Source: Verrucomicrobiota bacterium (GTDB taxonomy: Bacteria; Verrucomicrobiota; Verrucomicrobiia; CAIQCK01). Taken from it: DNA of 64,000 bases. How positions within the stretch are numbered: the stretch's first letter is position 1; each line of letters starts with the position of its first letter. The stretch lies in assembly GCA_026397915.1 (NCBI GenBank), contig JAPLTX010000056.1:1-64000 (forward strand), in the 5' to 3' direction. Shown one piece after another: positions 1 to 64,000 of the stretch. The notes under the pieces were generated by a model that worked only from the letters and a program-made list of their open reading frames with translations, was not told the origin of the DNA and did not search any database. Position numbers and translations under genes: made by a program.

Positions 1-148
1 TCACCTCGCATCCATCGCTTCCCTCGCTCCGTGCGGTGTCTCATGCTCCCAGATTCTCAGCCATCTCTACAATCCCGTCGTCGAAATCATTCACACCAAA
101 GTCTTCTGTGCCCCAGCCCCTTTAATCAGCGGTTCCCTAACGCGCCAG

Positions 149-751
149 ATGGCAGCGGAGTCGCTCGACAGAGCCATTCAGTCGTTCCGTGAGCGAGTTG
201 GCATTCTACCTGAGCGGAAGTTTGAACGCCGAGCAGAAGAAGTTGAGCTTGCGTGCCTAAATGCTGCATCGTCAGTTATGGCTCAGCACGCCTACTTTCG
301 CAGGCCATACCACCTCGTTGATGTCCTTCGGCAGATGAGCGATCAAGTTTTGGGCCATCGTGACGAAGTGGTCAAAGTGGATCGCAAACTGAATGACGTT
401 TTAACCGCCGCCGGAGTCGGTGAGGGATTGGTCAGTCCCCGAGAAGCAATACCGGGATTGGCAACAGTCGCGATTACTTCCGCACACATCCTCGGTATCT
501 GGGATGCTGGAGAAACACGTGCCCAAGCAATTGAGTTTAGACAACTGGCTGAAGACCTCCTTTTCGGACGGGAATGGCATCTTTCAGAGTTGCGAGCGGC
601 GGCTAATGAGGCTCGACAGGAGGCAAACCGCACGGGTCTCGAATCACTTAGAACAGTCCGGATGTGGTTTGAGTGGGAACACTGGTTTGCGGCCAACAAT
701 TACCGGGTGCTCGACGGTATTCCCGAAGCAGACATAATGTTTTTAGACTGA
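149..751 (+). CDS. Hypothetical protein, possibly 5'-incomplete
   Basis: I do not recognise this 200-residue product. It is soluble and rich in Glu, Arg and Ala, with no signal peptide or membrane segment, and ends in an acidic stretch (DGIPEADIMFLD). No Shine-Dalgarno sequence precedes the ATG at 149. The same frame stays open back to position 2, so the true start may lie upstream or outside the window. Base composition is less GC-rich than the neighbouring genes, which hints at a different origin. A 158-bp gap separates it from the next gene. The reading frame is convincing; the function is unknown. Confidence 0.5.
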   Translation: MAAESLDRAIQSFRERVGILPERKFERRAEEVELACLNAASSVMAQHAYFRRPYHLVDVLRQMSDQVLGHRDEVVKVDRKLNDVLTAAGVGEGLVSPREAIPGLATVAITSAHILGIWDAGETRAQAIEFRQLAEDLLFGREWHLSELRAAANEARQEANRTGLESLRTVRMWFEWEHWFAANNYRVLDGIPEADIMFLD

Positions 752-909
752 AAGGACTAGCGTCTAGCGCAGAACACAGCAGAAAACGTAGCAAACTCTG
801 AAGCGTGAACTCCAACATTCGCGCATTCTTCGCTGACGCCGTCGTTGGACTTCAACCTTCAGGCTGTGTTGCGCTGGGCAAAGCCGCCGGAAAGTGATAG
901 GAGAAGCGC

Positions 910-1812
910 ATGAGCACGGCAATTTCCCGACGCGATCTCATCCGTGGCGCGGTCACTCTGTCCGCCGCCGCTACACTACCACGCGACGTCGTTGCCGCGT
1001 CTCCCCGACCGCGCAGGATGGCGGATGAGGGCTGGTGCTGGGACGGGCAAGCGATCAACGGGCAGTGGCAGTTATCCATCTTCGGCGCTGGCGAAGGCAC
1101 GAGGTGGTTCGGGTTGAAGCGGTGCTGCTTCATGTTCCATCCGAACACGACGCTGGCGATGGAGAAACTGCGGGACATGAAGGAGATCGTCTGCGAAATC
1201 TCGAAGTGGGAAGGCCAGAGGGTCGAGCATCCGCAATACAAGGGCCTCGGCGCGCCGATGCGGATGAATCACGACGGCCGGATCGAGCGTAAGTGCCGCG
1301 AGGCAGAGACCGTCAGCCAGTTGTCCCGCAAATATCCGAACGTGACCGGCGCGTTCGACGACGACCTCTACGGCAAGATCAAGGCCGAGCACATCACGCC
1401 CGACCAATACGCCGCGGTCCGTCGCGCGGTGAAGAGCGCGAACCCGAAGCTCAAGCATTGGGGCGTGGTCTATTCGCACGAGCTGAAGAAGGAGAACTGG
1501 GCAGGCTTCACTGACTTGCTGGATGTCGTCACGCTCTGGGTGTGGGCGTCGAAGGACCTCGTCAACCTCGACCGCTACGTCGAGCAATGCCGCGAAATCT
1601 TCCCCGGCAAACCGATCAACATCGGCTGTTATCTGCGCGACTACACATTGCTGGCGGGCGTGCCGATGGAGATGCTCAAGGTCCAATGGCAGTTCGTCTG
1701 CAAGGCTCTGCGCGATGGAACCATTCAGGGCTACTCGATCCTCGCCGGATGCCTGATAGATATGCACCCGGAGCAGGCGACGTGGGTGCGCGACTTCATC
1801 AGGGCGAATTGA
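910..1812 (+). CDS. Tat-exported protein of unknown function, TIM-barrel-like
   Basis: This 300-residue protein starts with a twin-arginine signal (SRRDLIRG followed by an Ala-rich hydrophobic stretch), so it is probably exported folded through Tat. The mature part has alternating strand/helix character with a GAFDDDLYGK segment and a C-terminal part resembling (beta/alpha)8 hydrolase-like proteins, but I cannot name a family. A GGAG at 900-903 supports the ATG at 910. The product is broadly similar in style to the 11720-13066 gene (both carry an acidic D-D motif near the middle), possibly a related glycan-processing fold. It appears monocistronic. Confidence 0.6.
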   Translation: MSTAISRRDLIRGAVTLSAAATLPRDVVAASPRPRRMADEGWCWDGQAINGQWQLSIFGAGEGTRWFGLKRCCFMFHPNTTLAMEKLRDMKEIVCEISKWEGQRVEHPQYKGLGAPMRMNHDGRIERKCREAETVSQLSRKYPNVTGAFDDDLYGKIKAEHITPDQYAAVRRAVKSANPKLKHWGVVYSHELKKENWAGFTDLLDVVTLWVWASKDLVNLDRYVEQCREIFPGKPINIGCYLRDYTLLAGVPMEMLKVQWQFVCKALRDGTIQGYSILAGCLIDMHPEQATWVRDFIRAN

Positions 1813-1859
1813 GTGCGTGGGTTATTTTTGGCCCCGTCGCGGATCTCAGTGAATCCGAG

Positions 1860-1888
1860 TTGCGTTTTGACGCCGTATTCTCTATTTT
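1860..1888 (+). promoter_or_regulatory. Candidate sigma70 promoter for the 1907 operon
   Basis: TTGCGT (1860-1865) and TATTTT (1883-1888) are separated by 17 bp, in a notably AT-richer patch. The predicted start of transcription is near 1895, just before the ATG at 1907. Confidence 0.45.
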
Positions 1889-1906
1889 AGCCGGTAGTTT
1901 AGGAAC

Positions 1907-2110
1907 ATGAATACGGTGCCATCAGAATATAAAATGCCACGTCGGCAATTGTTGACGGAGAGTATTCTTCGATTGACACCGACTGAACGTATGGCCCGGT
2001 TCGCTGAACTGCAGCGTCAGGCATCCCAGCTATTGGAGACTTCGCCGGATGGGTTGCGCCATTTTCAGCAGCGAAACCTGCAGGAACGGCGAATTCATGG
2101 TCAGTTCTAG
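1907..2110 (+). CDS. Small protein paired with a nucleotidyltransferase
   Basis: This 67-residue product has a segment (LRLTPTERMARFAELQ) typical of the short helical proteins encoded immediately upstream of AbiEii/MNT-like nucleotidyltransferases. It overlaps the next gene by 14 bp, which implies translational coupling. Such pairs are often toxin-antitoxin-like, with the small partner acting on or beside the transferase, but no activity can be assigned from sequence alone. A similar arrangement occurs at 62128-62344 on the other strand. A small unrelated leader peptide is the main alternative. Confidence 0.5.
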   Translation: MNTVPSEYKMPRRQLLTESILRLTPTERMARFAELQRQASQLLETSPDGLRHFQQRNLQERRIHGQF

Positions 2111-2570
2111 AGAATCGCTTGACGCGCTTGCACAGGGGAGGGTGCCATTTGTGGTTATTGGTGGTCATGCGGTCAACTTTCATGGTTATCTGCGCACCAC
2201 CGAAGATGCTGACGTGATTTTCCTCCGAACCCACGAATCCGAAACTAGCCTCTTGAAGGTGCTTCAGTCCATTCACGCTTGTTGGATTAGCGATGAGCGC
2301 GATCCACAAACCAAGCTTGAGCGTCTGGTCCCTGTATCGGAAGCTTACATTCTTTCTCAGCATGTGATGCTGTTACACACCGACTTCGGTTTTTTGGACA
2401 TCTACGACTTCGTCCCAGGTTTTCCTGACACGCCCGTCCCGGAGATTCTCGCCGCGAGCATTCCTTGGGGTGAACTCCGTTTCGTCTCACTCCACTGGTT
2501 GCGAAAAATGAAGGAAAAGGCTGCCCGCCACAAAGACTTGGACGATTTGGAAAACCTGCCGCGTGCCTGA
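2097..2570 (+). CDS. Nucleotidyltransferase-fold protein (AbiEii/DUF6036-like)
   Basis: The protein has the minimal nucleotidyltransferase signature GGHAVNFHG followed by RTTEDADVIF (G-G-x-A-V...T-x-D-x-D). The two Asp residues would bind the metal that positions NTP. I choose the ATG at 2097 (157 residues) because it begins just before the core and overlaps the end of the small upstream gene by 14 bp; longer versions start inside that gene. Members of this broad group include AbiEii-like toxins and MNT antitoxins, so a toxin-antitoxin-like role is inferred from context only. The next gene begins 22 bp downstream. Confidence 0.65.
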   Translation: MVSSRESLDALAQGRVPFVVIGGHAVNFHGYLRTTEDADVIFLRTHESETSLLKVLQSIHACWISDERDPQTKLERLVPVSEAYILSQHVMLLHTDFGFLDIYDFVPGFPDTPVPEILAASIPWGELRFVSLHWLRKMKEKAARHKDLDDLENLPRA

Positions 2571-2592
2571 AAGTCAACGGAGACGGTTCGAC

Positions 2593-4320
2593 ATGAGAAC
2601 GCGAATGTTTGCAGTCGGGGCAACGACTGTTCTGTGGTGCGTATTGCACAACGCGCTGTTCGCCGCGAATCCTCCTTACGAAGTTGAATCGCGCGCCGAA
2701 GTCAAAATCCCGATGCGCGACGGAGTTGATCTCTCGGCGAACGTCTTCCTGCCGAAAGCGGAGGGGAAGTTCCCCGTCATTCTCGCCCGCACGCCTTACG
2801 AGAAAGGCAAACCGGAAGGTGGTATGGGTCGCGTGTGGGCGTTGCGCGGCTTCGTTTTCATCAGCCAAGATTGCCGGGGCAAAGGCACATCGGGCGGTCA
2901 GTGGGTTCCCTTCGTGCATGACCGCCCGGACGGCGAAGACACGCACCGCTGGATTCTCAAGCAGCCGTGGTGCAACGGCAAAATCGGCACCACCGGCGGC
3001 TCTTATCTCGGCTACACGCAATGGATCTCCGCGCCCGGCGCGGGTGATTTCTTGAAGGCGATGTTTACCATCGTGCCGCTGGTGGATGTCTATGACGACC
3101 TCGCCTACGCGGGCGGCGCTTATCAGCTTCAGGTGATGATGGGCTGGGGTTCGGGAACGGCGGGTAGCATAGCCACGCGCACTTGGAAACGAGAAGACTG
3201 GCTACGTGCGTTACCGCTCCGCACGTGGGACACAGCGATCGGGCAGACGGTGCCCTACCTGCGCGAATGGGTCGCCCATCCGCGGTTCGACGACTACTGG
3301 AAACCGAGCAGCCTCCGCGGCCGGCACAAAGACATCACGACGCCGATCTATACCGCCTGCGGCTGGTATGACCTCTACGCGAAGAGCGTGTTTGACCACG
3401 TCACCGCCGTCCGCAAAGGCTCGCGCTCCAAAGAGGCGCGCAAACACCAGCATCTCTTGGTTGGCCCGTGGCCTCACGGCATCAATCGCGACCGCAAAGT
3501 CGGCGACGTGGATTTCGGCGAGGGCTCGTTGATCAAATTGGATGAGATTCAAACTAAGTGGTTCGACCACTGGCTGAAAGGCGAGAAGACAGATGTCGAA
3601 GCGTGGCCGCCGTTCAGGATTTTCGTGATGGGCCGCAACCAGTGGCGCGACGAACAGGAGTGGCCGCTGCACCGGGCGCGCTATGTGCCGCACTACTTCC
3701 ACAGCGGCGGCTCAGCCAACTCGCTCAAAGGCGACGGCCGGCTGAGCGCGACGAAACCCGGCCCTGAGCCCGCCGACAAGTTCGTCTATGACCCAGACGA
3801 TCCCGTGCCCACCGCTGGCGGCTGCAATCTTGGCGGCGTTGCCGGCCCACGCAATCAAACGGCGGTCGAGCAACGGGACGACGTCCTCGTTTTCACGAGC
3901 GAGCCGCTGAAGAACGAACTGGAGACGACCGGGCCGATCAAGGTCGTCCTCTACGCCGCCAGCACCGCGAAGGATACGGACTGGACGGGCAAGCTCGTTG
4001 ACGTATGGCCCGACGGCCGCGCCATCAACCTCTGCGACGGCATCCTGCGCGCCCGCTGCCGCGAATCCGCCGACAAGCCGAAGCTGATCGAACCGGGAAA
4101 GGTTCATCGCTACGAGATTGACCTCTGGGTCACCAGCAACGTCTTCCTGCCGGGTCACAGGGTTCGCGTCGAGATTTCCAGCAGCAACTTCCCCCGCTTC
4201 GACCGCAACCCGAACACCGGCCATCCGTTCGGCGCTGACGCGGAGCGCCAGAAAGCGACGCAAACCATCTATCATGACGCCGCGCACCCGTCGCACATTC
4301 TCTTGCCAGTCATCCCGTGA
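2593..4320 (+). CDS. CocE/NonD family hydrolase (peptidase S15-like), exported
   Basis: A secreted alpha/beta hydrolase of the X-Pro dipeptidyl-peptidase/cocaine esterase family, expected to cleave ester or amide bonds of small acyl compounds. The start at 2593 gives a clean signal peptide ending near FAANPP. The nucleophile elbow GGSYLG places Ser137. A conserved GWYD and a later VGPWPHG supply the likely acid and His of the triad. The C-terminal third (YEIDLWVTSNVFLPGHRVR) is the jelly-roll domain typical of the family. The length of 575 residues is usual. The gene begins 22 bp after the nucleotidyltransferase but looks functionally tied to the exported hydrolases that follow. Confidence 0.85.
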   Translation: MRTRMFAVGATTVLWCVLHNALFAANPPYEVESRAEVKIPMRDGVDLSANVFLPKAEGKFPVILARTPYEKGKPEGGMGRVWALRGFVFISQDCRGKGTSGGQWVPFVHDRPDGEDTHRWILKQPWCNGKIGTTGGSYLGYTQWISAPGAGDFLKAMFTIVPLVDVYDDLAYAGGAYQLQVMMGWGSGTAGSIATRTWKREDWLRALPLRTWDTAIGQTVPYLREWVAHPRFDDYWKPSSLRGRHKDITTPIYTACGWYDLYAKSVFDHVTAVRKGSRSKEARKHQHLLVGPWPHGINRDRKVGDVDFGEGSLIKLDEIQTKWFDHWLKGEKTDVEAWPPFRIFVMGRNQWRDEQEWPLHRARYVPHYFHSGGSANSLKGDGRLSATKPGPEPADKFVYDPDDPVPTAGGCNLGGVAGPRNQTAVEQRDDVLVFTSEPLKNELETTGPIKVVLYAASTAKDTDWTGKLVDVWPDGRAINLCDGILRARCRESADKPKLIEPGKVHRYEIDLWVTSNVFLPGHRVRVEISSSNFPRFDRNPNTGHPFGADAERQKATQTIYHDAAHPSHILLPVIP

Positions 4321-4482
4321 CGACGTGCGTCCGCAGCCTCGCCACCGCGGGGGAACCGTTTATGACCGCCAAGTAGAACAACCTCGTCCAAGTCATTGTC
4401 TGCACCCGGCAACACGATAGCGCGCGTCTTTCTCGCTCGACATCGGTTGCGTAAGCGTTTATCGGGAACAGTGAGTTTAGTC

Positions 4483-6747
4483 ATGCGCGTCAAACGATGG
4501 ACATTCGACGGGACCGCAACGGTCATTCTCTTGCTGCTGTTCCTGGCGACAAACGCTTGGTCTGACGGCGGCCTCGCAGAGAAGATCGGTTGCGACAAGA
4601 TTCTTTTCGTCAAACGGTTCACCTACAACTCCAACCACTACTACACCGAGTTCATCAACAGCACGTGGCAGCCCGGCGGCAACCTCTGCATTCTCGACCT
4701 CAAGACGGGCCGCGTGCGCGAGTTAGTGCCGCAACTCAAGGGCGGCGTCTTCGAGCGGTTCGATCTGTCGTTCGACGCCCGACGGGTGGTGTTTGCTTGG
4801 AAGAAAGCGCCGCTGGAGGGCTATCGCATCTATGAGGTGAGGATTGACGGCACTGGTTTGCGGCAGTTGACGTTTCCGCCGCCCGACGAAGCGGAGCTGG
4901 TCCGCAAATACAAACTCACTAACCTCTATCATCACGGCACCGACGATATGCAGCCGTGTTATCTGCCCGACGGCGGCATCGCGTTCATTTCCACGCGCTG
5001 CCAATATGGGATTCTTTGCGACGGGTCGGACAACTTTACCACGACTGTGCTCTACCGGATGGACGCCAACGGCAAGAACCTGCGCCGGCTCACCAACAGC
5101 TCTGTCAGTGAGGCTTCGCCCGTCATGATGCCCGACGGTCGCATCCTCTACACGCGCTGGGAGTATTTCGACAAGGGTGCCGTCAGTGTGAAATGCCTCT
5201 GGGCCATGCGCCCCGACGGCACCGCCTCGGCGGAAATTTTCGGCAACGACATTGCGTTGCCGCCGACGCTGCTCTACGGGCGGCCAATCCCCGGCGTCGC
5301 CAACCGCTACGTCGTGCTCGGCGCGCCGCATTATCCGCAGAACGGCGTTGGCACGGTCATCCGGCTCGACGTGGACAAGGACATCCGCACGCGCGAGCCG
5401 ATGACCTACATGACGCCCTTCGTGGACATCCGCAACGAGGGCGGTTTCGTGTTTCGCCAGCCCGATGGTTCGTGGCGCGAGGACCGCGAGGGACGCGGCC
5501 CGCTCTTCAAAGACCCGTATCCGCTTTCCGAGAAAAGCTTCCTCGTTGCGCACAAACCCGACGGCCCGGTGTGGAACGACGCAAAAGCCTACAGCCTCTG
5601 CCTGCTCGACGATCGCGGCGAAGCGCGGGAGTTCTACCGCGATCCGGGAATCTCCTGCTGGCTGCCGTATCCGTTGAAGCCGCGCCGCGTGCCGCCGGTC
5701 CTCAACTCCAGCGTCAATCGCGAACTGGCCGACCGCAACCAAGCCATCTGCGTCGTGGCGGATGTTTATCATGGTCTGGAAAACGTCCCGCGCGGCACGA
5801 TCAAGCACATCCGCATCCTGGAACAAATCCCGCGTCCTTGGGGAGCGCGACGGCCACTCAACGACGACGACTACGACCAGCAGCACGCCTGCATCAGCAA
5901 GGACACCCACCTTGCGTTGAAAGTGCAGCACGGCATCGTGCCCGTCGAGGACGACGGCTCGGCTTGCTTCATCGTGTCTGCCGTCGCGAACATCTCCCTG
6001 CAAGTGCTCGACGCGAACTATCTGGCCGTCCAAACCGAGCGCACCTACGTCAACTACATGCCGGGCGAGCGCCGCGGTTGCGTCGGTTGCCACGAGATGC
6101 CGCGCGATGGCGGCAGCGTCGCCGCGTCCCGGAACCCCAAGGCCCTCTTGCGCCCGCCGTCGCTGCCGGGGCCGCAGCCAGGCGAAGCGACCGCCCGCCG
6201 TGTGCTGCATTATCCAAGCGATGTCCAGCCGACGTGGGACAGACTCTGCGTCGGCTGTCACACCGGCAGCAAAGCGCCCACCGGACTTGACCTGACCGGT
6301 GCGCCGACGAAGTTCTTCAGCGTGTCTTATGAAAATCTCGTTCCCGAACGCCGCAAGAAACCACTGCGCGACCGCGGCCTGCTCGGCGTGGTCATCGGTG
6401 AGAACCACCCCAAGACCGGCAACGTCGAGTATCTGCCGTCGTGGTCGCTCGGCTCGCACACCAGCGTGCTGGTCGCCATGCTCAGCAATGGCAAAGTAAA
6501 ACTCCACGAACCATCCCAAGCCGCGCGCGCGGAGAAACTGGCCGGCCTACACAAAGAAGTTGTCGAGAAACTCAAGCCGGAGGAATTCCTGCGCATCGCC
6601 AACTGGGTGGACACCAACTGCCAGTTCTACGGCAGTTACTGGGGTCACCGAAACCTGCGCTACAAGGACGAACCGGACTTCCGTCCGGTGCCGTCGTTCG
6701 TCATTGCCCGCAGCCTGATTCCGCCAAGGCCGGAGGATTGGAAATGA
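4483..6747 (+). CDS. HzsA-related diheme beta-propeller protein, exported
   Basis: An exported protein of 754 residues if translation starts at 4483, where a signal sequence (ILLLLFLATNAWS) follows two basic residues; the longer frame from 4396 is less likely. The first two thirds contain TolB/PD40-like propeller blades (for example RMDANGKNLRRLTNSS). The C-terminal part has two c-type heme sites, CVGCH at 533-537 and CVGCH at 589-593. This layout matches proteins annotated as related to the alpha subunit of hydrazine synthase (HZS_alpha family), which are common in non-anammox Planctomycetes and Verrucomicrobia and have no established function there. A redox or electron-transfer role at the cell surface is an inference. 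Confidence 0.75.
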   Translation: MRVKRWTFDGTATVILLLLFLATNAWSDGGLAEKIGCDKILFVKRFTYNSNHYYTEFINSTWQPGGNLCILDLKTGRVRELVPQLKGGVFERFDLSFDARRVVFAWKKAPLEGYRIYEVRIDGTGLRQLTFPPPDEAELVRKYKLTNLYHHGTDDMQPCYLPDGGIAFISTRCQYGILCDGSDNFTTTVLYRMDANGKNLRRLTNSSVSEASPVMMPDGRILYTRWEYFDKGAVSVKCLWAMRPDGTASAEIFGNDIALPPTLLYGRPIPGVANRYVVLGAPHYPQNGVGTVIRLDVDKDIRTREPMTYMTPFVDIRNEGGFVFRQPDGSWREDREGRGPLFKDPYPLSEKSFLVAHKPDGPVWNDAKAYSLCLLDDRGEAREFYRDPGISCWLPYPLKPRRVPPVLNSSVNRELADRNQAICVVADVYHGLENVPRGTIKHIRILEQIPRPWGARRPLNDDDYDQQHACISKDTHLALKVQHGIVPVEDDGSACFIVSAVANISLQVLDANYLAVQTERTYVNYMPGERRGCVGCHEMPRDGGSVAASRNPKALLRPPSLPGPQPGEATARRVLHYPSDVQPTWDRLCVGCHTGSKAPTGLDLTGAPTKFFSVSYENLVPERRKKPLRDRGLLGVVIGENHPKTGNVEYLPSWSLGSHTSVLVAMLSNGKVKLHEPSQAARAEKLAGLHKEVVEKLKPEEFLRIANWVDTNCQFYGSYWGHRNLRYKDEPDFRPVPSFVIARSLIPPRPEDWK

Positions 6748-6758
6748 TTCAACCCGAA

Positions 6759-6807
6759 AACCGAAGTTGTGCCGGCAAGGATGCCAGCGCTACGGTCAAC
6801 TTCGGTT
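6759..6807. repeat. REP hairpin nested inside an 11-bp inverted repeat
   Basis: Perfect arms AACCGAAGTTG (6759-6769) and CAACTTCGGTT (6797-6807) enclose a REP-like hairpin, GCCGGCAAGGATGCCAGC, whose minus-strand copy is headed by GTAG. The inner unit resembles the element at 63306-63332. It lies between the HzsA-like and GH38 genes and could form a long hairpin in mRNA. Confidence 0.7.
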
Positions 6808-6870
6808 CTCGAGTTGAAAGATCGCGGGACTTCATCAAAGCAAATTGAAGGTCACAGCGGAGGAATCCCA

Positions 6871-9411
6871 ATGAAACGATGGGCTGTGCATTTCTTGATC
6901 GTCATCGTGGCACTGGCCGCGAGTGGCGGCGCGTGGGCCGAGCCGGCCAACGCGAAAGAACCGAAGCTGACGGTGGTGAACGCGTCCTCGCACTGCGACT
7001 GGTGCTGGGGCCATACGCGGCTGTGGCACGAACAGCGCTACGCGGAGATCATCCGTCAAGTCCTCGTTCTCATGCGTAGCCATCCGCATTATGTGTGGCT
7101 GCTGGAGAATGTGAGCGAGGAACTCGCACCGTTCTTGGAGAGGGCCGGCCGCGAGTGGCCGGAGATGATTGCCGAGTTTTGGCAGCGGGTCCGCGAAGGC
7201 CGCATCGAGATGATCGGTGCGGTAAGCAACCCGCGGCTGACCGAAGTCTATCCAGAGACGATGGTGCGCAATCTGGTCCTGGGCCAGGAGTATTTCCACC
7301 GCAATGCCCCCGGAGCAGCGATGAATGTTTACAACGCCGTGGACCTGATGTGCGGTCCCTCGCAAATGCCGCAGATCCTCGCCAAGGCCGGCTATCGCTA
7401 CTTCATGTTTTCGCGTCCGGTCGGGCCGCAGGTGGTTTTCCGACGCCAAGGACTCGACGGCACGCGAATGCTCTCAGCGCGATGTTTCTACGGTTACAAC
7501 GCGATGGGCAAGTTTGGCGATCCGGTGAAAGGCTTCCTCCCCTCGCCCATCTGGCGGCTGGCCATCGGCGGCGACGATGTGCTGCCCGACCCGAAGCTGT
7601 TGCAGGAGGCCACCACGTGGGATCCGAAGAAAAAGGTTCTCGGAACCAACAGCCGCTATTTCGAGGAAGCCGGGAAGTGCGGCGCGCCGATCACGGAGTT
7701 GCAGGGGCCGTTGGACTCACTCGAATGCTATGTCGAGGCGGGCCTCCACGGCGATCGAAGCCTCTACATGCGGAACAACCAAGACGAGGACCTGCTGCTC
7801 TGTCTGGAGAAGGCGCAGGTCATGGCGCTGGGCACATGCGAGCCGATTGAGCGTGGCGGGGTGGACCGGCTCTGGCGGGACGTGCTCTCCTGCACGGGCC
7901 ACGCGATTCAGTGGGCGTGGACTGTGGACTACGAGGAACGCATGGCGTTCGCGCGACATCGCCGCGTCAGGATCGAACAGGCGCTCCACGAGACGCTGTC
8001 GGCTGTCGCCAACAGGATCAAGTTTCAGCCCGGCTTGGGCGCGCCGATCACGGTTTTCAATTTCCACGCTTGGCCAGTCACCGGGCCGGCGGAGTTCGCC
8101 GTGGAAGGCGACACGACCAGCCTCACGCTGCGCGACAGCGCGGGCAAAGAGATCCCCATCCAGTTCGCCAGCCCGCAACAGATCGCATTCATCGCGGAGA
8201 CAGTGCCGGCTTGCGGCTACAAGACGTTCTACCTCGGCCGCTCAACAAATGCCGTGACCGCCACCGCAAATTTCAGTCGCGGGACCGGCCCGATCGAAAA
8301 TGACCGCTACCGCGCGCGGATGCGGAGCGACGGTGCGCTGGAGGTCTTCGACAAAGTCCGCCAGACTCCGCTCGGTTCAGCGGAGTTTGGCGGTCTCGGC
8401 GACATCGTTTATTACGATGCGCCGCCGCCGAAACATTGGGAAATGAGCGGACCGCTAGGCCCCATGCACCGGTGGACGACCAAGGAGAACGACCTGCAAC
8501 ACATCCAAGGCCCCGTGTTCGCGGCGCTCCGCGCAAAAGGAACGTTCGGCGCGCATTCGGCGATTCGCGAGCTTCGCCTTTGGCGCAACAGCCGGCGTCT
8601 CGACTATCATGTGGAGATTGATGCCGCTGAAAGCAACGGCGTCTTTGCGATCCGCTTTCCAACAGGTATGACCGGCCGTGTGTTCGCCGGGATTCCCTTC
8701 GGCGCCGAGCCGCGCAAGGATTTCGACAAAGAACCTTTCCGCGGGGAGTTCTTCGTGAAAGGTTATACGAATGGCTTTTATGCCACCCGCTGGGCCGACG
8801 TGTCTTTGAGCACGGGCGGTTACACGTTCATCTGCCCGCCCGGCGCGCACACCGGCTATGCGTTTGATCCCGCCAATCAAACACTGGAGTTCCTCCTGCT
8901 CCGCGTGCGCCCGCTGACGCCGGGCATGTGGGGCCAGATGCATCCCTCGATCAAGGGCACGGGTCACCATGTCTTTGATTGCGCGTTGGTGCCGCACGCG
9001 GGCACATGGCGCGAGGCAAGCTCTCACCGCAATGCAATGGAATCGCACGTGCCCCTGCTGGCGTTTTCGCCCGATCTGGGGCTTCGCCGCGCGCGGTCGG
9101 GCAGAGCAGCCGCCAACAAAGCAGCCACGCTCGACGACAACGTTTCGTTCGCAGAGGTCGGGCCGAACAATGTTGTCCTGTCAGCGCTCCGGCTCGTAAA
9201 TCGGGAGGTGGAACTTCGCCTCTACGAGGCGACGGGACAGCAGACTGAAACCAGCATCCGCCTCCGCCAGCCGGTGGAATCGGCGCAAGAGACCGATTTC
9301 CTCGGCAAACCAACTCGCGAACTCGGCAAGATCGAAGTCCGCGACGGCGTGATGCGCTTCAAACTTCCGCCGTGGAAAATTGCGAACCTGCGCGTGCAGT
9401 TGAAGAAGTAG
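6871..9411 (+). CDS. GH38-type alpha-mannosidase-like glycoside hydrolase, exported
   Basis: An 846-residue exported glycosidase of the GH38/57-like fold, expected to remove alpha-mannose or a similar sugar from glycans. The start at 6871 is preceded by GGAGG (around 6859) and gives a signal peptide ending at GGAWAEP. The family N-terminal metal motif appears as SHCDWCWG. The nucleophile region is VDLMCGPSQMPQIL, in which the Asp keeps its spacing to the PQI element although the usual FG is replaced. The C-terminal half is the beta-sandwich typical of GH38. It starts a tight block with the next two genes (gaps of 13 and 18 bp). Substrate specificity cannot be read from sequence. Confidence 0.75.
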   Translation: MKRWAVHFLIVIVALAASGGAWAEPANAKEPKLTVVNASSHCDWCWGHTRLWHEQRYAEIIRQVLVLMRSHPHYVWLLENVSEELAPFLERAGREWPEMIAEFWQRVREGRIEMIGAVSNPRLTEVYPETMVRNLVLGQEYFHRNAPGAAMNVYNAVDLMCGPSQMPQILAKAGYRYFMFSRPVGPQVVFRRQGLDGTRMLSARCFYGYNAMGKFGDPVKGFLPSPIWRLAIGGDDVLPDPKLLQEATTWDPKKKVLGTNSRYFEEAGKCGAPITELQGPLDSLECYVEAGLHGDRSLYMRNNQDEDLLLCLEKAQVMALGTCEPIERGGVDRLWRDVLSCTGHAIQWAWTVDYEERMAFARHRRVRIEQALHETLSAVANRIKFQPGLGAPITVFNFHAWPVTGPAEFAVEGDTTSLTLRDSAGKEIPIQFASPQQIAFIAETVPACGYKTFYLGRSTNAVTATANFSRGTGPIENDRYRARMRSDGALEVFDKVRQTPLGSAEFGGLGDIVYYDAPPPKHWEMSGPLGPMHRWTTKENDLQHIQGPVFAALRAKGTFGAHSAIRELRLWRNSRRLDYHVEIDAAESNGVFAIRFPTGMTGRVFAGIPFGAEPRKDFDKEPFRGEFFVKGYTNGFYATRWADVSLSTGGYTFICPPGAHTGYAFDPANQTLEFLLLRVRPLTPGMWGQMHPSIKGTGHHVFDCALVPHAGTWREASSHRNAMESHVPLLAFSPDLGLRRARSGRAAANKAATLDDNVSFAEVGPNNVVLSALRLVNREVELRLYEATGQQTETSIRLRQPVESAQETDFLGKPTRELGKIEVRDGVMRFKLPPWKIANLRVQLKK

Positions 9412-9424
9412 CCGCCAATACAAA

Positions 9425-11701
9425 ATGAACATGCGCGATTGCCATCCAAATCGCCGACAGTTTCTCAAAACCGCTGTGCTGGGCAGCGTTGGCGCGAGCT
9501 TGATCGGGCCGGACGGCTTGGGCCAGCAAACGGTGGCCGGTGGCCGTGCTGTCCGCGCGTTGTCGCCGCAAATGCGCTGGCTCCAGTCGGCGCGCGTCTT
9601 TCTCGTGGATGGCTACGCGTATCCGTTCACGCCGGACTTGGAGTTCGACGCAGAGGCGCTGGCGGAAGCTATGGCGGACGTGAAGGCCAATGTCGTTCGT
9701 TTCGCGACGATGGGGAAATATGCCACGATCCAAGGCGTGGCGTTCTCGCGGCATCCGCGGCAGGGGAAGCGCGACCTGCTGGCGGAGACGGTCGCCGCCT
9801 GCAAGCCGCGCGGCATTCGCGTCGTGCCCTACATTTCCACGATGCACAAGCTCGCGTGGTCCATGGTCACGCGCGACTACCCGCAATACGCCCACGTCTC
9901 GCGCCCCGGCGGCGGGCCGGCGCGGTCGCCGTTCGGGAGCGGCGAGGATCACGGCACGGTTTGCTGGAACACGCCGTATCGGCAGGCGTATCTCGATCTC
10001 ATCGAGCACGTCGTCCGCGACTATGAGATTGACGGCATCTACTTCGACAGTTGGATGGCGTGCTACTTCTGGCCACGACCGGGAACGTGCTATTGCGACG
10101 GCTGCCGCAAAGGTTTCGCGACGGGCGCGAGCCTGGAGATTCCGTTTCACGAGAAGCTCGGCGACTACACGTCGACGGAACAGGCGGCCATCCGGCGGTA
10201 TCATGCTTGGTATCAGGACCAGCTCATCGGCGTGCTCGGCGAGGTGCGGCGCATCGTCAAACGCCACCGTGACATCCCACTCATCTACAACATCAACAAC
10301 CCCGAGCGGCTCATGGGCGAAGACCCGCGCGTGCCGGCACAACTGGATGCTTTCCTCTACGAGCGCAGCCAGTCCATGCTCCATCGTGCGGAAGGCGTGA
10401 GCTTGGCGCGCGCCACCGGGTTGGCGGTGTGGCCTTACGTTTCGTCGCGCCTCACCAGCCGAGTGGCGGCTGGCGGACTGAACGTGCAGCAGGAGATCTT
10501 CGTGACGGCGATGTTCGGCGGCGGGCCGATTGTCTATAGCGCGTATCAGTTCGTCCGCAAGACCAACGACCGCGAAATCCTGCGCCGGCCGTTCGGCATC
10601 ATCGCGCGCCACGAGGATTGCTTCCAAGGCGTGGAGAACCTTTCCTTCGTCGCGGTCGTGTGGGGAAGCGGTGGCGCAACAACTTCAGGTCACCACCCGG
10701 AACGCCCGACGGCCAACGTGCGGTCCTCGACGCTTGGCGCGTTCGCCGCGTGCCTTCGCCGGCATGTCCAGGTCGCGTCGGTGCTTCAGGACTTGCTCGA
10801 CGACCCGGCGCGGCTCGCTCGCTACAAGGTCGTCTATCTCGCCGGCGTTCCGCATCTGACGACGACACAGATTCGGAACCTCCGCGACTTCGTCGCCGCC
10901 GGCGGCGGGCTGGTCGTCAGCCATGATTGCTCGCTCTGGCGACAGGAAGGGCCGCCGCTAGATCGGCCGGTGCATCTTTTCCGGCTCGGCTTCGCTCCGG
11001 CCGCACTGCGACTTGTTCGACAGGAGCGGTTCGGCTTGGAGGAACTGATTCGCGTCCGACCAGTGTTGCTCACGGGCGAGCGAGCGGCGTTGGTGGAGAA
11101 ACACACTTCCGATCATCCTGGTTTTCAGGATTTGTATCTTCGTATGCGTTTAGGCTCGAAGCTCGTGCCAGTCTTTGACTACCAGCCCGTCGTCCCGCTC
11201 GACGGCACGGAAGTGTCTGCCGACATCGTGGTGGGTGAGTCGCAGCCGGTGCTGCCGGGCATCGTGCTCTCGCGTCACGGCAAAGGCCGCGTCGCCTACG
11301 TCGCGCCCGCGCTGGAGAGCGTATTTCTGCAAACCAACCTCGGCGAACTGGCCGATGTCATCGCAAGCCTTGTCGCGCGGGTTTCGCCGGAGCCGGCTCC
11401 TTTCACCGTGCATGCGCCCGACGGTCTCATCGCCAATCTCACCGTCCGCGACAACCAGCGCGTGCTGCACATGACCAACTGGACCGGCAACAAGCTGGAA
11501 CAGCCCGGCCTCAACGAAAGCTGGCTCACGCCCATCGAAAACGTCCATGTCCGGCTTCGCAAACCGCCCGGCCGCCGTATCGAACGCGTTGCTCTGCTGG
11601 TGGAAGCGCCGTTCGAGCAGAAGGATTTGGGCGAGGCGGTGGAGATCACGTTGCCAAGAGTTGGAGCTTATCAAGCCATCCGGTTCACTTGCGCCGGATG
11701 A
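9425..11701 (+). CDS. Tat-exported GHL6-type putative glycoside hydrolase with trimerisation-like domain
   Basis: The 758-residue product has a twin-arginine signal (NRRQFLKTA). The TIM barrel has the features of hypothetical glycosyl hydrolase family 6 (GHL6): PYISTMHKLAW, then YEIDGIYFDSW and a Cys-rich CYCDGCRKGF segment. Residues from about 450 resemble the GATase-like trimerisation domain of GH42 beta-galactosidases (VVYLAGVPHLTTTQIRNLRDF, GGGLVVSHD). The catalytic acids are probably the Asp residues of DGIYFDSW. It lies 13 bp after the GH38 gene and is likely co-transcribed. GHL families are defined by sequence and lack proven substrates. Confidence 0.7.
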   Translation: MNMRDCHPNRRQFLKTAVLGSVGASLIGPDGLGQQTVAGGRAVRALSPQMRWLQSARVFLVDGYAYPFTPDLEFDAEALAEAMADVKANVVRFATMGKYATIQGVAFSRHPRQGKRDLLAETVAACKPRGIRVVPYISTMHKLAWSMVTRDYPQYAHVSRPGGGPARSPFGSGEDHGTVCWNTPYRQAYLDLIEHVVRDYEIDGIYFDSWMACYFWPRPGTCYCDGCRKGFATGASLEIPFHEKLGDYTSTEQAAIRRYHAWYQDQLIGVLGEVRRIVKRHRDIPLIYNINNPERLMGEDPRVPAQLDAFLYERSQSMLHRAEGVSLARATGLAVWPYVSSRLTSRVAAGGLNVQQEIFVTAMFGGGPIVYSAYQFVRKTNDREILRRPFGIIARHEDCFQGVENLSFVAVVWGSGGATTSGHHPERPTANVRSSTLGAFAACLRRHVQVASVLQDLLDDPARLARYKVVYLAGVPHLTTTQIRNLRDFVAAGGGLVVSHDCSLWRQEGPPLDRPVHLFRLGFAPAALRLVRQERFGLEELIRVRPVLLTGERAALVEKHTSDHPGFQDLYLRMRLGSKLVPVFDYQPVVPLDGTEVSADIVVGESQPVLPGIVLSRHGKGRVAYVAPALESVFLQTNLGELADVIASLVARVSPEPAPFTVHAPDGLIANLTVRDNQRVLHMTNWTGNKLEQPGLNESWLTPIENVHVRLRKPPGRRIERVALLVEAPFEQKDLGEAVEITLPRVGAYQAIRFTCAG

Positions 11702-11719
11702 CGAACTGGAGAGGAACTG

Positions 11720-13066
11720 ATGAAGAAGACCATCTTGGTTGCAATGGCGCTGATTCTGGCGGTGAGCGCGCTGGCGCAGACGCCGAAGCGCGACGCGGTG
11801 CACGGCATTTTGGGCGATTACGATGCCGAGCCACGGCTGGCGGACAAGCACGTGGACGCTGACTTCCTGCTGGCCCGGCTGAAGGAACTGGGCGCGAACA
11901 CCTATCTCTGGCTCATCTGGCATCAGCCAACGGACTGGGAAGACCTGCAATGTTTCCTGCCAAAAGCGGCGGAAGCGGGAATTGATGTGTGGGTGTATCT
12001 GGTGCCGCCGTCGGAGCCGCCACCGTCCGAGCCGTTCGGCCTCGACTATCTGCGATGGGGCGAGGAGATTGCGAAGCTGTCCTTGAAGCACGCGAACTTG
12101 AAAGCGTGGATGATTGACGACTTCCACGCGAACACCGCGAAGCTGTTCACGCCCGGCTACGTCCGCGCGATGCAGGCGCGGGCGAAGGCGGTCAATCCGC
12201 GGATCGTGTTCCTGCCGCTGATGTATTACGGCGAGATCACGCGCAAGTTTGTGGACGATTATCGCGAGGTCGTGGACGGCGTGGTGGCGGCGTATCCAGA
12301 AGACCGCGACGAGATCACGGCGGCATGGGAGCTTCTGAACGACGTGCGGACAGCAAACGCCGGCGAGCTGAGTTACCCGTGGTCCATGCCGTCCCGCGCG
12401 GGTGATTTCATCCAAGCGGCGCAGCCGGCGGCGGTGCAGCCGGCGGCGCGGACACAAGTGCGCTTCCGGGAAAAGGACGACTTCCGTGGCGCGACGGCGG
12501 GCTATCATTTCAAGCAACTGCTCGTGGACGACGCCGTGGTGTGGGAGCAGGACGCGGCGGTCGGCGGCCCGTCGTGGCAGGACGTGACGGTGGACCTGAC
12601 GGACGCGGTGCGCGGCAAGGAGAACGTCACGCTGGCGTTCCGATTGTTCGACAAGAAAGGCGTGAGCAACTTCGGCGTGCGCTGGCAATTGCGCGACCTG
12701 CGCGCGGAGGGCTTGCGAGTGGCGGCGGATTTCCGCGAGCCGCAGAAGTGGACGGTGCGCAGCCGCGGCGCGTTCCAGTCGGGCTTCGACGCCAACGCGC
12801 AAGAAGGCAAGCGGCGGTTTCATGTGCCGTTTATCGTGATGACGGCGGGCCAGCGCAGCGAGTTCAAGATGCGGCATGGCGAGCCGGCGTCGCCCGATCG
12901 GATCGCAGAGTGGGTGCGGCTGTCGCTGCGGGCGTGGCACGATGGCCAGTGCAACGGCGTGGTGATGTATTGCCTCGAAAAATCGCGGCGGAGCGCGGTG
13001 TTCGACGCGGTAAGGAAAGAATTCCGTGCTGCGCCTGACCAATCGCCGACCGAATCAAAGCGATAG
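11720..13066 (+). CDS. Exported TIM-barrel-like protein of unknown function
   Basis: A 448-residue protein with a clear Sec signal peptide (MKKTILVAMALILAVSALAQ). The N-terminal half looks like a glycosidase-type barrel: FLLARLKELGANTYLWLIWH, then KAWMIDDFHANT with a D-D pair in the position often used for catalysis. A middle segment (VTVDLTDAVRGKENVTLAFRLFDKKG) resembles a carbohydrate-binding jelly roll. A GAGGAAC ribosome-binding site precedes the ATG, 18 bp after the GHL6 gene. Co-transcription with GH38 and GHL6 supports a role in glycan breakdown, but I know no characterised homologue. Confidence 0.65.
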   Translation: MKKTILVAMALILAVSALAQTPKRDAVHGILGDYDAEPRLADKHVDADFLLARLKELGANTYLWLIWHQPTDWEDLQCFLPKAAEAGIDVWVYLVPPSEPPPSEPFGLDYLRWGEEIAKLSLKHANLKAWMIDDFHANTAKLFTPGYVRAMQARAKAVNPRIVFLPLMYYGEITRKFVDDYREVVDGVVAAYPEDRDEITAAWELLNDVRTANAGELSYPWSMPSRAGDFIQAAQPAAVQPAARTQVRFREKDDFRGATAGYHFKQLLVDDAVVWEQDAAVGGPSWQDVTVDLTDAVRGKENVTLAFRLFDKKGVSNFGVRWQLRDLRAEGLRVAADFREPQKWTVRSRGAFQSGFDANAQEGKRRFHVPFIVMTAGQRSEFKMRHGEPASPDRIAEWVRLSLRAWHDGQCNGVVMYCLEKSRRSAVFDAVRKEFRAAPDQSPTESKR

Positions 13067-13095
13067 GCGCCAGCCTGCTGACAGAAACTGAACGT

Positions 13096-13123
13096 TTGCT
13101 TCGGCGCGCGGAGAAGCTAGAGT
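13096..13123 (+). promoter_or_regulatory. Candidate promoter for the subtilase gene
   Basis: TTGCTT (13096-13101) and TAGAGT (13118-13123) with a 16-bp spacer lie 16 bp before the ATG at 13140. The match is moderate. Confidence 0.35.
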
Positions 13124-13139
13124 TGCCGAAGACAGCGTC

Positions 13140-14468
13140 ATGAATCAGTCCCGACTTCGACATCTGTGGCTCGTCAGCGGCTGTGCGCTCGTGACGTTGT
13201 TGCTGGTCGGGTTGGTGCGCGATTGGGGTTGGCTGGCTCTGCAAAAACACGCTTCCGGTTCCCACGCAGGAACCGCCGAGGCAAAATCCTCCGCAGGGGC
13301 GCACACGCCAGCAAGAACCGCCATACCGCGTGAGATGCAACCCGTCCCGCCGGAACTGACAAAGGAAGAACGCCGCCTGGAACGGCTGCGCAGCCGCCTT
13401 CAACGCGATGGCGCCATCCCGAAACAGGCGGTGATCAAGTTCAAGTCGGCTGTCGCGATGCGCGATTTCCTGCGTCGCGCGGCGAGCCGTAAGATTACGG
13501 TGCTCAGCACGCTCGATGCATTGTTGGCCGCGCGCCTCGGCTACAACGACATGGAGCAGTTGCGCGACGCGCTCGGCACGGACGCGAGCGCCTACGAGGA
13601 CCTGGACGGCAACTACGTCGTCAGGATTCCTGATTTCCTGCAACAGGAAGATCGCCCCGGGGGCGCTGGCAGCGCGTCGTTCAGGGGACTGGGTTTCTTC
13701 GCAGCCATCGGCGCCAGCGGCGACCGCTCGACGTGGGGACTGGGCGTGACCGTGGCGGTGGTGGACACCGGCGTGGAGAACCACATGACGTTCGGCCAAA
13801 ACCAAGTGACGCACTATGATCTAGTGAACGACGGCCAGCCGTTCAATGGTCACGGCACCGCGATGGCCAGTCTCATCGCCGGTCAGGACTCGCAAGCGCC
13901 TGGCGTCGCGCCCGCCAGCCATCTCCTCGACGTGCGAATCGCCAACAGTCAGGGTTACAGCGACACGTTCACGATGGCGGCGGGCATTGTGCTGGCCGCC
14001 GACGCCGGGGCACAGGTCATCAATGTCAGCTTTGGTTCCTACGCCAACTCGCAGGCGTTGCGCGACGCGGTGGCCTACGCCGAAAGCCGGGGCGCGGTTG
14101 TGGTCGCCGCCGCAGGCAATGATCACACCAGCAATCAACTGGCTTATCCCGCGGCGATCAGCAGCGTCGTCTCCGTTGGCGGCGTGGACGCGAAGTTGCA
14201 GCAAGCCTACTACTCCAACTCCGGCAAGGAACTCGATGTCTCCGCGCCGGGCGTCGGCATCCAGTCGGCTTACAGCGGCGACCAACTCGTCATCGGCGAC
14301 GGCACCTCGCAAGCCACCGCTATCACCTCCGGCGTGCTGGCCTACGGCATATCGAGCGGTTCCACCGCGAGCAGCAGCGCGGCGGCCTGGCTGCAACAAA
14401 ACGCCGAGCCGCTCAGCCAGTCACCCGACCGCGTCGGCGCAGGCATGGTGCAGGCCCAGCCGAGGTGA
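13140..14468 (+). CDS. Subtilisin-like serine protease (S8), membrane-anchored or exported
   Basis: A 442-residue subtilase. Residues 10-30 form one hydrophobic segment (signal or anchor), followed by a charged prodomain-like region (about 60-190). The triad is complete: Asp209 in VVDTGVE, His238 in GHGTAMAS and Ser390 in GDGTSQAT, with the usual Asn of the oxyanion hole in AAGND. The catalytic domain is compact and ends near the C terminus without extra domains. It probably degrades extracytoplasmic protein, or processes exported proteins of this cluster. It begins 73 bp after the preceding gene and has its own candidate promoter. Confidence 0.88.
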   Translation: MNQSRLRHLWLVSGCALVTLLLVGLVRDWGWLALQKHASGSHAGTAEAKSSAGAHTPARTAIPREMQPVPPELTKEERRLERLRSRLQRDGAIPKQAVIKFKSAVAMRDFLRRAASRKITVLSTLDALLAARLGYNDMEQLRDALGTDASAYEDLDGNYVVRIPDFLQQEDRPGGAGSASFRGLGFFAAIGASGDRSTWGLGVTVAVVDTGVENHMTFGQNQVTHYDLVNDGQPFNGHGTAMASLIAGQDSQAPGVAPASHLLDVRIANSQGYSDTFTMAAGIVLAADAGAQVINVSFGSYANSQALRDAVAYAESRGAVVVAAAGNDHTSNQLAYPAAISSVVSVGGVDAKLQQAYYSNSGKELDVSAPGVGIQSAYSGDQLVIGDGTSQATAITSGVLAYGISSGSTASSSAAAWLQQNAEPLSQSPDRVGAGMVQAQPR

Positions 14469-14532
14469 GTCCATCTGTGGTGCTAGGTCAGCAGTCTTCC
14501 GTTGTCGGCAGCTTGTGGATAATATCATAGCC

Positions 14533-17088
14533 ATGAACTTACGCATTGTTGCCGTTTGTCTCCTTACTGCCGTCACTGGCCTTGTCTTTGCCGCGCCGCT
14601 TACTGTTCGCGTGGATCCGGCGGGCGGCGCGCCGCGGCTGCTCGTCAACGGCCAGCCGGTGCGCGCGCGGATGTTCTGGGGCGCGCCCGGCTCTGCTCCG
14701 CTGAAACTAACACCGGAGTGGAAGCAAATCAGCTTCGAGTTTGCCGCCAGCGGCAGCGCCAGCGACGGCACGATGCACTTCCGGTTCGGCAGCGAGGCGG
14801 GCGATATCTTTCTCGACGACATTCAGGTGGCCGACCTTGACGCGGGTCGCGACCTCATTCCGCGCTGCGACTTTGAAGCAGGGCCGGAAAGCTTCAAGCG
14901 CAACTGGACGTTCTGGCCGACCGGCGCGGCGAACACCGTCGCCACGACCACCGTCGAGCCGGCCACAGGCCGCAACGGTTCGGCGGGATTGCGCGTCAGG
15001 TTGAAGACGCCGCCCGGCGGTCACTGGCCAGACTTCCACATCTACCATCACTCCAACCTCGCCATCACGAAGGACCATCGCTACCGCGTCAGTTTCTGGG
15101 CGAGGGCTACGTCGGCGCGGCGGCTGATGCTGGCATTCTACCAACCCGGACAGCATTTCGTCCGTTTGGGCGGGCCGCCCGACTGCTTTGGCGCGCAGAT
15201 TAAACTGGCTGCGGAGGCCGGCGTGAACTTCGTCAGCTATCCGTGCCCGATGCCGTGGCCAAAACCCGGTGTCGAAGCCGACTGGTCGGGCGTGGACTCG
15301 GCGTGCGAGACGGTCCTGCGCGCAAACCCGAACGCATTGTTGTTGCCGCGCATGGGCATGAACCCGCCGCCATGGTGGCGCGAGGCGCATCCCGACGACG
15401 TGATGCAGTGGGAGGACGGCCACCGCGACCACATGGTGGTGGCGTCGCCGCGCTACCGCCGCGACGCTGCCGAGCGGCTCGCGGCGCTGGTAACGCACCT
15501 CGAAGAGAAGTTCGGCGATCATGTCGCCGGCTATCATCCGTGCGGCCAGAACACCGGCGAGTGGTTCTACGAGGACACATGGAGACGCCCGCTCAGCGGC
15601 TATGCGCCTGCTGATGCGACTGCGTGGAAAGAATGGCTGAAGAAGCATGACCGTCCCGACGCCCCGGTGCCGACGGCCATCGCGCGCCACGCTGCACCAA
15701 ACGGCATCTTCCGCGACCCAGCGACGGAGCGCACGTTGATTGATTGGGCCGAGTTCCAGCAGGAAACGATGGCGGACTGTGTCGTTGAGCTGGCCCGCGC
15801 GGTGCGGCAGGCGTCGCATGGCCGCAAGCTCGTTGTGTTCTTCTATGGCTATGTCTTCGAGTTCGCCGCGGTCTCCACCGGCCCATCTGTCGCGGGCCAC
15901 TACGCGCTGCGGCGAGCACTGAACTGTCCGGACATTGACGTGCTCTGCTCGCCAATTTCCTACTTCGACCGCGGCTTGGCCCAAAGCGCGCCTTCGATGA
16001 CGGCGGCGGAGAGCGTCGCGCTCGCGAAGAAGATGTGGCTTAATGAAGACGACACGCGCACGTATCTTGGCACGGGTAACGCACCGGGCTGGCAGCAAGC
16101 GGTGGACACGTTGGAAGATACAAACAAGGAACTAGTGCGCAACGTCGCTCAGGAGGCACTGCGGAATTTCGGCACGTGGTGGATGGACCTCGGTGCCACT
16201 GGATGGTTCAACGATCCCGGCATGTGGGCCGAGATGAAGCGACTGCGCGCGCTCGACGAGCCGCTGCTGAAGAAACCGACGCCGTTTCGGCCGCAAGTTG
16301 CGGCGGTGATTGACGAGCGCGCGATGCTGCGCGTCGCCGCCGGCGGCACGCTCGTGACGCGGCCCGGCATTTACGAGGTGCGCGCGCCGCTCGGCCGCAT
16401 GGGCGCGTCTTATGGCCAATACCTCCTCGACGACGTGCTCGCTGGCCGCGTGAAGGCGAAACTCCAAGTCTTCCTGAACGCGTGGTCGTTGTCGGCTGCC
16501 GAACGCACGAAGCTGCTGAAGGTCACGCGCGGCGTTGCGAAGGTGTGGTGCTACGCTCCGGGCTGGTTCGACGGAGACCAGCCGTCGCTGGAAGCGATGA
16601 AGCAACTGACGGGCTTCGAGTTGAAGACCGTGTCGCCGGCAAAATCCGCGGCGACGCCGACAGATCGCGGCAAATCACTCGGCTTGGAGAAGTCCTTCGG
16701 CGGTGAGAAGCCGGTGAAGCCGCTGTTCGCCGCCGCTGATGCGAAGCCAGAAGAAATCCTGGCGACCTACGCGGACGGTTCTGCCGCCGTCGCGCTGCGC
16801 CGCATGCCGAGCGGGCCGTCGCTGTTTGTTGGCGCGCCGGGTCTAACGAGCGAGTTGCTGCGACTGGCTGCGCGCGAGGCGGGCGTCCATCTCTTCACAG
16901 AGACGGACTGTAATGTTTATGCGAACGGCCGGTTCCTCTCACTGCACGCGTCACAGGATGGACCGGTGGACGTCAACATCGGCAAAACGGAAGCAGTGAC
17001 AGACGTATTGAGCGGCGAACCGGTCGCGAAAGGCCCGCGCTTTACGCTGCCGTTAAAGCGTGGCGAGACCAGAGTGCTGCGCTACTGA
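14533..17088 (+). CDS. GH42-like (beta-galactosidase-type) exported protein
   Basis: A secreted 851-residue protein with a signal peptide ending at GLVFAAP, which fixes the start at 14533; the open frame continues upstream but only over the subtilase gene. Residues 40-200 form a CBM-like beta-sandwich. A TIM barrel follows with GH42-like motifs: AAEAGVNFVSYPCP, GYHPCGQNTGEWFYED (a candidate acid/base Glu) and KLVVFFYGY. The last third resembles the GATase-like and C-terminal beta domains of beta-galactosidases. It probably cleaves a beta-linked sugar, but the family assignment is by pattern only. Its stop overlaps the convergent membrane-protein gene by 7 bp. Confidence 0.65.
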   Translation: MNLRIVAVCLLTAVTGLVFAAPLTVRVDPAGGAPRLLVNGQPVRARMFWGAPGSAPLKLTPEWKQISFEFAASGSASDGTMHFRFGSEAGDIFLDDIQVADLDAGRDLIPRCDFEAGPESFKRNWTFWPTGAANTVATTTVEPATGRNGSAGLRVRLKTPPGGHWPDFHIYHHSNLAITKDHRYRVSFWARATSARRLMLAFYQPGQHFVRLGGPPDCFGAQIKLAAEAGVNFVSYPCPMPWPKPGVEADWSGVDSACETVLRANPNALLLPRMGMNPPPWWREAHPDDVMQWEDGHRDHMVVASPRYRRDAAERLAALVTHLEEKFGDHVAGYHPCGQNTGEWFYEDTWRRPLSGYAPADATAWKEWLKKHDRPDAPVPTAIARHAAPNGIFRDPATERTLIDWAEFQQETMADCVVELARAVRQASHGRKLVVFFYGYVFEFAAVSTGPSVAGHYALRRALNCPDIDVLCSPISYFDRGLAQSAPSMTAAESVALAKKMWLNEDDTRTYLGTGNAPGWQQAVDTLEDTNKELVRNVAQEALRNFGTWWMDLGATGWFNDPGMWAEMKRLRALDEPLLKKPTPFRPQVAAVIDERAMLRVAAGGTLVTRPGIYEVRAPLGRMGASYGQYLLDDVLAGRVKAKLQVFLNAWSLSAAERTKLLKVTRGVAKVWCYAPGWFDGDQPSLEAMKQLTGFELKTVSPAKSAATPTDRGKSLGLEKSFGGEKPVKPLFAAADAKPEEILATYADGSAAVALRRMPSGPSLFVGAPGLTSELLRLAAREAGVHLFTETDCNVYANGRFLSLHASQDGPVDVNIGKTEAVTDVLSGEPVAKGPRFTLPLKRGETRVLRY

Positions 17089-18599
17089 GCGGTCCGACCG
17101 ACGCGTGTGTAGATCGTCGCGAGCGGATCGGAGTAGGCGCGACGCCAGTCTGGCAACAACGCCAACGCTTGCGTGAGCGGATGGTCGGTGGTCAGCAGCG
17201 TCCAACCCACCTTGCTGGCATCAAGCTTCTCGCGCCAGCCGGGGCGTAGTTGTGTCATATCGAGGAAATTGCGGATGAACGCCTCACCGTAAAAATCCGT
17301 CCGTCCGTCCACGAACACCTTGTGCTCCGGCATCTCCCACATCAGGTAGCCACCCCAAACGTGCTGGTTGAGCATGTTGCCGGCGAACTGCCCCGGATGC
17401 TGCTTGATAAACCTGACGGCGTTCACCGGCCAGCGATCCGGCGGCATGGCAACGGGGCCCGGCACAAAGACGATGGGGATCAGCGCGACCAAAGCCACCG
17501 CCGGCCAGCCGTTGCTTGCGGCGTTCTCGGCAGTCTGCCGGTGCGAGAATTCGCGCCACCGTCCGCGGACGCATGCGGAGAAGGCCGAGGCGACGATGGG
17601 TGCGGTTACGAGCGCCATCAAGGGGATGTTGCGCACGGCGTAAAGCGCGAGGTAGGTCCAACCGGCGATGAGGATGAGCGACGAGGCCGGCAAGCGTGGG
17701 CGTTGGCGCACTGCCAGTGCAGCGATCAAGGCCGCCAGCCAAACCAGGAATCCGAGCGCATCAGGCGAATGGAAATCAATGGGCCGGTGCTCGAAGAGCA
17801 GGTTCGTGAGATACGACGACCGCATGAACTGGAGGTTGTGCTGATGCAGATGCCAGCCGTTCGGATTGATCAGGGATACGGCCAGTGCCAGCAGCCCGAC
17901 GACCGTCAGCACAACGATCTTGTGTCGCGCAGCCGAGCGCGGCACGGCGGCCGGCGGCCGGATGAACTCAATCACCGCGCCCAGCCAGTAAGCGCCGAGA
18001 ATGACGAACCCGAGGAGGAACGCGCCGTGGAGGTTCACCCAGAAGAGCATGAGTGCAGCCAGCACCACGGCGAGCCGCACCGGTCTGCCGTCGGCTTCAA
18101 ACCGCCGCAACGCACCATTCCACAGCACTACCATCAGGAACGTGAACACATGCGGTCGGGCCAGCCAGTGGATGACGCCCGCCCAGGCCGCCAGCAGCGT
18201 CACGAGCGTTGCCACCAGCAGATCGTTGTCCTCGCGCAGCAACTGGCGGTGCAATAACAAGAACGTCGTGGCAATCACCAGTGCGCCGAGGACGCTGAGT
18301 CCATAAAAACCGCGCACCCGGCCCGCCGCCGCGAAGAGGATCTGCGCCAGCCACTCCTTGGTGATCACGGACGCGCCCGGCATCGTGTGCGAGTAGGTGT
18401 CGGCGCGAACCATCTGCCCGCTCCGCAGCATATCTTCGCCCACACGCCAGTGCATGCACGTGTCGCTGTCGGTAGCGACCATCGAGGTGCGCGACGGTTC
18501 CGCCATCAGCACCAGGACCAACACCACCCACAGACATGCGCTGAAGCTCGGCATAAGCCAGCGTTGAACTGCTGGATGCGATTTGAAAAAGGCAGTCAC
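17082..18599 (-). CDS. Multi-pass membrane protein of unknown function
   Basis: A protein of about 505 residues with roughly ten hydrophobic segments, arranged like the GT-C/PMT-type integral membrane proteins: a first loop rich in charged and aromatic residues (TDSDTCMHWRVGEDML), and a C-terminal soluble domain with FVDGRTDFYGE. The start is uncertain. GTG at 18599 leaves basic residues before the first helix; ATG at 18554 is an alternative. The 3' end overlaps the convergent GH42-like gene by 7 bp. A glycosyltransferase-like role in polyprenyl-linked sugar transfer is possible, but the signature residues are not clear enough to claim it. Confidence 0.6.
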   Translation of the reverse strand: MTAFFKSHPAVQRWLMPSFSACLWVVLVLVLMAEPSRTSMVATDSDTCMHWRVGEDMLRSGQMVRADTYSHTMPGASVITKEWLAQILFAAAGRVRGFYGLSVLGALVIATTFLLLHRQLLREDNDLLVATLVTLLAAWAGVIHWLARPHVFTFLMVVLWNGALRRFEADGRPVRLAVVLAALMLFWVNLHGAFLLGFVILGAYWLGAVIEFIRPPAAVPRSAARHKIVVLTVVGLLALAVSLINPNGWHLHQHNLQFMRSSYLTNLLFEHRPIDFHSPDALGFLVWLAALIAALAVRQRPRLPASSLILIAGWTYLALYAVRNIPLMALVTAPIVASAFSACVRGRWREFSHRQTAENAASNGWPAVALVALIPIVFVPGPVAMPPDRWPVNAVRFIKQHPGQFAGNMLNQHVWGGYLMWEMPEHKVFVDGRTDFYGEAFIRNFLDMTQLRPGWREKLDASKVGWTLLTTDHPLTQALALLPDWRRAYSDPLATIYTRVGRTAQ

Positions 18600-18689
18600 A
18601 GTGAACCGGATTCGAGTCGCGAGTATATCGCCCCGCGCCCACGACTCAACCCAAAGAATCGCCGCCAGTGTGCAAACCGACTTCCGCGC

Positions 18690-18718
18690 TTGACGAATGC
18701 ATCCGCTGGACGTAAGCA
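18690..18718 (+). promoter_or_regulatory. Strong-looking, possibly leaderless promoter for the DUF6807 gene
   Basis: TTGACG (18690-18695), a 17-bp spacer and TAAGCA (18713-18718) stand 6 bp before the ATG at 18725. No Shine-Dalgarno sequence is visible, so transcription may start at the start codon. Confidence 0.45.
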
Positions 18719-18724
18719 CGACGC

Positions 18725-19543
18725 ATGGCAAAACCGTTTCCACGCATCCAGTGCTTCCAAGAACCCGGCGACCGCGTTGTCGTCACGCGCGACGGCCGGC
18801 CCGTGCTCAACTACCACTTCGGCGCGAACTATCCGCGGCCCTTCATCTACCCGTTGCTGACGCCACAGGACCACAATGTTCTCGCCTGCGGCCACTCGGT
18901 GGATCTCGTCGGCCACAGCCATCACCGCGGCATCTTTGTCGCGCACACGGAAGTGAACGGGCAGAAGTTCTGGGCCGACAAGGACAACCGCTGCGTCCAC
19001 CAACGGCTGTTGAAACTGGACAACGGCGTGGAGGAAGGCACGGTGACGGCATTCAACTACTGGATGGCCGGCAACGCGCCGTTGCTGGACGAGACGCGAG
19101 AATTCACGCTGCGCGCCGACGGCTCGTTGCACGTGAAGCTGGAGATCGCCGCTCACAACACTGAGGTGACGCTCGGTGTGACGAAGTTTGGCTTTCTCGC
19201 CTGCCGCGTCGCAAAAACCATCGGCGTTGCTGCCGGTGGCGGACAGATCACCGACTCGACAGGTCGCGTGAACGAAAAAGCAATCTACGGCCAGCGCGCG
19301 GCATGGTGCGACTACAGTGGGCCAGTGGCGCCCGGCAAGGACGGCGGGCCGGACGTTTGGGCTGGCATCACGATCCACGACGACCCGGCGAACCCACGTC
19401 ACCCGACGCCGTGGATGTGCCGCGACGACGGCTGGTTTTCGCCGGCGTTCAACATGGTCGAAACATTCGTGCTGAAGAAGGGCGAGAAGCTCACGTTGCG
19501 TTATCGCATCGTCGCGCACGACGGGGCGAAGCCGGCGGCGTAA
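18725..19543 (+). CDS. DUF6807 / PmoA-family protein
   Basis: The 272-residue product shows the family hallmarks: FIYPLLTPQDHNV near the N terminus, then VGHSHHRGIFVAH with a His-rich motif, and NPRHPTPWMCRDDGWFSPAF toward the end. Proteins of this group are called methane oxygenase PmoA in databases through a domain name only; they are abundant in Planctomycetes and Verrucomicrobia in carbohydrate clusters and have no link to methane oxidation. The fold is predicted to be an all-beta sandwich like sugar-binding or mutarotase-like proteins. There is no signal peptide, so it should act in the cytoplasm. It is divergent from the membrane-protein gene and convergent with the rhamnosidase. Confidence 0.85.
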   Translation: MAKPFPRIQCFQEPGDRVVVTRDGRPVLNYHFGANYPRPFIYPLLTPQDHNVLACGHSVDLVGHSHHRGIFVAHTEVNGQKFWADKDNRCVHQRLLKLDNGVEEGTVTAFNYWMAGNAPLLDETREFTLRADGSLHVKLEIAAHNTEVTLGVTKFGFLACRVAKTIGVAAGGGQITDSTGRVNEKAIYGQRAAWCDYSGPVAPGKDGGPDVWAGITIHDDPANPRHPTPWMCRDDGWFSPAFNMVETFVLKKGEKLTLRYRIVAHDGAKPAA

Positions 19544-19602
19544 GCAGGGAATTTTGAAACCGCTGTCGAGTCTGCAAATCGCGCGGCAGGCACGATCATC
19601 GC

Positions 19603-22365
19603 CTACACCACTTGTTGCGGCTCGATGACGCGACACTTCGCGCCGGCGGGCGGGCGGACGGCGGTCGTGCAGCGGCCTTCTTCAACGCGCCACTCAACGG
19701 CGATGTCGCCCAGCGGCGTCGGAACGTTGCCTTGCGCCCACTCCAATCCGCACGGCTGCGGCCGCACTTCGAACGAGCGCCAGCCGGCCGCGGTGGGATG
19801 CACGCCGAGGATGTGCGTCGTAAGGTTGTAAGTCGGACCGGCAGACCCGCCGTGGCACCAACTCCCCTCGGCATTCCACAGTTTCCACCACGTCGTCGCG
19901 CCGGCGTCGAGCATCCGCTTCCATCGCGCGCGGAGGTAGTCGAGCGCGAACGTGTGCAAGCCGGCCGCGTGCAGCGCGCCGAGCAGGTAAGATGACGAAT
20001 GAGGCGAGGCGCACGCGACGACGCCTTCGGGGTCCAGCACCGGGTCTGCGCAGCACACGGAGCCGAGCGCCGTGCGATGGAGCTGGGACGGCGCGATGCC
20101 GAAAAACACGGCGAACGAGTTGGTTTGCTGGCTGATGACCGTGCTGGGTTCGTCGCCGACGCGGCAATCCACGTAGGCTTCGCGCTCGGCCTTCCAAAAC
20201 TGGCGGTGGAACGCGGCCTTCACCTCGCGCGCCAGGGCGCGGTAGCGGATCGCCAGCGGTCGTGCGTTGACGATTTCAGAAAGTGAGCCGGCGGCCTCCA
20301 GCGCACGGGCGTAGAGGGCGTTGAGTGCGGCCTGCTCACCGCGCTGGTCCAAATGCGCCCAGTCTATGAACACCCAACCGGGCGTGCCGGCGAGCAACTT
20401 GTTCGGCGAGACGTAGCGCGCGAACCATTTCAGCGCGTTCTGCACCTTCGGATAAAGCTCGCGCACGATCTCGGTGTCGCCGGTGCTCCAGTAGTAATCC
20501 CAGATGGAGTGAATCCACAGCAGCGAGAAGCTTGGCATCTGGCGGTCGGGGAACGTCGTCGGGTAAATGCCGCACAGGCGGCCGTCCTCGTCCTGCGATT
20601 GCCCGATAAGCCGCAGCCCGCGCCGCATCAGCGCCGCGTCTCCGAACGCCACCGAGTTGACGAGGAACTGGAGATTCGCGGCACCCCATTCCATGGCGCG
20701 ATCGCGGTCCGGGCAATTCGTGTAGGCGTCTTCCATGTTGAGCCGGACGGTGTCCGCGCCGGTCTGCCAGATGCGGTTCAGCAACGGATCGCTGCACTCG
20801 AACCGTCCGCGCTCCTCGACCGGGTAGGTGGAGACGTTAACGCTGAGCTGGTCGAGGTGAACGGTGTTGCTCGCATGGCGACAGTCAATCTGCACGTAAC
20901 GGAACGCCCGTTTCTCGAACGGCTCCCACGTCTGCGCGCCACTGCGCGTCACAAGCCTGTCGGCGTAAGCCAGTTCGTGGCGGTTCGGACGCACCACGCT
21001 GTCGAACAGTCGTTCGCCGTAGCCGATGTCGAGAATCGTGCCCGCCGGCGCGTGCAGTTGCAGCCGCGGATACCCGGCGACCTCGCGGCCGAAATCCACC
21101 ACCAAATACTGCCCGTCGCCAAGCTCGGCTGGAAAATTCTCGTGAAGCGGCAACCCGGCGCCGTGCTTGGTGAACTCCATCAGCAACGCCACGGCGCGCT
21201 CGCTGCCGCCGCCAAACTGCCCCTGCCCGCGCGTCTCGGCGAGCCGCTGCCACGCCTTCATTTCGGAACCGCTGTTGTCCATCTCCGGCGGCAACGGCGT
21301 GTCGAGCGCCGTCTGCTGGTCGTGCGCGCTGTCGAGCACGTAAGGACCGCTGATTGCCCAGCCGGGCTGCGCCGGTGTGCCGGTCTCCGGCGGCTGCCAC
21401 GAGCGCGGCAGCTTGTCGGCGGCGGCAACAAAACGGACGATGGCTTTCCAGTGGTGCTGGCCTTGCAGCAGTTTCAGCACAAGCCAGTTCCAACCGGAGC
21501 GCAGCGGCACTTCCACCATCTTGCGGCTGTTGATCAGCCCCGGCACCACCACCTCGCCGTTGACCCAAAGTTTGAGCGCCTGCGCGGTGATCAACTCCAA
21601 CCGGATGTCCTGCGGCTCGTCACTGCGAACGCAAGTGCAGGCGTAGGCAACCTGCCAGCTCGTCATAAAATGGTCGGTCTGGAAAAATCGTTGCAGGTCG
21701 AGCACCTCGACGGGATGAAGCGACTCGGTTTCGCCCGACGCGATAACCCGGGCGCCGCCGGTTTCCGTCTCCCGCAGAAAAGGAATCTCACGGCTTTCAA
21801 AGCCGAACCACGGCTCGCACGGTGGCTTGCCGATGACAACGGCCGGCAACCACTTGGAGTCGTCGAAGTCCTGCCCGGTCCAGCCAACCGGGTCACGCCG
21901 CGCATCAAACACCTCCGGGTAGCCGATCTGCACGCGCATCCTCGACAAGTCGCGGAACCACGCGGTGCTGTCGAGCGACTTCCACGTCGGGTCGCTCCAG
22001 ACATTTAGCGCGCTGCACTCGAACAGAAACCCGGCGCGGCCGAGGATGTAGCTGAAGGTGCTCTCGCCGTAGTGATGGATCAGCACCGCCAGCGTGTTCC
22101 GGCCCTCGCGCAGGAATGGCGCGATGTCCATCTCATCGTAGCTCTGCCATCGCGGGTCACACCGCGACGGGCCGCGGCAAATGAACTGGCCGTTGATCCA
22201 GAAAGTGTAGCGCGAATCAGCCGTCAGCCGCGCGATCGCTTTCTGGGGCACGTGCGCCAGGTTAATATCGCGGCGGAAATACGCGTAGGCGTTGCGCGAC
22301 GGCGCCTCGCTGTCGGTCCAAATCCAATTTCCAAACCAATTCATTAGAGCCAACGGATCAAGCAT
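19603..22365 (-). CDS. GH78 alpha-L-rhamnosidase-like protein
   Basis: A 920-residue member of the GH78 rhamnosidase group. N-terminal beta domains (residues 1-330, beginning NWFGNWIWTDSEAP and containing YTFWINGQFICRGPSR) precede the concanavalin-like domain and the (alpha/alpha)6 catalytic barrel, which carries NCPDRDRAMEWGAANLQ in place of the usual D-x-P-x-R-D-E-R-x-x-W-x-G-D. The C-terminal beta-sandwich (WRSFEVRPQPCGLEWAQG) is typical. No signal peptide is obvious, so rhamnosides would be cleaved in the cytoplasm or periplasm. It follows the response-regulator gene by 44 bp on the same strand and may be co-transcribed with it. Confidence 0.88.
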   Translation of the reverse strand: MLDPLALMNWFGNWIWTDSEAPSRNAYAYFRRDINLAHVPQKAIARLTADSRYTFWINGQFICRGPSRCDPRWQSYDEMDIAPFLREGRNTLAVLIHHYGESTFSYILGRAGFLFECSALNVWSDPTWKSLDSTAWFRDLSRMRVQIGYPEVFDARRDPVGWTGQDFDDSKWLPAVVIGKPPCEPWFGFESREIPFLRETETGGARVIASGETESLHPVEVLDLQRFFQTDHFMTSWQVAYACTCVRSDEPQDIRLELITAQALKLWVNGEVVVPGLINSRKMVEVPLRSGWNWLVLKLLQGQHHWKAIVRFVAAADKLPRSWQPPETGTPAQPGWAISGPYVLDSAHDQQTALDTPLPPEMDNSGSEMKAWQRLAETRGQGQFGGGSERAVALLMEFTKHGAGLPLHENFPAELGDGQYLVVDFGREVAGYPRLQLHAPAGTILDIGYGERLFDSVVRPNRHELAYADRLVTRSGAQTWEPFEKRAFRYVQIDCRHASNTVHLDQLSVNVSTYPVEERGRFECSDPLLNRIWQTGADTVRLNMEDAYTNCPDRDRAMEWGAANLQFLVNSVAFGDAALMRRGLRLIGQSQDEDGRLCGIYPTTFPDRQMPSFSLLWIHSIWDYYWSTGDTEIVRELYPKVQNALKWFARYVSPNKLLAGTPGWVFIDWAHLDQRGEQAALNALYARALEAAGSLSEIVNARPLAIRYRALAREVKAAFHRQFWKAEREAYVDCRVGDEPSTVISQQTNSFAVFFGIAPSQLHRTALGSVCCADPVLDPEGVVACASPHSSSYLLGALHAAGLHTFALDYLRARWKRMLDAGATTWWKLWNAEGSWCHGGSAGPTYNLTTHILGVHPTAAGWRSFEVRPQPCGLEWAQGNVPTPLGDIAVEWRVEEGRCTTAVRPPAGAKCRVIEPQQVV

Positions 22366-22409
22366 CCTCGGCTGACGATATGTTGTTCAAGCCGTTGCGC
22401 CCGTTCATG

Positions 22410-22856
22410 TCAGGCCGTCGGCAGCTTGACGATCACCAGCCCAAACTCCTCGATGGACTGGATCATCTTCATCACCTGGTCCAGCAGCAATGGCTTGGTG
22501 AGGTAACTGTGCGCGCGCAGATCGTAGGTCTGCAAAATGTCGCTCTCCTCCTGCGAGACGGTGAGCACCACCACGGGGATGTCGAGCAGTTGGGGATCGG
22601 CTTTGATTTCCGCGAGCACTTCGCGGCCGCTTTTCTTCGGCAGGTTCAAGTCCAACAGAATCAGGTCCGGCCGCGGCGCACCGGCGTGTTTGCCCTGGCC
22701 GCGAAGGAAGACCAACGCGTCCTCGCCATCGGTCGCCACATGGATACTGTTGCGCACGCCGCCCGCCTGAAACGTGGCAAGCGTCAGCCGCACGTCGCCC
22801 GGATTGTCTTCCACCAGCAGAATCTCAATCGGTTTGCTTGTCGTATCTAGATTCAC
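22410..22856 (-). CDS. Single-domain response regulator (Rcp1-like receiver)
   Basis: A stand-alone 148-residue receiver domain. The acidic pair lies in LLVEDNPGD (Glu16/Asp17), the phospho-acceptor is Asp69 in LILLDLNLP, and Thr99 and Lys121 complete the switch. The wording EDNPGDVRLT and KKSGREVLAEIKADP is characteristic of the Rcp1 type that partners phytochrome-like or GAF histidine kinases. With no output domain it must act through protein contact or a phosphorelay. The start is GTG at 22856 with AGGAGA upstream. A GAF-GAF histidine kinase is encoded at 41783-43483 and is a possible partner, though unlinked. Confidence 0.9.
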   Translation of the reverse strand: MNLDTTSKPIEILLVEDNPGDVRLTLATFQAGGVRNSIHVATDGEDALVFLRGQGKHAGAPRPDLILLDLNLPKKSGREVLAEIKADPQLLDIPVVVLTVSQEESDILQTYDLRAHSYLTKPLLLDQVMKMIQSIEEFGLVIVKLPTA

Positions 22857-22966
22857 TGTCGGTCTCCTGTCATCTGACTAATCTAGCGGATTGCTCGATC
22901 ATCCGCCAATGCCGGCTACTGTGCCTTCAGCCGAAGGCCGCAGCTTGACGCTTTTTGGCGTAAGCG

Positions 22967-25717
22967 TCAATACGCTTGCGAAGCGGCAGCGAGTTTTCCA
23001 CGCGGTGCCTGCTTCGCCGGTGCGATTCTGACGTTGTCCACGTAGAACACCGTCTTCTCCGTCGCCCCGCTGATGAAACCAAACCACTGGAGCCGCTGGA
23101 AGTCTTTGTGGCCGAATGGCAGGCTGGCGAAACTCTTCGCCTCGCCGCCGCGCGGCTTCACCGTCAGGTCGTAGCTGCCGGTGGCACCGCGCCCCACGGC
23201 GAACTTTGCCTCGATGTGAACCCACTGGCCCAACGGCAGCGTCATCAGCGTCTGCTTGCCCGCCATCAACTCTCCGGCGGCCGACACGCGCAGGCTCGGC
23301 CCAACCCGATACGGCGAGCTGGCGTCGCGGCACTCGATCGTCGGCAGCGCGCCTTTCTCCACGCGCAGGTCGAACGACACCAGCAGCGTGCCGCGGCTGA
23401 AGTTGAACTTGCTGTAGTAGAGATGAGGCTGCCACGTCAGCGCCAAGCCGGCTGCGTCCACGAATTTCACACTGCGCCGGCCTGACGTGGCCGTCTCGTC
23501 GGTGACGGCAAGTTGGCCGGGAGCGTCCGCGCCGGAGAGCGTGCATTTCTCCGGTCGGCTGCCCACCGGCGTCTTCTCAAAGTCATCCTCGATGGAGGTG
23601 ACCTCTTTCCAAACTGCAAACTCTGTCGGCGGACGTTTGATCTTCTTTGGCAGCGCCACCCAGCTCTTGTCGCCGACGAGGCCGACGGTGCTGGTGTCAA
23701 TCGGCTTGAATCCGAGCTTGAGCGCGGGCGAGTCGGGCCGCAGCCGGAAGTCGCGCTTCGCGACGCTGACGAACTTCGGGTCGGCGATGATCGAACTCTT
23801 GTCCTGCGCCGTGTCCTGCCGCCACTCGTCGAGCATCGCGCCGGCGAATGTCGGCTCGCCGCCTGCGCGCCAATAGACGTTGCGATCCATCTGGTAGTTT
23901 TTATTGCCCCAGTTGCCGCCGAGCAGCGGGCCTTTATCCTGATAAACGATGTTGCCCTCGAACTTGAACGAGCAGTGCTCCTCCTGCCGCGAACGGATGA
24001 TCTGCGGCTCGGCGGCGAGCGCGAAGATGTTGTTCCGCACGATGTTCTCCTTGCCGTAGTGCTGATGGAAACCGCCCGTCTTGATCAGATAGACGACGTT
24101 GTTCTCCAACACGATGTCCGTGCTTCCCTCGTCGGTGTAAAGGCCCCAGCCGCCATAGCTGTAGCTGAGCACGTCGTGGATGACGTTGTTTCGCAGCACC
24201 GAGCCGGGCTGCGTGCCGAGCGTGTAGATGCCGCCCATGTCGCTCAACACGCCCTTGCCGATGTGATGGATGTGATTGAACTCCGCGACGTTCCCGCGAC
24301 CTTCGTGCGGCCCGTAACCCCACGTCCAGCCGATGGACATGCCGGAGTAGTAGAAGTCGCAGATTTCGTTGTGCGAGACGAGGTTGTCCGCGCTCTGGCC
24401 GATCCAGACGCCGATGCCCGCGTGGAACACATGCCCGCCGTCGTGGATGAAACAGTTGCGGACGACGTTGCCGCGGGTGCGCACCGGCTCGGCGGTCGGC
24501 AGGTCGCCGCCGCGCGCGTATTCGCCGAGCCGCACGCCGCCGGCGCCGAGGTCGTGGATGTGGCACTGCTCGATGCGGTTGCCGCGGCAGCCGCGTGCGA
24601 AGTTGATGCCATATTGGCCGACGTGCGCAATTTCACAGCGTTCGAGGACGCAATCGAGCGCGCCGTTGGCGGAGATCGCCGCGTCGAGGAATGTCACCGC
24701 CGCCTGACCATCAGCTGGCTTGTCGCGCGGAATCTCCCAGTCTCCGTGCTGGAACGACAGCCCGACGAGCCGCACGCCACGGACGAACTTGCCCTTGTCT
24801 GGATCGCCCGCGAACCGCACCAGCGTCATCAACGCCGGCGCGACCACCTCGGCCTTCCGCATGTCCTCGCCCGGCCTCGGCCAGTAGCTCAGCACGCCCG
24901 TCTTGCGATCGAGATGCCACTCGCCCGGCGAGTCGAGCGCTTCGCGGAAGTTCTCGACGTAGTAACGCTGCTCCTTCTCCCAATAACTCATCGGCCAACC
25001 GCTCGGCTGGACAAACCGCACCGTGTGCGCCTGCTCATCGAGCGCAGCGATGTGATGCCACGACGCCGTCCACGCATGGAACGCGACGATGTTCACGTCG
25101 TCGAGGTTGCCCCAACGCTTCAGGTCGCCCTCCTTGAACTTGAACCCCGCCTTCATCTCCGGCGTCCACTTCTTCCGGTCGCGCACGAGCGGAATCAGCG
25201 GTCCATCGGTGCGTAGGTAGCCGTCGTTCGGCGTCCGCGCCCGCGTCGCGCGCCGGCCATTGACGAAGAGCTGATGGAAATACCACTTCCCCGCCGCCAC
25301 GTCCGCGATCTGCGCCGTCCAAAGTTTCCCCTCGCCTTTCTTCCAGCCCGTGATTACGCGCCCGCCGCTGAACACCGGCCGCTCGCCTGGCGCGGCGGCA
25401 TAAACCACATCCGAATCCTCCGGCCCGAACGTGAGTGTCTCCATCAACCGATACGTGCCACCGCGGACAACAACTGACTTCTGACCTCTGACCTCTGACC
25501 TCTGGCCTCTGGTCGCGTCTCTCGCCCGCGCAATCGTCGCAAACGGTCCGTCGCTCTTCTCCTTGTTGGGCGCAGCAAGCTTGCCGCTCCACTGGTCGTT
25601 GCCGTCCGTGGCGACGTAGAAGCTCGCCGCAGGCAACGCTGGCGCGGCCGATGCCGCCACAGTTCCTATGATGAGAGCGCAAACGAAGCCGGCTGATTTG
25701 TGAAGAATGGTTTTCAT
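22967..25717 (-). CDS. Exported right-handed parallel beta-helix protein
   Basis: A 916-residue secreted protein. The signal peptide (KTILHKSAGFVCALIIGTVAASA) fixes the start at 25717. Residues 35-110 carry FYVATDGNDQWSGKLAAPN, the typical lead-in to pectate-lyase-like beta-helices. The central region has many short strand repeats (NRIEQCHIHDLG, NVVRNCFIHDGG, NLVSHNEICDFYYSG). The last about 250 residues form a LamG/CBM-like sandwich (SVKFVDAAGLALTW). It probably binds or cleaves acidic polysaccharide. A heptanucleotide tandem repeat is embedded near residues 69-82 (see 25474-25512). It is divergent from the giant kinase gene. Confidence 0.85.
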   Translation of the reverse strand: MKTILHKSAGFVCALIIGTVAASAAPALPAASFYVATDGNDQWSGKLAAPNKEKSDGPFATIARARDATRGQRSEVRGQKSVVVRGGTYRLMETLTFGPEDSDVVYAAAPGERPVFSGGRVITGWKKGEGKLWTAQIADVAAGKWYFHQLFVNGRRATRARTPNDGYLRTDGPLIPLVRDRKKWTPEMKAGFKFKEGDLKRWGNLDDVNIVAFHAWTASWHHIAALDEQAHTVRFVQPSGWPMSYWEKEQRYYVENFREALDSPGEWHLDRKTGVLSYWPRPGEDMRKAEVVAPALMTLVRFAGDPDKGKFVRGVRLVGLSFQHGDWEIPRDKPADGQAAVTFLDAAISANGALDCVLERCEIAHVGQYGINFARGCRGNRIEQCHIHDLGAGGVRLGEYARGGDLPTAEPVRTRGNVVRNCFIHDGGHVFHAGIGVWIGQSADNLVSHNEICDFYYSGMSIGWTWGYGPHEGRGNVAEFNHIHHIGKGVLSDMGGIYTLGTQPGSVLRNNVIHDVLSYSYGGWGLYTDEGSTDIVLENNVVYLIKTGGFHQHYGKENIVRNNIFALAAEPQIIRSRQEEHCSFKFEGNIVYQDKGPLLGGNWGNKNYQMDRNVYWRAGGEPTFAGAMLDEWRQDTAQDKSSIIADPKFVSVAKRDFRLRPDSPALKLGFKPIDTSTVGLVGDKSWVALPKKIKRPPTEFAVWKEVTSIEDDFEKTPVGSRPEKCTLSGADAPGQLAVTDETATSGRRSVKFVDAAGLALTWQPHLYYSKFNFSRGTLLVSFDLRVEKGALPTIECRDASSPYRVGPSLRVSAAGELMAGKQTLMTLPLGQWVHIEAKFAVGRGATGSYDLTVKPRGGEAKSFASLPFGHKDFQRLQWFGFISGATEKTVFYVDNVRIAPAKQAPRGKLAAASQAY
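25474..25512. repeat. Heptanucleotide tandem repeat (CTGACCT)n inside the beta-helix gene
   Basis: About five and a half units (CTGACTT, CTGACCT x3, CTGGCCT, then a partial CTGGTC) run in tandem. The stretch is translated in frame as part of the beta-helix protein (RGQRSEVRGQKS) in a loop before the conserved VVRGGTY. It resembles the short tandemly repeated repetitive (STRR) sequences known from cyanobacteria. Confidence 0.8.
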
Positions 25718-25744
25718 GGTTTGCAGAAGATGCGATTGCAATGC

Positions 25745-25773
25745 TGGCTACCAGCCGCACGCGGCTGCGTCAA
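25745..25773 (-). promoter_or_regulatory. Candidate promoter with operator-like palindrome for the beta-helix gene
   Basis: On the minus strand TTGACG (25773-25768) and TAGCCA (25750-25745) are 17 bp apart. The spacer is almost entirely a palindrome, CAGCCGC-AC-GCGGCTG (25752-25767), a position suited to a repressor or a spacer-bending regulator. Confidence 0.4.
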
Positions 25774-25820
25774 TCACGGAATTCCCGTCCAACGCCCCGT
25801 TTTGCGTCCCGTTTCGCGCC

Positions 25821-25848
25821 TTGACCCTCAACCGTTGCGGTCTATACT
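25821..25848 (+). promoter_or_regulatory. Sigma70 promoter for the giant kinase gene
   Basis: TTGACC (25821-25826), a 16-bp spacer and TATACT (25843-25848) form a near-consensus promoter. GGAGG at 25861 and ATG at 25874 follow at good distances. Confidence 0.65.
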
Positions 25849-25873
25849 GCCGCCGACTCCGGAGGACGTTCTA

Positions 25874-28800
25874 ATGACAGATTTGGTCGGCCAGACGCTC
25901 GGTGGCTACGCGGTTTTGGAACTGCTGGGCAAAGGTGGCATGGGGGCCGTGTTCAAGGCCCGTCAGCCGGTGCTCGACCGTATCGTCGCGCTCAAAGTCA
26001 TCACCTCACGCGCCGCCGAAGATCCAGCTTACATTGCCCGCTTCCGTCAGGAAGCCAAGGCAGCCGCGCAACTCAACCATCCCAACATCGTCCAGGTCCA
26101 CGCCGCTGGCGAAGACCGGGGCATCCACTTCATTGTCGAGGAATTCGTCGAGGGCGAGAACCTGCAAGACCGCCTCTCGCGCGAAGGCCACATGGACCCG
26201 CAGGAGGCGCTGGCGGTTTGCGTGTTCGTGGCCGACGGGCTGAAGTATGCCTGGGACGAGGCCCGGATCATCCACCGCGACATCAAGCCGGCGAATATCT
26301 TCCTCTCGAACAAAGGCGCGGTGAAAGTGGGCGACCTTGGTCTGGCCAAGAGCGTCGGGGCCGAGGGCGCTTCCGCGCTGACGCAATCGGGCATGACCGT
26401 CGGCACGCCCTACTATTGCAGCCCGGAACAGACCCGCGCCGACAAAGAAATAGATTTCCGTTCCGACATCTACAGCCTTGGCTGCACGCTCTACCACATG
26501 CTCAGCGGCAAAAAGCCTTACGAAGGCGCGCCGAACGAATCGCCCATGTCGGTGATGATCAAGCAGGCGACCGCCCCGCCGCCGGCCATCTTGCAGGTGT
26601 TGCCGGATTGTCCGTCGCAGGTGGTGATGTTGCTGAACAAGATGCTGGCGAAACATCCCAGCGCCCGGCACGCGAGCTACGACGTGTTGATCGCCGACCT
26701 GCGGCGGCTGCATGACCTCTTGGGCCAGCCGCAAGCCAACGCGCCGGTCAGCTCGGCGCTGCACGCCGGCACCGTCGCGCAGAAGCGGAAGCCGGTGGTG
26801 ATCTACGGTGGAATCGCTGCGGCTGTCGCGACGGTGGCTGTGATCGGCCTGCTGGTCTGGTCCCCGTGGAAGGAACGGGGAGCGTCGGAGCGTGAAGCGT
26901 CGGGCGTGGCACCCGTCGTGGAACCGAAGCCGGGTTTGGAGTCCCGCCTTCAGGCGGAATCCGCGCCGCCACAACCGGCTAAAGCCGGGACTCCAAACCC
27001 CGAAGCGCCGACTCCGAAACCACCGGAGAAAAAGCAGGAAGCCATTGCTGAAGCTACAAAGGCGGCCAAAATGCCCGCGCTCCCAGCCACCGACTCCGCA
27101 ATCCAAACTCCAAAATCGAAAATCCAAAATCCCGTTGACTCCGCCTTCCTCGCCGCCGTCGCCGCGCTCGATCCCGAAGACCAGGTCTCGCGCGTCATGG
27201 ACAAGCTGCTGCTGCTCAACCCCAAGTTCGACGGCAAGCAGAGTCACAAGATCGAGAACGGCAAAGTCACCGAGCTGACCTTCTCCGCCGCCGAAGTCAG
27301 CGACATCTCGCCACTGAAGGCGCTGCCGCATTTGCAGAGCCTCACCATCGGCGGCACGGCGCAGAAACGGACGCTGAGCGACCTCTCGCCGTTGAAAGGA
27401 CTCAAACTCACCAAGCTCGCCATCCACTCCACCGCCGTCAGCGACTTGACGCCGCTCGCGGGGATGCCGCTGGCCTCGCTGCAAATCAGCAACACGCGGG
27501 TGAGCGATCTCTTGCCGCTGCGGGGCGCGCCGTTGACGTGGCTCAGTTGCGTGGATGCGCCTGTGAAAGATCTCGCCCCGCTGGCCGGCGCGCCGCTGGC
27601 CACGCTCTGGTGCGGCGGCTCGCAGGTGACGGACTTCTCGCCGCTTAAGGCCGTGCCGCTGAAGGAACTCTCCTGCGACTTCCAGCCCGAGCGCGACAAG
27701 GTGGCGTTGTTCGCCATCAAGACCTTGGAGAGCATCAACGGCAAACCAGCGGCGGATTTCTGGAAGGAAGTCGGCGCGCCCGAAGACCCGTGGTTCAAGC
27801 AAGTCGCCGCCATGCCCGCCGAGCAGCAACTCGCCGCCGTGATGGCGAAGCTGAAGGAGTTGAATCCCGGTTTCGACGGCAAGGAAACGCACAAGATCGA
27901 ACGGACTGTGACAGGGGCCACCGCCGATTCCGCACTCCGCACTCCGCAATCCGCATTTTCCATCACCGAACTCTCCTTCTCCACCGTCGCCGTGACGAAC
28001 ATCGTCCCTGTCCGCGCGCTCACGGCCCTGAAGAAGCTGACGCTGCTGCCGTGGGCCGCAGGTGGAGCGCGACCGCCGGGCGCGCTTTCCGATCTCTCTC
28101 CATTGCAGGGCCTGCCTCTGACCTTCCTCGCCTGCGGCAACACCCGGGTCGCCGACCTCACTCCGCTCAAAGGAATGCCGCTGACCATCCTCAGCGTGGA
28201 CAACACGCCCGTCAGCGATCTCTCGCCGCTCGCGGGAATGCCGCTGACGGTCCTCTGGTGCAACAGCACCAAGGTGACCGACCTCTCGCCGCTGGCCGGC
28301 GCGCCGCTGACGGAACTGCGTTGCGACGTGAAACCGGAGCACGCCCCGCTGCTCGCCTCCATCCCCACGTTGCGGAAGATCAACGACATCGCCCCCGCCG
28401 CGCTCTGGATGCGGATGCACATCAAGCCGCCCGTGCCGTCCGTTGTAGGCCGGGTGCCCTCACCCGGCGCAACGTCCGGCGCAACGACAACGACGACGCC
28501 CGGTCAGGGGACCGGGCCTACAATGAAACCCGGCACCGCCGCCCAAACCGGCCAGCCGTTGATGACCTCCATCGGCATGGAGTTGCTCTACATCTCGCCC
28601 GGCGAGTTCCTCCTCGGCAGCACGCCGGAGGAACGCGCGTGGGCAGTGGCCAATGGCGTGAAACTGGAGGGCGTGAAGTGCGAAGGCGAGCAACCGCGCA
28701 AGGCGACGATCAAGCATGGCTTTTGGCTGGGCAAGACCGAGGTGACGGTGGGCCAATGGAAGCTGTTCGTGGCGGCGACGGGCTATGTGACCGACGGCGA

Positions 28801-30439
28801 GAAGAAGGGCGAGTCTTATGCGGCGCAAGGGCCGGGCAAGCCGATGGGGTTGGTGAAAGGCGCGAATTGGAAAGACCCGAACTTTGGCTTTAGGCCGAAA
28901 GACAATCATCCGGTATGTTGCATCAGTTGGAACGATGCGGTGGCATTTTGCGAGTGGCTCAACGAGCGGGAGGCGAAGGCAGGTCGCCTACCGCCGGGCT
29001 TCAAGGTGCGGCTGCCGACGGAGGCGGAGTGGGAGTATGCGTGCCGTGCGGGCAAGCAGACGAAGTTCTGGTGGGGCGAGACTAAGGAAGGCAGCGAGAA
29101 TCGGCTGAACAGGGCGGGGACGGTGGACGGTTTCGAGTTTGTCGCGCCGGTGGATCACTACGGCGCGCGCGGTCGGAACAAGTTTGGATTGGCGGACATG
29201 CTGGGCAACGTGGCGGAGTGGTGCTTGGATGCGTTCGATCCAACTGGAGCGCACGAGCAATGCAACGCTGCAACCAACTCGTCTGGGAACGTGGTGCGCG
29301 GTAGCGCGTTCAACGGCATCCTCGGCTACGTTCGGTGTGCCCTCCGCCAGCCTTGCATGGGATCGTTTAGCCACATCGGGTTTCGCGTAGCGATTGGGAT
29401 GGAGCAAGGTGACGCGAGGCCAACGCCTTCACCTGCGCAGACCACGCCTGCCACTGTAGCGCAGCCGCCTGTTGCGACACCAACAACGACCACGCCGCCT
29501 GTCGTGACGCCCACGCCTCCACGCACTGCCGCTCTTACGCTCCCACGCTCCACGTCCGCCGCCGCCGCCCAAACCGGCCAGCCGTTGATGACCTCCATTG
29601 GCATGGAGTTGCTCTACATCCCGCCCGGCGAGTTCTTCCTCGGCAGCACGCCGGAGGAACGGGCGTGGGCACTGGCCAACGGTGGCACTGCCGCCTACGT
29701 CAAGTGGGAAGGCGACCAGCCGCGGAAGGCGGCGATCAAGCAAGGTTTCTGGCTCGGCAGAACCGAGGTGACGGTGGGCCAGTGGAAGCAGTTCGTGGCC
29801 GCTACCGGCTACGTCACTGACGGCGAGAAGAAGGGCGAGTCTTATGCGCCGCAAGGGTCGGATAAGCCGTTTGTTTTTGTGAAAGGGGCAAGTTGGAAAG
29901 ATCCAAATTTTGGCTTCAAGCTGAAGGACAATCATCCCGCTTGCTGCATCAGTTGGAACGATGCGGTGGCGTTCTGCGAGTGGCTGAACGAGCGGGAAGC
30001 GAAGGCTGGACGGCTGCCGCCCGGGTTCAAGGTGCGGCTGCCGACGGAAGCGGAGTGGGAGTATGCCTGCCGGGCCGGCAAACAGACGAAGTTCTGGTGG
30101 GGCGACACGAAGGAAGGCGGCGAAGGACGGCTGAATTGGAACGTCAAAGGCGACGGCTTCGAGTTTATCTCGCCGGTGGACCATTACGGGGCGCGAGGTC
30201 GAAACAAGTTTGGACTGGCGGACATGTTGGGCAACGTGCAGGAGTGGTGTTTGGACGAGACCGATCTGGCGGGTGCGCATGAAGAACCTTACAAAGGCAA
30301 TTCGTTTGTGCGCGTGGTGCGGCGCGGCGCGTTCACCACCAACCCCGGTGACTCGCGCTGCGCCTCTCGCGATTCCCACACTCCGTCCGGCTCGTTTAGT
30401 AACCTCGGGTTCCGGGTGGCGGTGGGGATGGAGCGTTGA
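25874..30439 (+). CDS. Membrane Ser/Thr kinase with two LRR-like modules and two FGE-fold domains
   Basis: A 1521-residue receptor-like kinase. Residues 1-290 are a complete PknB-type kinase: GKGGMG loop, Lys41 in ALKV, HRDIKPAN (His134-Asp136), DLG in place of DFG, and CSPEQ. A membrane helix spans about 308-329. The outer part has a Pro/Ala linker, an LRR-like module (about 420-610, blades of 23 residues such as DLTPLAGMPLASL), a second copy (about 640-842), then two FGE-sulfatase-fold domains (892-1178 and 1236-1521). Both FGE domains retain fold motifs (LPTEAEWEYACRAG, GLADMLGNV-EWCLD, LGFRVA) but lack the catalytic Cys pair, so they likely bind ligand. Repeat DNA sits at the domain junctions. 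The start at 25874 has GGAGG upstream. Confidence 0.85.
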   Translation: MTDLVGQTLGGYAVLELLGKGGMGAVFKARQPVLDRIVALKVITSRAAEDPAYIARFRQEAKAAAQLNHPNIVQVHAAGEDRGIHFIVEEFVEGENLQDRLSREGHMDPQEALAVCVFVADGLKYAWDEARIIHRDIKPANIFLSNKGAVKVGDLGLAKSVGAEGASALTQSGMTVGTPYYCSPEQTRADKEIDFRSDIYSLGCTLYHMLSGKKPYEGAPNESPMSVMIKQATAPPPAILQVLPDCPSQVVMLLNKMLAKHPSARHASYDVLIADLRRLHDLLGQPQANAPVSSALHAGTVAQKRKPVVIYGGIAAAVATVAVIGLLVWSPWKERGASEREASGVAPVVEPKPGLESRLQAESAPPQPAKAGTPNPEAPTPKPPEKKQEAIAEATKAAKMPALPATDSAIQTPKSKIQNPVDSAFLAAVAALDPEDQVSRVMDKLLLLNPKFDGKQSHKIENGKVTELTFSAAEVSDISPLKALPHLQSLTIGGTAQKRTLSDLSPLKGLKLTKLAIHSTAVSDLTPLAGMPLASLQISNTRVSDLLPLRGAPLTWLSCVDAPVKDLAPLAGAPLATLWCGGSQVTDFSPLKAVPLKELSCDFQPERDKVALFAIKTLESINGKPAADFWKEVGAPEDPWFKQVAAMPAEQQLAAVMAKLKELNPGFDGKETHKIERTVTGATADSALRTPQSAFSITELSFSTVAVTNIVPVRALTALKKLTLLPWAAGGARPPGALSDLSPLQGLPLTFLACGNTRVADLTPLKGMPLTILSVDNTPVSDLSPLAGMPLTVLWCNSTKVTDLSPLAGAPLTELRCDVKPEHAPLLASIPTLRKINDIAPAALWMRMHIKPPVPSVVGRVPSPGATSGATTTTTPGQGTGPTMKPGTAAQTGQPLMTSIGMELLYISPGEFLLGSTPEERAWAVANGVKLEGVKCEGEQPRKATIKHGFWLGKTEVTVGQWKLFVAATGYVTDGEKKGESYAAQGPGKPMGLVKGANWKDPNFGFRPKDNHPVCCISWNDAVAFCEWLNEREAKAGRLPPGFKVRLPTEAEWEYACRAGKQTKFWWGETKEGSENRLNRAGTVDGFEFVAPVDHYGARGRNKFGLADMLGNVAEWCLDAFDPTGAHEQCNAATNSSGNVVRGSAFNGILGYVRCALRQPCMGSFSHIGFRVAIGMEQGDARPTPSPAQTTPATVAQPPVATPTTTTPPVVTPTPPRTAALTLPRSTSAAAAQTGQPLMTSIGMELLYIPPGEFFLGSTPEERAWALANGGTAAYVKWEGDQPRKAAIKQGFWLGRTEVTVGQWKQFVAATGYVTDGEKKGESYAPQGSDKPFVFVKGASWKDPNFGFKLKDNHPACCISWNDAVAFCEWLNEREAKAGRLPPGFKVRLPTEAEWEYACRAGKQTKFWWGDTKEGGEGRLNWNVKGDGFEFISPVDHYGARGRNKFGLADMLGNVQEWCLDETDLAGAHEEPYKGNSFVRVVRRGAFTTNPGDSRCASRDSHTPSGSFSNLGFRVAVGMER
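26934..26998. repeat. Inverted REP-like pair inside the kinase gene (linker)
   Basis: Two divergent hairpins, GGAGTCCCGCCTTCAGGCGG and, on the other strand, GGAGTCCCGGCTTTAGCCGG, are bounded by GTTTGGAG and CTCCAAAC. They encode part of the linker after the membrane helix (residues 354-375). The frame is kept open. Confidence 0.75.
27100..27134. repeat. Heptanucleotide repeat (AATCCAA)n just before LRR module 1
   Basis: The units AATCCAA, ACTCCAA, AATCGAA and AATCCAA, plus a degenerate last unit, are translated in frame as a short polar linker (QTPKSKIQNP). Confidence 0.75.
27927..27961. repeat. Heptanucleotide repeat (ACTCCGC)n inside LRR module 2
   Basis: The units ATTCCGC, ACTCCGC x2, AATCCGC and one degenerate unit are translated as SALRTPQSAF. 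They interrupt a module that is otherwise parallel to LRR module 1, where the corresponding point (after HKIE) is much shorter. Confidence 0.75.
28445..28521. repeat. Inverted pair of GTAG-headed REPs between LRR module 2 and FGE domain 1
   Basis: GTAG-GCCGGGTG-CCCT-CACCCGGC (28445-28468) is mirrored by a minus-strand copy, GTAG-GCCCGGTC-CCCT-GACCGGGC (28521-28498). The pair forms a BIME-like unit translated as the linker around residues 858-883. Confidence 0.85.
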
Positions 30440-30457
30440 GGAAAGGACGAGGGAGAT

Positions 30458-30489
30458 TGGAGTAATGGAGTTGTGGAGCGATGGAGTGG
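30458..30489. repeat. Octanucleotide tandem repeat (TGGAGNNN)4
   Basis: Four units, TGGAGTAA, TGGAGTTG, TGGAGCGA and TGGAGTGG, lie just after the stop of the kinase gene. Degenerate copies continue toward 30540. The 165-bp gap between the convergent kinase and PQQ genes holds little else. Confidence 0.7.
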
Positions 30490-30604
30490 TGCGCTGAAGC
30501 GGCAAGCGGGCAAAAGGGCGACGGCGTGACGGAGTGGAGTAGTGCGCACAAGAAGCGGAGGCTCGACGGAGTCTCGCCCCACCATCGAAGAATCTTCGCG
30601 CCGC

Positions 30605-31957
30605 TCACTTCGCCAGCGAGACACAGATGATTTCCCTGTCGTTGCGGGTGAAGACGCAGCGGTTGGCGAAGGCGGGATGCGACCAGACGATCTTGCGGCC
30701 GGCAGCAGTGTTGGTCGGGTCCAGCAAGTGCGCGCGGCTGATCTCCTCGTAGCCGCGTGGGCTGAGCTTGGCAATGATCAGGTCGCCCTTCTCGTTGTAG
30801 AGAAAGAAGCGGTCGCCGTTCTTGACGATAAAGGCATTGGCCCAGCGCCGGTTCTTCTCATCAGCCGCGCCGGTCGGCACAAGGCTCTCCCAGACGCGCT
30901 CGCCGGTGTCGGCGCGCAGGCAGCGGAACTGCCCGTAGCTGCACACGCCGTAAATGTGGCCGTTTTCGAGAAACGGCGTGCTCATCAGGCTGTGCAGCTT
31001 GTCCGTGTCCTTCTCGCTGTTGCTGGTGCCGCGCCAGAGCACCGTCGCTGCCGGTTTCTTCGCGTCGAGTTTCATCATCATCGGCCCGTTGTAAAACGCC
31101 GTGATGAACAGCAGGTCGCCCAGCTTGCGCGGCACGGCAAGGCTCAGTCCGACCCGCGCCGTAAACGGCTCCGACCAGTAAAGCTTGCCGGTTTCCGGGT
31201 CGAGTGAGTTGAGCGACTCCGGATGCCAGACGATGAGCTGCCGCCGTCCGCCCGCCTCGTAGATCATCGGCGGACAGTAACCCGGCTCCCTTGCCGACAG
31301 CGCACGCCAGATTTCCTTGCCGTTGTCCTTATCAAACGCGACGACGGTGCTGCCGTCACCGCCGACCAAACAGATAAGCCGCCGGCCATCGAGCAGCGGA
31401 TGACCGGCGAATCCCCACACTGGCGCGCGGATGCCAAAATCTTTTTTAAGCTCGCGCGCCCAGACTTCTTTTCCTGTTACCGCATCGAGGCAACAGAGAT
31501 GGCCTTCCGCGCCGAGCGTGTAAACCTTGCCGTCCGCCACCAACGGCGTCGTGCGCGGCCCGGCCGGGTAGCTGATGGTGTAGGTGCATTCGTAGGCGTG
31601 CGTCCAGAGCAACTTGCCGTCGGCTTCGTTGAAGCAGAGCACGCGCTCCTTGCCGGCAACGGTGTCGCGCGCGAACGGGTTCACCGGGTTGCTGGCGCCT
31701 TCCGGTAACACACGGTCGGTGACGAACACCCGTTCGCCCGCCACCGCCGGTCCCGCGTAACCTCCGCCGAGTGGCACGCGCCAGCGCACGGTCGGGCCGC
31801 CTGCGGGAAACTTCTCCAGAATCCCCGTCTCACGCCAGACGCCGTCGCGTTGCGGGCCGAGCCACTGCGGCCAGTCGTCAGCGCAGGTCACACCAACGAC
31901 AAACCAACTCAACACAATGCCCAACATCACCGGCTGCACTCCTCGACACAGTCTCAT
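30605..31957 (-). CDS. Exported PQQ-type beta-propeller protein
   Basis: A 450-residue protein with a signal peptide (MLGIVLSWFVVGVTCADDWPQWLGPQRDG) that begins with the WPQWLGP signature of the PQQ-like/BamB-like propeller proteins common in Planctomycetes and Verrucomicrobia. Several blades are visible, each with an A-x-D-x-x-[TD]-G-x-x-x-W core (CLDAVTGKEVWAREL, CLRADTGERVWESL, SLDPETGKLYWSE). No dehydrogenase active-site Asp/Glu arrangement is apparent, so an enzymatic PQQ function is unlikely; binding or assembly is more probable. The start at 31957 could instead be the Met at 31927. It is convergent with the kinase gene and downstream of the lipoprotein terminator. Confidence 0.8.
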   Translation of the reverse strand: MRLCRGVQPVMLGIVLSWFVVGVTCADDWPQWLGPQRDGVWRETGILEKFPAGGPTVRWRVPLGGGYAGPAVAGERVFVTDRVLPEGASNPVNPFARDTVAGKERVLCFNEADGKLLWTHAYECTYTISYPAGPRTTPLVADGKVYTLGAEGHLCCLDAVTGKEVWARELKKDFGIRAPVWGFAGHPLLDGRRLICLVGGDGSTVVAFDKDNGKEIWRALSAREPGYCPPMIYEAGGRRQLIVWHPESLNSLDPETGKLYWSEPFTARVGLSLAVPRKLGDLLFITAFYNGPMMMKLDAKKPAATVLWRGTSNSEKDTDKLHSLMSTPFLENGHIYGVCSYGQFRCLRADTGERVWESLVPTGAADEKNRRWANAFIVKNGDRFFLYNEKGDLIIAKLSPRGYEEISRAHLLDPTNTAAGRKIVWSHPAFANRCVFTRNDREIICVSLAK

Positions 31958-31997
31958 GGCGCTGCTCCGAAAGTTGATTCACCATCTCCATAAACAA

Positions 31998-32033
31998 CAC
32001 AGGAGTCGCAAGACAACGCTTGCGACTCCTGTG
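31998..32033 (-). terminator. Perfect 15-bp hairpin terminator for the lipoprotein gene
   Basis: CACAGGAGTCGCAAG and its exact complement CTTGCGACTCCTGTG are separated by a 6-base loop. Read on the minus strand the stem is followed by TTGTTTA. It lies 61 bp past the lipoprotein stop and 40 bp before the PQQ-propeller gene. Confidence 0.75.
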
Positions 32034-32094
32034 CATAACATCCACTTGCCGCCGACGCGATCTCATACTGTCGGGGCGGGGTTAAACAGGCTGA

Positions 32095-32442
32095 CTACTT
32101 GCCAAATTTCTTCTGAAGGTCGCCCATCGCCTTCTTCGCGTTTTCCGCGGCTTCAGCGGCCTTCGCTTGGATTTGCTTCTGCACGTCGGCAATCAAGTCC
32201 TTGATGGCTTGCTGCTGATCCGGCGTGAGCTTGGTGTTTGTGGCCAGCATCTGCAACTGGGCCGACGCGCCCGCGTAGTTGCCGGCCTTGACCGCATCCA
32301 CCGCTTTTTGCGCGCTCTCTTTCAGGCTCGGCTCGGCCGAGGCGAAGCTGCTTTCCACCTTCGACGCCGGGCTGCCGCCACAGCCGATCATGGCCGCAGA
32401 CGCAACCATCACAATGCACAACATTCCGATGTATTTCTTCAT
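32095..32442 (-). CDS. Small lipoprotein, helical, Ala/Lys-rich
   Basis: A 115-residue lipoprotein. The signal sequence ends in a lipobox (MIGC|GGSP), and AAGGAG upstream supports the ATG at 32442. The mature part is a low-complexity helix (VKAGNYAGASAQLQML, KAAEAAENAKKAMGDLQKKF), similar in kind to small helical outer-membrane-associated lipoproteins. It may act in cell-envelope spacing or stress, but nothing specific can be claimed. It has its own near-consensus promoter and a strong terminator, so it is probably an abundant single-gene transcript. Confidence 0.75.
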   Translation of the reverse strand: MKKYIGMLCIVMVASAAMIGCGGSPASKVESSFASAEPSLKESAQKAVDAVKAGNYAGASAQLQMLATNTKLTPDQQQAIKDLIADVQKQIQAKAAEAAENAKKAMGDLQKKFGK

Positions 32443-32458
32443 ACGTTTTTCTCCTTTA

Positions 32459-32496
32459 TGGAGCGGATAGTTACACCGCTCCAAACTGATTGTCAA
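32459..32496 (-). promoter_or_regulatory. Sigma70 promoter with inverted repeat over the -10, lipoprotein gene
   Basis: On the minus strand TTGACA (32496-32491), 17 bp and TAACTA (32473-32468) form a strong promoter. The -10 box lies in the loop of a perfect 8-bp inverted repeat, TGGAGCGG-N9-CCGCTCCA (32459-32483). The -35 overlaps the stop region of the phosphorylase gene. Confidence 0.65.
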
Positions 32497-34595
32497 ACAC
32501 GCCCCGCCGCCGGCGCGTAGCCTTGCTCGACGTAGTCGCGCAGCATTCGCTCGCTGTTAAACTGCGGCAGCACCGTCGCGACACTCGCCTTCATCGTCGC
32601 GACCCATGCGGCGCGATTCTTGTAGAAGCGCGGCACGATGTCGCGCTCCAGCAACTCGTAGAGCGACGCCGCGTCGTGACGCGCCTGGCGATTTGAATTG
32701 GCAAACTCCTTGCCCGCGCCGATGTCCCAGCCGTTGGCGCCGTCGTAAGCTTCGGGCCACCAGCCGTCGAGCACGCTGCAATTCGGCGCGCCGTTGATGC
32801 CGGCCTTCTGGCCGCTGGTGCCGCTGGCTTCGAGCGGGCGCTGCGGGTTGTTGAGCCATACGTCCACGCCCTGCACGAGCCGCCGCGCCACCGCCATGTC
32901 GTATTCTTCCAGCAGCACAATCCGCCCGCGGAATTCCGGCCGCTCGCACCATTGGAAAATGCGCCGCACCAACTCCTGTCCGCCACCGTCCTCGTGATGC
33001 GCCTTGCCGGCGAATACAAACTGCACCGGCCGCCCGGCGCGGTTGACGATGCGCTGCAACCGCTTCGGGTCGCTGAACAGCAGATCCGCCCGCTTGTAAG
33101 GCGCGAATCGCCGCGCGAAGCCGATGGTCAGCGCGTTCGGGTCGAGCAACGACGTCGTTGCCGCGACCACGTCTTCCGGCGGCGCGCTGTGGCGGGCGCG
33201 CATTGTCGCGATGCGCTCGCGGCAGAACTCGACCAGCCGCGCCTTTTGTTTCGCGTGCGCTGTCCAGAGCGCCGCGTTGGGAATCTTCGCCATCGCCGCG
33301 CGCCAGAACGCCGCGTCGCAGAGACTCAGCCTCCAGTCGGGGCCGACGCAGTTGTCGAAGAGAGTGGCGAGTTCCGGGCCGAGCCACGTGTCCACGTGAA
33401 CGCCGTTGGTCACCGCCTGAATGCGATCCGGCTGGCCGCGCCAGAAATGCCGCCACATGTCGTTCTCAACCTTCGCATTGAGCTTGCTGACGCCGTTGGT
33501 CCAGCTCGACACGCGCAACGCCAGCGCGGTGAGGTTCACCGGGCCGGTCCTCGGATGTTCGCGCGAGAGTTCGAGCAGTTGTTTGAACTGGATGCCGAGG
33601 CCGTGGCAGTCGGCGGCGAAATACTTCTCCACCAGCTTCGGGTCGAATTGCTCGTTGCCCGCCGGCACCGGCGTATGCGTTGTAAACACCGTGTTTGCCG
33701 CGATGCGCCGGCGCGCTTCGTCGAACTTCACGCCGCGTTTTTTCAGCTCACGCAGCCGCTCGACTTGCAAAAAGACGCAGTGACCCTCGTTGAGGTGCCA
33801 CGCCGTCGGCGCGATGCCGAGCGCGCGCAACGCCCGCACGCCGCCGATGCCGATGAGCCGCTCCTGGCAAAGCCGCACCTCGCGCCCACGGCAGTAAAGC
33901 TGGCTGGTGATGACGCGGTCGCCGATGCTGTTTTGCGCAATGTCGGTGTCGAGCAGCAGCACCGGCACACGGCCCACCTGCGCGACCCAGACCTTGGCGC
34001 GCACGACGCGGCCGGGAAACTCGACGCTGACGATCACTTCGCGGCCGTTCTTGCCCGCGACCGGCCGCACGGGCCAGCGGCTGAAATCATGACGCGGGAA
34101 GATGTTCGTCTGCCGGCCGTCGGGCGCAAGTTGTTGGACGAAGAAGCCGTTGCGGTAGAGCATGCCGACGCCGACGAACGGCAAGCCGATGTCGCTCGCG
34201 GTCTTCGTGTGATCGCCGGCGAGGACGCCGAGGCCGCCGCTCATGACCGGCAGACACTCGTGCCAACCGTATTCCATGCAGAAGTAGGCGACCGGCCCGC
34301 GCGCCTCATAGCCGCTCGTGCGCGGCGCGCTGAGATGCGTGTCGAGCGCGGCGAGCGCGCGGCCATAAACGCGCAGGAACTTCACGTCGCCCGCCAGCTT
34401 CTTCCAGCGTTCAGCAGACACGCGCTGGAGCAGGTCCACCGGATTGCCCGTGACATTCCAGAGTCCCGGCTCAACAAGCGCGAAACAATCGCGCGCCGCG
34501 GCGCTCCAGGTCCAGTGGAGGTTGTAGGCCAGTTGGGTGAAACGCGAGAGTTCGCGCGGCAGCGCAACGGATGACGGAACAGTCGGAATTTGCAT
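32493..34595 (-). CDS. glgP: Alpha-glucan (glycogen/maltodextrin) phosphorylase, GT35
   Basis: A 700-residue phosphorylase that releases glucose-1-phosphate from alpha-1,4-glucans with pyridoxal phosphate. It matches the alpha-glucan-phosphorylase family with the DUF3417 N-terminal domain: FTQLAYNLHWTWS at 15-27, AYFCMEYGWHECLPVMSGGLGVLAGD and SMYGxx-type loops. The segment NPQRPLEASGTSGQKAGINGAPN near 590 is the PLP-site region. It is shorter than the 800-residue animal and E. coli enzymes, as is normal for this subfamily. It lies upstream of the lipoprotein gene (50-bp gap). It should serve storage-glycogen use in the cytoplasm. Confidence 0.9.
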   Translation of the reverse strand: MQIPTVPSSVALPRELSRFTQLAYNLHWTWSAAARDCFALVEPGLWNVTGNPVDLLQRVSAERWKKLAGDVKFLRVYGRALAALDTHLSAPRTSGYEARGPVAYFCMEYGWHECLPVMSGGLGVLAGDHTKTASDIGLPFVGVGMLYRNGFFVQQLAPDGRQTNIFPRHDFSRWPVRPVAGKNGREVIVSVEFPGRVVRAKVWVAQVGRVPVLLLDTDIAQNSIGDRVITSQLYCRGREVRLCQERLIGIGGVRALRALGIAPTAWHLNEGHCVFLQVERLRELKKRGVKFDEARRRIAANTVFTTHTPVPAGNEQFDPKLVEKYFAADCHGLGIQFKQLLELSREHPRTGPVNLTALALRVSSWTNGVSKLNAKVENDMWRHFWRGQPDRIQAVTNGVHVDTWLGPELATLFDNCVGPDWRLSLCDAAFWRAAMAKIPNAALWTAHAKQKARLVEFCRERIATMRARHSAPPEDVVAATTSLLDPNALTIGFARRFAPYKRADLLFSDPKRLQRIVNRAGRPVQFVFAGKAHHEDGGGQELVRRIFQWCERPEFRGRIVLLEEYDMAVARRLVQGVDVWLNNPQRPLEASGTSGQKAGINGAPNCSVLDGWWPEAYDGANGWDIGAGKEFANSNRQARHDAASLYELLERDIVPRFYKNRAAWVATMKASVATVLPQFNSERMLRDYVEQGYAPAAGRV

Positions 34596-34664
34596 AAGAG
34601 TAAAACTGTCTTGTGAAACTAAACACGAGAGAGGAGTTGGATTCCCTCCGTCACTTCGCGGCGG

Positions 34665-35216
34665 CTAGCCCATGCCAAGCCGCTTCTTGCCTTCGGGCGA
34701 CATCATAGTGGGGTTCCACGGCGGATCCCAGATCACCTCGACGGTGGCGTCCGCCACGCCGGCGAGGGCGAGCAGTTTCTGCCGCGCGTCGGCGGCAATG
34801 ACCGGCCCCATGCCGCAACCACGCGCGGTGAGCGTCATTTTCACGTCCACGCGCCGCCCGCCTTGGGATGCTGTCGCCGTGCGCATGTCGTAGATGAGGC
34901 CGAGGTCCACGATGTTGACGGGGATCTCCGGGTCATAACAGTTCTTCAACGCTTCCCAGACCTGCTGCTCGAAAACCTTCTCGTCGGCAACGCCCGCGCC
35001 GCCGGCCTTCGCCGCTGCCGCCGGTTTCTCGAAACCGAGCGCGTCGGCGTCGTGCGGTGCAATACGATAGAGTCCGCCGCGCGCCGCGACGGTGTAACCG
35101 CCGAGCGTCTGCGTGATCGCCACCTCCGTGCCCGACGGCAGCTTGCTGACGTGGCCGGACGGAATCTGGATCGCATCGCAATCCCGTTTGAGCGCGACCT
35201 TTTGGTTGCTTTCCAT
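34665..35216 (-). CDS. sufT: SufT-type Fe-S cluster assembly protein
   Basis: A 183-residue protein with an N-terminal SufT extension (PSGTEVAITQTLGGYTVAARGGLYRIA, with a DADALG motif) and a C-terminal MIP18/DUF59 domain carrying DPEIPVNIVDLGLIYD, VKMTLTARGCGMG and VIWDPPWNP. These match the SufT form that helps maturate Fe-S proteins, often found in suf operons. No other suf gene is in the window. AAAGG precedes the ATG. Cys in the CGM motif is the expected cluster or substrate-binding residue. It is likely cytoplasmic. Confidence 0.93.
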   Translation of the reverse strand: MESNQKVALKRDCDAIQIPSGHVSKLPSGTEVAITQTLGGYTVAARGGLYRIAPHDADALGFEKPAAAAKAGGAGVADEKVFEQQVWEALKNCYDPEIPVNIVDLGLIYDMRTATASQGGRRVDVKMTLTARGCGMGPVIAADARQKLLALAGVADATVEVIWDPPWNPTMMSPEGKKRLGMG

Positions 35217-35525
35217 AATGCCTTTCGTTTGAACGGGCAGAACTTAACGCCGCGCCGTCTCCGAGGCCAGCGCGCAGCACAACACTGTGGGCCCTTGAAC
35301 CATCAGCACAATCTTGCCAAGTTACTTCCGGTCGAGCATTCGCTGTCGCGTGATCGCTGCTTCCTGCAGGCGTGCATTTCCGATCCACCACTGAGCGAAG
35401 TTTACACACCCGTCACGGCACGTGCAACACATGCCCACGAAGACGTTTTCAGCTTGAGTTTTCCTGTCGAAAAATGTCTTCTCCAACCGCTGGCACGGAC
35501 GCGGTTGCGTCGTCACGCCGGGTAT
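35217..35525. other. Divergent intergenic region, nothing firmly assigned
   Basis: This 309-bp gap between the divergent sufT and ThuA genes should hold both promoters. I see no convincing -35/-10 pair, palindrome or RNA structure. The best partial plus-strand match is TTGCCA and CATTCG with 17 bp spacing near 35320. Confidence 0.5.
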
Positions 35526-36446
35526 ATGATCGAAAACCAAAACAAGAACGAAAAAAGGTCAGATTCTGTGACTCGACTCCTCTGCATCGCCACCGCCATT
35601 CTGATGTGCTGTTCCACTTTCACCGCCGCAGGCCGTGCCGCCGACGCACCGAAGCCGCTCAAGGCGCTGCTCATCGCCGGCGGTTGCTGCCACGACTACA
35701 AGACGCAGAAGGACATCCTTAAGAAAGGCATCGAGGAACGCGCCAACGTCGTCGTGGACATTCTTTATTCCGAAGACCGGAGCGTCAAGCCGCCGTTCTC
35801 GTTCTATGGAAAATCCGACTACGCCACCGGCTATGATGTCGTCATCCACGACGAGTGCGCCGCAGGCATCTCCGACCCGGCCGTGATTGAAGGCGTGCTC
35901 AAGCCGCACCGCGACGGCATCCCCGGCGTGAATCTCCACTGCGCAATGCACTGCTACCGCATTGGCAATCCCGGCGAACTCGCGACGCCCGGCTCGCAAC
36001 GCGCGCTCTGGTTCGATTATCTCGGCCTCCAATCGAGCGGCCACGGCCCGCAGGCGCCGATTGAGATTCGCTTCAATGATCCGGATCACCCGATCACCAA
36101 AGGGATGGCGGACTGGACCACGGTCAACGAGGAGCACTACAACAACGTCAAGATTTTCGACAACGCCCACCCGCTGGCGATGGGCAAACAAATCGCGAAG
36201 CAAAAAAAGAAACTGAAGGACGGCACCGAGCAGGTCACCGAGAAAGAAACCAACTGGGTCGTCGCATGGACCAGCGCCTACAACGGCAAGACCCGCGTTT
36301 TCAGCACCACCATCGGTCACAACAATATCACCGTCGGCGACGCGCGCTACCTCGACCTCGTCACGCGCGGCATGCTCTGGGCCTGCGACAAGCTCGCCGC
36401 TGACGGCAAACCGAAGTCGGGCTATGGCCCGCCCAACGCCAAATGA
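35526..36446 (+). CDS. ThuA-domain protein, exported
   Basis: A ThuA-like (trehalose utilisation, GATase-fold) protein of 306 residues. It begins with a signal peptide (TRLLCIATAILMCCSTFTAAGRA). The ATG at 35526 and the GTG at 35568 are both plausible starts. The fold motifs are LIAGGCCHDYKTQKDIL, VVIHDECAAG, GVNLHCAMHCYR and WTSAYNGKTRVFSTTIGHN, the last of which is typical of the family C terminus. Members occur in sugar-utilisation clusters but lack a proven reaction. The stop overlaps the start of the sialidase gene (ATGA), so the two are translationally coupled. Confidence 0.88.
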   Translation: MIENQNKNEKRSDSVTRLLCIATAILMCCSTFTAAGRAADAPKPLKALLIAGGCCHDYKTQKDILKKGIEERANVVVDILYSEDRSVKPPFSFYGKSDYATGYDVVIHDECAAGISDPAVIEGVLKPHRDGIPGVNLHCAMHCYRIGNPGELATPGSQRALWFDYLGLQSSGHGPQAPIEIRFNDPDHPITKGMADWTTVNEEHYNNVKIFDNAHPLAMGKQIAKQKKKLKDGTEQVTEKETNWVVAWTSAYNGKTRVFSTTIGHNNITVGDARYLDLVTRGMLWACDKLAADGKPKSGYGPPNAK

Positions 36447-38734
36447 AACCATCGCTGACTGTCGTTTGTGTTGCTGCCATCGTCCTCGCCGCCTGCGCCA
36501 GCGCCGCCACTCCCGCTTCGCCGTCGAAGTCGCAGCCTCGCGGCTACAACGTCCCGCTGATTGATCTGGCGAGTCAGAAGAAACGCCAGGTCATCGTGGA
36601 CAAGGAACCCGGCCAGTATCTCGGCCATCCGACCACCGTCCTGCTCGAAGACGGCCGGACGATGATCGCCGTTTATCCGAAAGGCCACGGGCGCGGCGCG
36701 GTTGTGATGAAGCGCAGCACCGACGGCGGGCGCACGTGGTCCGAGCGGCTGCCGACGCCGGCGAGTTGGGCCACCTCATTGGAGGTGCCGACGATCCATC
36801 GCGTCGTGGACGCCGCGGGCAAAAAGCGGCTCATCATGTTCTCCGGCCTCTACCCGATCCGCATGGCGGTGTCGGAGAACGACGGCGCGTCGTGGAGCGA
36901 ACTGAAACCCATCGGCGACTTCGGCGGCGTCGTCACGATGGCCAGCGTTGAGCGGCTTAAGAACGGCAACTACATGGCGCTCTTTCACGATGACGGCCGG
37001 TTTCTGCGCGGCGGGCCGGACAAGATTTACGGCTCGCCTTACACGAAACCGAAAGGCCCGCCGAAGTTTGTTGTCTATAAGACGATCTCTTCCGACGGCG
37101 GCCTGACGTGGAGCCAGCCCGTCGCCATCGCGTCGCGTCCGCCCGCGCACCTGTGCGAGCCGGGCATCGTGCGCTCGCCCGACGGCAGGCAGCTTGCGGT
37201 GCTGCTGCGCGAGAACAGCCGGCAGTTCAACTCGTTCGTGATTTTCTCCAACAACGAGGGCGAGACGTGGAGCGAGCCACGTGAGCTGCCCGGCGCGCTC
37301 ACCGGCGACCGCCACGTCGTCCGTTACGCGCCCGACGGACGGCTGTTCATCACGTTCCGTGACACGACGCACGAAAGTCCGACCTACGGCGATTGGGTTG
37401 GTTGGGTCGGAACCTACGACGACATCGTTCACGGCCGCGAGGGGCAATATCGCGTGCGGCTGATGGATAACCACAAAGGCGCCGATTGCACCTACGCCGG
37501 CTTGGAACTACTGCCCGATGGCACATTCTTCACCACGACCTACGGCCATTGGATCGCAAGCGAGTCGCCGTTCATCGTCAGCATCCGCTTCACGATGAAA
37601 GAACTCGACGAACTTGGCGCGAAGATACTCCGCGACCCCGCGCTCCAACGGCCGATGATCAACAGTGACCTTGGCCCGCAATACGCCGACAGCGTGCGTG
37701 CGTTCCAAGGCATCCCCGGCATCGAGCGCGCCTCCAGCGGCCGCCTCTGGGCAACGTGGTATAGCGGCGGCACCGGCGAAGGCCCGGATAATTTCGTCGT
37801 GCTTGTTACTAGCGGCGACGACGGCAAGTCGTGGTCGAAGGTGAAACTCGTGATTGATCCGCCCGGCTCGGTGCGCGCGTTCGATCCGTGCCTTTGGCAC
37901 GATCCGCAGGGCCGGCTCTGGCTGTTCTGGGCGCAAGGCGCTTCGTGGTGGGACGGTCGCGCCGGCGTTTGGGCCATCGTCGCGGAAAACTCCGGTGACG
38001 AAAAACCGAAGTGGTCCGCGCCGCGCCGCATCGCCAACGGCATCATGATGAACAAGCCCACCGTTCTCTCCACCGGCGAGTGGCTGCTCCCTGTCGCCGT
38101 CTGGAAACGTCCCGCTTCAGGCCTCAAGAACATGGCACTCGCCCACAACCTCGGCGGCGAAACCGGCGCGAACGTTGTTTGCTCCACCGACAAGGGCGCA
38201 ACGTGGAACCTTCGCGGCGGGGCGCAGGTGCCCAAGCGCGTCTTCGACGAGCACATGATCGTCGAGCGGCGCGACGGCAGCCTCTGGGTGCTCGTGCGCA
38301 CCGAATACGGCATCGGCGAGAGCGTCTCCAACGACCACGGCAAAACCTGGAGCGACGGCCAGCCCTCCGGCATCCCGCACGTCAACTCACGGTTCTTCAT
38401 CCGCCGCCTTGCCTCTGGCAAACTTCTCCTCGTTCACCACGAGCCGCCCGACAAGAAGACTCGCTCCCACCTCATCGCCCATCTCTCCGACGACGACGGC
38501 AAAACATGGCGCGGCGGGCTGATGATTGACGAGCGCGCCGGCATCTCCTACCCCGATGGTGCCCAAGCCCCCGACGGCACGATCTACATCATCTACGACT
38601 TCGCGCGCACCGCTGAGAAACAAATCCTCATGGCTACCTTCACCGAAGACGACGTCGCCGCCGGTAAATGGTCGTCGAACCGCGCCCGCCAGCGCGTCAT
38701 CGTCAACCAAGCCACTGGCGGGAAGAGGAAGTAG
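36443..38734 (+). CDS. Exported sialidase/BNR-repeat protein with two propeller halves
   Basis: A 763-residue secreted protein with a signal sequence (TVVCVAAIVLAACASAATPA). It contains two sialidase-like beta-propeller segments, each with Asp-box (S-x-D-x-G-x-T-W) motifs, for example STDGGRTWSERL, SSDGGLTWSQPV, SNNEGETWSEPR, STDKGATWNL and SNDHGKTWSDG. The length of about twice one propeller points to a tandem domain. Whether it hydrolyses sialic acid cannot be told, because the arginine triad is not obvious. It shares an ATGA overlap with the ThuA gene, which suggests one pathway, probably the turnover of sugar acids or modified sugars. Confidence 0.8.
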   Translation: MKPSLTVVCVAAIVLAACASAATPASPSKSQPRGYNVPLIDLASQKKRQVIVDKEPGQYLGHPTTVLLEDGRTMIAVYPKGHGRGAVVMKRSTDGGRTWSERLPTPASWATSLEVPTIHRVVDAAGKKRLIMFSGLYPIRMAVSENDGASWSELKPIGDFGGVVTMASVERLKNGNYMALFHDDGRFLRGGPDKIYGSPYTKPKGPPKFVVYKTISSDGGLTWSQPVAIASRPPAHLCEPGIVRSPDGRQLAVLLRENSRQFNSFVIFSNNEGETWSEPRELPGALTGDRHVVRYAPDGRLFITFRDTTHESPTYGDWVGWVGTYDDIVHGREGQYRVRLMDNHKGADCTYAGLELLPDGTFFTTTYGHWIASESPFIVSIRFTMKELDELGAKILRDPALQRPMINSDLGPQYADSVRAFQGIPGIERASSGRLWATWYSGGTGEGPDNFVVLVTSGDDGKSWSKVKLVIDPPGSVRAFDPCLWHDPQGRLWLFWAQGASWWDGRAGVWAIVAENSGDEKPKWSAPRRIANGIMMNKPTVLSTGEWLLPVAVWKRPASGLKNMALAHNLGGETGANVVCSTDKGATWNLRGGAQVPKRVFDEHMIVERRDGSLWVLVRTEYGIGESVSNDHGKTWSDGQPSGIPHVNSRFFIRRLASGKLLLVHHEPPDKKTRSHLIAHLSDDDGKTWRGGLMIDERAGISYPDGAQAPDGTIYIIYDFARTAEKQILMATFTEDDVAAGKWSSNRARQRVIVNQATGGKRK

Positions 38735-38785
38735 GCCGCCGCTTGCCTGATTACTGGCCCAAATGCGGAGCGAGTAGCGGGAACG

Positions 38786-38815
38786 TTGAACGCAGGGCGG
38801 CTTCCATGCTAGGAT
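38786..38815 (+). promoter_or_regulatory. Candidate leaderless promoter for the DJ-1 operon
   Basis: TTGAAC (38786-38791), an 18-bp spacer and TAGGAT (38810-38815) end 6 bp before the ATG at 38822. No Shine-Dalgarno sequence is seen, so the transcript may begin at the start codon. Confidence 0.4.
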
Positions 38816-38821
38816 CAGACC

Positions 38822-39379
38822 ATGACGAAAAAGGTTTTGGTTCCACTCGCGCCCGGCTTTGAGGAAATCGAGGCGATCACCGTCGTTGATATCCTGCGCC
38901 GCGCCGGCGTGGAGGTGACCGTGGCGGGCACGCAGGCCGGCGCGATCGAGGCTTCGCGCAAGACCAAGCATCTGCCGGACTGCACGCTGGACGATGCGCT
39001 GGCGCGCGCCGACGAGTTCGACATGATCGTCCTGCCTGGCGGCCAGCCCGGCACCAACAACCTCCGTGCCGACCCGCGCGTAAAATCGCTCGTCGAGCAG
39101 TTGATCGCCCGGAACAAAATCGCCGCCGCCATCTGCGCCGCGCCAACGGTGTTGTCGGCTTTCGGCGTGTTGCGAGGCCGGCGCGCCACTGGTCATCCCG
39201 GCTCGCGGGCGCTGTTGCTTGCGGGCGAGGTCGTGGACGAGCGCGTCGTCGTGGACGGGCCGGTGGTAACGAGCCAGTCGGCGGGGACGGCGATGGAGTT
39301 CGCATTCAAATTAGTCGAGCTGCTCTGCGGCAAGGAGAAAGTCGTCGAGATCAACCAAGGAGTGCAGGCCCGGCTGTGA
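38822..39379 (+). CDS. DJ-1/PfpI family protein (YajL/ThiJ type)
   Basis: A 185-residue DJ-1 family protein, usually a glyoxalase III or protein-repair type enzyme. The catalytic Cys is Cys105 in AAICAAPTVL. The acidic residue is in PGFEEIEAI, and ADEFDMIVLPGGQPG plus RRATGHPGS complete the fold. The length matches E. coli YajL. Its stop overlaps the next gene's GTG (GTGA), so it is the first gene of a tight three-gene operon with the LemA-like protein and M50 protease. It is cytoplasmic. Confidence 0.9.
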   Translation: MTKKVLVPLAPGFEEIEAITVVDILRRAGVEVTVAGTQAGAIEASRKTKHLPDCTLDDALARADEFDMIVLPGGQPGTNNLRADPRVKSLVEQLIARNKIAAAICAAPTVLSAFGVLRGRRATGHPGSRALLLAGEVVDERVVVDGPVVTSQSAGTAMEFAFKLVELLCGKEKVVEINQGVQARL

Positions 39380-39879
39380 CACTTATCGGAATTGTCGGAC
39401 TGGCCACGCTCTGGGCGGTTGTGGTGCTGGCGTTGGGGAAACGCCGGCTCCAAGCGCTGACCACGCACGCCGCCACCGTTTGGTCGCGCGTGCAAGCTGC
39501 CTTGGAGCAGCGTCACGAGCTTGGCCGCCAGATGGTCGCCAACGCCGCCCGGCCCGACGATCCGCCGATTCTTGCCTTGCACGACGCGCTTACGCAGGCG
39601 GAGTTTCTCTCCGGCTTCGCGATGAAGGCGCAGACGGAGAATCAGTTGAGCCGGACATTGCGCGAGGCTCTGGCGGTCGGCGGAGATGAACGGTTTGCGG
39701 AAGCCGCGACGGCGCTGCCGGGCGTGTTCGAAGCCGTGCAACGCGCAGCGAGCGACTACAACGCGCAAGTCCGCAACCTCAACGCAGCGCTGGAGCGGCA
39801 AAGCATCGTCGCCGGAGTCTTTCACTACGAGCCGCGCGAAGAGTTTTGTCTGGAAGCGATGGAAGGAGAAAAGAGTTGA
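39376..39879 (+). CDS. LemA-like membrane protein
   Basis: A 167-residue protein with one N-terminal membrane helix (LIGIVGLATLWAVVVLALG) and a long helical bundle typical of LemA proteins (a WSRVQAALEQRHEL segment, ALTQAEFLSGFAMKAQTENQLSRTLREAL, YNAQVRNLNAALERQ). The start is GTG at 39376 inside the stop of the DJ-1 gene. LemA members are poorly understood envelope proteins sometimes encoded beside membrane proteases, as here. The stop lies 5 bp before the M50 gene. Confidence 0.8.
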   Translation: MTLIGIVGLATLWAVVVLALGKRRLQALTTHAATVWSRVQAALEQRHELGRQMVANAARPDDPPILALHDALTQAEFLSGFAMKAQTENQLSRTLREALAVGGDERFAEAATALPGVFEAVQRAASDYNAQVRNLNAALERQSIVAGVFHYEPREEFCLEAMEGEKS

Positions 39880-39884
39880 GCCAA

Positions 39885-40652
39885 ATGCATCAACCGCAAC
39901 ACCAGAGTGCGTGGAGGAAATGGGGCGCCGCAATCGCCGCCGCTGCCGTGCTTATCTTCAAGTTCTTTCCTTTCCTACTAAAGACCGGCGGCACGATGGT
40001 GCTGAGCATTGTCGCCTATGCGCTGCTGTGGGGCTGGTGGTTTGCGGCTGGTTTCGTGGTGTTGCTGTTCGTGCACGAATGCGGCCACCTCGTCGCCGCG
40101 CGCCGGTGCGGACTGAAGGTCGGCATGCCGGTGTTCATCCCCTTCATGGGCGCGGCCATCGCGCTCAAGGAAGCGCCACGCAACGCATGGATCGAAGCGC
40201 AGGTCGGCATCGGCGGGCCGCTGATGGGCACGGCGGGCGCGCTCGCGTGCCTGCTCATCTACGAGTTTGTTCCCAACCCGCTTTTCCTCGGTCTGGCTTG
40301 GATCGGGTTCTGGCTGAACCTGTTCAACCTGATCCCGATCGTGCCACTGGACGGCGGGCGGGTCGTGACGGCGATCTCGCCGTGGCTGTGGGTGGCGGGG
40401 CTGGTCTTGATGGTGTTCGTGCTGCTCCAGTCCTCGTTCAACATCTTTGTCCTGCTGATCGTCGGTCTATCGCTGCCGCGCGTGTTCGCGCTGTTCCGCC
40501 GGCAGAGCGGAGCGGAACGGCGGTTCTACGAGCTTGCGCCGGCCCAGCGGGTGCTGATGAGCGTCATCTATTTTGGCCTTGCTGGCACGCTCGGCTGGCT
40601 GATGCACGTCACCCACGCGCAGATCGAATTGCTGCGAGCTGGCAGTTACTGA
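39885..40652 (+). CDS. Site-2 protease-like M50 metalloprotease
   Basis: A 255-residue membrane protease. Several hydrophobic segments surround the zinc motif HECGH (His64, Glu65, His68). A second conserved motif, LFNLIPIVPLDGGRV, supplies the third zinc ligand (Asp of LDGG). AAGGAG around 39863 supports the ATG at 39885. It is the third gene of the DJ-1/LemA operon, so it may cut transmembrane proteins in an envelope-stress or regulatory pathway. The target is unknown. Confidence 0.87.
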   Translation: MHQPQHQSAWRKWGAAIAAAAVLIFKFFPFLLKTGGTMVLSIVAYALLWGWWFAAGFVVLLFVHECGHLVAARRCGLKVGMPVFIPFMGAAIALKEAPRNAWIEAQVGIGGPLMGTAGALACLLIYEFVPNPLFLGLAWIGFWLNLFNLIPIVPLDGGRVVTAISPWLWVAGLVLMVFVLLQSSFNIFVLLIVGLSLPRVFALFRRQSGAERRFYELAPAQRVLMSVIYFGLAGTLGWLMHVTHAQIELLRAGSY

Positions 40653-40655
40653 GGT

Positions 40656-40988
40656 TCAACTTGCCTGCTGGTTTTTCTTCGCGCACCCGTCGCAGCGGCA
40701 AAGCAAACGGAGATACTCGAAGGAGTAGATGCCGGAATTGTGGCCGTCCTGCCACACCGGCTGAATCGCATAGCCGCCGACGGCTTGGAGGCTGACAAGT
40801 TGGAAGCTCGCCGGCGTGAGCGTTTGCGGCGGTCCTTTGTGGACATTGCCAAGCACGTCAGGCTCGCCTTGGCAACCGGCGCACGGGCAATGGCGGCGCA
40901 GTTCATCCAACTTTAGGTAGGTCTCGTGACCGTCGTTCCATAAAATCGCTAGCTCTTCGCCGATGTGCTGAATATCTTTGGGTGTCAT
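40656..40988 (-). CDS. DUF971 (GBBH-like N-terminal domain) protein
   Basis: A small 110-residue protein of the DUF971 family (gamma-butyrobetaine-hydroxylase-like N-terminal domain). The motifs ELAILWNDGHETYLKLDELRRHCPCAGC and GGYAIQPVWQDGHNSGIYSFEYLR are diagnostic. The cysteines (CPCAGC, CRCDGC) probably bind a metal or an Fe-S cluster, and the domain is often encoded near Fe-S assembly genes. It is convergent with the M50 gene (3-bp gap) and divergent from thiD. Confidence 0.88.
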   Translation of the reverse strand: MTPKDIQHIGEELAILWNDGHETYLKLDELRRHCPCAGCQGEPDVLGNVHKGPPQTLTPASFQLVSLQAVGGYAIQPVWQDGHNSGIYSFEYLRLLCRCDGCAKKNQQAS

Positions 40989-41012
40989 CTCGGTCGAAAA
41001 CTAACAGAAGCC

Positions 41013-41780
41013 ATGAAATCCACAAGGCCACAACCCGTCGCGTTGACCGTCGCTGGTTCCGACAGCAGCGGCGGCGCGGGCGTGCAAGCGGACCTGCGCA
41101 CGTTCTGGGCGCTCGGCGTCCGCGGCGCGAGCGCGATCACCGCCCTCACCTGCCAGAACGCGCGCAAAGTCATCGGTGTTCAGGTCGCGCGCGCGGCGAT
41201 CGTTGGCCGGCAAATCCAAGCAGCGTGCGACGAAACGCGGCCGGCCGCGGTGAAAACGGGAATGCTGGCGAACGCGCCGATTGTCGCGGCGGTGGCTCGC
41301 GAACTGGCGCAATGGCGGCTGAAGAACATTGTTGTGGACCCGGTGATGATATCGAGCAGCGGACACCGGTTGCTGAGCGCGCGTGCGGTGGCAACCTTGC
41401 GCGACGAACTGCTGCCGCTGGCGATGCTCATCACGCCCAACCTCGACGAAGCCCGCGTGCTGCTCGGTGGCCAACCGATCTGCGGCGTCAAACAGATGCG
41501 GGACGCGGCGAAGTCGCTCTCTGCGCGTTTGGGCGTCGCTGTGCTGATTAAGGGCGGTCATTTGCCCGAGGGCGAGACTGCCGTGGACGTGTTGTGGGAG
41601 AACGGGCGGCTCCACGAGTTTCGAGCACCGCGCGTGGCCGCAGTGAAAATTCACGGCAGCGGCTGCATCTATTCAGCGGCGATTACGGCATGGCTGGCGC
41701 GGGGGGCTGATTTGGTCGAGGCGGTAAGGCGCGCAAAAAGCCACATCACCGAGCAATTTCGGAAGCGACGCGGAGGCTGA
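41013..41780 (+). CDS. thiD: Hydroxymethylpyrimidine (phosphate) kinase, thiamine biosynthesis
   Basis: A ribokinase-fold kinase of 255 residues that phosphorylates 4-amino-5-hydroxymethyl-2-methylpyrimidine and its monophosphate for thiamine diphosphate synthesis. TVAGSDSSGGAGVQADLRTF is the N-terminal signature, VDPVMISSSGHRLL is conserved, and HGSGCIYSAAITA is the anion hole with the catalytic Cys in place of the more usual GTGC. The start at 41013 is chosen because family proteins begin just before the GSDSSGG motif. No other thi genes are nearby. It ends 2 bp before the convergent histidine kinase. Confidence 0.93.
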   Translation: MKSTRPQPVALTVAGSDSSGGAGVQADLRTFWALGVRGASAITALTCQNARKVIGVQVARAAIVGRQIQAACDETRPAAVKTGMLANAPIVAAVARELAQWRLKNIVVDPVMISSSGHRLLSARAVATLRDELLPLAMLITPNLDEARVLLGGQPICGVKQMRDAAKSLSARLGVAVLIKGGHLPEGETAVDVLWENGRLHEFRAPRVAAVKIHGSGCIYSAAITAWLARGADLVEAVRRAKSHITEQFRKRRGG

Positions 41781-41782
41781 TT

Positions 41783-43483
41783 CTACGACGGCAGGAAAAC
41801 ACGGAAGGTGGCGCCTTTGCCGGGGGCGCTGTCCACCTCGATGCGTCCGTGATGCGCGTCAATGATTTTGCGCACGACGGCGAGGCCAAGGCCGGTGCCG
41901 GTGGACTTGGTAGTTAGAAATCCCTCGAAGAGCCGCTGCTGCACTTCGTCCGTCATGCCGACACCGGTGTCGGTGATGCTCACGCACACGCCCGGCTCAC
42001 GCGCCTTCGTGGCAATGGTGAGCGTGCCTCCCTGTGGCATCGCCTGCGCGGCGTTCAGGATGAGGTTGAGCGCGGCTTGCTCAATTTGCGTGCGGTCCAG
42101 CGACGCGCACGGCAGGCCGGCCGCCGGCTGCCACTGAAGCGTGATGCCCTGTTGCACGAGCTTGTGGCGCACCAACAACAGGACGTCGTCGAAGAGCGCG
42201 TTCACGTCGGTTGGTTTCAGATCCGGCTCGCTGCGCCGTGCGAAGGTCAGTGTTTGGTCCATGATGCGGTTCATCTGGTCCATCTTCTGGCTGATGATCG
42301 CGGCATCCTTGGCGCGCGGGTCGTCGTCGGGAAACCGGAGATCAAGCGAGTGGAACAGCATCTTGACGACCGTGAGCGGGTTGCGGATTTCGTGCGCGAT
42401 CTCCGCAGCGAGCAGGCCGAGCGCGCTGAGCTGTTCGTTCTGGCGGAGCTGCTCTTCGACATCCACGACCTTTTCGTAAAGCTGCGCCTTGCGCACCGCC
42501 ACGGAGCCGAGGCCGGCCAGCGCCTTCAGCAACAGGATTTCGTCGTTGGAGAAACGGTGCGGTTCCCCGGTATAGACGGACAGCACGCCGATCGCCTCGT
42601 CGCCGGAAATGAGTGGCACGCTTAACAGTGACACCAACCCTTCCTGACGCGCCAGCTCGGTGTGCCGATACTGGTCACTTTCCTGGACGTTGGGAATGGT
42701 TAAGTGCCGCTTGTGGCGCGCAACGACGCCCACAAGGCAGTCGGCCACCTTGAGGTTCGGCCGATGCACATAATCCTCACTCGCGCCGTCGCTCGCTTTC
42801 AGTTCCAACTCTTCGCGATCCGGCGTCAGCAACAGCACAGAGCAAAGGCGCGCCTGCATCAACCGCCGCGCCTCGCGCACGATGTGCCGGAGCACTTCCT
42901 CCAATGTGATCGGCAGCAGGATGTCCTGGCCAATGGTGATAAGCGTCTCAAGCTGCGTGGCGCGCTGGCGGAGCTGGCGGATAAGCCATGCGTTGTGCAA
43001 CACGCGCGCAGCCTGCACCGCCATCGCCAGCAGCAACTCCTCGTCGGCAGCGCTGAACGCATCGCGCCGGTCGCTGTCCACGTTGAGCACACCCTGGACC
43101 TGGCCTTCAAACTCCAGCGGCACGGCCAGTTCGCTGCGCACACCCTCGCGCACCGCGACGTAGCGCCGCTCACAGGTCACGTCGCCAACGCGCAACGGCC
43201 GGGCGTGTTCAGCGACCCAACCGGTGATGCCTTCGCCGAGACGCAATTTAACCTGCATGATCTTGGGACCGAGACCGAATGAGTCCTCGATGTCCAACCG
43301 GCCGGTATCAGGATTGAGGATGACCACCGAACCGCTGTCGGCCTTGGTGACGCGCACGGCCTCGCGCAAGACAAGGCTGACCACCTGGCGCGGGTCGAGC
43401 GAGGTGTTGAGCGCCGTGCTGATGTTGTGAAGCGCCTGCAACCGCTCAAACCGCTCGCGCAAATCTGAATCGTTGGCTTTCAT
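41783..43483 (-). CDS. GAF-GAF histidine kinase
   Basis: A soluble sensor kinase of 566 residues. Two GAF domains (about 20-165 and 175-335) precede a HisKA domain with His364 in AAEIAHEIRNPLTVV and a HATPase_c domain with N (LNLILNAAQAMPQGG), G1 (DTGVGM) and G2 (GTGLGLAVV) boxes. With no membrane segment, it probably senses a small molecule or redox state in the cytoplasm. No response regulator is adjacent, but the lone receiver at 22410-22856 is a candidate partner. The start at 43483 begins just before the first coiled segment. It is divergent from the FHA gene. Confidence 0.9.
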   Translation of the reverse strand: MKANDSDLRERFERLQALHNISTALNTSLDPRQVVSLVLREAVRVTKADSGSVVILNPDTGRLDIEDSFGLGPKIMQVKLRLGEGITGWVAEHARPLRVGDVTCERRYVAVREGVRSELAVPLEFEGQVQGVLNVDSDRRDAFSAADEELLLAMAVQAARVLHNAWLIRQLRQRATQLETLITIGQDILLPITLEEVLRHIVREARRLMQARLCSVLLLTPDREELELKASDGASEDYVHRPNLKVADCLVGVVARHKRHLTIPNVQESDQYRHTELARQEGLVSLLSVPLISGDEAIGVLSVYTGEPHRFSNDEILLLKALAGLGSVAVRKAQLYEKVVDVEEQLRQNEQLSALGLLAAEIAHEIRNPLTVVKMLFHSLDLRFPDDDPRAKDAAIISQKMDQMNRIMDQTLTFARRSEPDLKPTDVNALFDDVLLLVRHKLVQQGITLQWQPAAGLPCASLDRTQIEQAALNLILNAAQAMPQGGTLTIATKAREPGVCVSITDTGVGMTDEVQQRLFEGFLTTKSTGTGLGLAVVRKIIDAHHGRIEVDSAPGKGATFRVFLPS

Positions 43484-43626
43484 TCCGCATTGCGTTCCCG
43501 AAACAGACCCGATCTGGCGGGCCGCACGGAAACAGACATGAGGGTTTGTAGTAGAGCCGGGCTTCAAAGTCCACTGGGGATTGGCAGTCCGGCGCGTCAG
43601 TAGCGAAAAGTAGCGGCAGTGACGGA

Positions 43627-43655
43627 TTGACAGGGTTCGAGGCTCTCCGTAAAGT
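43627..43655 (+). promoter_or_regulatory. Sigma70 promoter for the FHA/pseudokinase operon
   Basis: TTGACA (43627-43632), exactly 17 bp and TAAAGT (43650-43655) form a strong promoter, 27 bp before the ATG at 43683. It lies in the 199-bp divergent gap with the histidine kinase. Confidence 0.65.
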
Positions 43656-43682
43656 CGCGCTCACCGCTTCGTGGCGGCGCGC

Positions 43683-44234
43683 ATGTATCACCTCATCATC
43701 GAGAATGGCACCCGCGAAGGCGAGTGCATCCGGCCCAAAGGCGTGGAACTGACCATCGGCCGCGAACCGGGCAATGTCTTGCGGCTGGTGGACGACGGCG
43801 TTTCCGGCCACCATTGCGTTATACGGCTCACGCGGCGAGGCATCACCGTGTGCGACTGCAATTCCACCAACGGCGTCTATGTCAACGGCAAGCCCATTCA
43901 TGAAGAAACCCGACTCCCCAGCGGCTGCCTCATTGAAGTGGGCGCGGTGGCAATGCGGTTCGAGTTTCTCCACAACGTGGACAGCCACAAGCTGCGCACC
44001 ACCGTGATCTTCTGGATCGCGGCCGCCATAGTGGCGCTAACGTTCTCAATCCAACTGGCCGGCATCGGCATTGCGTTCTGGACGCGGCACCACCGGTTCA
44101 CACCGGAAGAAACCGCGGCGGTCCTGAAGTGGTTTCCCTTGCCGCCCGATCTGCCCGGCGCGCTGCTGCCGGCCGCCGCGAAACCCAACCCAGCCGCGCC
44201 TACCGCGCCGGCGTCAACCCAACTGAGGTTCTGA
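43683..44234 (+). CDS. FHA-domain membrane protein
   Basis: A 183-residue protein with a complete forkhead-associated domain (GREPGNVLRLVDDGVSGHHCVIR, then NSTNGVYVNGKPI), which binds phosphothreonine peptides, followed by one membrane helix (VIFWIAAAIVALTFSIQLAGIGI) and a short Ala/Pro tail. It should face the cytoplasm and read phosphorylation, perhaps by the kinase at 25874-30439. Its TGA overlaps the ATG of the next gene, so both are made together and may form one complex. The start may also be at 43671. Confidence 0.88.
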   Translation: MYHLIIENGTREGECIRPKGVELTIGREPGNVLRLVDDGVSGHHCVIRLTRRGITVCDCNSTNGVYVNGKPIHEETRLPSGCLIEVGAVAMRFEFLHNVDSHKLRTTVIFWIAAAIVALTFSIQLAGIGIAFWTRHHRFTPEETAAVLKWFPLPPDLPGALLPAAAKPNPAAPTAPASTQLRF

Positions 44235-47131
44235 TGGCTACCGTCCTTCTCATCGTGGATCACGACCGCTCGGTCGTGGACGCCCTCACCACACAACTGG
44301 CTGCGCCGCCGTTTGTCGGCCGGTTCCACGTCTGCGGCGCAACAACGCTCGAAGAAGCTCTCGGCGCTTTCGAAGGCCAACCTGTGGACGTGCTCGTCAG
44401 CGACCTTAACGTCGCCGGCACGCAACTCGCTGAATTCGCCCGCTCACGCTTTCCCGATCTCAAAGTCGTTTTCACCGCCGACGCGCCGTCGGCCGAAATC
44501 AAAAGCCAGGTGCGCGCCGCCAGCGGTCTTGGTCTGGTCGTGAAGCCCCTCCGCGCAGAGAACGTCATCGCATTACTTTCCGTCGCGCCCGAACCGGCCG
44601 CGCCGCCGCCACCGCTGGAACCGGCGCCACTGCAAGAGACGGCAACTCCAGCCGTAGCCGCGCCACCGCCGCCGCCGCCGCCCGCCACGCCGCGCGTCGT
44701 CCCGACCACGCCAAAAGTTGCGACCCCACTACCGGCTCCTGCCGTCGTGGCGAAAGCGCCCGCTGTCACAGCCGCGCCAAAGGTCGCCGCAACGCCGCTG
44801 CCGCAACCACGCGTGCCAACCGTCGCCAAAGTTTCCGCGCCGCCTGCGGTCGCGGCCGCGCCGCAAGCAACGCCGCCACAGTCGCGACCAACTGTCGTGG
44901 CCAAAGTGCCCACTGTCATGTCCGCGCCGAAGGTTGCCACAGCGCCGCCACCACCACAGCCGCGCGCGCCCACCGTCGTCGCCAAACTTCCCGCGCCGCC
45001 GCCCGCGCCCAAAGCAGTGCCGCCGCAGCCGGGTCCCACGGTCGTGGCCAAAGTGCCCACTGTCACGTCCGCGCCGAAAGTCGCCGCAACGCCGCCTTCA
45101 CCACCACCGCAGCCGCGCGTGCCAACCGTCGTCACCAAACCTCCCGCGCCACCCGCCGTCGCAACCGCGCCGAAACAGCCGACGGTGAAACCGCAAGTTT
45201 CAGCGGCCCCACTGCCGCAAACCGCCACAACAACCGGCCCGCGCGTTGTGGCAAGAGTGCCAACCGTCGCGGCCACACCGGTGGTGAAGCCGCAGGTGGC
45301 CGTGCCGCAGGTCGCTGCGCCAACAGCGCTTCCGCCCGAACCGCCGCCAGTCGAAGCACCACCCGCCGTCGAACCAGTGCCGCCGGCGAGCGTGCCAACG
45401 CCCACGCCGCCGGAACTGCGCGCCGTGCCAGCTCAGCACGAAGAACCGCCACCGCCGGTTCCACAGGAGTTCATTCCGCCGCCTCCGCCGCCGCGCCGCG
45501 CAAGCAACCCGATGATTGGCGCGGTGCTCGGCCCTTACGCCATCAAGCGCGTGTTGGGCCACGGCAACTGGGGCAGCGTCTTCGAGGCAGTGCAGGAGCA
45601 GGTAAACCGCACTGTTGCAATCAAGGTGCTGGAGCCGGAGTTGCACGAAGATCCGGCAAAGGTCGCGCAGTTCTCATCGCTGGCAAGCCGGATGGCCAAC
45701 CGGCGTCACAACAATCTCGTGGCGGTTTACGAAGCGGGCGAGTTTGGCGGTGTGCATTACTACGCGCGCGAGTTCATCGAAGGACGCACGTTGCAGAAAA
45801 TCGTCGAGTCGCCACAGAAACTCAGCCCGGCACACACCTTGCGAGTGTTGATGGGCGTGGCGCGAGCGCTGTTGTATCTGTTGCACCACCACATCGCGAT
45901 CGGCCCGGTGCCGGGGAAAAACATTCTGGTGGACACCATCAACGGCGAGCCACACGTCTGCGGTTTTTCATTCATGGACGGCACCAGCGGCGAACTGGGC
46001 AGCTCGGCTGCCACGGAGATGCCACAACTGGCGCAGATGTTGTGGAGCGCTCTGGATCCGGCCGCGCCGCAATCGCAGCAGGTCTATGGGCTGCTGAGGC
46101 GGTTGCTGGCCCCGGATCATCCGTTCCCGTCGCTGGAGCATCTGCTCTCCGAGGCGGAGGCTTTGGAGCGCACATTTCACAAACCGGTGGTCAAGAGGGC
46201 GAAGTCAGCTAGCGCGCCGAGACCCGCCATCAAGCCAATCATGCCGGGGCAAACACCGCTGGGCCAGCGTCTTCAAAAGAAGCACTATGTCATGGGCGGC
46301 GCTGTCGCAGGCGCGGTGGTGTTGGCGGTAGCCGGGTGGTTTGTGTTCCAGCAGTTCACTAAGCTGCCGCCGGCGGACGTGGAGACGTTTATCCAGGTGC
46401 CGGCGGGCGAGTTCATCTACCAAAGCGGTGAGAAGAAGACGACGAAGGAGTTCTGGATCAGCAAATACGAAGTCACCATTGGCCAATACCGCAAGTTCTG
46501 GACGCGGGTGAAGGAGAAAGGCGACAAGAACTACGCGCACCCGAGGCAGCCGAAGAACGTTGACACCACGCATACACCGGTGAATTGGGATTGGATGCAG
46601 GCCGCTTGCGAGGCCGGCCAGCAGCTTGGCGACGGCCACCCCATTACGGACGACTACCCAATTTTTAACGTGACCTACTGGGACGCGTGGGCCTACGCGA
46701 AGTGGGCCGGCGGCCGGCTGCCAACCCAAGAGGAATGGGAGAAGGCCGCGCGCGGCACCGACGGGCGGCTCTATCCGTGGGGCAACAGCCTCGACGACCC
46801 CAAGCGCGCCAACACTGGCAAGGATTACGACGACATTAATCGCGGCCGGATTGATGGTTACCTCCAGTGGGCGCCGGTCCACGCGCATCCGGGCGACGCG
46901 AGTCCATTCGGGGTGCGCGACATGGCGGCCAACGTCTGCGAGTGGACTGACTCGTGGGTGCCAATGCTGAACAACCCAAAGGAGCAAGTGCCCATCATCC
47001 GCGGCGGTTCATGGGCCGACACCGAAGTGCGCGTTACGCAACGCCAGAGCAACGTGATGCCCCATCAAGGGCGCAACGATCTCGGCTTCCGCATCATCAA
47101 GGACACCGCGCCACCGGTGGTGGGAAAGTAA
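44234..47131 (+). CDS. Receiver-like, pseudokinase, membrane helix, FGE-fold protein
   Basis: A 965-residue multidomain protein. Residues 1-120 are a receiver-like domain with a phospho-acceptor-like Asp in VLVSDLN. A long Pro/Ala/Val linker follows (about 125-425), with a 49-residue repeat unit. The kinase-like domain (about 430-660) keeps the glycine loop (GHGNWGSVF) and VAIK, but its HRD is replaced by an IAIGPVPGKN segment and its DFG by GFS, so it should be a pseudokinase. A membrane helix (about 684-708) leads to an FGE-fold domain (716-962) lacking the catalytic Cys pair. It is coupled to the FHA gene by a 1-base TGATG overlap. Confidence 0.85.
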   Translation: MATVLLIVDHDRSVVDALTTQLAAPPFVGRFHVCGATTLEEALGAFEGQPVDVLVSDLNVAGTQLAEFARSRFPDLKVVFTADAPSAEIKSQVRAASGLGLVVKPLRAENVIALLSVAPEPAAPPPPLEPAPLQETATPAVAAPPPPPPPATPRVVPTTPKVATPLPAPAVVAKAPAVTAAPKVAATPLPQPRVPTVAKVSAPPAVAAAPQATPPQSRPTVVAKVPTVMSAPKVATAPPPPQPRAPTVVAKLPAPPPAPKAVPPQPGPTVVAKVPTVTSAPKVAATPPSPPPQPRVPTVVTKPPAPPAVATAPKQPTVKPQVSAAPLPQTATTTGPRVVARVPTVAATPVVKPQVAVPQVAAPTALPPEPPPVEAPPAVEPVPPASVPTPTPPELRAVPAQHEEPPPPVPQEFIPPPPPPRRASNPMIGAVLGPYAIKRVLGHGNWGSVFEAVQEQVNRTVAIKVLEPELHEDPAKVAQFSSLASRMANRRHNNLVAVYEAGEFGGVHYYAREFIEGRTLQKIVESPQKLSPAHTLRVLMGVARALLYLLHHHIAIGPVPGKNILVDTINGEPHVCGFSFMDGTSGELGSSAATEMPQLAQMLWSALDPAAPQSQQVYGLLRRLLAPDHPFPSLEHLLSEAEALERTFHKPVVKRAKSASAPRPAIKPIMPGQTPLGQRLQKKHYVMGGAVAGAVVLAVAGWFVFQQFTKLPPADVETFIQVPAGEFIYQSGEKKTTKEFWISKYEVTIGQYRKFWTRVKEKGDKNYAHPRQPKNVDTTHTPVNWDWMQAACEAGQQLGDGHPITDDYPIFNVTYWDAWAYAKWAGGRLPTQEEWEKAARGTDGRLYPWGNSLDDPKRANTGKDYDDINRGRIDGYLQWAPVHAHPGDASPFGVRDMAANVCEWTDSWVPMLNNPKEQVPIIRGGSWADTEVRVTQRQSNVMPHQGRNDLGFRIIKDTAPPVVGK

Positions 47132-47173
47132 CGAGTGAGTGAGAAGTGAAGAGGCTGGAGCGGCTGGAGCTTT

Positions 47174-47791
47174 TCACTCCTTGCTTTTTACTTTCCGAAA
47201 CCTCGCTCGACTGATTGGCCGTCCCTCCGTCACGAAATCGCGTTCGAAATCCGTCATCTCCTCCGGCGTCGCCGGCACCACCGGTTCGACGCGCTCGAAG
47301 TTGGCGTTGGCGTTGAAGCACAGCAGCATTTCCGCAAAATAATCCGCGTGGTCGGTGGCCAGATGCGCAGAACCGCCCGGCTCCAGCGTCCGCGCCAGCG
47401 CCGCGACAAACGGAGGTTGAATCAACCGGTGTTTATGGTGGCGCTTCTTTGGCCACGGGTCGGGAAAATAGATGTGACAGGCGGCAATGCTCGCCGGCGG
47501 GAAGAGCCATTCCACAGCGTAGCCTGACTCGATCCGCAACGCGCGCAGGTTGCCGGCGATGCCGAGCCGCGGCGCTTTGCGCTCCAGTTTCAGCACTCGG
47601 CCCTTGAGCCGCTCCACGCCGAGCCAGTTGCGTTCAGGAAACCGTTTCGCCCAGTGCAGCAGCAGCGACCCGTCGCCGCAACCGAGATCCACCTCGATCG
47701 GCTGGCTCTTCGAAAACATGGCTGACCAGTCAAGCCGCTCAAACCAACTCGGCGGCGAGTAGAGAATTTTGGATGGGGCGTTGTTTTGCAC
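47174..47791 (-). CDS. trmB: tRNA (guanine-N7)-methyltransferase
   Basis: A 205-residue SAM-dependent methyltransferase that modifies G46 of tRNAs. EVDLGCGDGSLLLHWAKRFPER is the SAM-binding motif I, and IYFPDPWPKKRHHKHR is the diagnostic TrmB signature. PGGSAHLATDHADYFAEML completes the catalytic region. The length matches the family. The 42-bp gap to the pseudokinase gene carries a direct repeat (GGCTGGAGC twice near 47150-47168) of no clear role. Confidence 0.93.
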   Translation of the reverse strand: MQNNAPSKILYSPPSWFERLDWSAMFSKSQPIEVDLGCGDGSLLLHWAKRFPERNWLGVERLKGRVLKLERKAPRLGIAGNLRALRIESGYAVEWLFPPASIAACHIYFPDPWPKKRHHKHRLIQPPFVAALARTLEPGGSAHLATDHADYFAEMLLCFNANANFERVEPVVPATPEEMTDFERDFVTEGRPISRARFRKVKSKE

Positions 47792-47809
47792 GGCTCATTT
47801 CTGCAATTG

Positions 47810-47837
47810 AAAACTCGAAATCACAAATCTAAAATTC
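47810..47837. repeat. Degenerate heptanucleotide repeat (NAAAATC-like)
   Basis: Four 7-base units (GAAAACT, CGAAATC, ACAAATC, TAAAATT) lie between divergent trmB and the Spy-like gene. They resemble the AATCCAA repeat inside the kinase gene at 27100. Confidence 0.5.
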
Positions 47838-47894
47838 AACAACTCGTGAATCTTTTTGTCCGCGTCGGTTTTGAATCATGCGAAACTCGGAGAC

Positions 47895-48299
47895 ATGACC
47901 ATGAAAACAGTAGCTGCAATTCTGACCGCAATCTTCCTGCTGGCCGCGACCGCTGTCTGGGCGCAGGACGCGCCGAAACGCGAACGCGGTGGCCCCGGCG
48001 GCAGCCGGGCGTTCGGCTTGTTCGGCATGCCGCCACAGATGGGCGAGAAGCTGAATCTGAGCGACGAACAGAAACAGAAGGCAACGAATATCCGCCAGAA
48101 ATACCGACCGCAGCTCGAAGAAATCTACAAGAAAATGATGGAGGAGTTCCGCGGCATCCTGAACGATGAGCAGAAGAAGACGCTGGACGAAGCAGTCAAG
48201 CAAATGCACCAGCGTTCCCAGCAGGGACGCGGCGAAGGCGGACGTCCTCCGCGCGAGGGCGGCGAGCGCAAGCCCGGAGGCGACGGCGACAAGAAGTAA
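47895..48299 (+). CDS. Spy/CpxP-like periplasmic protein
   Basis: A 134-residue exported protein (or 132 from the Met at 47901). A signal peptide (TVAAILTAIFLLAATAVWA) precedes a helical region with LNLSDEQKQKATNIRQKYRPQLEEIYKKM, which resembles the LTxxQ segments of Spy/CpxP chaperone-like proteins. The C-terminal tail is Gly/Arg-rich and disordered. GGAGA lies just upstream. A role as a periplasmic chaperone or metal/stress protein is an inference from the repeated helix. Confidence 0.75.
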   Translation: MTMKTVAAILTAIFLLAATAVWAQDAPKRERGGPGGSRAFGLFGMPPQMGEKLNLSDEQKQKATNIRQKYRPQLEEIYKKMMEEFRGILNDEQKKTLDEAVKQMHQRSQQGRGEGGRPPREGGERKPGGDGDKK

Positions 48300-48374
48300 A
48301 CGGCCGCCGTTCCAAAGACTATCAACCGGTTCCACCGCGCGACTGCGTGGCGGAGCCACAGCAGGAAGGGCGTC

Positions 48375-48857
48375 ATGGAACTGAAAGCTGTCCCGATTGA
48401 GAAGCCAGCCGATCTTAACTTCATTCTCGGCCAGGCGCATTTCATCAAAACAATCGAGGACTTGCATGAGGCGATTGTGCAAACTGCACCGCAGATGAAG
48501 TTCGGCGTTGGGTTCTGCGAATCAAGCGGTCCGGCGCTGGTGCGCTGGACGGGCAACGACGACGAACTGGTGGAACTGGCGAAAAAGAACGCGCTGGCGC
48601 TGAGTTGTGGCCACTGTTTCATCATCTTCCTGAAGGGCGGTTTCCCCATCAACATCCTCAACACCATCAAAGCCGTGCCAGAAGTCTGCCAAGTGTTCTG
48701 CGCCACGGCGAATCCCGTCGAAGTCATCGTTGCCGAAACTGCGACAGGACGCGGTATTCTCGGTGTCGTGGACGGCGTGAAAAGCTGCGGAGTCGAAGCG
48801 GAAGCGGACATTGCCACGCGCAAGCAGTTGTTGCGCAGGTTCGGTTACAAGCTCTAA
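48375..48857 (+). CDS. Adenosine-specific kinase family (DUF355-like) protein
   Basis: This 160-residue protein matches the small adenosine-specific kinase family first described in archaea. Motifs include ILGQAHFIKTIEDLHEAI, KFGVGFCESSGPALVRWTGND, CGHCFIIFLKGGFPINILN and CATANPVEVIVAETATGRGILGVVDG. The reaction is presumed from the family name, with little biochemical support. It has no close functional neighbour here and lies convergent to the large TPR gene (17-bp gap). Confidence 0.87.
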   Translation: MELKAVPIEKPADLNFILGQAHFIKTIEDLHEAIVQTAPQMKFGVGFCESSGPALVRWTGNDDELVELAKKNALALSCGHCFIIFLKGGFPINILNTIKAVPEVCQVFCATANPVEVIVAETATGRGILGVVDGVKSCGVEAEADIATRKQLLRRFGYKL

Positions 48858-48874
48858 AGCACTGCCGGCGTTCT

Positions 48875-51800
48875 TTACGGGTTCGTGTTCAGCCAGCGCC
48901 GCACTTCGGGCCCCTTCGGGTCGTCGGGGCGCAACTGGAGGAATTGCGCGTAGTGTGCGCGCGCTTTGTCCTTTGTGGAGGGCTGCCGGGAGTAAATCTG
49001 GCCAAGCCCCAAGTGCGCCATCGCGTGGTTCGGGGACTCTTGGAGAAGCGCCTCAAACTGCATTGCTGCCTGCTCGTAGGCGCCCCCCTGCAGCAACGCG
49101 AGCGCGTCCTGAAAGCGTTCGTCAACCGTGCGCTGATTGCCGCTCGGCGCCACAGCGGTGCTCGCTACCGTGCGGGCAAGTTGCGGCGCCGCTGCGGTGA
49201 GTGTGTTCACAAAGTCGGCGGGGAGCTTGCCGCCCAATTTTGCGCAAGCTTCCACATCGTCCCACGCTTTGTCGTAGGCCCGGATGTTGTAGTAGGCAAT
49301 GCCGCGGTTCTTGTAGGCGGCGGCATTGTCGGGCTTCAATTCAATGAAGCGAGTAAAGTCCGGGATCGCTTGGTCGAACTTGCCGGCCTTGGCGAAGGCT
49401 TGGGCGCGATTGTAATAGGCGCCGGCCAGGGAGGCGTCGCGTTGGAGTGCGTCGTTGAAATCCCACATGGCGCGTTCCATCTCACCGCGCGCGGTCCAAG
49501 CCACGCCACGGTTGTTGTAGGCCACCGCCAGTTTGGGATTGAGCAAAATCGCCTGGTTGTAATCGGCGATGCCGTGCTCGGAGTCGCCTTGCTGGCAGTA
49601 AGCATCGCCGCGGTAAACGTAAGCGTTGGCGTTCTTCGGATCAAGTTTGACGGCCTTCGTGAACCAACTAACTTGTTCCGCCGCTGTCGTGGCGGCCATG
49701 CCTTCAGAGAGGGCTTGGTCAAGAGGGGAAAGACTGGACGGCGCGGCGGCGGCGCCCGCTTTCTTCGCCACATCAGGCGAGGAACTCTGGGCCTTCACAA
49801 CCCTACTCACCGCCGACACAAAGTCGGGATCAACCTGGGCACCCAATTGTTGAGCCTTCTGGACGTCAGCCAAGGCTTCGGCATACATGTGCTGGTCGGC
49901 GTAAAGCAGCGCGCGATTCTGATAAGCCTCGGTGTAGTCGGCCTTGAGTTCGATGGCGCGAGTGAGGTCCTGCATGGCACCCTTGGTATCGCCATTTTTG
50001 ACGTTGGCCTGACCGCGGGCGAAATAGATTTCCGCATTCTGGGGTTGAAGCTTGAGAAGTTTGCCGAAGTCATAGATCGCGCCAACGTAGTTGCCTTTGG
50101 CATAATAAAGATCGCCACGAGCGGCGTAGGCTGTCGCGCAGTTCGGATCAAGCTCGATCGCCTTCGAGTAATACTCGATTTTCTGGGGCGTGCCGGCGGT
50201 CTGGGCTTCAGCCAGCATCTGCTCCGCGGAGGAGGAGGAAGGGGAGGACTTCGCGGGTTGCTCTTCCACGGGTTTGACGGCGACGGTTTGCAGGGCGACG
50301 AGGTCGGAACTTCCAATTTGCCTGTCCTGTTTCGGAAGCGACGCCGGCTCAGGCGCGGCGGCCGAAGGCTGGCCCATGGCTTTAGACAAAGCAGTGAGAA
50401 ACTCGGGCCGGACCTGGCCGCCGAGTTTCTGGCAGGTTTGCGTGTCGGCCAGGGCTTTGTCGTAGGCGCGCAGATCGTAGTAGGCCATGGCACGGTCGTA
50501 GTAGGTGTCGGCACTGCGAGGATTCAGGTCTATGGACTTATTGAAATCGCGGAGGGCTTGTTCTGAATCGCCACGTTTGCCATAGGCGTTGCCGCGCAGA
50601 GCATAGGCTCGCGCATCGGCGGGCTGGAGATCGAGGTATTTGGTGCAGTCCAAGATCACGCCGTCGGTGTCACCCTTGCCAAGATAAGAAGCGGCGCGTT
50701 CGAGATAAGCCGGAGCAAATTGACGGTCGGCATCTATCGCCCTCGAATAACAGGCGATCTGCTCGTCGAGGGTGATGGACGCTTTGCCTTGTTTGAAAGC
50801 GTCGGCCGCTTGCGGATTGGTGGCGCTCGGAACCTGTTGAGATGCCGCCGCAACCTGCGCGGGAGCCTCGCTGGCAATCGGTTTCTGAACCGGCACCTCC
50901 GCTTTGGGAGGCGTCGGGGAGGCGACCGCAACCGATTTGGGCTGGCTGGCTGCTCTGGAGAGCGCAGCTTCAAATTCGGGTTGCACACGGCCGCCAAAAC
51001 GACGGCACATCATCACGTCAGCCCAAGCCTGATCATAGGAGCGTTTCTGATAATAGGCCATCGCCCGGCCTTGATAAGCGTCAGGATCGTCCGGCTTCAA
51101 CTCGATGGCCTTGGAGAAATCTGCTATGGCACGGTCGAAATTCTGCTGAAATACATTGGCGTCGGCGCGGTTGTAGTAGGCCCCTGCCAGTGTCGGGTCC
51201 AGTTGGATCGCTTTGTCAAAGTCCTGCATGGCACGCGCGTGGTCGCCTTTGCGCACATAAGCGACGCCGCGGTTGTTGTAAGGTGTGCCGGTGCTGGGCC
51301 GCAACTCGATCGAACGGGAATAATCCGCAATGGCAAGGTCGTAATCGCCCTTCATCATGTAGGCATCGCCACGAGCCGTGAAGGCAGCGGCGGATTCAGG
51401 CGCCACCTGGACGGCCGTGGTCAGCAGTTTGACCTGCTCATCAAGGTTGTTGTTCTCCCTGGCCTTCGCAATAAGTCCCGCTACGTCCACGGCGGGTGCC
51501 GCGGGCATGACAGGTTCAACTTTCGCCGGTTTCGGCAGCTCCGGAATTGCCACCACTGGAGGTGCGGCAACTTTTGGAGCCACCGGTTCGCTACGCCTCG
51601 GCACGACCGCGTCAATAGTCGCGGTCAGGTCCGCAGGCGGAGCCTTGATTTCAGCCGTCGGTTTGGGTGGCTTGGCGGGTTCGATAACGGGCTTCTCAAT
51701 CATCGGCGTCGTCTCGAACGTCTTGAACGTCGGCGTGGGAACGGTGGCGGCTGGCGGCTCTGTCCGCCTGATGGCCGGTGATTCGACGGGCGTGAGAACG

Positions 51801-52633
51801 CGTATCTCACGTTGCGGAACCGTCAGCACGTCGGCAGGAATCCCGCCGGAGAGCCTGCCCATCTCGCTCACCAACCCATGGTCCACTCTGCCGCCAAGTC
51901 GCTCGCTCGCCTTCACGTCAGCCACCACTTGCTCCATGGTGGTCTTCAAGAAGCCCCGTTTGGCTTCCGCCCGCTTCGCGTAAAGCTCGGCGTCGGTCGG
52001 CCTCAGTTCGATGGCTTTGTTGTAGTCATCAATCGCGCGGCCATAGTCGTTCTTGCAGCAATACGCAAGGGCGCGATTGGCGTAATCGTCCGCACTGGAG
52101 GGCTTCATCTCTATTGCTTTGTTGAAATCGGCAACGGCGCTGTCGTAATTACCCCTGGCGACCGAGGCCAAACCGCGGCAACTGTAAGGCAGCGAATCAC
52201 TCCGATCCAACTCGATGGCCTTGGCAAAATCCATCGCAGCCCGGTCGTCCTGGCGCTGGACCGCATAACCGTAACCGCGCCACGCATAGGCCTTCCCATA
52301 GTCTGGCTTCAGTTCGATGGCCCGGCTGTAGTCTGCGATCGCCGCGTCAATCTCGCTTCGGCGGCGGTAGGCATCTGCGCGACCGATGTAAGCTAGCGCA
52401 AACTCCGTCTTTAGCTTCACGTCAATGATCCGCGTGAACTCCTCAACCTGGTCGTTCGCGCTGGTTGAAACAGGCACTCGAATGCGAAGATCCTTTGGAT
52501 CGGAATCCGATGAGGCACACGCAGCTTGCGGGAGCACAACGTTTAACCCTCCCCATGCTGCTATGACAGCGCAAATGTTGATGATCATTCGCGCTCTCAA
52601 TCCCTTATTCATAATCCAAACATTCTTGTTCAC
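48875..52633 (-). CDS. Giant exported TPR-repeat protein with super-repeats
   Basis: A 1252-residue protein with a signal sequence (MIINICAVIAAWGGLNVVLPQAACA) and about 20 TPR units such as AYYNRADANVFQQNFDRAIADFSKAIELKPDD. On top of the TPRs, a longer block ending in ADV-x2-C-x2-LGG-x-V-x-PEF-x2-ALS recurs at about residues 245, 545, 737, 929 and 1132, with Pro-rich linkers between. The start is GTG at 52633 with GGAGG 9 bases upstream. It is probably a periplasmic scaffold. It is divergent from kdsD. Confidence 0.88.
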   Translation of the reverse strand: MNKNVWIMNKGLRARMIINICAVIAAWGGLNVVLPQAACASSDSDPKDLRIRVPVSTSANDQVEEFTRIIDVKLKTEFALAYIGRADAYRRRSEIDAAIADYSRAIELKPDYGKAYAWRGYGYAVQRQDDRAAMDFAKAIELDRSDSLPYSCRGLASVARGNYDSAVADFNKAIEMKPSSADDYANRALAYCCKNDYGRAIDDYNKAIELRPTDAELYAKRAEAKRGFLKTTMEQVVADVKASERLGGRVDHGLVSEMGRLSGGIPADVLTVPQREIRVLTPVESPAIRRTEPPAATVPTPTFKTFETTPMIEKPVIEPAKPPKPTAEIKAPPADLTATIDAVVPRRSEPVAPKVAAPPVVAIPELPKPAKVEPVMPAAPAVDVAGLIAKARENNNLDEQVKLLTTAVQVAPESAAAFTARGDAYMMKGDYDLAIADYSRSIELRPSTGTPYNNRGVAYVRKGDHARAMQDFDKAIQLDPTLAGAYYNRADANVFQQNFDRAIADFSKAIELKPDDPDAYQGRAMAYYQKRSYDQAWADVMMCRRFGGRVQPEFEAALSRAASQPKSVAVASPTPPKAEVPVQKPIASEAPAQVAAASQQVPSATNPQAADAFKQGKASITLDEQIACYSRAIDADRQFAPAYLERAASYLGKGDTDGVILDCTKYLDLQPADARAYALRGNAYGKRGDSEQALRDFNKSIDLNPRSADTYYDRAMAYYDLRAYDKALADTQTCQKLGGQVRPEFLTALSKAMGQPSAAAPEPASLPKQDRQIGSSDLVALQTVAVKPVEEQPAKSSPSSSSAEQMLAEAQTAGTPQKIEYYSKAIELDPNCATAYAARGDLYYAKGNYVGAIYDFGKLLKLQPQNAEIYFARGQANVKNGDTKGAMQDLTRAIELKADYTEAYQNRALLYADQHMYAEALADVQKAQQLGAQVDPDFVSAVSRVVKAQSSSPDVAKKAGAAAAPSSLSPLDQALSEGMAATTAAEQVSWFTKAVKLDPKNANAYVYRGDAYCQQGDSEHGIADYNQAILLNPKLAVAYNNRGVAWTARGEMERAMWDFNDALQRDASLAGAYYNRAQAFAKAGKFDQAIPDFTRFIELKPDNAAAYKNRGIAYYNIRAYDKAWDDVEACAKLGGKLPADFVNTLTAAAPQLARTVASTAVAPSGNQRTVDERFQDALALLQGGAYEQAAMQFEALLQESPNHAMAHLGLGQIYSRQPSTKDKARAHYAQFLQLRPDDPKGPEVRRWLNTNP

Positions 52634-52723
52634 GCGTTATATCCTCCACTTGGAACGATTCTGCCTCCACAACATGGGCAGTTAAACACATGCCCGGGTT
52701 TTTTCCAGCACAAAATTAGGACG

Positions 52724-52737
52724 TTTAGCCGGCTAAA
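52724..52737. promoter_or_regulatory. Perfect 14-bp palindrome between TPR and kdsD genes
   Basis: TTTAGCCGGCTAAA is exactly self-complementary and lies in the divergent gap. Two direct GGTAAACC repeats (52767-52774, 52779-52786; 12-bp period) stand just upstream of the kdsD -35. Both are candidate regulator sites. Confidence 0.4.
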
Positions 52738-52793
52738 ACACAACCATTCCCCCCATCGTTCCCTCGGTAAACCAACAGGTAAACCGACCGCCT

Positions 52794-52822
52794 TGACAAC
52801 CATCGGTGCCGCTGGCACGATG
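52794..52822 (+). promoter_or_regulatory. Candidate promoter for kdsD
   Basis: A consensus TTGACA (52794-52799), 17 bp and a weak CACGAT (52817-52822) precede the chosen ATG at 52853. Confidence 0.45.
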
Positions 52823-52852
52823 CGCCGCTCGTTTCGGCAGAACCGAAGAACT

Positions 52853-53839
52853 ATGAATGTTGTGGACAGTGCCCGGCGGGTCGTGGACCTGGAGATTGCG
52901 GCGTTGCGCAAGCTGCGCGCGCGGCTTGGCGATCCCGTTGCGGGCCGGCAATTTGAGCGCGCCGTGGAACTGTTGCTGGCGTGCCTGAAGCGGCGCAGCA
53001 AGATCGTCGTCACCGGCATTGGCAAGAGCGGCATCGTCGGCCAAAAGGTGGCGGCGACGCTTACCAGCACGGGCGCCACGAGCGTGGTGCTGGACTCGGT
53101 GGACGCGCTCCACGGCGACCTCGGCATCGTGACCGACGGCGACGTGGTGCTGGTGTTCAGTTATGGCGGCGAGACCGAGGAACTGCTGAACATGCTACCG
53201 GCGGTGAAACGGTTTGATGTGCAGCTCATCGCGGTGACTGGCGAGCCGAAGAGCCGGCTGGCGCGTTACTGCGACGTGGTGCTGAATGTGGCGGTGGACA
53301 AGGAAGCTTGTCCCCTGAATCTCGCGCCGACGGCGAGCACGACGGCGATGGTGGCGATGGGTGACGCGCTGGCGATGGTGCTGCTGGAGGCACGCGGGTT
53401 CAAGAAACGCGACTTCGCCCGGTTGCATCCGGGTGGCTCGATCGGCCGCAGCCTGTTGTTGCAGGTGAAGGACATCATGCGCACCGGCACGCGCAACGCG
53501 GTGATCGCGACCGGTTGCACGGTGAAGGAAGCGATCATGGCCATGACGCGTGCCAAGAGCGGTTCGATCAGCGTCGTGGACAAGCGCGGCCGGCTGGCCG
53601 GCATCTTTACCGATGGCGATTTCCGCCGGCACATCGAGCGGGACGAAAACCTGCTGAACCGGCTGATAGACGAGGTCATGACGCGCAAGCCGACGGTGGT
53701 GCGCGAGGACCAACTGGCGGTTGAAGCGGTGAAAATCTTCAACAGCCGCGAGATTGACGATCTAGTAGTCGTGGATAAAGCATTTCGGCCGGTCGGGCTG
53801 GTGGATTCGCAGGACCTGCCGAAGTTCAAAATCATGTGA
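52853..53839 (+). CDS. kdsD: Arabinose-5-phosphate isomerase (KdsD/KpsF)
   Basis: A 328-residue enzyme, the same length as E. coli KdsD, that interconverts ribulose-5-phosphate and arabinose-5-phosphate for Kdo and lipopolysaccharide synthesis. An N-terminal SIS domain carries TGIGKSGIVGQKVAATLTSTG and VFSYGGETEELL, then NLAPTASTTAMVAMGDALA. Two CBS domains follow (TRNAVIATGCTVKEAI; TRKPTVVREDQLAVEAV). The start at 52853 is chosen over an earlier ATG that overlaps the promoter. It is followed by efp after 58 bp and is cytoplasmic. Confidence 0.94.
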   Translation: MNVVDSARRVVDLEIAALRKLRARLGDPVAGRQFERAVELLLACLKRRSKIVVTGIGKSGIVGQKVAATLTSTGATSVVLDSVDALHGDLGIVTDGDVVLVFSYGGETEELLNMLPAVKRFDVQLIAVTGEPKSRLARYCDVVLNVAVDKEACPLNLAPTASTTAMVAMGDALAMVLLEARGFKKRDFARLHPGGSIGRSLLLQVKDIMRTGTRNAVIATGCTVKEAIMAMTRAKSGSISVVDKRGRLAGIFTDGDFRRHIERDENLLNRLIDEVMTRKPTVVREDQLAVEAVKIFNSREIDDLVVVDKAFRPVGLVDSQDLPKFKIM

Positions 53840-53863
53840 AAGTAAGGCGGCCCGAGAAGGCCG

Positions 53864-53892
53864 TTGTAACCGAAAGAAAACAGAAAGATAAA
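53864..53892 (+). promoter_or_regulatory. Possible leaderless promoter for efp
   Basis: TTGTAA (53864-53869), 17 bp and GATAAA (53887-53892) end 5 bp before the ATG at 53898. The match is moderate and the same leaderless spacing recurs at 18690 and 38786. Confidence 0.3.
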
Positions 53893-53897
53893 GTCGT

Positions 53898-54455
53898 ATG
53901 GCGTCAGCAAACGATCTTCGCAAAGGAATGGCGATCAAATACAATGGGGAAGTGTGCGTCGTGCTCGAGACCCAGCACCGCACGCCGGGCAACCTGCGCG
54001 CGTTTGTGCAGGCGAGCCTGCGCAGCCTCCGTCACGGCCGCACCAGCGACGTGCGGTTCAGCTCCACGGAAAAGGTGGAGGTGGTGCCGATGGAAACCCG
54101 GAAGCTGGAATACAGCTACAAGGACCAGACCGGTTACCATTTCATTGACTCGGCGAACTATGAGGAGACGGTGTTGCAGGAGGATCTCGTCGGCCACGCC
54201 AAGGATTTCCTGGTTGAGAACCAGCAGGTGGAGGTGGTGTTCGTGGACAACATCGCGGCGCAGGTCGAACTGCCCGCGACGGTGGAACTAAAGATCGTGG
54301 AGTCGGCGGATGGTATCCGGGGCGACAGCGCCAGCAACGTGACCAAGCCCGCCAAGCTCGAAACGGGTCTCATGGTTCAGGTGCCGCTCTTCATCAAGGA
54401 AGGCGAGAAGATCAAGGTCCGCACCAACGATGGCGCCTACATGAGCCGCGCGTAA
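53898..54455 (+). CDS. efp: Elongation factor P, variant without the tip lysine
   Basis: A 185-residue EF-P with the KOW-like N domain, OB domain and C-terminal OB domain ending in VPLFIKEGEKIKVRTNDGAYMSRA. EF-P rescues ribosomes stalled at polyproline. The loop that normally carries the modified residue (PGKGQAF, Lys34 in E. coli) reads TPGNLRAF here, with Asn32 at the lysine position and Arg34 nearby. From memory, this variant occurs in other Verrucomicrobiota. No EpmA, EpmB, EarP or YmfI-type gene is seen in the window. The several Pro-rich proteins here would need such a factor. Confidence 0.92.
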   Translation: MASANDLRKGMAIKYNGEVCVVLETQHRTPGNLRAFVQASLRSLRHGRTSDVRFSSTEKVEVVPMETRKLEYSYKDQTGYHFIDSANYEETVLQEDLVGHAKDFLVENQQVEVVFVDNIAAQVELPATVELKIVESADGIRGDSASNVTKPAKLETGLMVQVPLFIKEGEKIKVRTNDGAYMSRA

Positions 54456-54467
54456 CAGCGTGACCGA

Positions 54468-55316
54468 TTACGGCGTGGCCGTCTGCGCCTTGCCGTCCGA
54501 AGAGGGCTGTTTTGGCCCCGGTTGCGTGAGCGGGTTCTTCGGAGGGGTGACTGATCCCTTGCCCGGATGCGATGGAGCTTTGCCGCCCGGCTTATGGGGA
54601 ACAATCGGTTGCGGAATGATGACCGGCACGGGCACCACGACGGGCGGAGGCATTTCCTGCGCCTGCGTGCCGCCCTCTTTGGCGCGGATGGTGGTTACTA
54701 CACCATTGCGGAAAACAACTTCCCTGCCTCCGGCGACAACTTTTCGATTCAATGTCTGCGTCACGTAGTAGCCGTTGACGAACGACGACTGGGTGTAAGG
54801 CTCGTAGCGATAGGTAACGTAGCTCCAGTTCTCCTCATCGCCCTGCGCCGTGCGCGAGCTACTCTTCTCTTGCGGCTGGCCGACCGCTGCGAGCACCTCG
54901 GGCTGCGTCATGCCGATGAGCACTTCGTGGCGGGCGATGGCCGGTTTGATCGTCCTGGCGCGCTCGCACTGCTGGTCCAACACCGCGCGTTGCTCCAGCG
55001 TCAACGGCTCCAGCGATTCCGCGTCCACCCAACCGCGCACCGTGCCGAGCGTGATCGGCTTCTGGACATAATAACGTTTCTCAGCATAGCCGATCAGTTG
55101 CACCGTCTGGCCGGCGCGCAGCGAGCCGAGCGCCGCCGACTGGCCGCGCGAGAAAGTGATCTGTGTTCCAAACCGTGCCTTGAGCGGGATTGGTCTCATC
55201 CCCACCTCGTCGAGGTAAAGCACGTCGTTGTGCCGGATCTCGTCGGCCAGCGCCGCGACTCCGCACGCCGCCGCCAGCAACAGCCCCAGTCGCCATGTTC
55301 TGTGCGATCCGCTCAT
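54468..55316 (-). CDS. Exported protein with SH3-like and BamE-like segments
   Basis: A 282-residue protein with a signal peptide (LGLLLAAACGVAALA). Residues 30-110 look like an SH3-type beta barrel (LRAGQTVQLIGYAEKRYYVQ). Residues 130-150 contain HEVLIGMTQPEVLAAVGQPQ, the SmpA/BamE-like motif often seen in outer-membrane lipoproteins, here without a lipobox. The tail is Pro/Gly/Lys-rich and disordered. It could help envelope assembly, but no function is established. It is convergent with efp and lies 63 bp after the Aas-like gene on the same strand. Confidence 0.7.
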   Translation of the reverse strand: MSGSHRTWRLGLLLAAACGVAALADEIRHNDVLYLDEVGMRPIPLKARFGTQITFSRGQSAALGSLRAGQTVQLIGYAEKRYYVQKPITLGTVRGWVDAESLEPLTLEQRAVLDQQCERARTIKPAIARHEVLIGMTQPEVLAAVGQPQEKSSSRTAQGDEENWSYVTYRYEPYTQSSFVNGYYVTQTLNRKVVAGGREVVFRNGVVTTIRAKEGGTQAQEMPPPVVVPVPVIIPQPIVPHKPGGKAPSHPGKGSVTPPKNPLTQPGPKQPSSDGKAQTATP

Positions 55317-55379
55317 CGCTGCGTAGGCTACGCCGCCGCTCCGGCACTGTCAACGCGCGGGCGGCAGCAGCCATCCACT

Positions 55380-58300
55380 CTACGCCGACGCCGATGATCG
55401 CGACGCAGCAATCTCGCGAACCTTTCGCAGGTCCAGCTTGCCGGTGCCGAGGTGCGGGAGGGACTCGATGCGGAAGAACTGGTTGGCGCGCGGCACCCAG
55501 AGGTTGGGAAGATTGGCTTGAGGGAGTTTGTCGAGAACGGGCTGGAGTTTGTCGTCGGGCAACGTGTGGAGCACGACGAGCCGCTCGCCCTTCTTTTCGT
55601 CGGGGACGCCGGTGACGACGAACGTTTGCTCCGTGACGCCGGCCAGCTCGTGCAGTTTCTCCTCCACCTTCACGTGCGGCACCATCTCGCCGCCGATCTT
55701 GCTGAAGCGGCTCAGGCGGTCGGTGATGGCGATGAAACCGTCCTCGTCCTCGGTGGCAATGTCGCCGGTGATATACCAGCCGTCGCGCAACACGTCCGCC
55801 GTCTTCTCCGGACGGCCGAGGTAGCCTTTCATGACGTTCGGGCCGCGGACCAGCATCAGGCCGGGCTGGCCGGTAGGCACGGGCTTCATCGTGTCGGGGT
55901 CCACGATGCGCACGCTGACGCCCGGCAACGGATGGCCGATCTTGCCGCGCTTGGCGCCGACTTGTCGAAAGCCGGCGGCGCGGAAGTCGCGCGTGTTCAC
56001 CGTCACGACCGGCGAGCACTCGGTGCAACCGTAGCCTTCCATCGGGCGGATGCCGAACTGGTCCTCGAACGCCTGCGCCAGCCGCTCCGGCAGTTTCTCC
56101 GCGCCGGTCATCACGAACCGCAGGCTGCCGAAATCCTCCGGCGTGCAGCCGCGCAGATACATCTGGAGGAACGTCGGCGTCGCCAGCAGGAACGTGACGC
56201 CGTATTGGCCGGTGAGCGCGCCGATGGCCCGCGCGTCGAGCGGGCTGGGATGATAGACCACGCCCGTGCCGAGCACCGCCGGCAGGATCAGCGCGCCGGT
56301 GAAGCCGAACGAGTGGAAGAACGGCAGGATGCCGAGGACGCGGTCGGTGCCGTCGAAGGCAAACGTCTGGCCGAGTTGCTGGACGTTGGCGGCGACGTTG
56401 TAGTGCGTCAACATCACGCCCTTCGGATCGCCGGTGCTTCCGCTGGAAAAGATGACCGTGGCGAGATCGTCGAGGGTGACTTTCTTCCGGCGTCCGACGG
56501 CGCGCTCCAGCAGCGGCGCGGGCAACGTCCACGCCAGCGCGAGCGCGGTGAGTTTCTCGGCGAGCGTCGGCTTCGCGGCGATGTCCTCGATAAACACCAA
56601 TTCAAAGGGCACGCCAAGCTTCGGCGTATCGGTTGCTCCATGCGGACGGCTCCCCTCACCCTGGCCCTCTCCCCTCGCTTGCGAGGGGAGAGGGGCGCAG
56701 GCCGCAGTCGCAACGTCTTTCGCGGTAGCAACCGCAGGATGAGGCAAGGAAGCTCCCCCTCTCCCCGCGTTAGCGGGGAGAGGGCCGGGGTGAGGAGCCG
56801 CAGCAGTTGGGTTGGCGAGGACGAGCTTGAGCCGCTCCAGGAACTCGCGCGACGTGATGACCGTCTTCAACCCGCACTGGCGCGCGCAGGAGGCGAGCGT
56901 TTCGTTGGAGACGGTGTAGTTGAGGTTCACCGGCACCTTGCCCATGAGCAGCGCGGCCCAGTTCACCAGCGCGCCCGGCACCGACGGCGGCAGCAGAATG
57001 CCGACCATCTCCTGGCTGTCCCAGACTTTCCGCAGCCGCCGCGCGAGGAAGATCGTCTTCGTCAGCGCCGCGCCGAAAGTCACCTTTGGCGTGCGGCCGT
57101 CGGCCATCGCGAAACGCCGCGGATGCAGCCGCGCGCCGCGCACAAACTTCCGCTGGAGCGGCTCCATCCAGCGGCGGCGGTAGGGCCACGCCTCGCTTTG
57201 CAGTTCCTGCACGACCTGTCGCACCTCGAACGGCGTCGCCGTCGCCGGCAGCGGCGCGCCGAAGCTCACCGTCACCGGATGCGGCACGCGATGCGGCAGT
57301 TTCCAGATGAAGCGGCCTTTCTCGAAGCTGAAGATGCTGCCCCAGACGCCGTCGAGCGCCACGGGGATGATCGGGGCGTCCACGCCGTGCATGATCCGCT
57401 CGAAGCCGCGCCGGAACGGCAGCAGTTGGCCGATGCGCGTGATCTGCCCCTCGGCGAAAATGCAGACGACCTCGCCGGCCTTGATCGCCTCGCTCGCCTC
57501 GCGCAGCGACTTGATCATGTCGCGCGGCCGGAGCTGTGACGAAATCGGGATCGCCTTCATGATCCGCGCGATGGGCTTGACCAGCGGGTGATCGTAGATG
57601 CCCTTGAACACAATGAACCGGATGGGCCGGTCGGTGGCCGCGTTCAACAGCAGCGCGTCCACGAACGAGAGGTGGTTGCACACAAACAGCGCGCCGCCGC
57701 GCTCCGGGATGTTGTCGCGGCCCAGCACGCGCAGGCGGTAGATCGTCCGCGTCAGCATCCAGAACACCAGCCGCAGCAGCGCGTCCGGCAGCAGCACCAG
57801 CACATAGACCGTCCCCGCCAGCGTCGCCGCCGCGCTGAGCAGGAACACCGCGCGCGGCGAGAGATGCGCCACCGAGGTCATCAGGAAATACACGCCCGAC
57901 GCCGCGAAGATGCCGACGAACGACAGCAGGTTCGCCGCCGCGAGCACGCCGCCCTTGCGCGCCGGGTCGGGCCGGTGCTGGATCAGCGCGTTCACCGGCA
58001 CCGCGAAAAAGCCCGCGAAGAAACCGAACCCCGCCAGTTCCGCGCCGACGCCGGTTGCCGTCAGGCCCGGCTGCGCCAGCGCCGCGCCGAACACGCACAG
58101 CCCCAGCGAGCCGAGCGGGATGAGGCCGTATTCGATCTTGCCGCCGGAGAGATGGCCCGCCGCGAAACTGCCCACGCCGATGCCGATGGCCAGCACGGCC
58201 ATGAGATAGCTGATCTGCGTCGCGGTGATTTGCAGCACGTCGGTGCCGAGGAAGACGATGTTGAGCTGCAGCAACATGCCGAGGAACCAGAAGTAGGTAT

Positions 58301-59012
58301 TGCCGAGCACCGACAGCCAGAGCACGCGGTCGCCGCTGATGAGCCGCACCTGTGCGAAGAGGTCGGCGAGAAAATTCGCGTGAAACTTCTTCGCGGGGTC
58401 GGCCGCCGGCACGCGGCTGATGCCGAAGCTCGCCGCCAGCCCGGCCACCGCCACCGCCAGCAGCGCCGCGCCCGACCAGATCTGCCGTCCGCGAAACGTC
58501 TCGCACAGCGCGCCGCCCGCCACCGTGCCGAGGATGATCGCGACGAACGTGCCCAGCTCCAGCACGCCGTTGCCCCACGACAGCCGCCTCGGCGGCAGCA
58601 GCTCCGGCAGCAGGCCGTATTTCGCCGGCCCGAACAACGCGCTGCGCACGCCCATCAAGAAGATGGCGAGGAGCAGCAGGCCGTGCAGGTTCAGCGCCAG
58701 ACCCGCGATCGCCAGCATCATCAACGGCAGCTCCGACACCTTCGTGCCGATCGTCACCGCCCGCTTGCTGAACCGGTCCGCCAGAAACCCGCCCGCCATC
58801 GAGAAGAGGATGAACGGCACCGAGAAGAGCATGCCGATGATCAGCACCATCCGGTCGCGCTCCGCCGGCGACAGGCCCGCGCCGACGATGAGGAAGATGA
58901 CGAGATTGCGCAGCGCGTTGTCGCTGAACGCATTCTGGAACTGCGTCACGATCAGGCTCCAGAACCCGCGTTCCGACGGCGATGAATTGGTTCCCGGCTC
59001 AGACATGCTCAC
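55380..59012 (-). CDS. LplT-PlsC-acyl-ACP synthetase fusion (Aas-like)
   Basis: A 1210-residue three-domain protein that joins lysophospholipid uptake, acyl transfer and fatty-acid activation. Residues 1-420 are a 12-helix MFS transporter like LplT. Residues 430-640 are a PlsC-type acyltransferase (HLSFVD, His447 and Asp452 of HX4D; FAEGQITRIGQ). Residues 660-1200 are an AMP-forming synthetase (SSGSTGDPKG near 860; GYGCTECSP; DGWYITGD). E. coli has LplT and Aas as separate proteins. An inverted palindrome pair is inserted in frame near residues 738-790 (see 56654-56795). Confidence 0.9.
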   Translation of the reverse strand: MSMSEPGTNSSPSERGFWSLIVTQFQNAFSDNALRNLVIFLIVGAGLSPAERDRMVLIIGMLFSVPFILFSMAGGFLADRFSKRAVTIGTKVSELPLMMLAIAGLALNLHGLLLLAIFLMGVRSALFGPAKYGLLPELLPPRRLSWGNGVLELGTFVAIILGTVAGGALCETFRGRQIWSGAALLAVAVAGLAASFGISRVPAADPAKKFHANFLADLFAQVRLISGDRVLWLSVLGNTYFWFLGMLLQLNIVFLGTDVLQITATQISYLMAVLAIGIGVGSFAAGHLSGGKIEYGLIPLGSLGLCVFGAALAQPGLTATGVGAELAGFGFFAGFFAVPVNALIQHRPDPARKGGVLAAANLLSFVGIFAASGVYFLMTSVAHLSPRAVFLLSAAATLAGTVYVLVLLPDALLRLVFWMLTRTIYRLRVLGRDNIPERGGALFVCNHLSFVDALLLNAATDRPIRFIVFKGIYDHPLVKPIARIMKAIPISSQLRPRDMIKSLREASEAIKAGEVVCIFAEGQITRIGQLLPFRRGFERIMHGVDAPIIPVALDGVWGSIFSFEKGRFIWKLPHRVPHPVTVSFGAPLPATATPFEVRQVVQELQSEAWPYRRRWMEPLQRKFVRGARLHPRRFAMADGRTPKVTFGAALTKTIFLARRLRKVWDSQEMVGILLPPSVPGALVNWAALLMGKVPVNLNYTVSNETLASCARQCGLKTVITSREFLERLKLVLANPTAAAPHPGPLPANAGRGGASLPHPAVATAKDVATAACAPLPSQARGEGQGEGSRPHGATDTPKLGVPFELVFIEDIAAKPTLAEKLTALALAWTLPAPLLERAVGRRKKVTLDDLATVIFSSGSTGDPKGVMLTHYNVAANVQQLGQTFAFDGTDRVLGILPFFHSFGFTGALILPAVLGTGVVYHPSPLDARAIGALTGQYGVTFLLATPTFLQMYLRGCTPEDFGSLRFVMTGAEKLPERLAQAFEDQFGIRPMEGYGCTECSPVVTVNTRDFRAAGFRQVGAKRGKIGHPLPGVSVRIVDPDTMKPVPTGQPGLMLVRGPNVMKGYLGRPEKTADVLRDGWYITGDIATEDEDGFIAITDRLSRFSKIGGEMVPHVKVEEKLHELAGVTEQTFVVTGVPDEKKGERLVVLHTLPDDKLQPVLDKLPQANLPNLWVPRANQFFRIESLPHLGTGKLDLRKVREIAASRSSASA
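56654..56795. repeat. Inverted pair of large hairpins inserted in the Aas-like gene
   Basis: Hairpin 1 has a 14-bp stem, CCCTCTCCCCTCGC-TT-GCGAGGGGAGAGGG (56665-56694), preceded by CCTCACCCTGG. Hairpin 2 (56757-56784) is the mirror, with a 12-bp stem and GTTA loop, followed by CCGGGGTGAGG. This is a known type of dispersed genomic repeat. It encodes an HPGPLP/GEGQGEG-like low-complexity segment in the AMP-binding domain. Confidence 0.85.
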
Positions 59013-59102
59013 GCCTCACAAGGCGCAACGATTCTGGCAATGTAACGGCGGAAAATCAACCGCGGGAGGGGCGGCGCTCCGTGAGAAAATGAACACTACC
59101 TT

Positions 59103-59810
59103 TTATTTGGGCTGAGTCGGAGCTTCTGTCTTTGGTGGAGGTGGTTCAGTCGGCGGCGTCTCTTTTGCTTTGGCTTGGTCTAGCGTCTCGAATTCCTGGG
59201 TGATTTGATGATATCGGTTAACACTACGAACGACTGCCAAGCCAGGAAGCGGTTCGCCCGTCGCTCGATTCGGAATGTAAGCAGATACAACACCGACCAG
59301 CATGCTGCCTAAAAACGCCGGACCACCACTGACACCGTTAATGGCGACGCCGTCAACTAAGTATGCGCCATCTTTTTCAATCCAAGCACTGATCCGACCT
59401 GAGAAGAAGCAAAGACTCGCTTGTTGTATCGCAGGAAATCCAAGCCATCCGATCTCGACACCGGGTTTGAAATACTTGTCTTTGGGTGTCAGCGGCACAT
59501 CGTCGGTGGGAAGGACGATTTCCTTCCGTTCAAAAATAATCGCTGCTGTGTCGGTCTGTGAGTCTGTGTTAATGGCTCTGTCATCCTTACGCAAAAACAA
59601 TGTCTTGCCGGACGCTATGTGTTCCACTCGAATTGGTTCTTCCCAGTAGTGGGCGTGGCTGATGACGTGGTCAGCCGTAGCCACGGCGCATAGCGGCGTG
59701 TTCTTACTTTTCGAAACGATGAAACCCGTCCCAGACCCTTGTGGCGTCCAAATGCGAACGACGTAAGGTGTTAGTTTCTCGACGCTCTCATACCACACTG
59801 TTTCTGCCAT
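59103..59810 (-). CDS. Trypsin-like peptidase-fold protein
   Basis: A 235-residue protein of the S1 trypsin-like fold. The triad residues are His in VATADHV, Asp in QTDTAAIIF and Ser in GVSGGPAF. There is no signal peptide, so the enzyme seems cytoplasmic. A C-terminal Pro/Thr/Glu tail follows. The ATG at 59810 is preceded by AAGGAAGG, which makes it better than the start at 59846. Base composition is clearly more AT-rich than the neighbours, which suggests recent acquisition. It sits beside the palindrome-rich gap. Confidence 0.8.
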   Translation of the reverse strand: MAETVWYESVEKLTPYVVRIWTPQGSGTGFIVSKSKNTPLCAVATADHVISHAHYWEEPIRVEHIASGKTLFLRKDDRAINTDSQTDTAAIIFERKEIVLPTDDVPLTPKDKYFKPGVEIGWLGFPAIQQASLCFFSGRISAWIEKDGAYLVDGVAINGVSGGPAFLGSMLVGVVSAYIPNRATGEPLPGLAVVRSVNRYHQITQEFETLDQAKAKETPPTEPPPPKTEAPTQPK

Positions 59811-60051
59811 AACCTTCCTTTCTTCCCCAACAGCACACTTGGCCATCAGGATAGATTCTGAAACCGGCCCCAGCGATTGTCGAGCGATGTTTTTCCGCAG
59901 TCCCGCTCAACAACTCCGCTGCGCCATCCGCATTCTTCCGTCCGCGCCTTCGCTTCCCTCGCCCGCCGGGGCGGCAGGCCGGCCGCTGAGCATTCATCTC
60001 CAGCGCCGCCGCAGCGTTGCGGGCCGCCGGGGGATCGTCGCCGCGTCCCAC

Positions 60052-60250
60052 GGAGCGCGCCCCGCGCCGCATGGGGTGCGCCCCGCGTCACACGGGGTGG
60101 TTGTTCCGCGCCGCGGGGTGCACCCCGCGTCAAATGGGGTGCACCCCTTTTCATGCGGGGTGCGCCCCATGACGTATGGGCTTCGCCCCGGTGCGCCCCA
60201 AACCGCGCGGGGCGTGCCCCATCCGGCGCGGGGTGAACCCCATAACGCTG
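60052..60250. repeat. 21-bp phased array of 12-bp palindromes (GGGGTGCRCCCC)
   Basis: Units begin at 60052, 60073, 60094, 60115, 60136, 60157 and 60178 (exactly 21 bp apart), then at 60209 and 60230 (again 21 bp apart) after a 10-bp phase insertion. Most carry GGGGTGCGCCCC or GGGGTGCACCCC with a 9-bp variable spacer; a few are degenerate, such as GGGGTGGTTGTT. Two helical turns separate the palindromes, so sites face the same side of the DNA. Confidence 0.85.
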
Positions 60251-60301
60251 GAAATACGTAATTTACGCTGCCAGAAGCCTGCCGGCCGCTTTTTGAACAG
60301 C

Positions 60302-60406
60302 CGGCGGTGAGACACCGCCGCTACAGCGATGTTGTAGGCCCGCTGCCCTCAGCGGGCGCTGCTCCGGTCGCCACCAAAAGCGCCACGTCGGGGACGTGGC
60401 CTACAC
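60302..60406. repeat. Cluster of three GTAG-headed REP hairpins
   Basis: CGGCGGTG-AGA-CACCGCCG (60302-60320) is followed by CTAC, i.e. a minus-strand GTAG. GTAG-GCCCGCTG-CCCT-CAGCGGGC (60333-60356) is on the plus strand. GCCACGTC-GGG-GACGTGGC (60382-60400) is followed by CTAC. The three stems differ in sequence but share the GTAG foot and hairpin size typical of REP elements. Confidence 0.85.
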
Positions 60407-60608
60407 AGCGGATGAAGGACTCAACAACAGCCACCGCGCCCGGAGGTCGCGGTCCACCTGGGCGATGCAAGCGTTCTTTTCAAAGTCCGCAGAAAAACCC
60501 CCAGTGAAAAACCAATCGCGGACGGGCCGGAGCAGAATGGTTGTCGCTTCCCATGAACTTGTTCGGACTCCGTGATCCAAAGCTTCCCCAGGACGGCTCA
60601 CTTTGGCA

Positions 60609-60636
60609 TTGCACGGAGCGTTCGCCTTGCTACTCT
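60609..60636 (+). promoter_or_regulatory. Candidate promoter for the 60674 gene
   Basis: TTGCAC (60609-60614), 16 bp and TACTCT (60631-60636) precede GAAAGGA and the ATG at 60674. Confidence 0.35.
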
Positions 60637-60673
60637 CGCCGTCCACAAACTTCAGCGAGCGAAAGGAAACAGC

Positions 60674-61726
60674 ATGAGCAACCAGAGCAACAACTTCCCG
60701 AAACTTCACAACGCCATGTGGCCCGGCCTCGTCGGCAAAGGCAGCCCCGGCGCGGAACCGTGCATTGACCTCGACACCATGCTCGACCTCACCGCCAAGG
60801 CCGAGGTCAACGGCGTGAAGTTCGACGGCGTGGACATTTTCCTGTTCGAGCCGCACATCAACATTGATTCCAGCGACGACGACCTCAAGCGCATCGCGGA
60901 CAAGATTGCGTCAAAGAACCTCGTCGTCGGTTCGGTGGTTGCGCCGATCTGGCCGCCGACGGGCGGCGGCTCGGCGATGGGCGGCGACGACGACCGCAAG
61001 AAGTTCGTCGGCCAGGTGCGCAAGGGCTGCCGCATCGCGAAGAAGCTCCGCGAGCTGGGCGTCCGCCCGCACGGCGTCGTCCGCATTGACTCCGCGTGCA
61101 GCGTCGCGGATTGGGACAAGGACCCGAAAGGCAATACGAAACGGATCGTCCAGACGTTCAAGGAGGCCGCGAAGGTGGCCAAGGAGCACGGCGAACGGCT
61201 GGCGGCCGAGGGAGAGATTTGCTGGGGCGCAATGCACTCGTGGAAATACATGCTGCAAGTGCTCGAAGGCGTGAACCAGCCGAAGTATCTGGGTTTCCAA
61301 GCCGACATGGCGCACACGCTCTTATACACGCTCGGCTCCAACGCGCCCGAGCACCGCATCGTGCCGAAAGACTTCCATTGGGAGCCGGAGGCGTTCCACA
61401 AGGCGATGAAGAAGCTCACCGCCGCGCTGCGACCGTGGACGATTGACTTCCACGTCGCGCAGAACGACGCGACCGTCAGAGGCTCCGGCACGCACGACAA
61501 GACCGGCCGCCACTGTGCCGTCACCGATCCGAACGGCAAGCTCAACGTCCCGCGCGACGCCGGCTACTGGTTGCGCGACGACAAAGGCAAGGTCACCAGG
61601 AAAATCCGCCACCTCTGCTGGGACGGCTGCATGTTCCCCAACGAAGTGATGATGAAGCAGGAAACCTGGAACAACATCCTCGCCGCGATGATCCAGGTGC
61701 GCGAGAATCACGGGTGGCAAGAGTAA
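60674..61726 (+). CDS. Sugar phosphate isomerase/epimerase-like TIM-barrel protein
   Basis: A 350-residue cytoplasmic protein of the xylose-isomerase-like TIM-barrel fold. It shows [65 protein letters not shown] and [25 protein letters not shown], with Glu, His and Asp residues positioned to bind a metal. GAAAGGA supports the ATG at 60674. It resembles sugar isomerases of uncertain substrate that are abundant in Planctomycetes and Verrucomicrobia. It is a likely partner of the glycan genes. Confidence 0.82.
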
Positions 61727-61747
61727 GCCAGCGCAGTGTAATCCCAC

Positions 61748-62344
61748 TTACCGATGGCGCGGCTTCTCCTGCAATCGAATTGCAGTCCGGAGCAGTGGCA
61801 AATGGGCCAGATCCTTGGGCCGTCCGACGTATCGCTTGCTCTTGAGGATGCTGGCCAGCGGCAGCACCGGCACGCGCAAACCCTGCCACCGCAGCCAGGC
61901 GGCTCGTTTTAGTTCCGTTTCAAACTCGCGCAGGCCGTCCACGCGAAAGAGGAAGTTCACCATCGTATCGTCAGCGAGCGCGACAGCGGTGCGCGCGAGA
62001 ATGGTTGCGCCGAGTCGGCGGCAAAGCGCGTGCAGGCGCGGGTATTGCCTGGTCGGCAGATCCACCCAAAAGTCGGTGTCAAGCGTGGTGGACGGCACGC
62101 CTTGAAGGACGGCAGCGGCCATGCCTGCTATTTGAAACCGAATGCCTTCCGCTCGGAGCGTGTGAACAAGCCGAGCGAGCGCAGAAAGTTTTCGTGGAGC
62201 CGCCAACGTTCGTCGGGCGTGGCGGCGAGGCTGCGCGCGAACAGCAGCCTTTCCTCCTCGCTGAGGCCGCGGACGTTTTTGATTCGCCGGTAGATTTGCC
62301 ACGCTTTTCTCGTCATCCTCGATGTGATGTTCGTTGAAATCCAC
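61748..62344 (-). CDS. Nucleotidyltransferase-fold protein, start uncertain
   Basis: The core reads GIRFQIAGMAAAVLQG then STTLDTDFWVD, the nucleotidyltransferase signature with its two Asp residues in T-x-D-x-D, and ends VGRPKDLAHLPLL. The GTG at 62344 gives 198 residues, but the first 50 or so are basic and unlike the family; a TTG near 62206 would give about 153 residues starting just before the core. The frame overlaps the small upstream ORF (62128-62316) by up to about 190 bp. It is the second pair of this kind in the window (compare 1907-2570). Confidence 0.6.
   Translation of the reverse strand: MDFNEHHIEDDEKSVANLPANQKRPRPQRGGKAAVRAQPRRHARRTLAAPRKLSALARLVHTLRAEGIRFQIAGMAAAVLQGVPSTTLDTDFWVDLPTRQYPRLHALCRRLGATILARTAVALADDTMVNFLFRVDGLREFETELKRAAWLRWQGLRVPVLPLASILKSKRYVGRPKDLAHLPLLRTAIRLQEKPRHR
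62128..62316 (-). CDS. Small protein paired with a nucleotidyltransferase
   Basis: A 62-residue product from an ATG at 62316 (TTG at 62355 is an alternative). It has RGLSEEERLLFARSLAATPDE and RWRLHENFLRSLGLF, typical of the helical small partners encoded before AbiEii/MNT-like transferases. It overlaps the transferase frame extensively, so either the two are read in overlapping frames or a frameshift joins them. Its activity is unknown. Confidence 0.55.
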   Translation of the reverse strand: MTRKAWQIYRRIKNVRGLSEEERLLFARSLAATPDERWRLHENFLRSLGLFTRSERKAFGFK

Positions 62345-62376
62345 CGTCGCGTCAAGGCAGCTTTGCCAGTCTGCTC

Positions 62377-62405
62377 TTGGCAGGCACGGCGGTCTCGCCT
62401 ATGGT
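62377..62405 (+). promoter_or_regulatory. Sigma70 promoter for the 62431 gene
   Basis: TTGGCA (62377-62382), 17 bp and TATGGT (62400-62405), then GAAAGG and the ATG at 62431. The arrangement is good. Confidence 0.5.
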
Positions 62406-62430
62406 TGCGCCATCGAAAGGATATAACAGC

Positions 62431-63291
62431 ATGAACAACTTTTCCTCAGCTTGCTCCCGCCGTGAATTTCTCCATCGCAGCGCCGCCTTGGCCGGTGGCG
62501 CGCTGGCCATGGGCCAGCTGCCCGCCGCTTTCGCCGCGACAGGCCTGACGCAGATCGGCGCCCAGCTCTACACGGTGCGCGACGCCCTCAAAACCGATTT
62601 CCCCGGCACGCTCAAGAGGGTCGCCTCGCTGGGCTACCGCGGCGTGCAGCTTTCCAAAGCCTACGGGCAGACGGCTGAGCAGATCCGGAAGGCGTGCGAC
62701 GACAACGGCCTGACGATTCTCGCGACACACGTTGATCTTGACGAATTGGAGAAAGGCCTCGACCCCGTCATGAGCAACCATGAGGTGATGGACTGCCGTT
62801 ATATCGCCATTCCATATCTTCCGGCGCCCCGCCGCAAGACGAAGGAAGACTGGCTGAAGCTGGCGGGGCTGTTCGAGAAGTGGGCGCAGGAGTTGAAGAA
62901 GCGCGGGTTCATTCTGATGTATCACAACCACGCGTTCGAGTTTGAGACGAAGTTCGACGACAAGCCCGCGCTCGATTTGCTCTACGACAACGCGCCGACG
63001 CTGCAAGCCGAGCCGGACCTCTACTGGGTCGCCAAGGGCGGTGCCGACCCGGCGAAGTTCCTGGCGAAGTTCAAGAAACGCGCGCCGATGATCCATTGCA
63101 AGGACATGGACAAGACCGACGGCAGTTTTGCCGAGGTTGGCCACGGCTCGTTTGACTGGGATGCGATCCTCAAAGTCGCCAAGCAGGTTGGAGTGGTCGG
63201 CTACTTGGTCGAGCAGGACAAGTGCAAGCGCAATCCGTTCGACAGCCTCAAGATGAGCCTGGAGTTCCTGAAGTCGAAAGGGCTGAAGTAG
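62431..63291 (+). CDS. Tat-exported sugar phosphate isomerase/epimerase (IolE-like)
   Basis: A 286-residue TIM-barrel protein with a twin-arginine signal (SRREFLHRSAALAGGALAMG). The barrel shows IGAQLYTVRDALKTDFPGTLKRVASLGYRGVQ, then LMYHNHAFEF, MIHCKDMDKTDG and AEVGHGSFDWDAIL, with Glu/His/Asp metal ligands as in IolE and hydroxypyruvate-isomerase relatives. Export of such proteins is typical of Planctomycetes and Verrucomicrobia. The substrate is unknown. The GAAAGG site supports the start. It is convergent with the C39-like gene across a REP hairpin. Confidence 0.87.
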   Translation: MNNFSSACSRREFLHRSAALAGGALAMGQLPAAFAATGLTQIGAQLYTVRDALKTDFPGTLKRVASLGYRGVQLSKAYGQTAEQIRKACDDNGLTILATHVDLDELEKGLDPVMSNHEVMDCRYIAIPYLPAPRRKTKEDWLKLAGLFEKWAQELKKRGFILMYHNHAFEFETKFDDKPALDLLYDNAPTLQAEPDLYWVAKGGADPAKFLAKFKKRAPMIHCKDMDKTDGSFAEVGHGSFDWDAILKVAKQVGVVGYLVEQDKCKRNPFDSLKMSLEFLKSKGLK

Positions 63292-63305
63292 TCGTTCCGA
63301 TCCAA

Positions 63306-63332
63306 CGCCGCCAGCATGGATGCCGGCGCTAC
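63306..63332. repeat. GTAG-headed REP hairpin between convergent genes
   Basis: On the minus strand GTAG heads a hairpin, CGCCGGCAT-CC-ATGCTGGCG. It fills most of the 47-bp gap between the Tat-exported isomerase gene and the C39-like gene, so it may double as a two-way terminator. Confidence 0.75.
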
Positions 63333-63338
63333 GGGCGT

Positions 63339-64000
63339 TCACCAGCGGACGTTCCAGAACGCCGTCTCGTGCTGCGTCATCGCTTGGGCTTCCTCCACGG
63401 TGGCCCAGCGTTCCTCGAAGTGATTGCCCCACGAGTCGGAGATGGCGACCTCGCCGGTCTTGGCGTTGTAGCCAACGATCATGCGGATGTGGCCGTTGTT
63501 GACTTCGCCGCCCGGACTATCGGGCATGTGGAGCATCTTGGGGCCGACTTTCGAAACGTTGCGCGCGCTCTTGAGTTTCTCCGGCCACGCCTTCCAGTCG
63601 GTGATGGTCAGGCGTTCTTTCGAGCGCGCGCTGATTCCCTTGTCCATCTCCGGAGCAAAGAAGATGCCCCACATCAGCGGGAAGCCTTTGTCTATGTATT
63701 TGGCCAGGTTCGACACCGTCAGCGTAAGGTTGAGCTGCTCGAACCGCCGGCCGTTGCGCCGGGCCAGCGCCTCAACATTCTCAAACATCAGATTCGCCGA
63801 CGTGCCACCGCCCACCTTGGTCTGGCCCGCCAGCGCGAGCACATACATGTCGGCCTGAATGCCAATGTAGCGCAGGTAACGCTCCCACGTCGCCGGGGCG
63901 CAATAGCCCTTCGGCCCCTGGTTGACCATCGGGATCTCCGTGACGATCACATCGCCGTTGGCGCGCCTCTTCACGCGCTGGCTGAGCGTGTCGCGCAACT
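63339..64000 (-). CDS. C39-like (papain-fold) peptidase, 5' end outside the window
   Basis: The C-terminal 219 residues or more of a peptidase_C39_2-like protein. MVNQGPKGYCAPATWERYLRYIG carries the nucleophile Cys after the oxyanion Gln, GHIRMIVGYN the His, and a following Asp/Asn (AISDSWGNHF) completes the triad. The frame stays open to the window edge (a TTG at 63998 is not a convincing start), so the N terminus, possibly with a signal peptide, is missing. It may be a housekeeping or secreted protease. Confidence 0.75.
   Translation of the reverse strand, partial: LRDTLSQRVKRRANGDVIVTEIPMVNQGPKGYCAPATWERYLRYIGIQADMYVLALAGQTKVGGGTSANLMFENVEALARRNGRRFEQLNLTLTVSNLAKYIDKGFPLMWGIFFAPEMDKGISARSKERLTITDWKAWPEKLKSARNVSKVGPKMLHMPDSPGGEVNNGHIRMIVGYNAKTGEVAISDSWGNHFEERWATVEEAQAMTQHETAFWNVRW

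Follow-up and report, generated by a model that had tools for sequence, protein, structure and literature searches.

DGR-type variable regions on FGE-fold domains of a predicted transmembrane receptor kinase in Verrucomicrobiota

We examined a stretch of 64,000 nucleotides from a Verrucomicrobiota bacterium (hereafter the window), which corresponds to contig C56 of an assembly of 62 contigs that is 94% complete (G000; one assembly per species). A putative receptor Ser/Thr kinase gene lies on the plus strand at 25874–30439, and encodes 1521 amino acids from the ATG at 25874, according to the ORF list, the start region and the Pfam matches. A ribosome-binding-like GGAGG was found just 5' of this ATG, while an alternative GTG start at 25700 gives a longer ORF but overlaps the divergent neighbour gene. 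Pfam searches placed a kinase domain and sensor-type domains in this one protein, all the features of which are on the plus strand. In particular, the protein kinase domain (25907–26677; PF00069, 1.3e-50) has the HRD and DLG motifs and the lysine of VALKV, and is followed by a predicted single transmembrane helix, VVIYGGIAAAVATVAVIGLLVW, at 26791–26869, a hydrophobic stretch read directly from the translation. Leucine-rich repeats (LRRs; PF12799; direct repeats D2, D3 and D6) come next in two blocks within 27256–28345 (about 27256–27720 and 27980–28345). Finally, two formylglycine-generating enzyme (FGE) type domains (FGE-sulfatase, PF03781) without catalytic cysteines were identified, FGE1 at 28538–29404 and the C-terminal FGE2 at 29564–30433. 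Each carries a variable region (VR) of the type made by diversity-generating retroelements (DGRs): that of FGE1 (29312–29377) is internal to the gene, whereas that of FGE2 is at 30335–30406. NNY codons make up 15 of the 16 variable codons of FGE2 and 12 of the 15 of FGE1, whose variable region is less pure and carries an indel. Given the predicted helix, the repeats and both FGE domains would be extracytoplasmic, and the simplest topology predicted from the sequence has the kinase inside and the LRR and FGE domains outside.

Palindromic repeats were also present in the linkers of the kinase gene (28443–28523 and 26932–27000), and they resemble REP-type elements that are tolerated within genes. 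One arm of the first palindrome had 14 close matches in the genome, compared with none for the reversed control, and relatives in three congeners. Short repeat units of the form CTCCGCA(A/C)TCCGCA, above chance in the window, were found in coding sequence before the repeat blocks (27928–27957 and 27094–27109). Another FGE protein of the window (44129–47131, plus strand) combines a weak receiver domain and a partial kinase with an FGE domain from a different subfamily.

The first-pass annotation of the window had described FGE1 and FGE2 as nearly identical up to EWCLD and divergent thereafter, and had called for a count of substitutions along the two copies. We found the divergence of the tails as described, but "nearly identical" is somewhat strong for bodies with 84% protein identity up to EWCLD, in which 15.6% of the residues differ. 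The proportion of differing residues reaches 54% between EWCLD and RGxxF and 59% between RGxxF and GFR (22 aligned codons plus a two-codon gap). The count was not uniform: codon positions 1 and 2 differ by 8.3% in the bodies and rise from this 0.083 to 0.35–0.41 in the tails, while third positions go from 0.32 (32%) to 0.42–0.45. The excess of tail divergence sits in positions 1 and 2 of about 16 tail codons, and this jump with nearly flat third positions indicates that the change was directed at the positions that alter amino acids. The stretch from EWCLD to RGxxF, part of the 50 residues singled out in the annotation, lies outside the template-homologous, DGR-type variable region, yet it is divergent, which has to be explained in another way.

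The C-x4-C pair of true FGEs is missing from both domains, as the annotation had also stated: RGSAF and RGAF are followed by NGILGYV and TTNPGDS, at the place of the two catalytic cysteines of human FGE. These positions fall in or beside variable columns and vary freely across the domain family; thus, catalysis is not preserved. The AlphaFold model of FGE2 (pLDDT 84, pTM 0.89; loops around 231–250 weak) showed the expected FGE fold, and matched FGEs, PvdO and the DGR protein TvpA (2y3c, probability 1.00). FGE1 and FGE2 are best read as binding domains of the C-type-lectin kind and not as enzymes.

The G000 assembly holds 36 FGE matches, and 19 domains belong to the subfamily of the window (18 variable domains and one frozen ortholog). 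In eight other G000 proteins, a kinase is joined to between one and three FGE domains, and two of those eight also have a cyclase domain. In the kinases L032 and L034, a guanylate/adenylate cyclase domain sits between the kinase and the FGE domains. Most variable domains (11 of 18) are internal to their genes, and domains are also found in tandem. The variable codons follow a family-wide layout, RGGSF xxx P G xx RCA x R xxxx P xx S xxxx GFR, in which the scaffold residues between the variable columns (RCA, R, S, GFR) are nearly invariant. The 16 tail columns, a set chosen after viewing the alignment, include 13 of the 20 columns with the highest variability in the domain family (hypergeometric p 5e-15).

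DGRs introduce mutations at adenines while copying a template, and their variable positions are almost only first and second codon positions (PMC10907252). Mutation at template adenines turns AAY template codons into NNY codons and leaves the third base inherited. Among the fourfold-degenerate codons of the 16 tail columns in the 18 domains, the third base was C or T in 78%, compared with 39% in the variable body columns. None of 100,000 random column sets reached 78%, in a column permutation that answers kinship only partly, since the domains are related and their counts non-independent. Amino-acid selection is blind to the third base in fourfold boxes. The tail residues fit random NNY (36 Ser observed and 35.6 expected; Lys/Gln/Glu/Met/Trp 7%), which beats the body composition by an ln-likelihood difference of 55 over the 16 columns, and first bases were near uniform in the 12 AAY columns (C 47, G 53, A 58, T 56). 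In the AAY columns, pairs of the variable class whose bodies diverge by less than 25% differ at 65% of positions 1 and 2 and 31% of third positions, compared with 13% and 35%, respectively, in the body. Similarly, the closest-matching kinases of G000 and G001 differ at 54% of positions 1 and 2 and 17% of third positions in those columns, with third positions below background (0.167 vs 0.335). The other FGE subfamilies of the same genome had no such C/T excess (64% vs 58%).

Two ortholog groups, represented in G000 on contigs C14 (L044) and C36 (L046), have tails nearly unchanged between species (amino-acid difference in the variable region at most 4% in the group measured) and apparently fixed functions; thus, the FGE fold is not hypervariable in general. 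At the same columns, these frozen groups had an adenine mismatch of 0.71–0.72, compared with 0.40–0.53 elsewhere, and 69% Y (25 of 36). They may be old frozen variable regions, or exposed loops may happen to lie at the adenine positions; since the frozen groups also lean to adenines, we do not take the adenine test as the main argument.

Three relevant loci were found in G005, which belongs to another genus of the same GTDB family. Its contig C50 (L100, positions 1–6209, minus strand) carries a complete-looking DGR with a reverse transcriptase (RT), a template and a 1233-aa kinase-NACHT-FGE target, in which the NACHT match is below the Pfam cut-off. The variable region of this target differs from its template at 23 of 25 adenines and at 2 of 86 other bases. 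Contig C301 holds a non-coding template with the VR layout of the window, RVLRGGSFNNNPANCRAANRNSNHPANSNGNNGFRVC. On contig C323 (L099, 6145–6822, minus strand), a DGR-type RT breaks off after about 160 residues; an IS200-like ORF lies downstream of it, and a 90-aa coiled-coil ORF lies between it and an FGE tail that is still close to the template. Compared with this near-template tail, which is not its own template, FGE2 of the window differs at 15 of 26 adenines and 10 of 85 other bases (p 6e-6), or at 14 of 25 and 3 of 49 when only codon positions 1 and 2 are counted; with FGE1 pooled with FGE2 the adenine test gave 27/46 vs 8/46. Taken alone, the adenine test is not clean, as the A positions of the template coincide with naturally exposed loops. 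A second RT fragment of G005, on C198 (L147), is 91% identical to that of C50, has its own AAY-rich template-like stretch and adjoins another kinase gene. The G005 RTs on C296 and C274 were set aside, as they look of the group II intron type by reading.

The annotation had proposed to search the genome for DGR machinery, and the outcome differed between genera: RT and template were both found in the sister genus (G005), but neither in the window's own genome, and no RT in three congeners. No PF00078 match was detected in G000 or in these congeners (93–96% completeness), and no RT fragment in G000 either. The G005 RT used as query down to E 1 gave only a meaningless 13-bit match in the same four genomes, and no match in the viral contigs. 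A template search of G000 by pattern and DNA similarity recovered only the tails of FGE genes and chance-level matches. Matches to PF05635 (Avd) were present in all seven genomes and correspond to generic four-helix proteins, unspecific and uninformative on Avd; one on C39, about 3 kb from a kinase-FGE gene, lies beside unrelated genes. A complete DGR cassette, with RT, template and accessory protein as well as the target, was thus not found in G000, and we class the regions as variable domains derived from a DGR and not as a DGR itself.

Taken together, the gene probably encodes a transmembrane receptor kinase with DGR-made variable regions on its FGE ectodomains, now orphaned or served in trans. 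The retroelement origin of the variable tails is well supported. The face that would hold the active site of an FGE would be a variable region written by a DGR: the AAY codons of a template RNA would have been copied by an adenine-mutagenic RT and then pasted into the tail, a process that randomises codon positions 1 and 2 but spares third bases and scaffold residues (RGGSF, RCA, R, P, S, GFR). Gene and domain duplication would then have spread the family, giving tandem arrays in which most variable regions are internal. Several proposals of the first-pass annotation can be judged on these grounds. DGR marks are there, as NNY codons, flat third positions and adenine-specific differences from the near-template of a related species. 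Its diversification after duplication is strongest in the tail that bears these marks, but was no single event between two copies, as it extends across the family, to 18 domains in this genome and dozens in relatives. Its receptor kinase agrees with dead FGE/C-type-lectin folds on a kinase with a predicted transmembrane helix, and its ligand sensing is one step further: binding of ligands by the FGE tails would regulate the kinase.

We considered four other explanations. A scenario in which only point mutation and ordinary positive selection shaped the binding face of a receptor family, with no retroelement, is unlikely. It would agree with the lack of RT and template in the own genome and of RT in the genus, and with the limitation of extreme variation to a plausible binding face. 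However, it leaves unexplained the fourfold C/T excess and the near-uniform random NNY composition, as well as positions 1 and 2 near saturation with third positions at or below background, and a DGR writes the same columns in the related species G005. Recombination could instead have swapped tails between paralogs, or gene conversion could have homogenised the bodies while old tail differences were kept, and a large paralog family in one genome, with tandem domains, makes exchange possible. This is quite improbable, because divergence at third positions is almost as high in the bodies as in the tail (0.32 vs about 0.44), so the bodies were not recently homogenised; we rejected homogenised bodies, given third positions nearly flat along both copies. 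Swapping, in turn, moves variants but creates no NNY-only diversity. The loss of the catalytic cysteines would fit relaxed constraint, in which the old active site of an inactive enzyme drifts, but this is highly improbable, as the scaffold residues interspersed there (RCA, R, S, GFR) have hardly changed, and under drift the third codon positions should vary no less than the other two. Neither point-mutation selection nor relaxed constraint jointly predicts the NNY excess, the even first bases and the flat third positions. Functional formylglycine-generating enzyme domains, to which the FGE fold and family score would point, are extremely improbable, since other residues stand at both cysteine positions in FGE1 and FGE2 and those columns vary freely in the family.

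For the DGR-derived tails, we tentatively suggest that a repertoire of receptors was written by a retroelement and then fixed; the species of the genus have no detectable RT, so on this reading the diversity of these tandem and internal domains passes from one generation to the next as in any family of receptor genes. Alternatively, the genus might still be undergoing diversification, with an RT that acts in trans from an element missed by the assemblies. Diversifying activity may be present today, and the RT may have been lost, may reside on an unassembled or mobile element, or may act only in part of the population. If the proposed origin is true, it suggests that DGR products can be recognised by codon pattern after the machinery is gone, which would uncover targets missed by RT-centred surveys; according to Roux et al., remote targets escape their survey method (PMC8144416). 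The family would also provide naturally occurring receptor kinases with hypervariable ectodomains, in which to ask what the sensors bind and how a DGR repertoire persists after loss of the RT.

The FGE enzymes (human 1y1e/2aft; bacterial 2q17, 6muj) share the fold with about 30% identity, but the window domains have no catalytic cysteines and their active-site loop is the variable region. TvpA of Treponema denticola (PDB 2y3c) has the FGE-type CLec fold of a DGR variable protein and is a match in both structure and sequence, with only 20% identity in the structural match and no kinase. Thiohalocapsa PB-PSB1 (Dore et al. 2024, PMC10907252) has kinase, NACHT and other targets with CLec domains, several variable regions per target, and loci with lost RT or template that are maybe served in trans; it keeps one complete DGR per class, whereas none was found in the window's genome. 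In cyanobacteria, kinase-CLec DGR targets with remote paralogs were described in 2020 (PMC7517822), and the authors propose ligand-controlled kinase activity. That system also combines a Hanks-type kinase with a CLec-fold domain bearing the variable region, in many paralogs scattered through one genome. Variable regions are usually C-terminal (PMC8144416), and the cyanobacterial one is near the 3' end, with RT and template in the genome; in the window family 11 of 18 domains are internal and no RT or template was found. The window family further differs by its kinases with LRRs or cyclase domains, its tandem domains and its verrucomicrobial lineage. It thus extends DGR-diversified kinases, known from cyanobacteria and Thiohalocapsa, to a family of Verrucomicrobiota with tandem and mostly internal variable domains.

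Follow-up and report, generated by a model that had tools for sequence, protein, structure and literature searches.

A paired membrane protein and receiver–pseudokinase–FGE protein, spread through a verrucomicrobial class, suggest an undescribed membrane scaffold

A pair of adjacent genes, widely conserved in a verrucomicrobial class, joins a single-pass membrane protein to a larger protein whose kinase-like and FGE-fold domains have lost their catalytic residues and, in the genomes compared, evolve under purifying selection. The class-wide spread of this pair suggests an undescribed membrane scaffold and not a conventional kinase pathway. Our reference copy lies in a 64,000-nucleotide stretch of Verrucomicrobiota contig JAPLTX010000056.1 (the window; Table 1), where the upstream protein carries an FHA domain (FHA-TM) and the downstream one, which we name RPF here, has 965 residues arranged as a receiver-like domain, a repeat linker, a pseudokinase, a membrane helix and an FGE-fold ectodomain. 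Our best explanation, to which we give an even chance, is a two-protein membrane-spanning scaffold that would work by docking, not catalysis, and would be FHA-gated in the window's lineage.

Table 1 Features of the gene pair and of its upstream region in the window
Feature	Position	Strand	Basis
Sigma-70-like promoter for the pair, TTGACA-N17-TAAAGT	43627..43655	+	Consensus scan, 10/12 matches
FHA-TM gene, 183 aa	43683..44234	+	Pfam FHA, E=3.7e-17
RPF gene, 965 aa	44234..47131	+	Receiver-like, linker, pseudokinase, TM and FGE-fold parts
Receiver-like domain, residues 1–118	44234..44587	+	Pfam Response_reg, E=6.9e-5
Pro/Ala/Val/Thr repeat linker, residues 119–420	44588..45493	+	Direct repeats
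Pseudokinase domain, residues 430–655	45521..46198	+	Pfam Pkinase, E=2.9e-12
RPF membrane helix, Lys-Lys-His just before	46280..46360	+	Sequence; same-place hydrophobic segment in relatives
FGE (SUMF1-like) fold ectodomain, residues 733–956	46430..47101	+	Pfam FGE-sulfatase, E=2.4e-41

The two genes are joined by a 1-base TGA/ATG overlap. An earlier note on this DNA had described the pair in these terms, and the open reading frames, the overlap and the domains are borne out by the reading-frame coordinates and Pfam matches. It had also placed a strong promoter before the pair, a claim upheld by the consensus match and by its recurrence in the upstream DNA of the four relatives compared: the TTGACA and TAAAGT hexamers stand unchanged before the FHA orthologues of G001, G002 and G003, and G004 reads TTGACA/TAGAGT. 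The scan found a single consensus promoter 5′ of the pair, where shuffled sequence would give 0.1. A divergently oriented gene next to the FHA gene (41783–43567) reads as a GAF-type histidine kinase; as the receiver's cognate kinase it was rejected, since it adjoins the pair in the window's genome and G002 but was not found there in G001 or G003. Downstream of the pair, a gene for a large TPR protein (48875–52633) occupies the same place in G001, G002 and G003.

The receiver-like domain of the window RPF scores below the Pfam cut-off (Response_reg, 23.4 bits against 30.2), which RPF relatives from G009, G088, G015 and G052 exceed. It keeps the phospho-Asp equivalent and the Lys, with the second acidic residue of the metal site changed to His. 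The linker contains direct repeats with a period of about 150 nt (44703–45160), and its composition and length differ among orthologues. Within the pseudokinase, HRDxxxxN reads IGPVPGKN, putting Pro at the catalytic Asp position, and DFG reads GFS, with Gly at the metal-binding Asp position; the C-lobe is shortened, and the glycine loop and β3 Lys (VAIK) are kept. The ectodomain has the FGE fold as judged by Pfam and is missing the active-site Cys pair, both as the earlier note had it. FGE-like domains belong to the CLec fold group, and the solved structure nearest in sequence to the window FGE domain is human SUMF2 (E=8.5e-22), which has the same fold; SUMF2 is a eukaryotic protein that lacks the catalytic Cys pair and is not known to have signalling domains. 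An AlphaFold model of the pseudokinase–FGE part, built on a three-row alignment, had a mean pLDDT of 35 and was set aside.

Using the pseudokinase–FGE (C-terminal) half of RPF as the query, we found relatives in 29 of the 93 genomes sampled from the class; in the phylum sample, the matches among the genomes listed all fall in the same class. The loss of HRD and DFG claimed for the window protein proves general, as both Asp residues are missing from every aligned copy (30/30), and none of the relatives found has a kinase-like domain that looks capable of catalysis. All 30 aligned copies also lack the FGE Cys pair. The β3 Lys is lost in eight families (f13, f16, f18, f21, f27, f29, f30 and f32) and kept in the window's family and in f2, f4, f5 and f10. 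At the receiver phospho-site, Asp is replaced by Glu in f4, f13, f16, f21, f27, f30 and f32 and by another non-Asp residue in f2, f10, f29 and G004 (the substitutes overall being Glu, Arg, Ser, Ala, Asn or Gln), the conserved Lys is often lost, and the RPF copies of f5 are devoid of a receiver; f18 and the f1 copies other than G004 keep the Asp. The three RPF signalling domains look enzymatically dead, most receivers being degenerate. Several RPFs have DUF4388, which we take to be the PATAN domain, between receiver and pseudokinase; no DUF4388 is among the Pfam matches of the window RPF.

Nearer to the window, each of the seven genomes compared from the order (the window's own, G000, among them) has an RPF orthologue or close paralogue. 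Conservation of the pair, which the earlier note had left to a search of other genomes, is confirmed in the family, where the FHA gene and its 1-base junction are kept in G001, G002, G003, G004 and G005, making six genomes with the window's. Compared with G001 and G002, the pseudokinase is the most constrained domain of the window RPF (dN/dS 0.10 and 0.09); compared with G003, its value of 0.20 is close to that of the FGE region (0.21), and FGE values of 0.17–0.29 denote purifying selection. Long coiled-coil paralogues in G003 and G006 retain the receiver-like, pseudokinase and FGE parts, and no FHA match lies beside them.

In 27 of 30 loci, the gene directly before RPF codes for a single-pass membrane protein, the exceptions being G083 and the two coiled-coil paralogues. 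This partner takes the form FHA-TM in the window's family, FHA-TM-β or TM-β in f5, and TM-TPR-β or TM-β in the remaining families, so that FHA is found on it in two families only. A profile built from FHA-less partners detects the domain at the C terminus of FHA proteins from f5 (E 8.6e-14 to 7e-9). A Gln, Glu or His is buried in the membrane helix of 41/44 partners, against 3/30 RPF helices, and this polar residue could mediate helix–helix contact. The partner β domain gives one match per genome in 55/93 genomes of the class and none in the window's family; by raw counts that ignore kinship, it is present in 21/22 RPF-bearing genomes outside that family and in 34/64 genomes without a detected RPF. 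What follows it varies. In f3 the partner β-domain gene again stands immediately upstream, here of a pseudokinase–FGE gene; in G010, G054 and G024 a pseudokinase gene without FGE comes next, in G045 a REC-DUF4388 gene alone, and in other genomes unrelated genes. These varieties imply that the FHA domain and the receiver are both optional parts. The claim of an FHA–RPF signalling pair stands in so far as the pair is real and conserved, but FHA does not define it; the FHA form is a lineage-specific version of a more broadly distributed membrane partner. Trypsin-like proteases, most with PDZ (HtrA type), adjoin the partner or lie a few kb from it in several families (L077 3224–4372, L084 5790–6965, L081 6990–8108, L082 9208–9948 and L091 7396–8874).

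The window FHA protein comprises an FHA domain (residues about 1–95), a membrane helix (about 108–134) and a short Pro/Ala tail. It is predicted to be membrane-anchored by its own helix, inside which a Gln is buried, and the residues of the putative phosphothreonine-binding motif (GR, SxxH and STNG) are kept in six genomes. The partner β domain is absent. With a helix-only partner profile it ranks 13th of 2738 open reading frames (E=1.7), which alone is not significant; its proposed membership of the partner family draws on gene position, the FHA-TM arrangement common with f5 and the buried helix residue.

We propose that RPF would hold its receiver-like domain and pseudokinase in the cytoplasm and a non-catalytic FGE head in the periplasm, and that its single-pass upstream partner would contact it, maybe helix to helix. 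As the window's partner has FHA and is without the periplasmic TPR and β domains, docking there is probably phosphothreonine-gated, the phosphothreonine coming from one of the genome's active kinases. FHA–phosphothreonine binding would then most likely be a lineage-specific input to the scaffold. Neighbouring genes, among them the pilus-type genes of f2 and the tandem gene of G004 described below, point to an envelope machine as the client, none being singled out. A secreted family without a Pfam match, c4, usually has one match per genome (65/93 genomes of the class) and is encoded downstream of either RPF or the partner in f3, f9, f18, f26, f27 and f29; in the window's genus a c4 relative adjoins mreB (G000:C54:78739–79539; L099 5701–6537), which points to wall growth, not pili.

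A narrower form of the scaffold, in which the pair would place or control a machine of the type IV pilus kind, is unlikely, though the least so of the three alternatives. In four genomes of f2 a PilT-family ATPase gene precedes the partner (NCBIfam, 419 bits against a cut-off of 319), and in two genomes of f2 genes for a PilB-like ATPase and an MshEN protein come after RPF. The gene following the pair in G004 (L030 6582–9677) links a receiver and a CpaE/MinD-like region to an FGE head that shares about 53% identity with that of the window. Synechocystis PixE, a PATAN-CheY protein, reportedly binds PilB1, a pilus motor (PMC7690835). The DUF4388 of several RPFs, and the REC-DUF4388 gene standing alone after the partner in G045, fit a similar role. 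Against this, outside f2 neither the matches listed nor the loci examined show a T2SSE-type ATPase next to the pair, the window's own neighbourhood of the pair has no pilus genes, c4 in the window's genus points to mreB, and the DUF4388 argument assumes its identity with PATAN.

The earlier note had favoured a relay, in which the ectodomain detects a ligand, the signal passes through receiver and pseudokinase, and FHA reads phosphothreonine put on RPF by an active kinase. We consider this distinctly unlikely. It can draw on the FHA motif conserved in six genomes, on the many active kinases of the genome, on a linker rich in Thr in G000–G002 and on the precedent of PknB phosphorylating the MviN pseudokinase for FhaA (PMC12599244). 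However, the receiver phospho-site is degenerate in most relatives, which makes an Asp-phosphorylation relay unlikely as the conserved function, and the receiver part of the claim is not supported. The partner has no FHA in most families. Moreover, the threonine motifs of the linker are not conserved among the orthologues compared, G004 and G005 not keeping them, and because they vary no FHA ligand site was found. The relay gets less weight on all three counts.

An alternative that we rate as very improbable is that RPF has gained a new ATP-dependent activity despite its HRD and DFG losses, as SelO and SidJ do. The glycine loop kept in the window and the β3 Lys kept in its family and four others make nucleotide binding or an unusual activity conceivable there, but the eight families that lose this Lys keep the architecture, and the DFG Asp is found in none of the 30 copies. 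Two further readings were rejected: a diversity-generating retroelement, as no reverse transcriptase match (PF00078, E<=0.001) was found in the 94% complete genome, and anti-phage defence, as PADLOC matches only kinase-domain stretches (PD-T4-6, MADS6 and similar) and nothing in the FHA protein or partner.

Among described systems, MviN–FhaA and EssB/YukC are closest in function and kinase–CLec fusions closest in architecture. In Mycobacterium tuberculosis, the membrane pseudokinase MviN, whose catalytic motifs are degraded, works together with the FHA protein FhaA (PMC12599244); a phosphorylated tail to which an FHA protein binds is a mark of MviN/ActPs3. RPF resembles this ActPs3-family protein in being a membrane pseudokinase paired with an FHA protein, but a receiver and an FGE head are missing from MviN, and the FHA protein described here is a membrane protein too, shares the operon and does not occur throughout the family. 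The published list gives ActPs3 members VALT (PMC12599244), whereas the window RPF has VAIK intact, so not all of its motifs are degraded. EssB/YukC of type VIIb secretion is a transmembrane pseudokinase that serves as a scaffold (PMC12599244); unlike RPF it has no receiver or FGE head, and neither the Pfam nor the NCBIfam matches of RPF include the EssB family. Cyanobacterial diversity-generating retroelements include a kinase domain fused to a CLec-type domain, with Hanks motifs and a diversified C-terminal region reported (PMC7517822), whereas the RPF FGE region is under purifying selection.

At least seven kinase–FGE proteins of the window's genome (loci L034–L038) also carry both domains in one protein; unlike in RPF, their HRD and DFG motifs are intact, and the kinase lies near the N terminus in six of seven. 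The window also encodes a large protein with intact HRD/DLG kinase motifs (25700–30439), the 25874 kinase that the earlier note put forward as a candidate, but those seven proteins have intact motifs as well. PATAN-CheY regulators such as PixE of Synechocystis combine a receiver with a PATAN-type domain, as do several RPF relatives, but RPF has in addition a pseudokinase, a membrane helix and an FGE head. The earlier note knew of no system with this architecture, and we found no such pair in the open-licence papers searched.

More tentatively, the pair may belong to a class-wide, modular verrucomicrobial scaffold in which a hallmark single-pass partner, its helix holding a buried polar residue, and a non-catalytic receiver/kinase/FGE protein encoded downstream would organise an envelope machine by docking alone; if true, it would represent a previously undescribed kind of system. 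A widely conserved operon would then keep a whole protein of signalling domains for its shape and not for its chemistry, and FHA, present in some lineages only, would be an added input to a partner of wider occurrence. The little-studied bacterial pseudokinases would gain a class-wide family together with a partner to which it is genetically linked.
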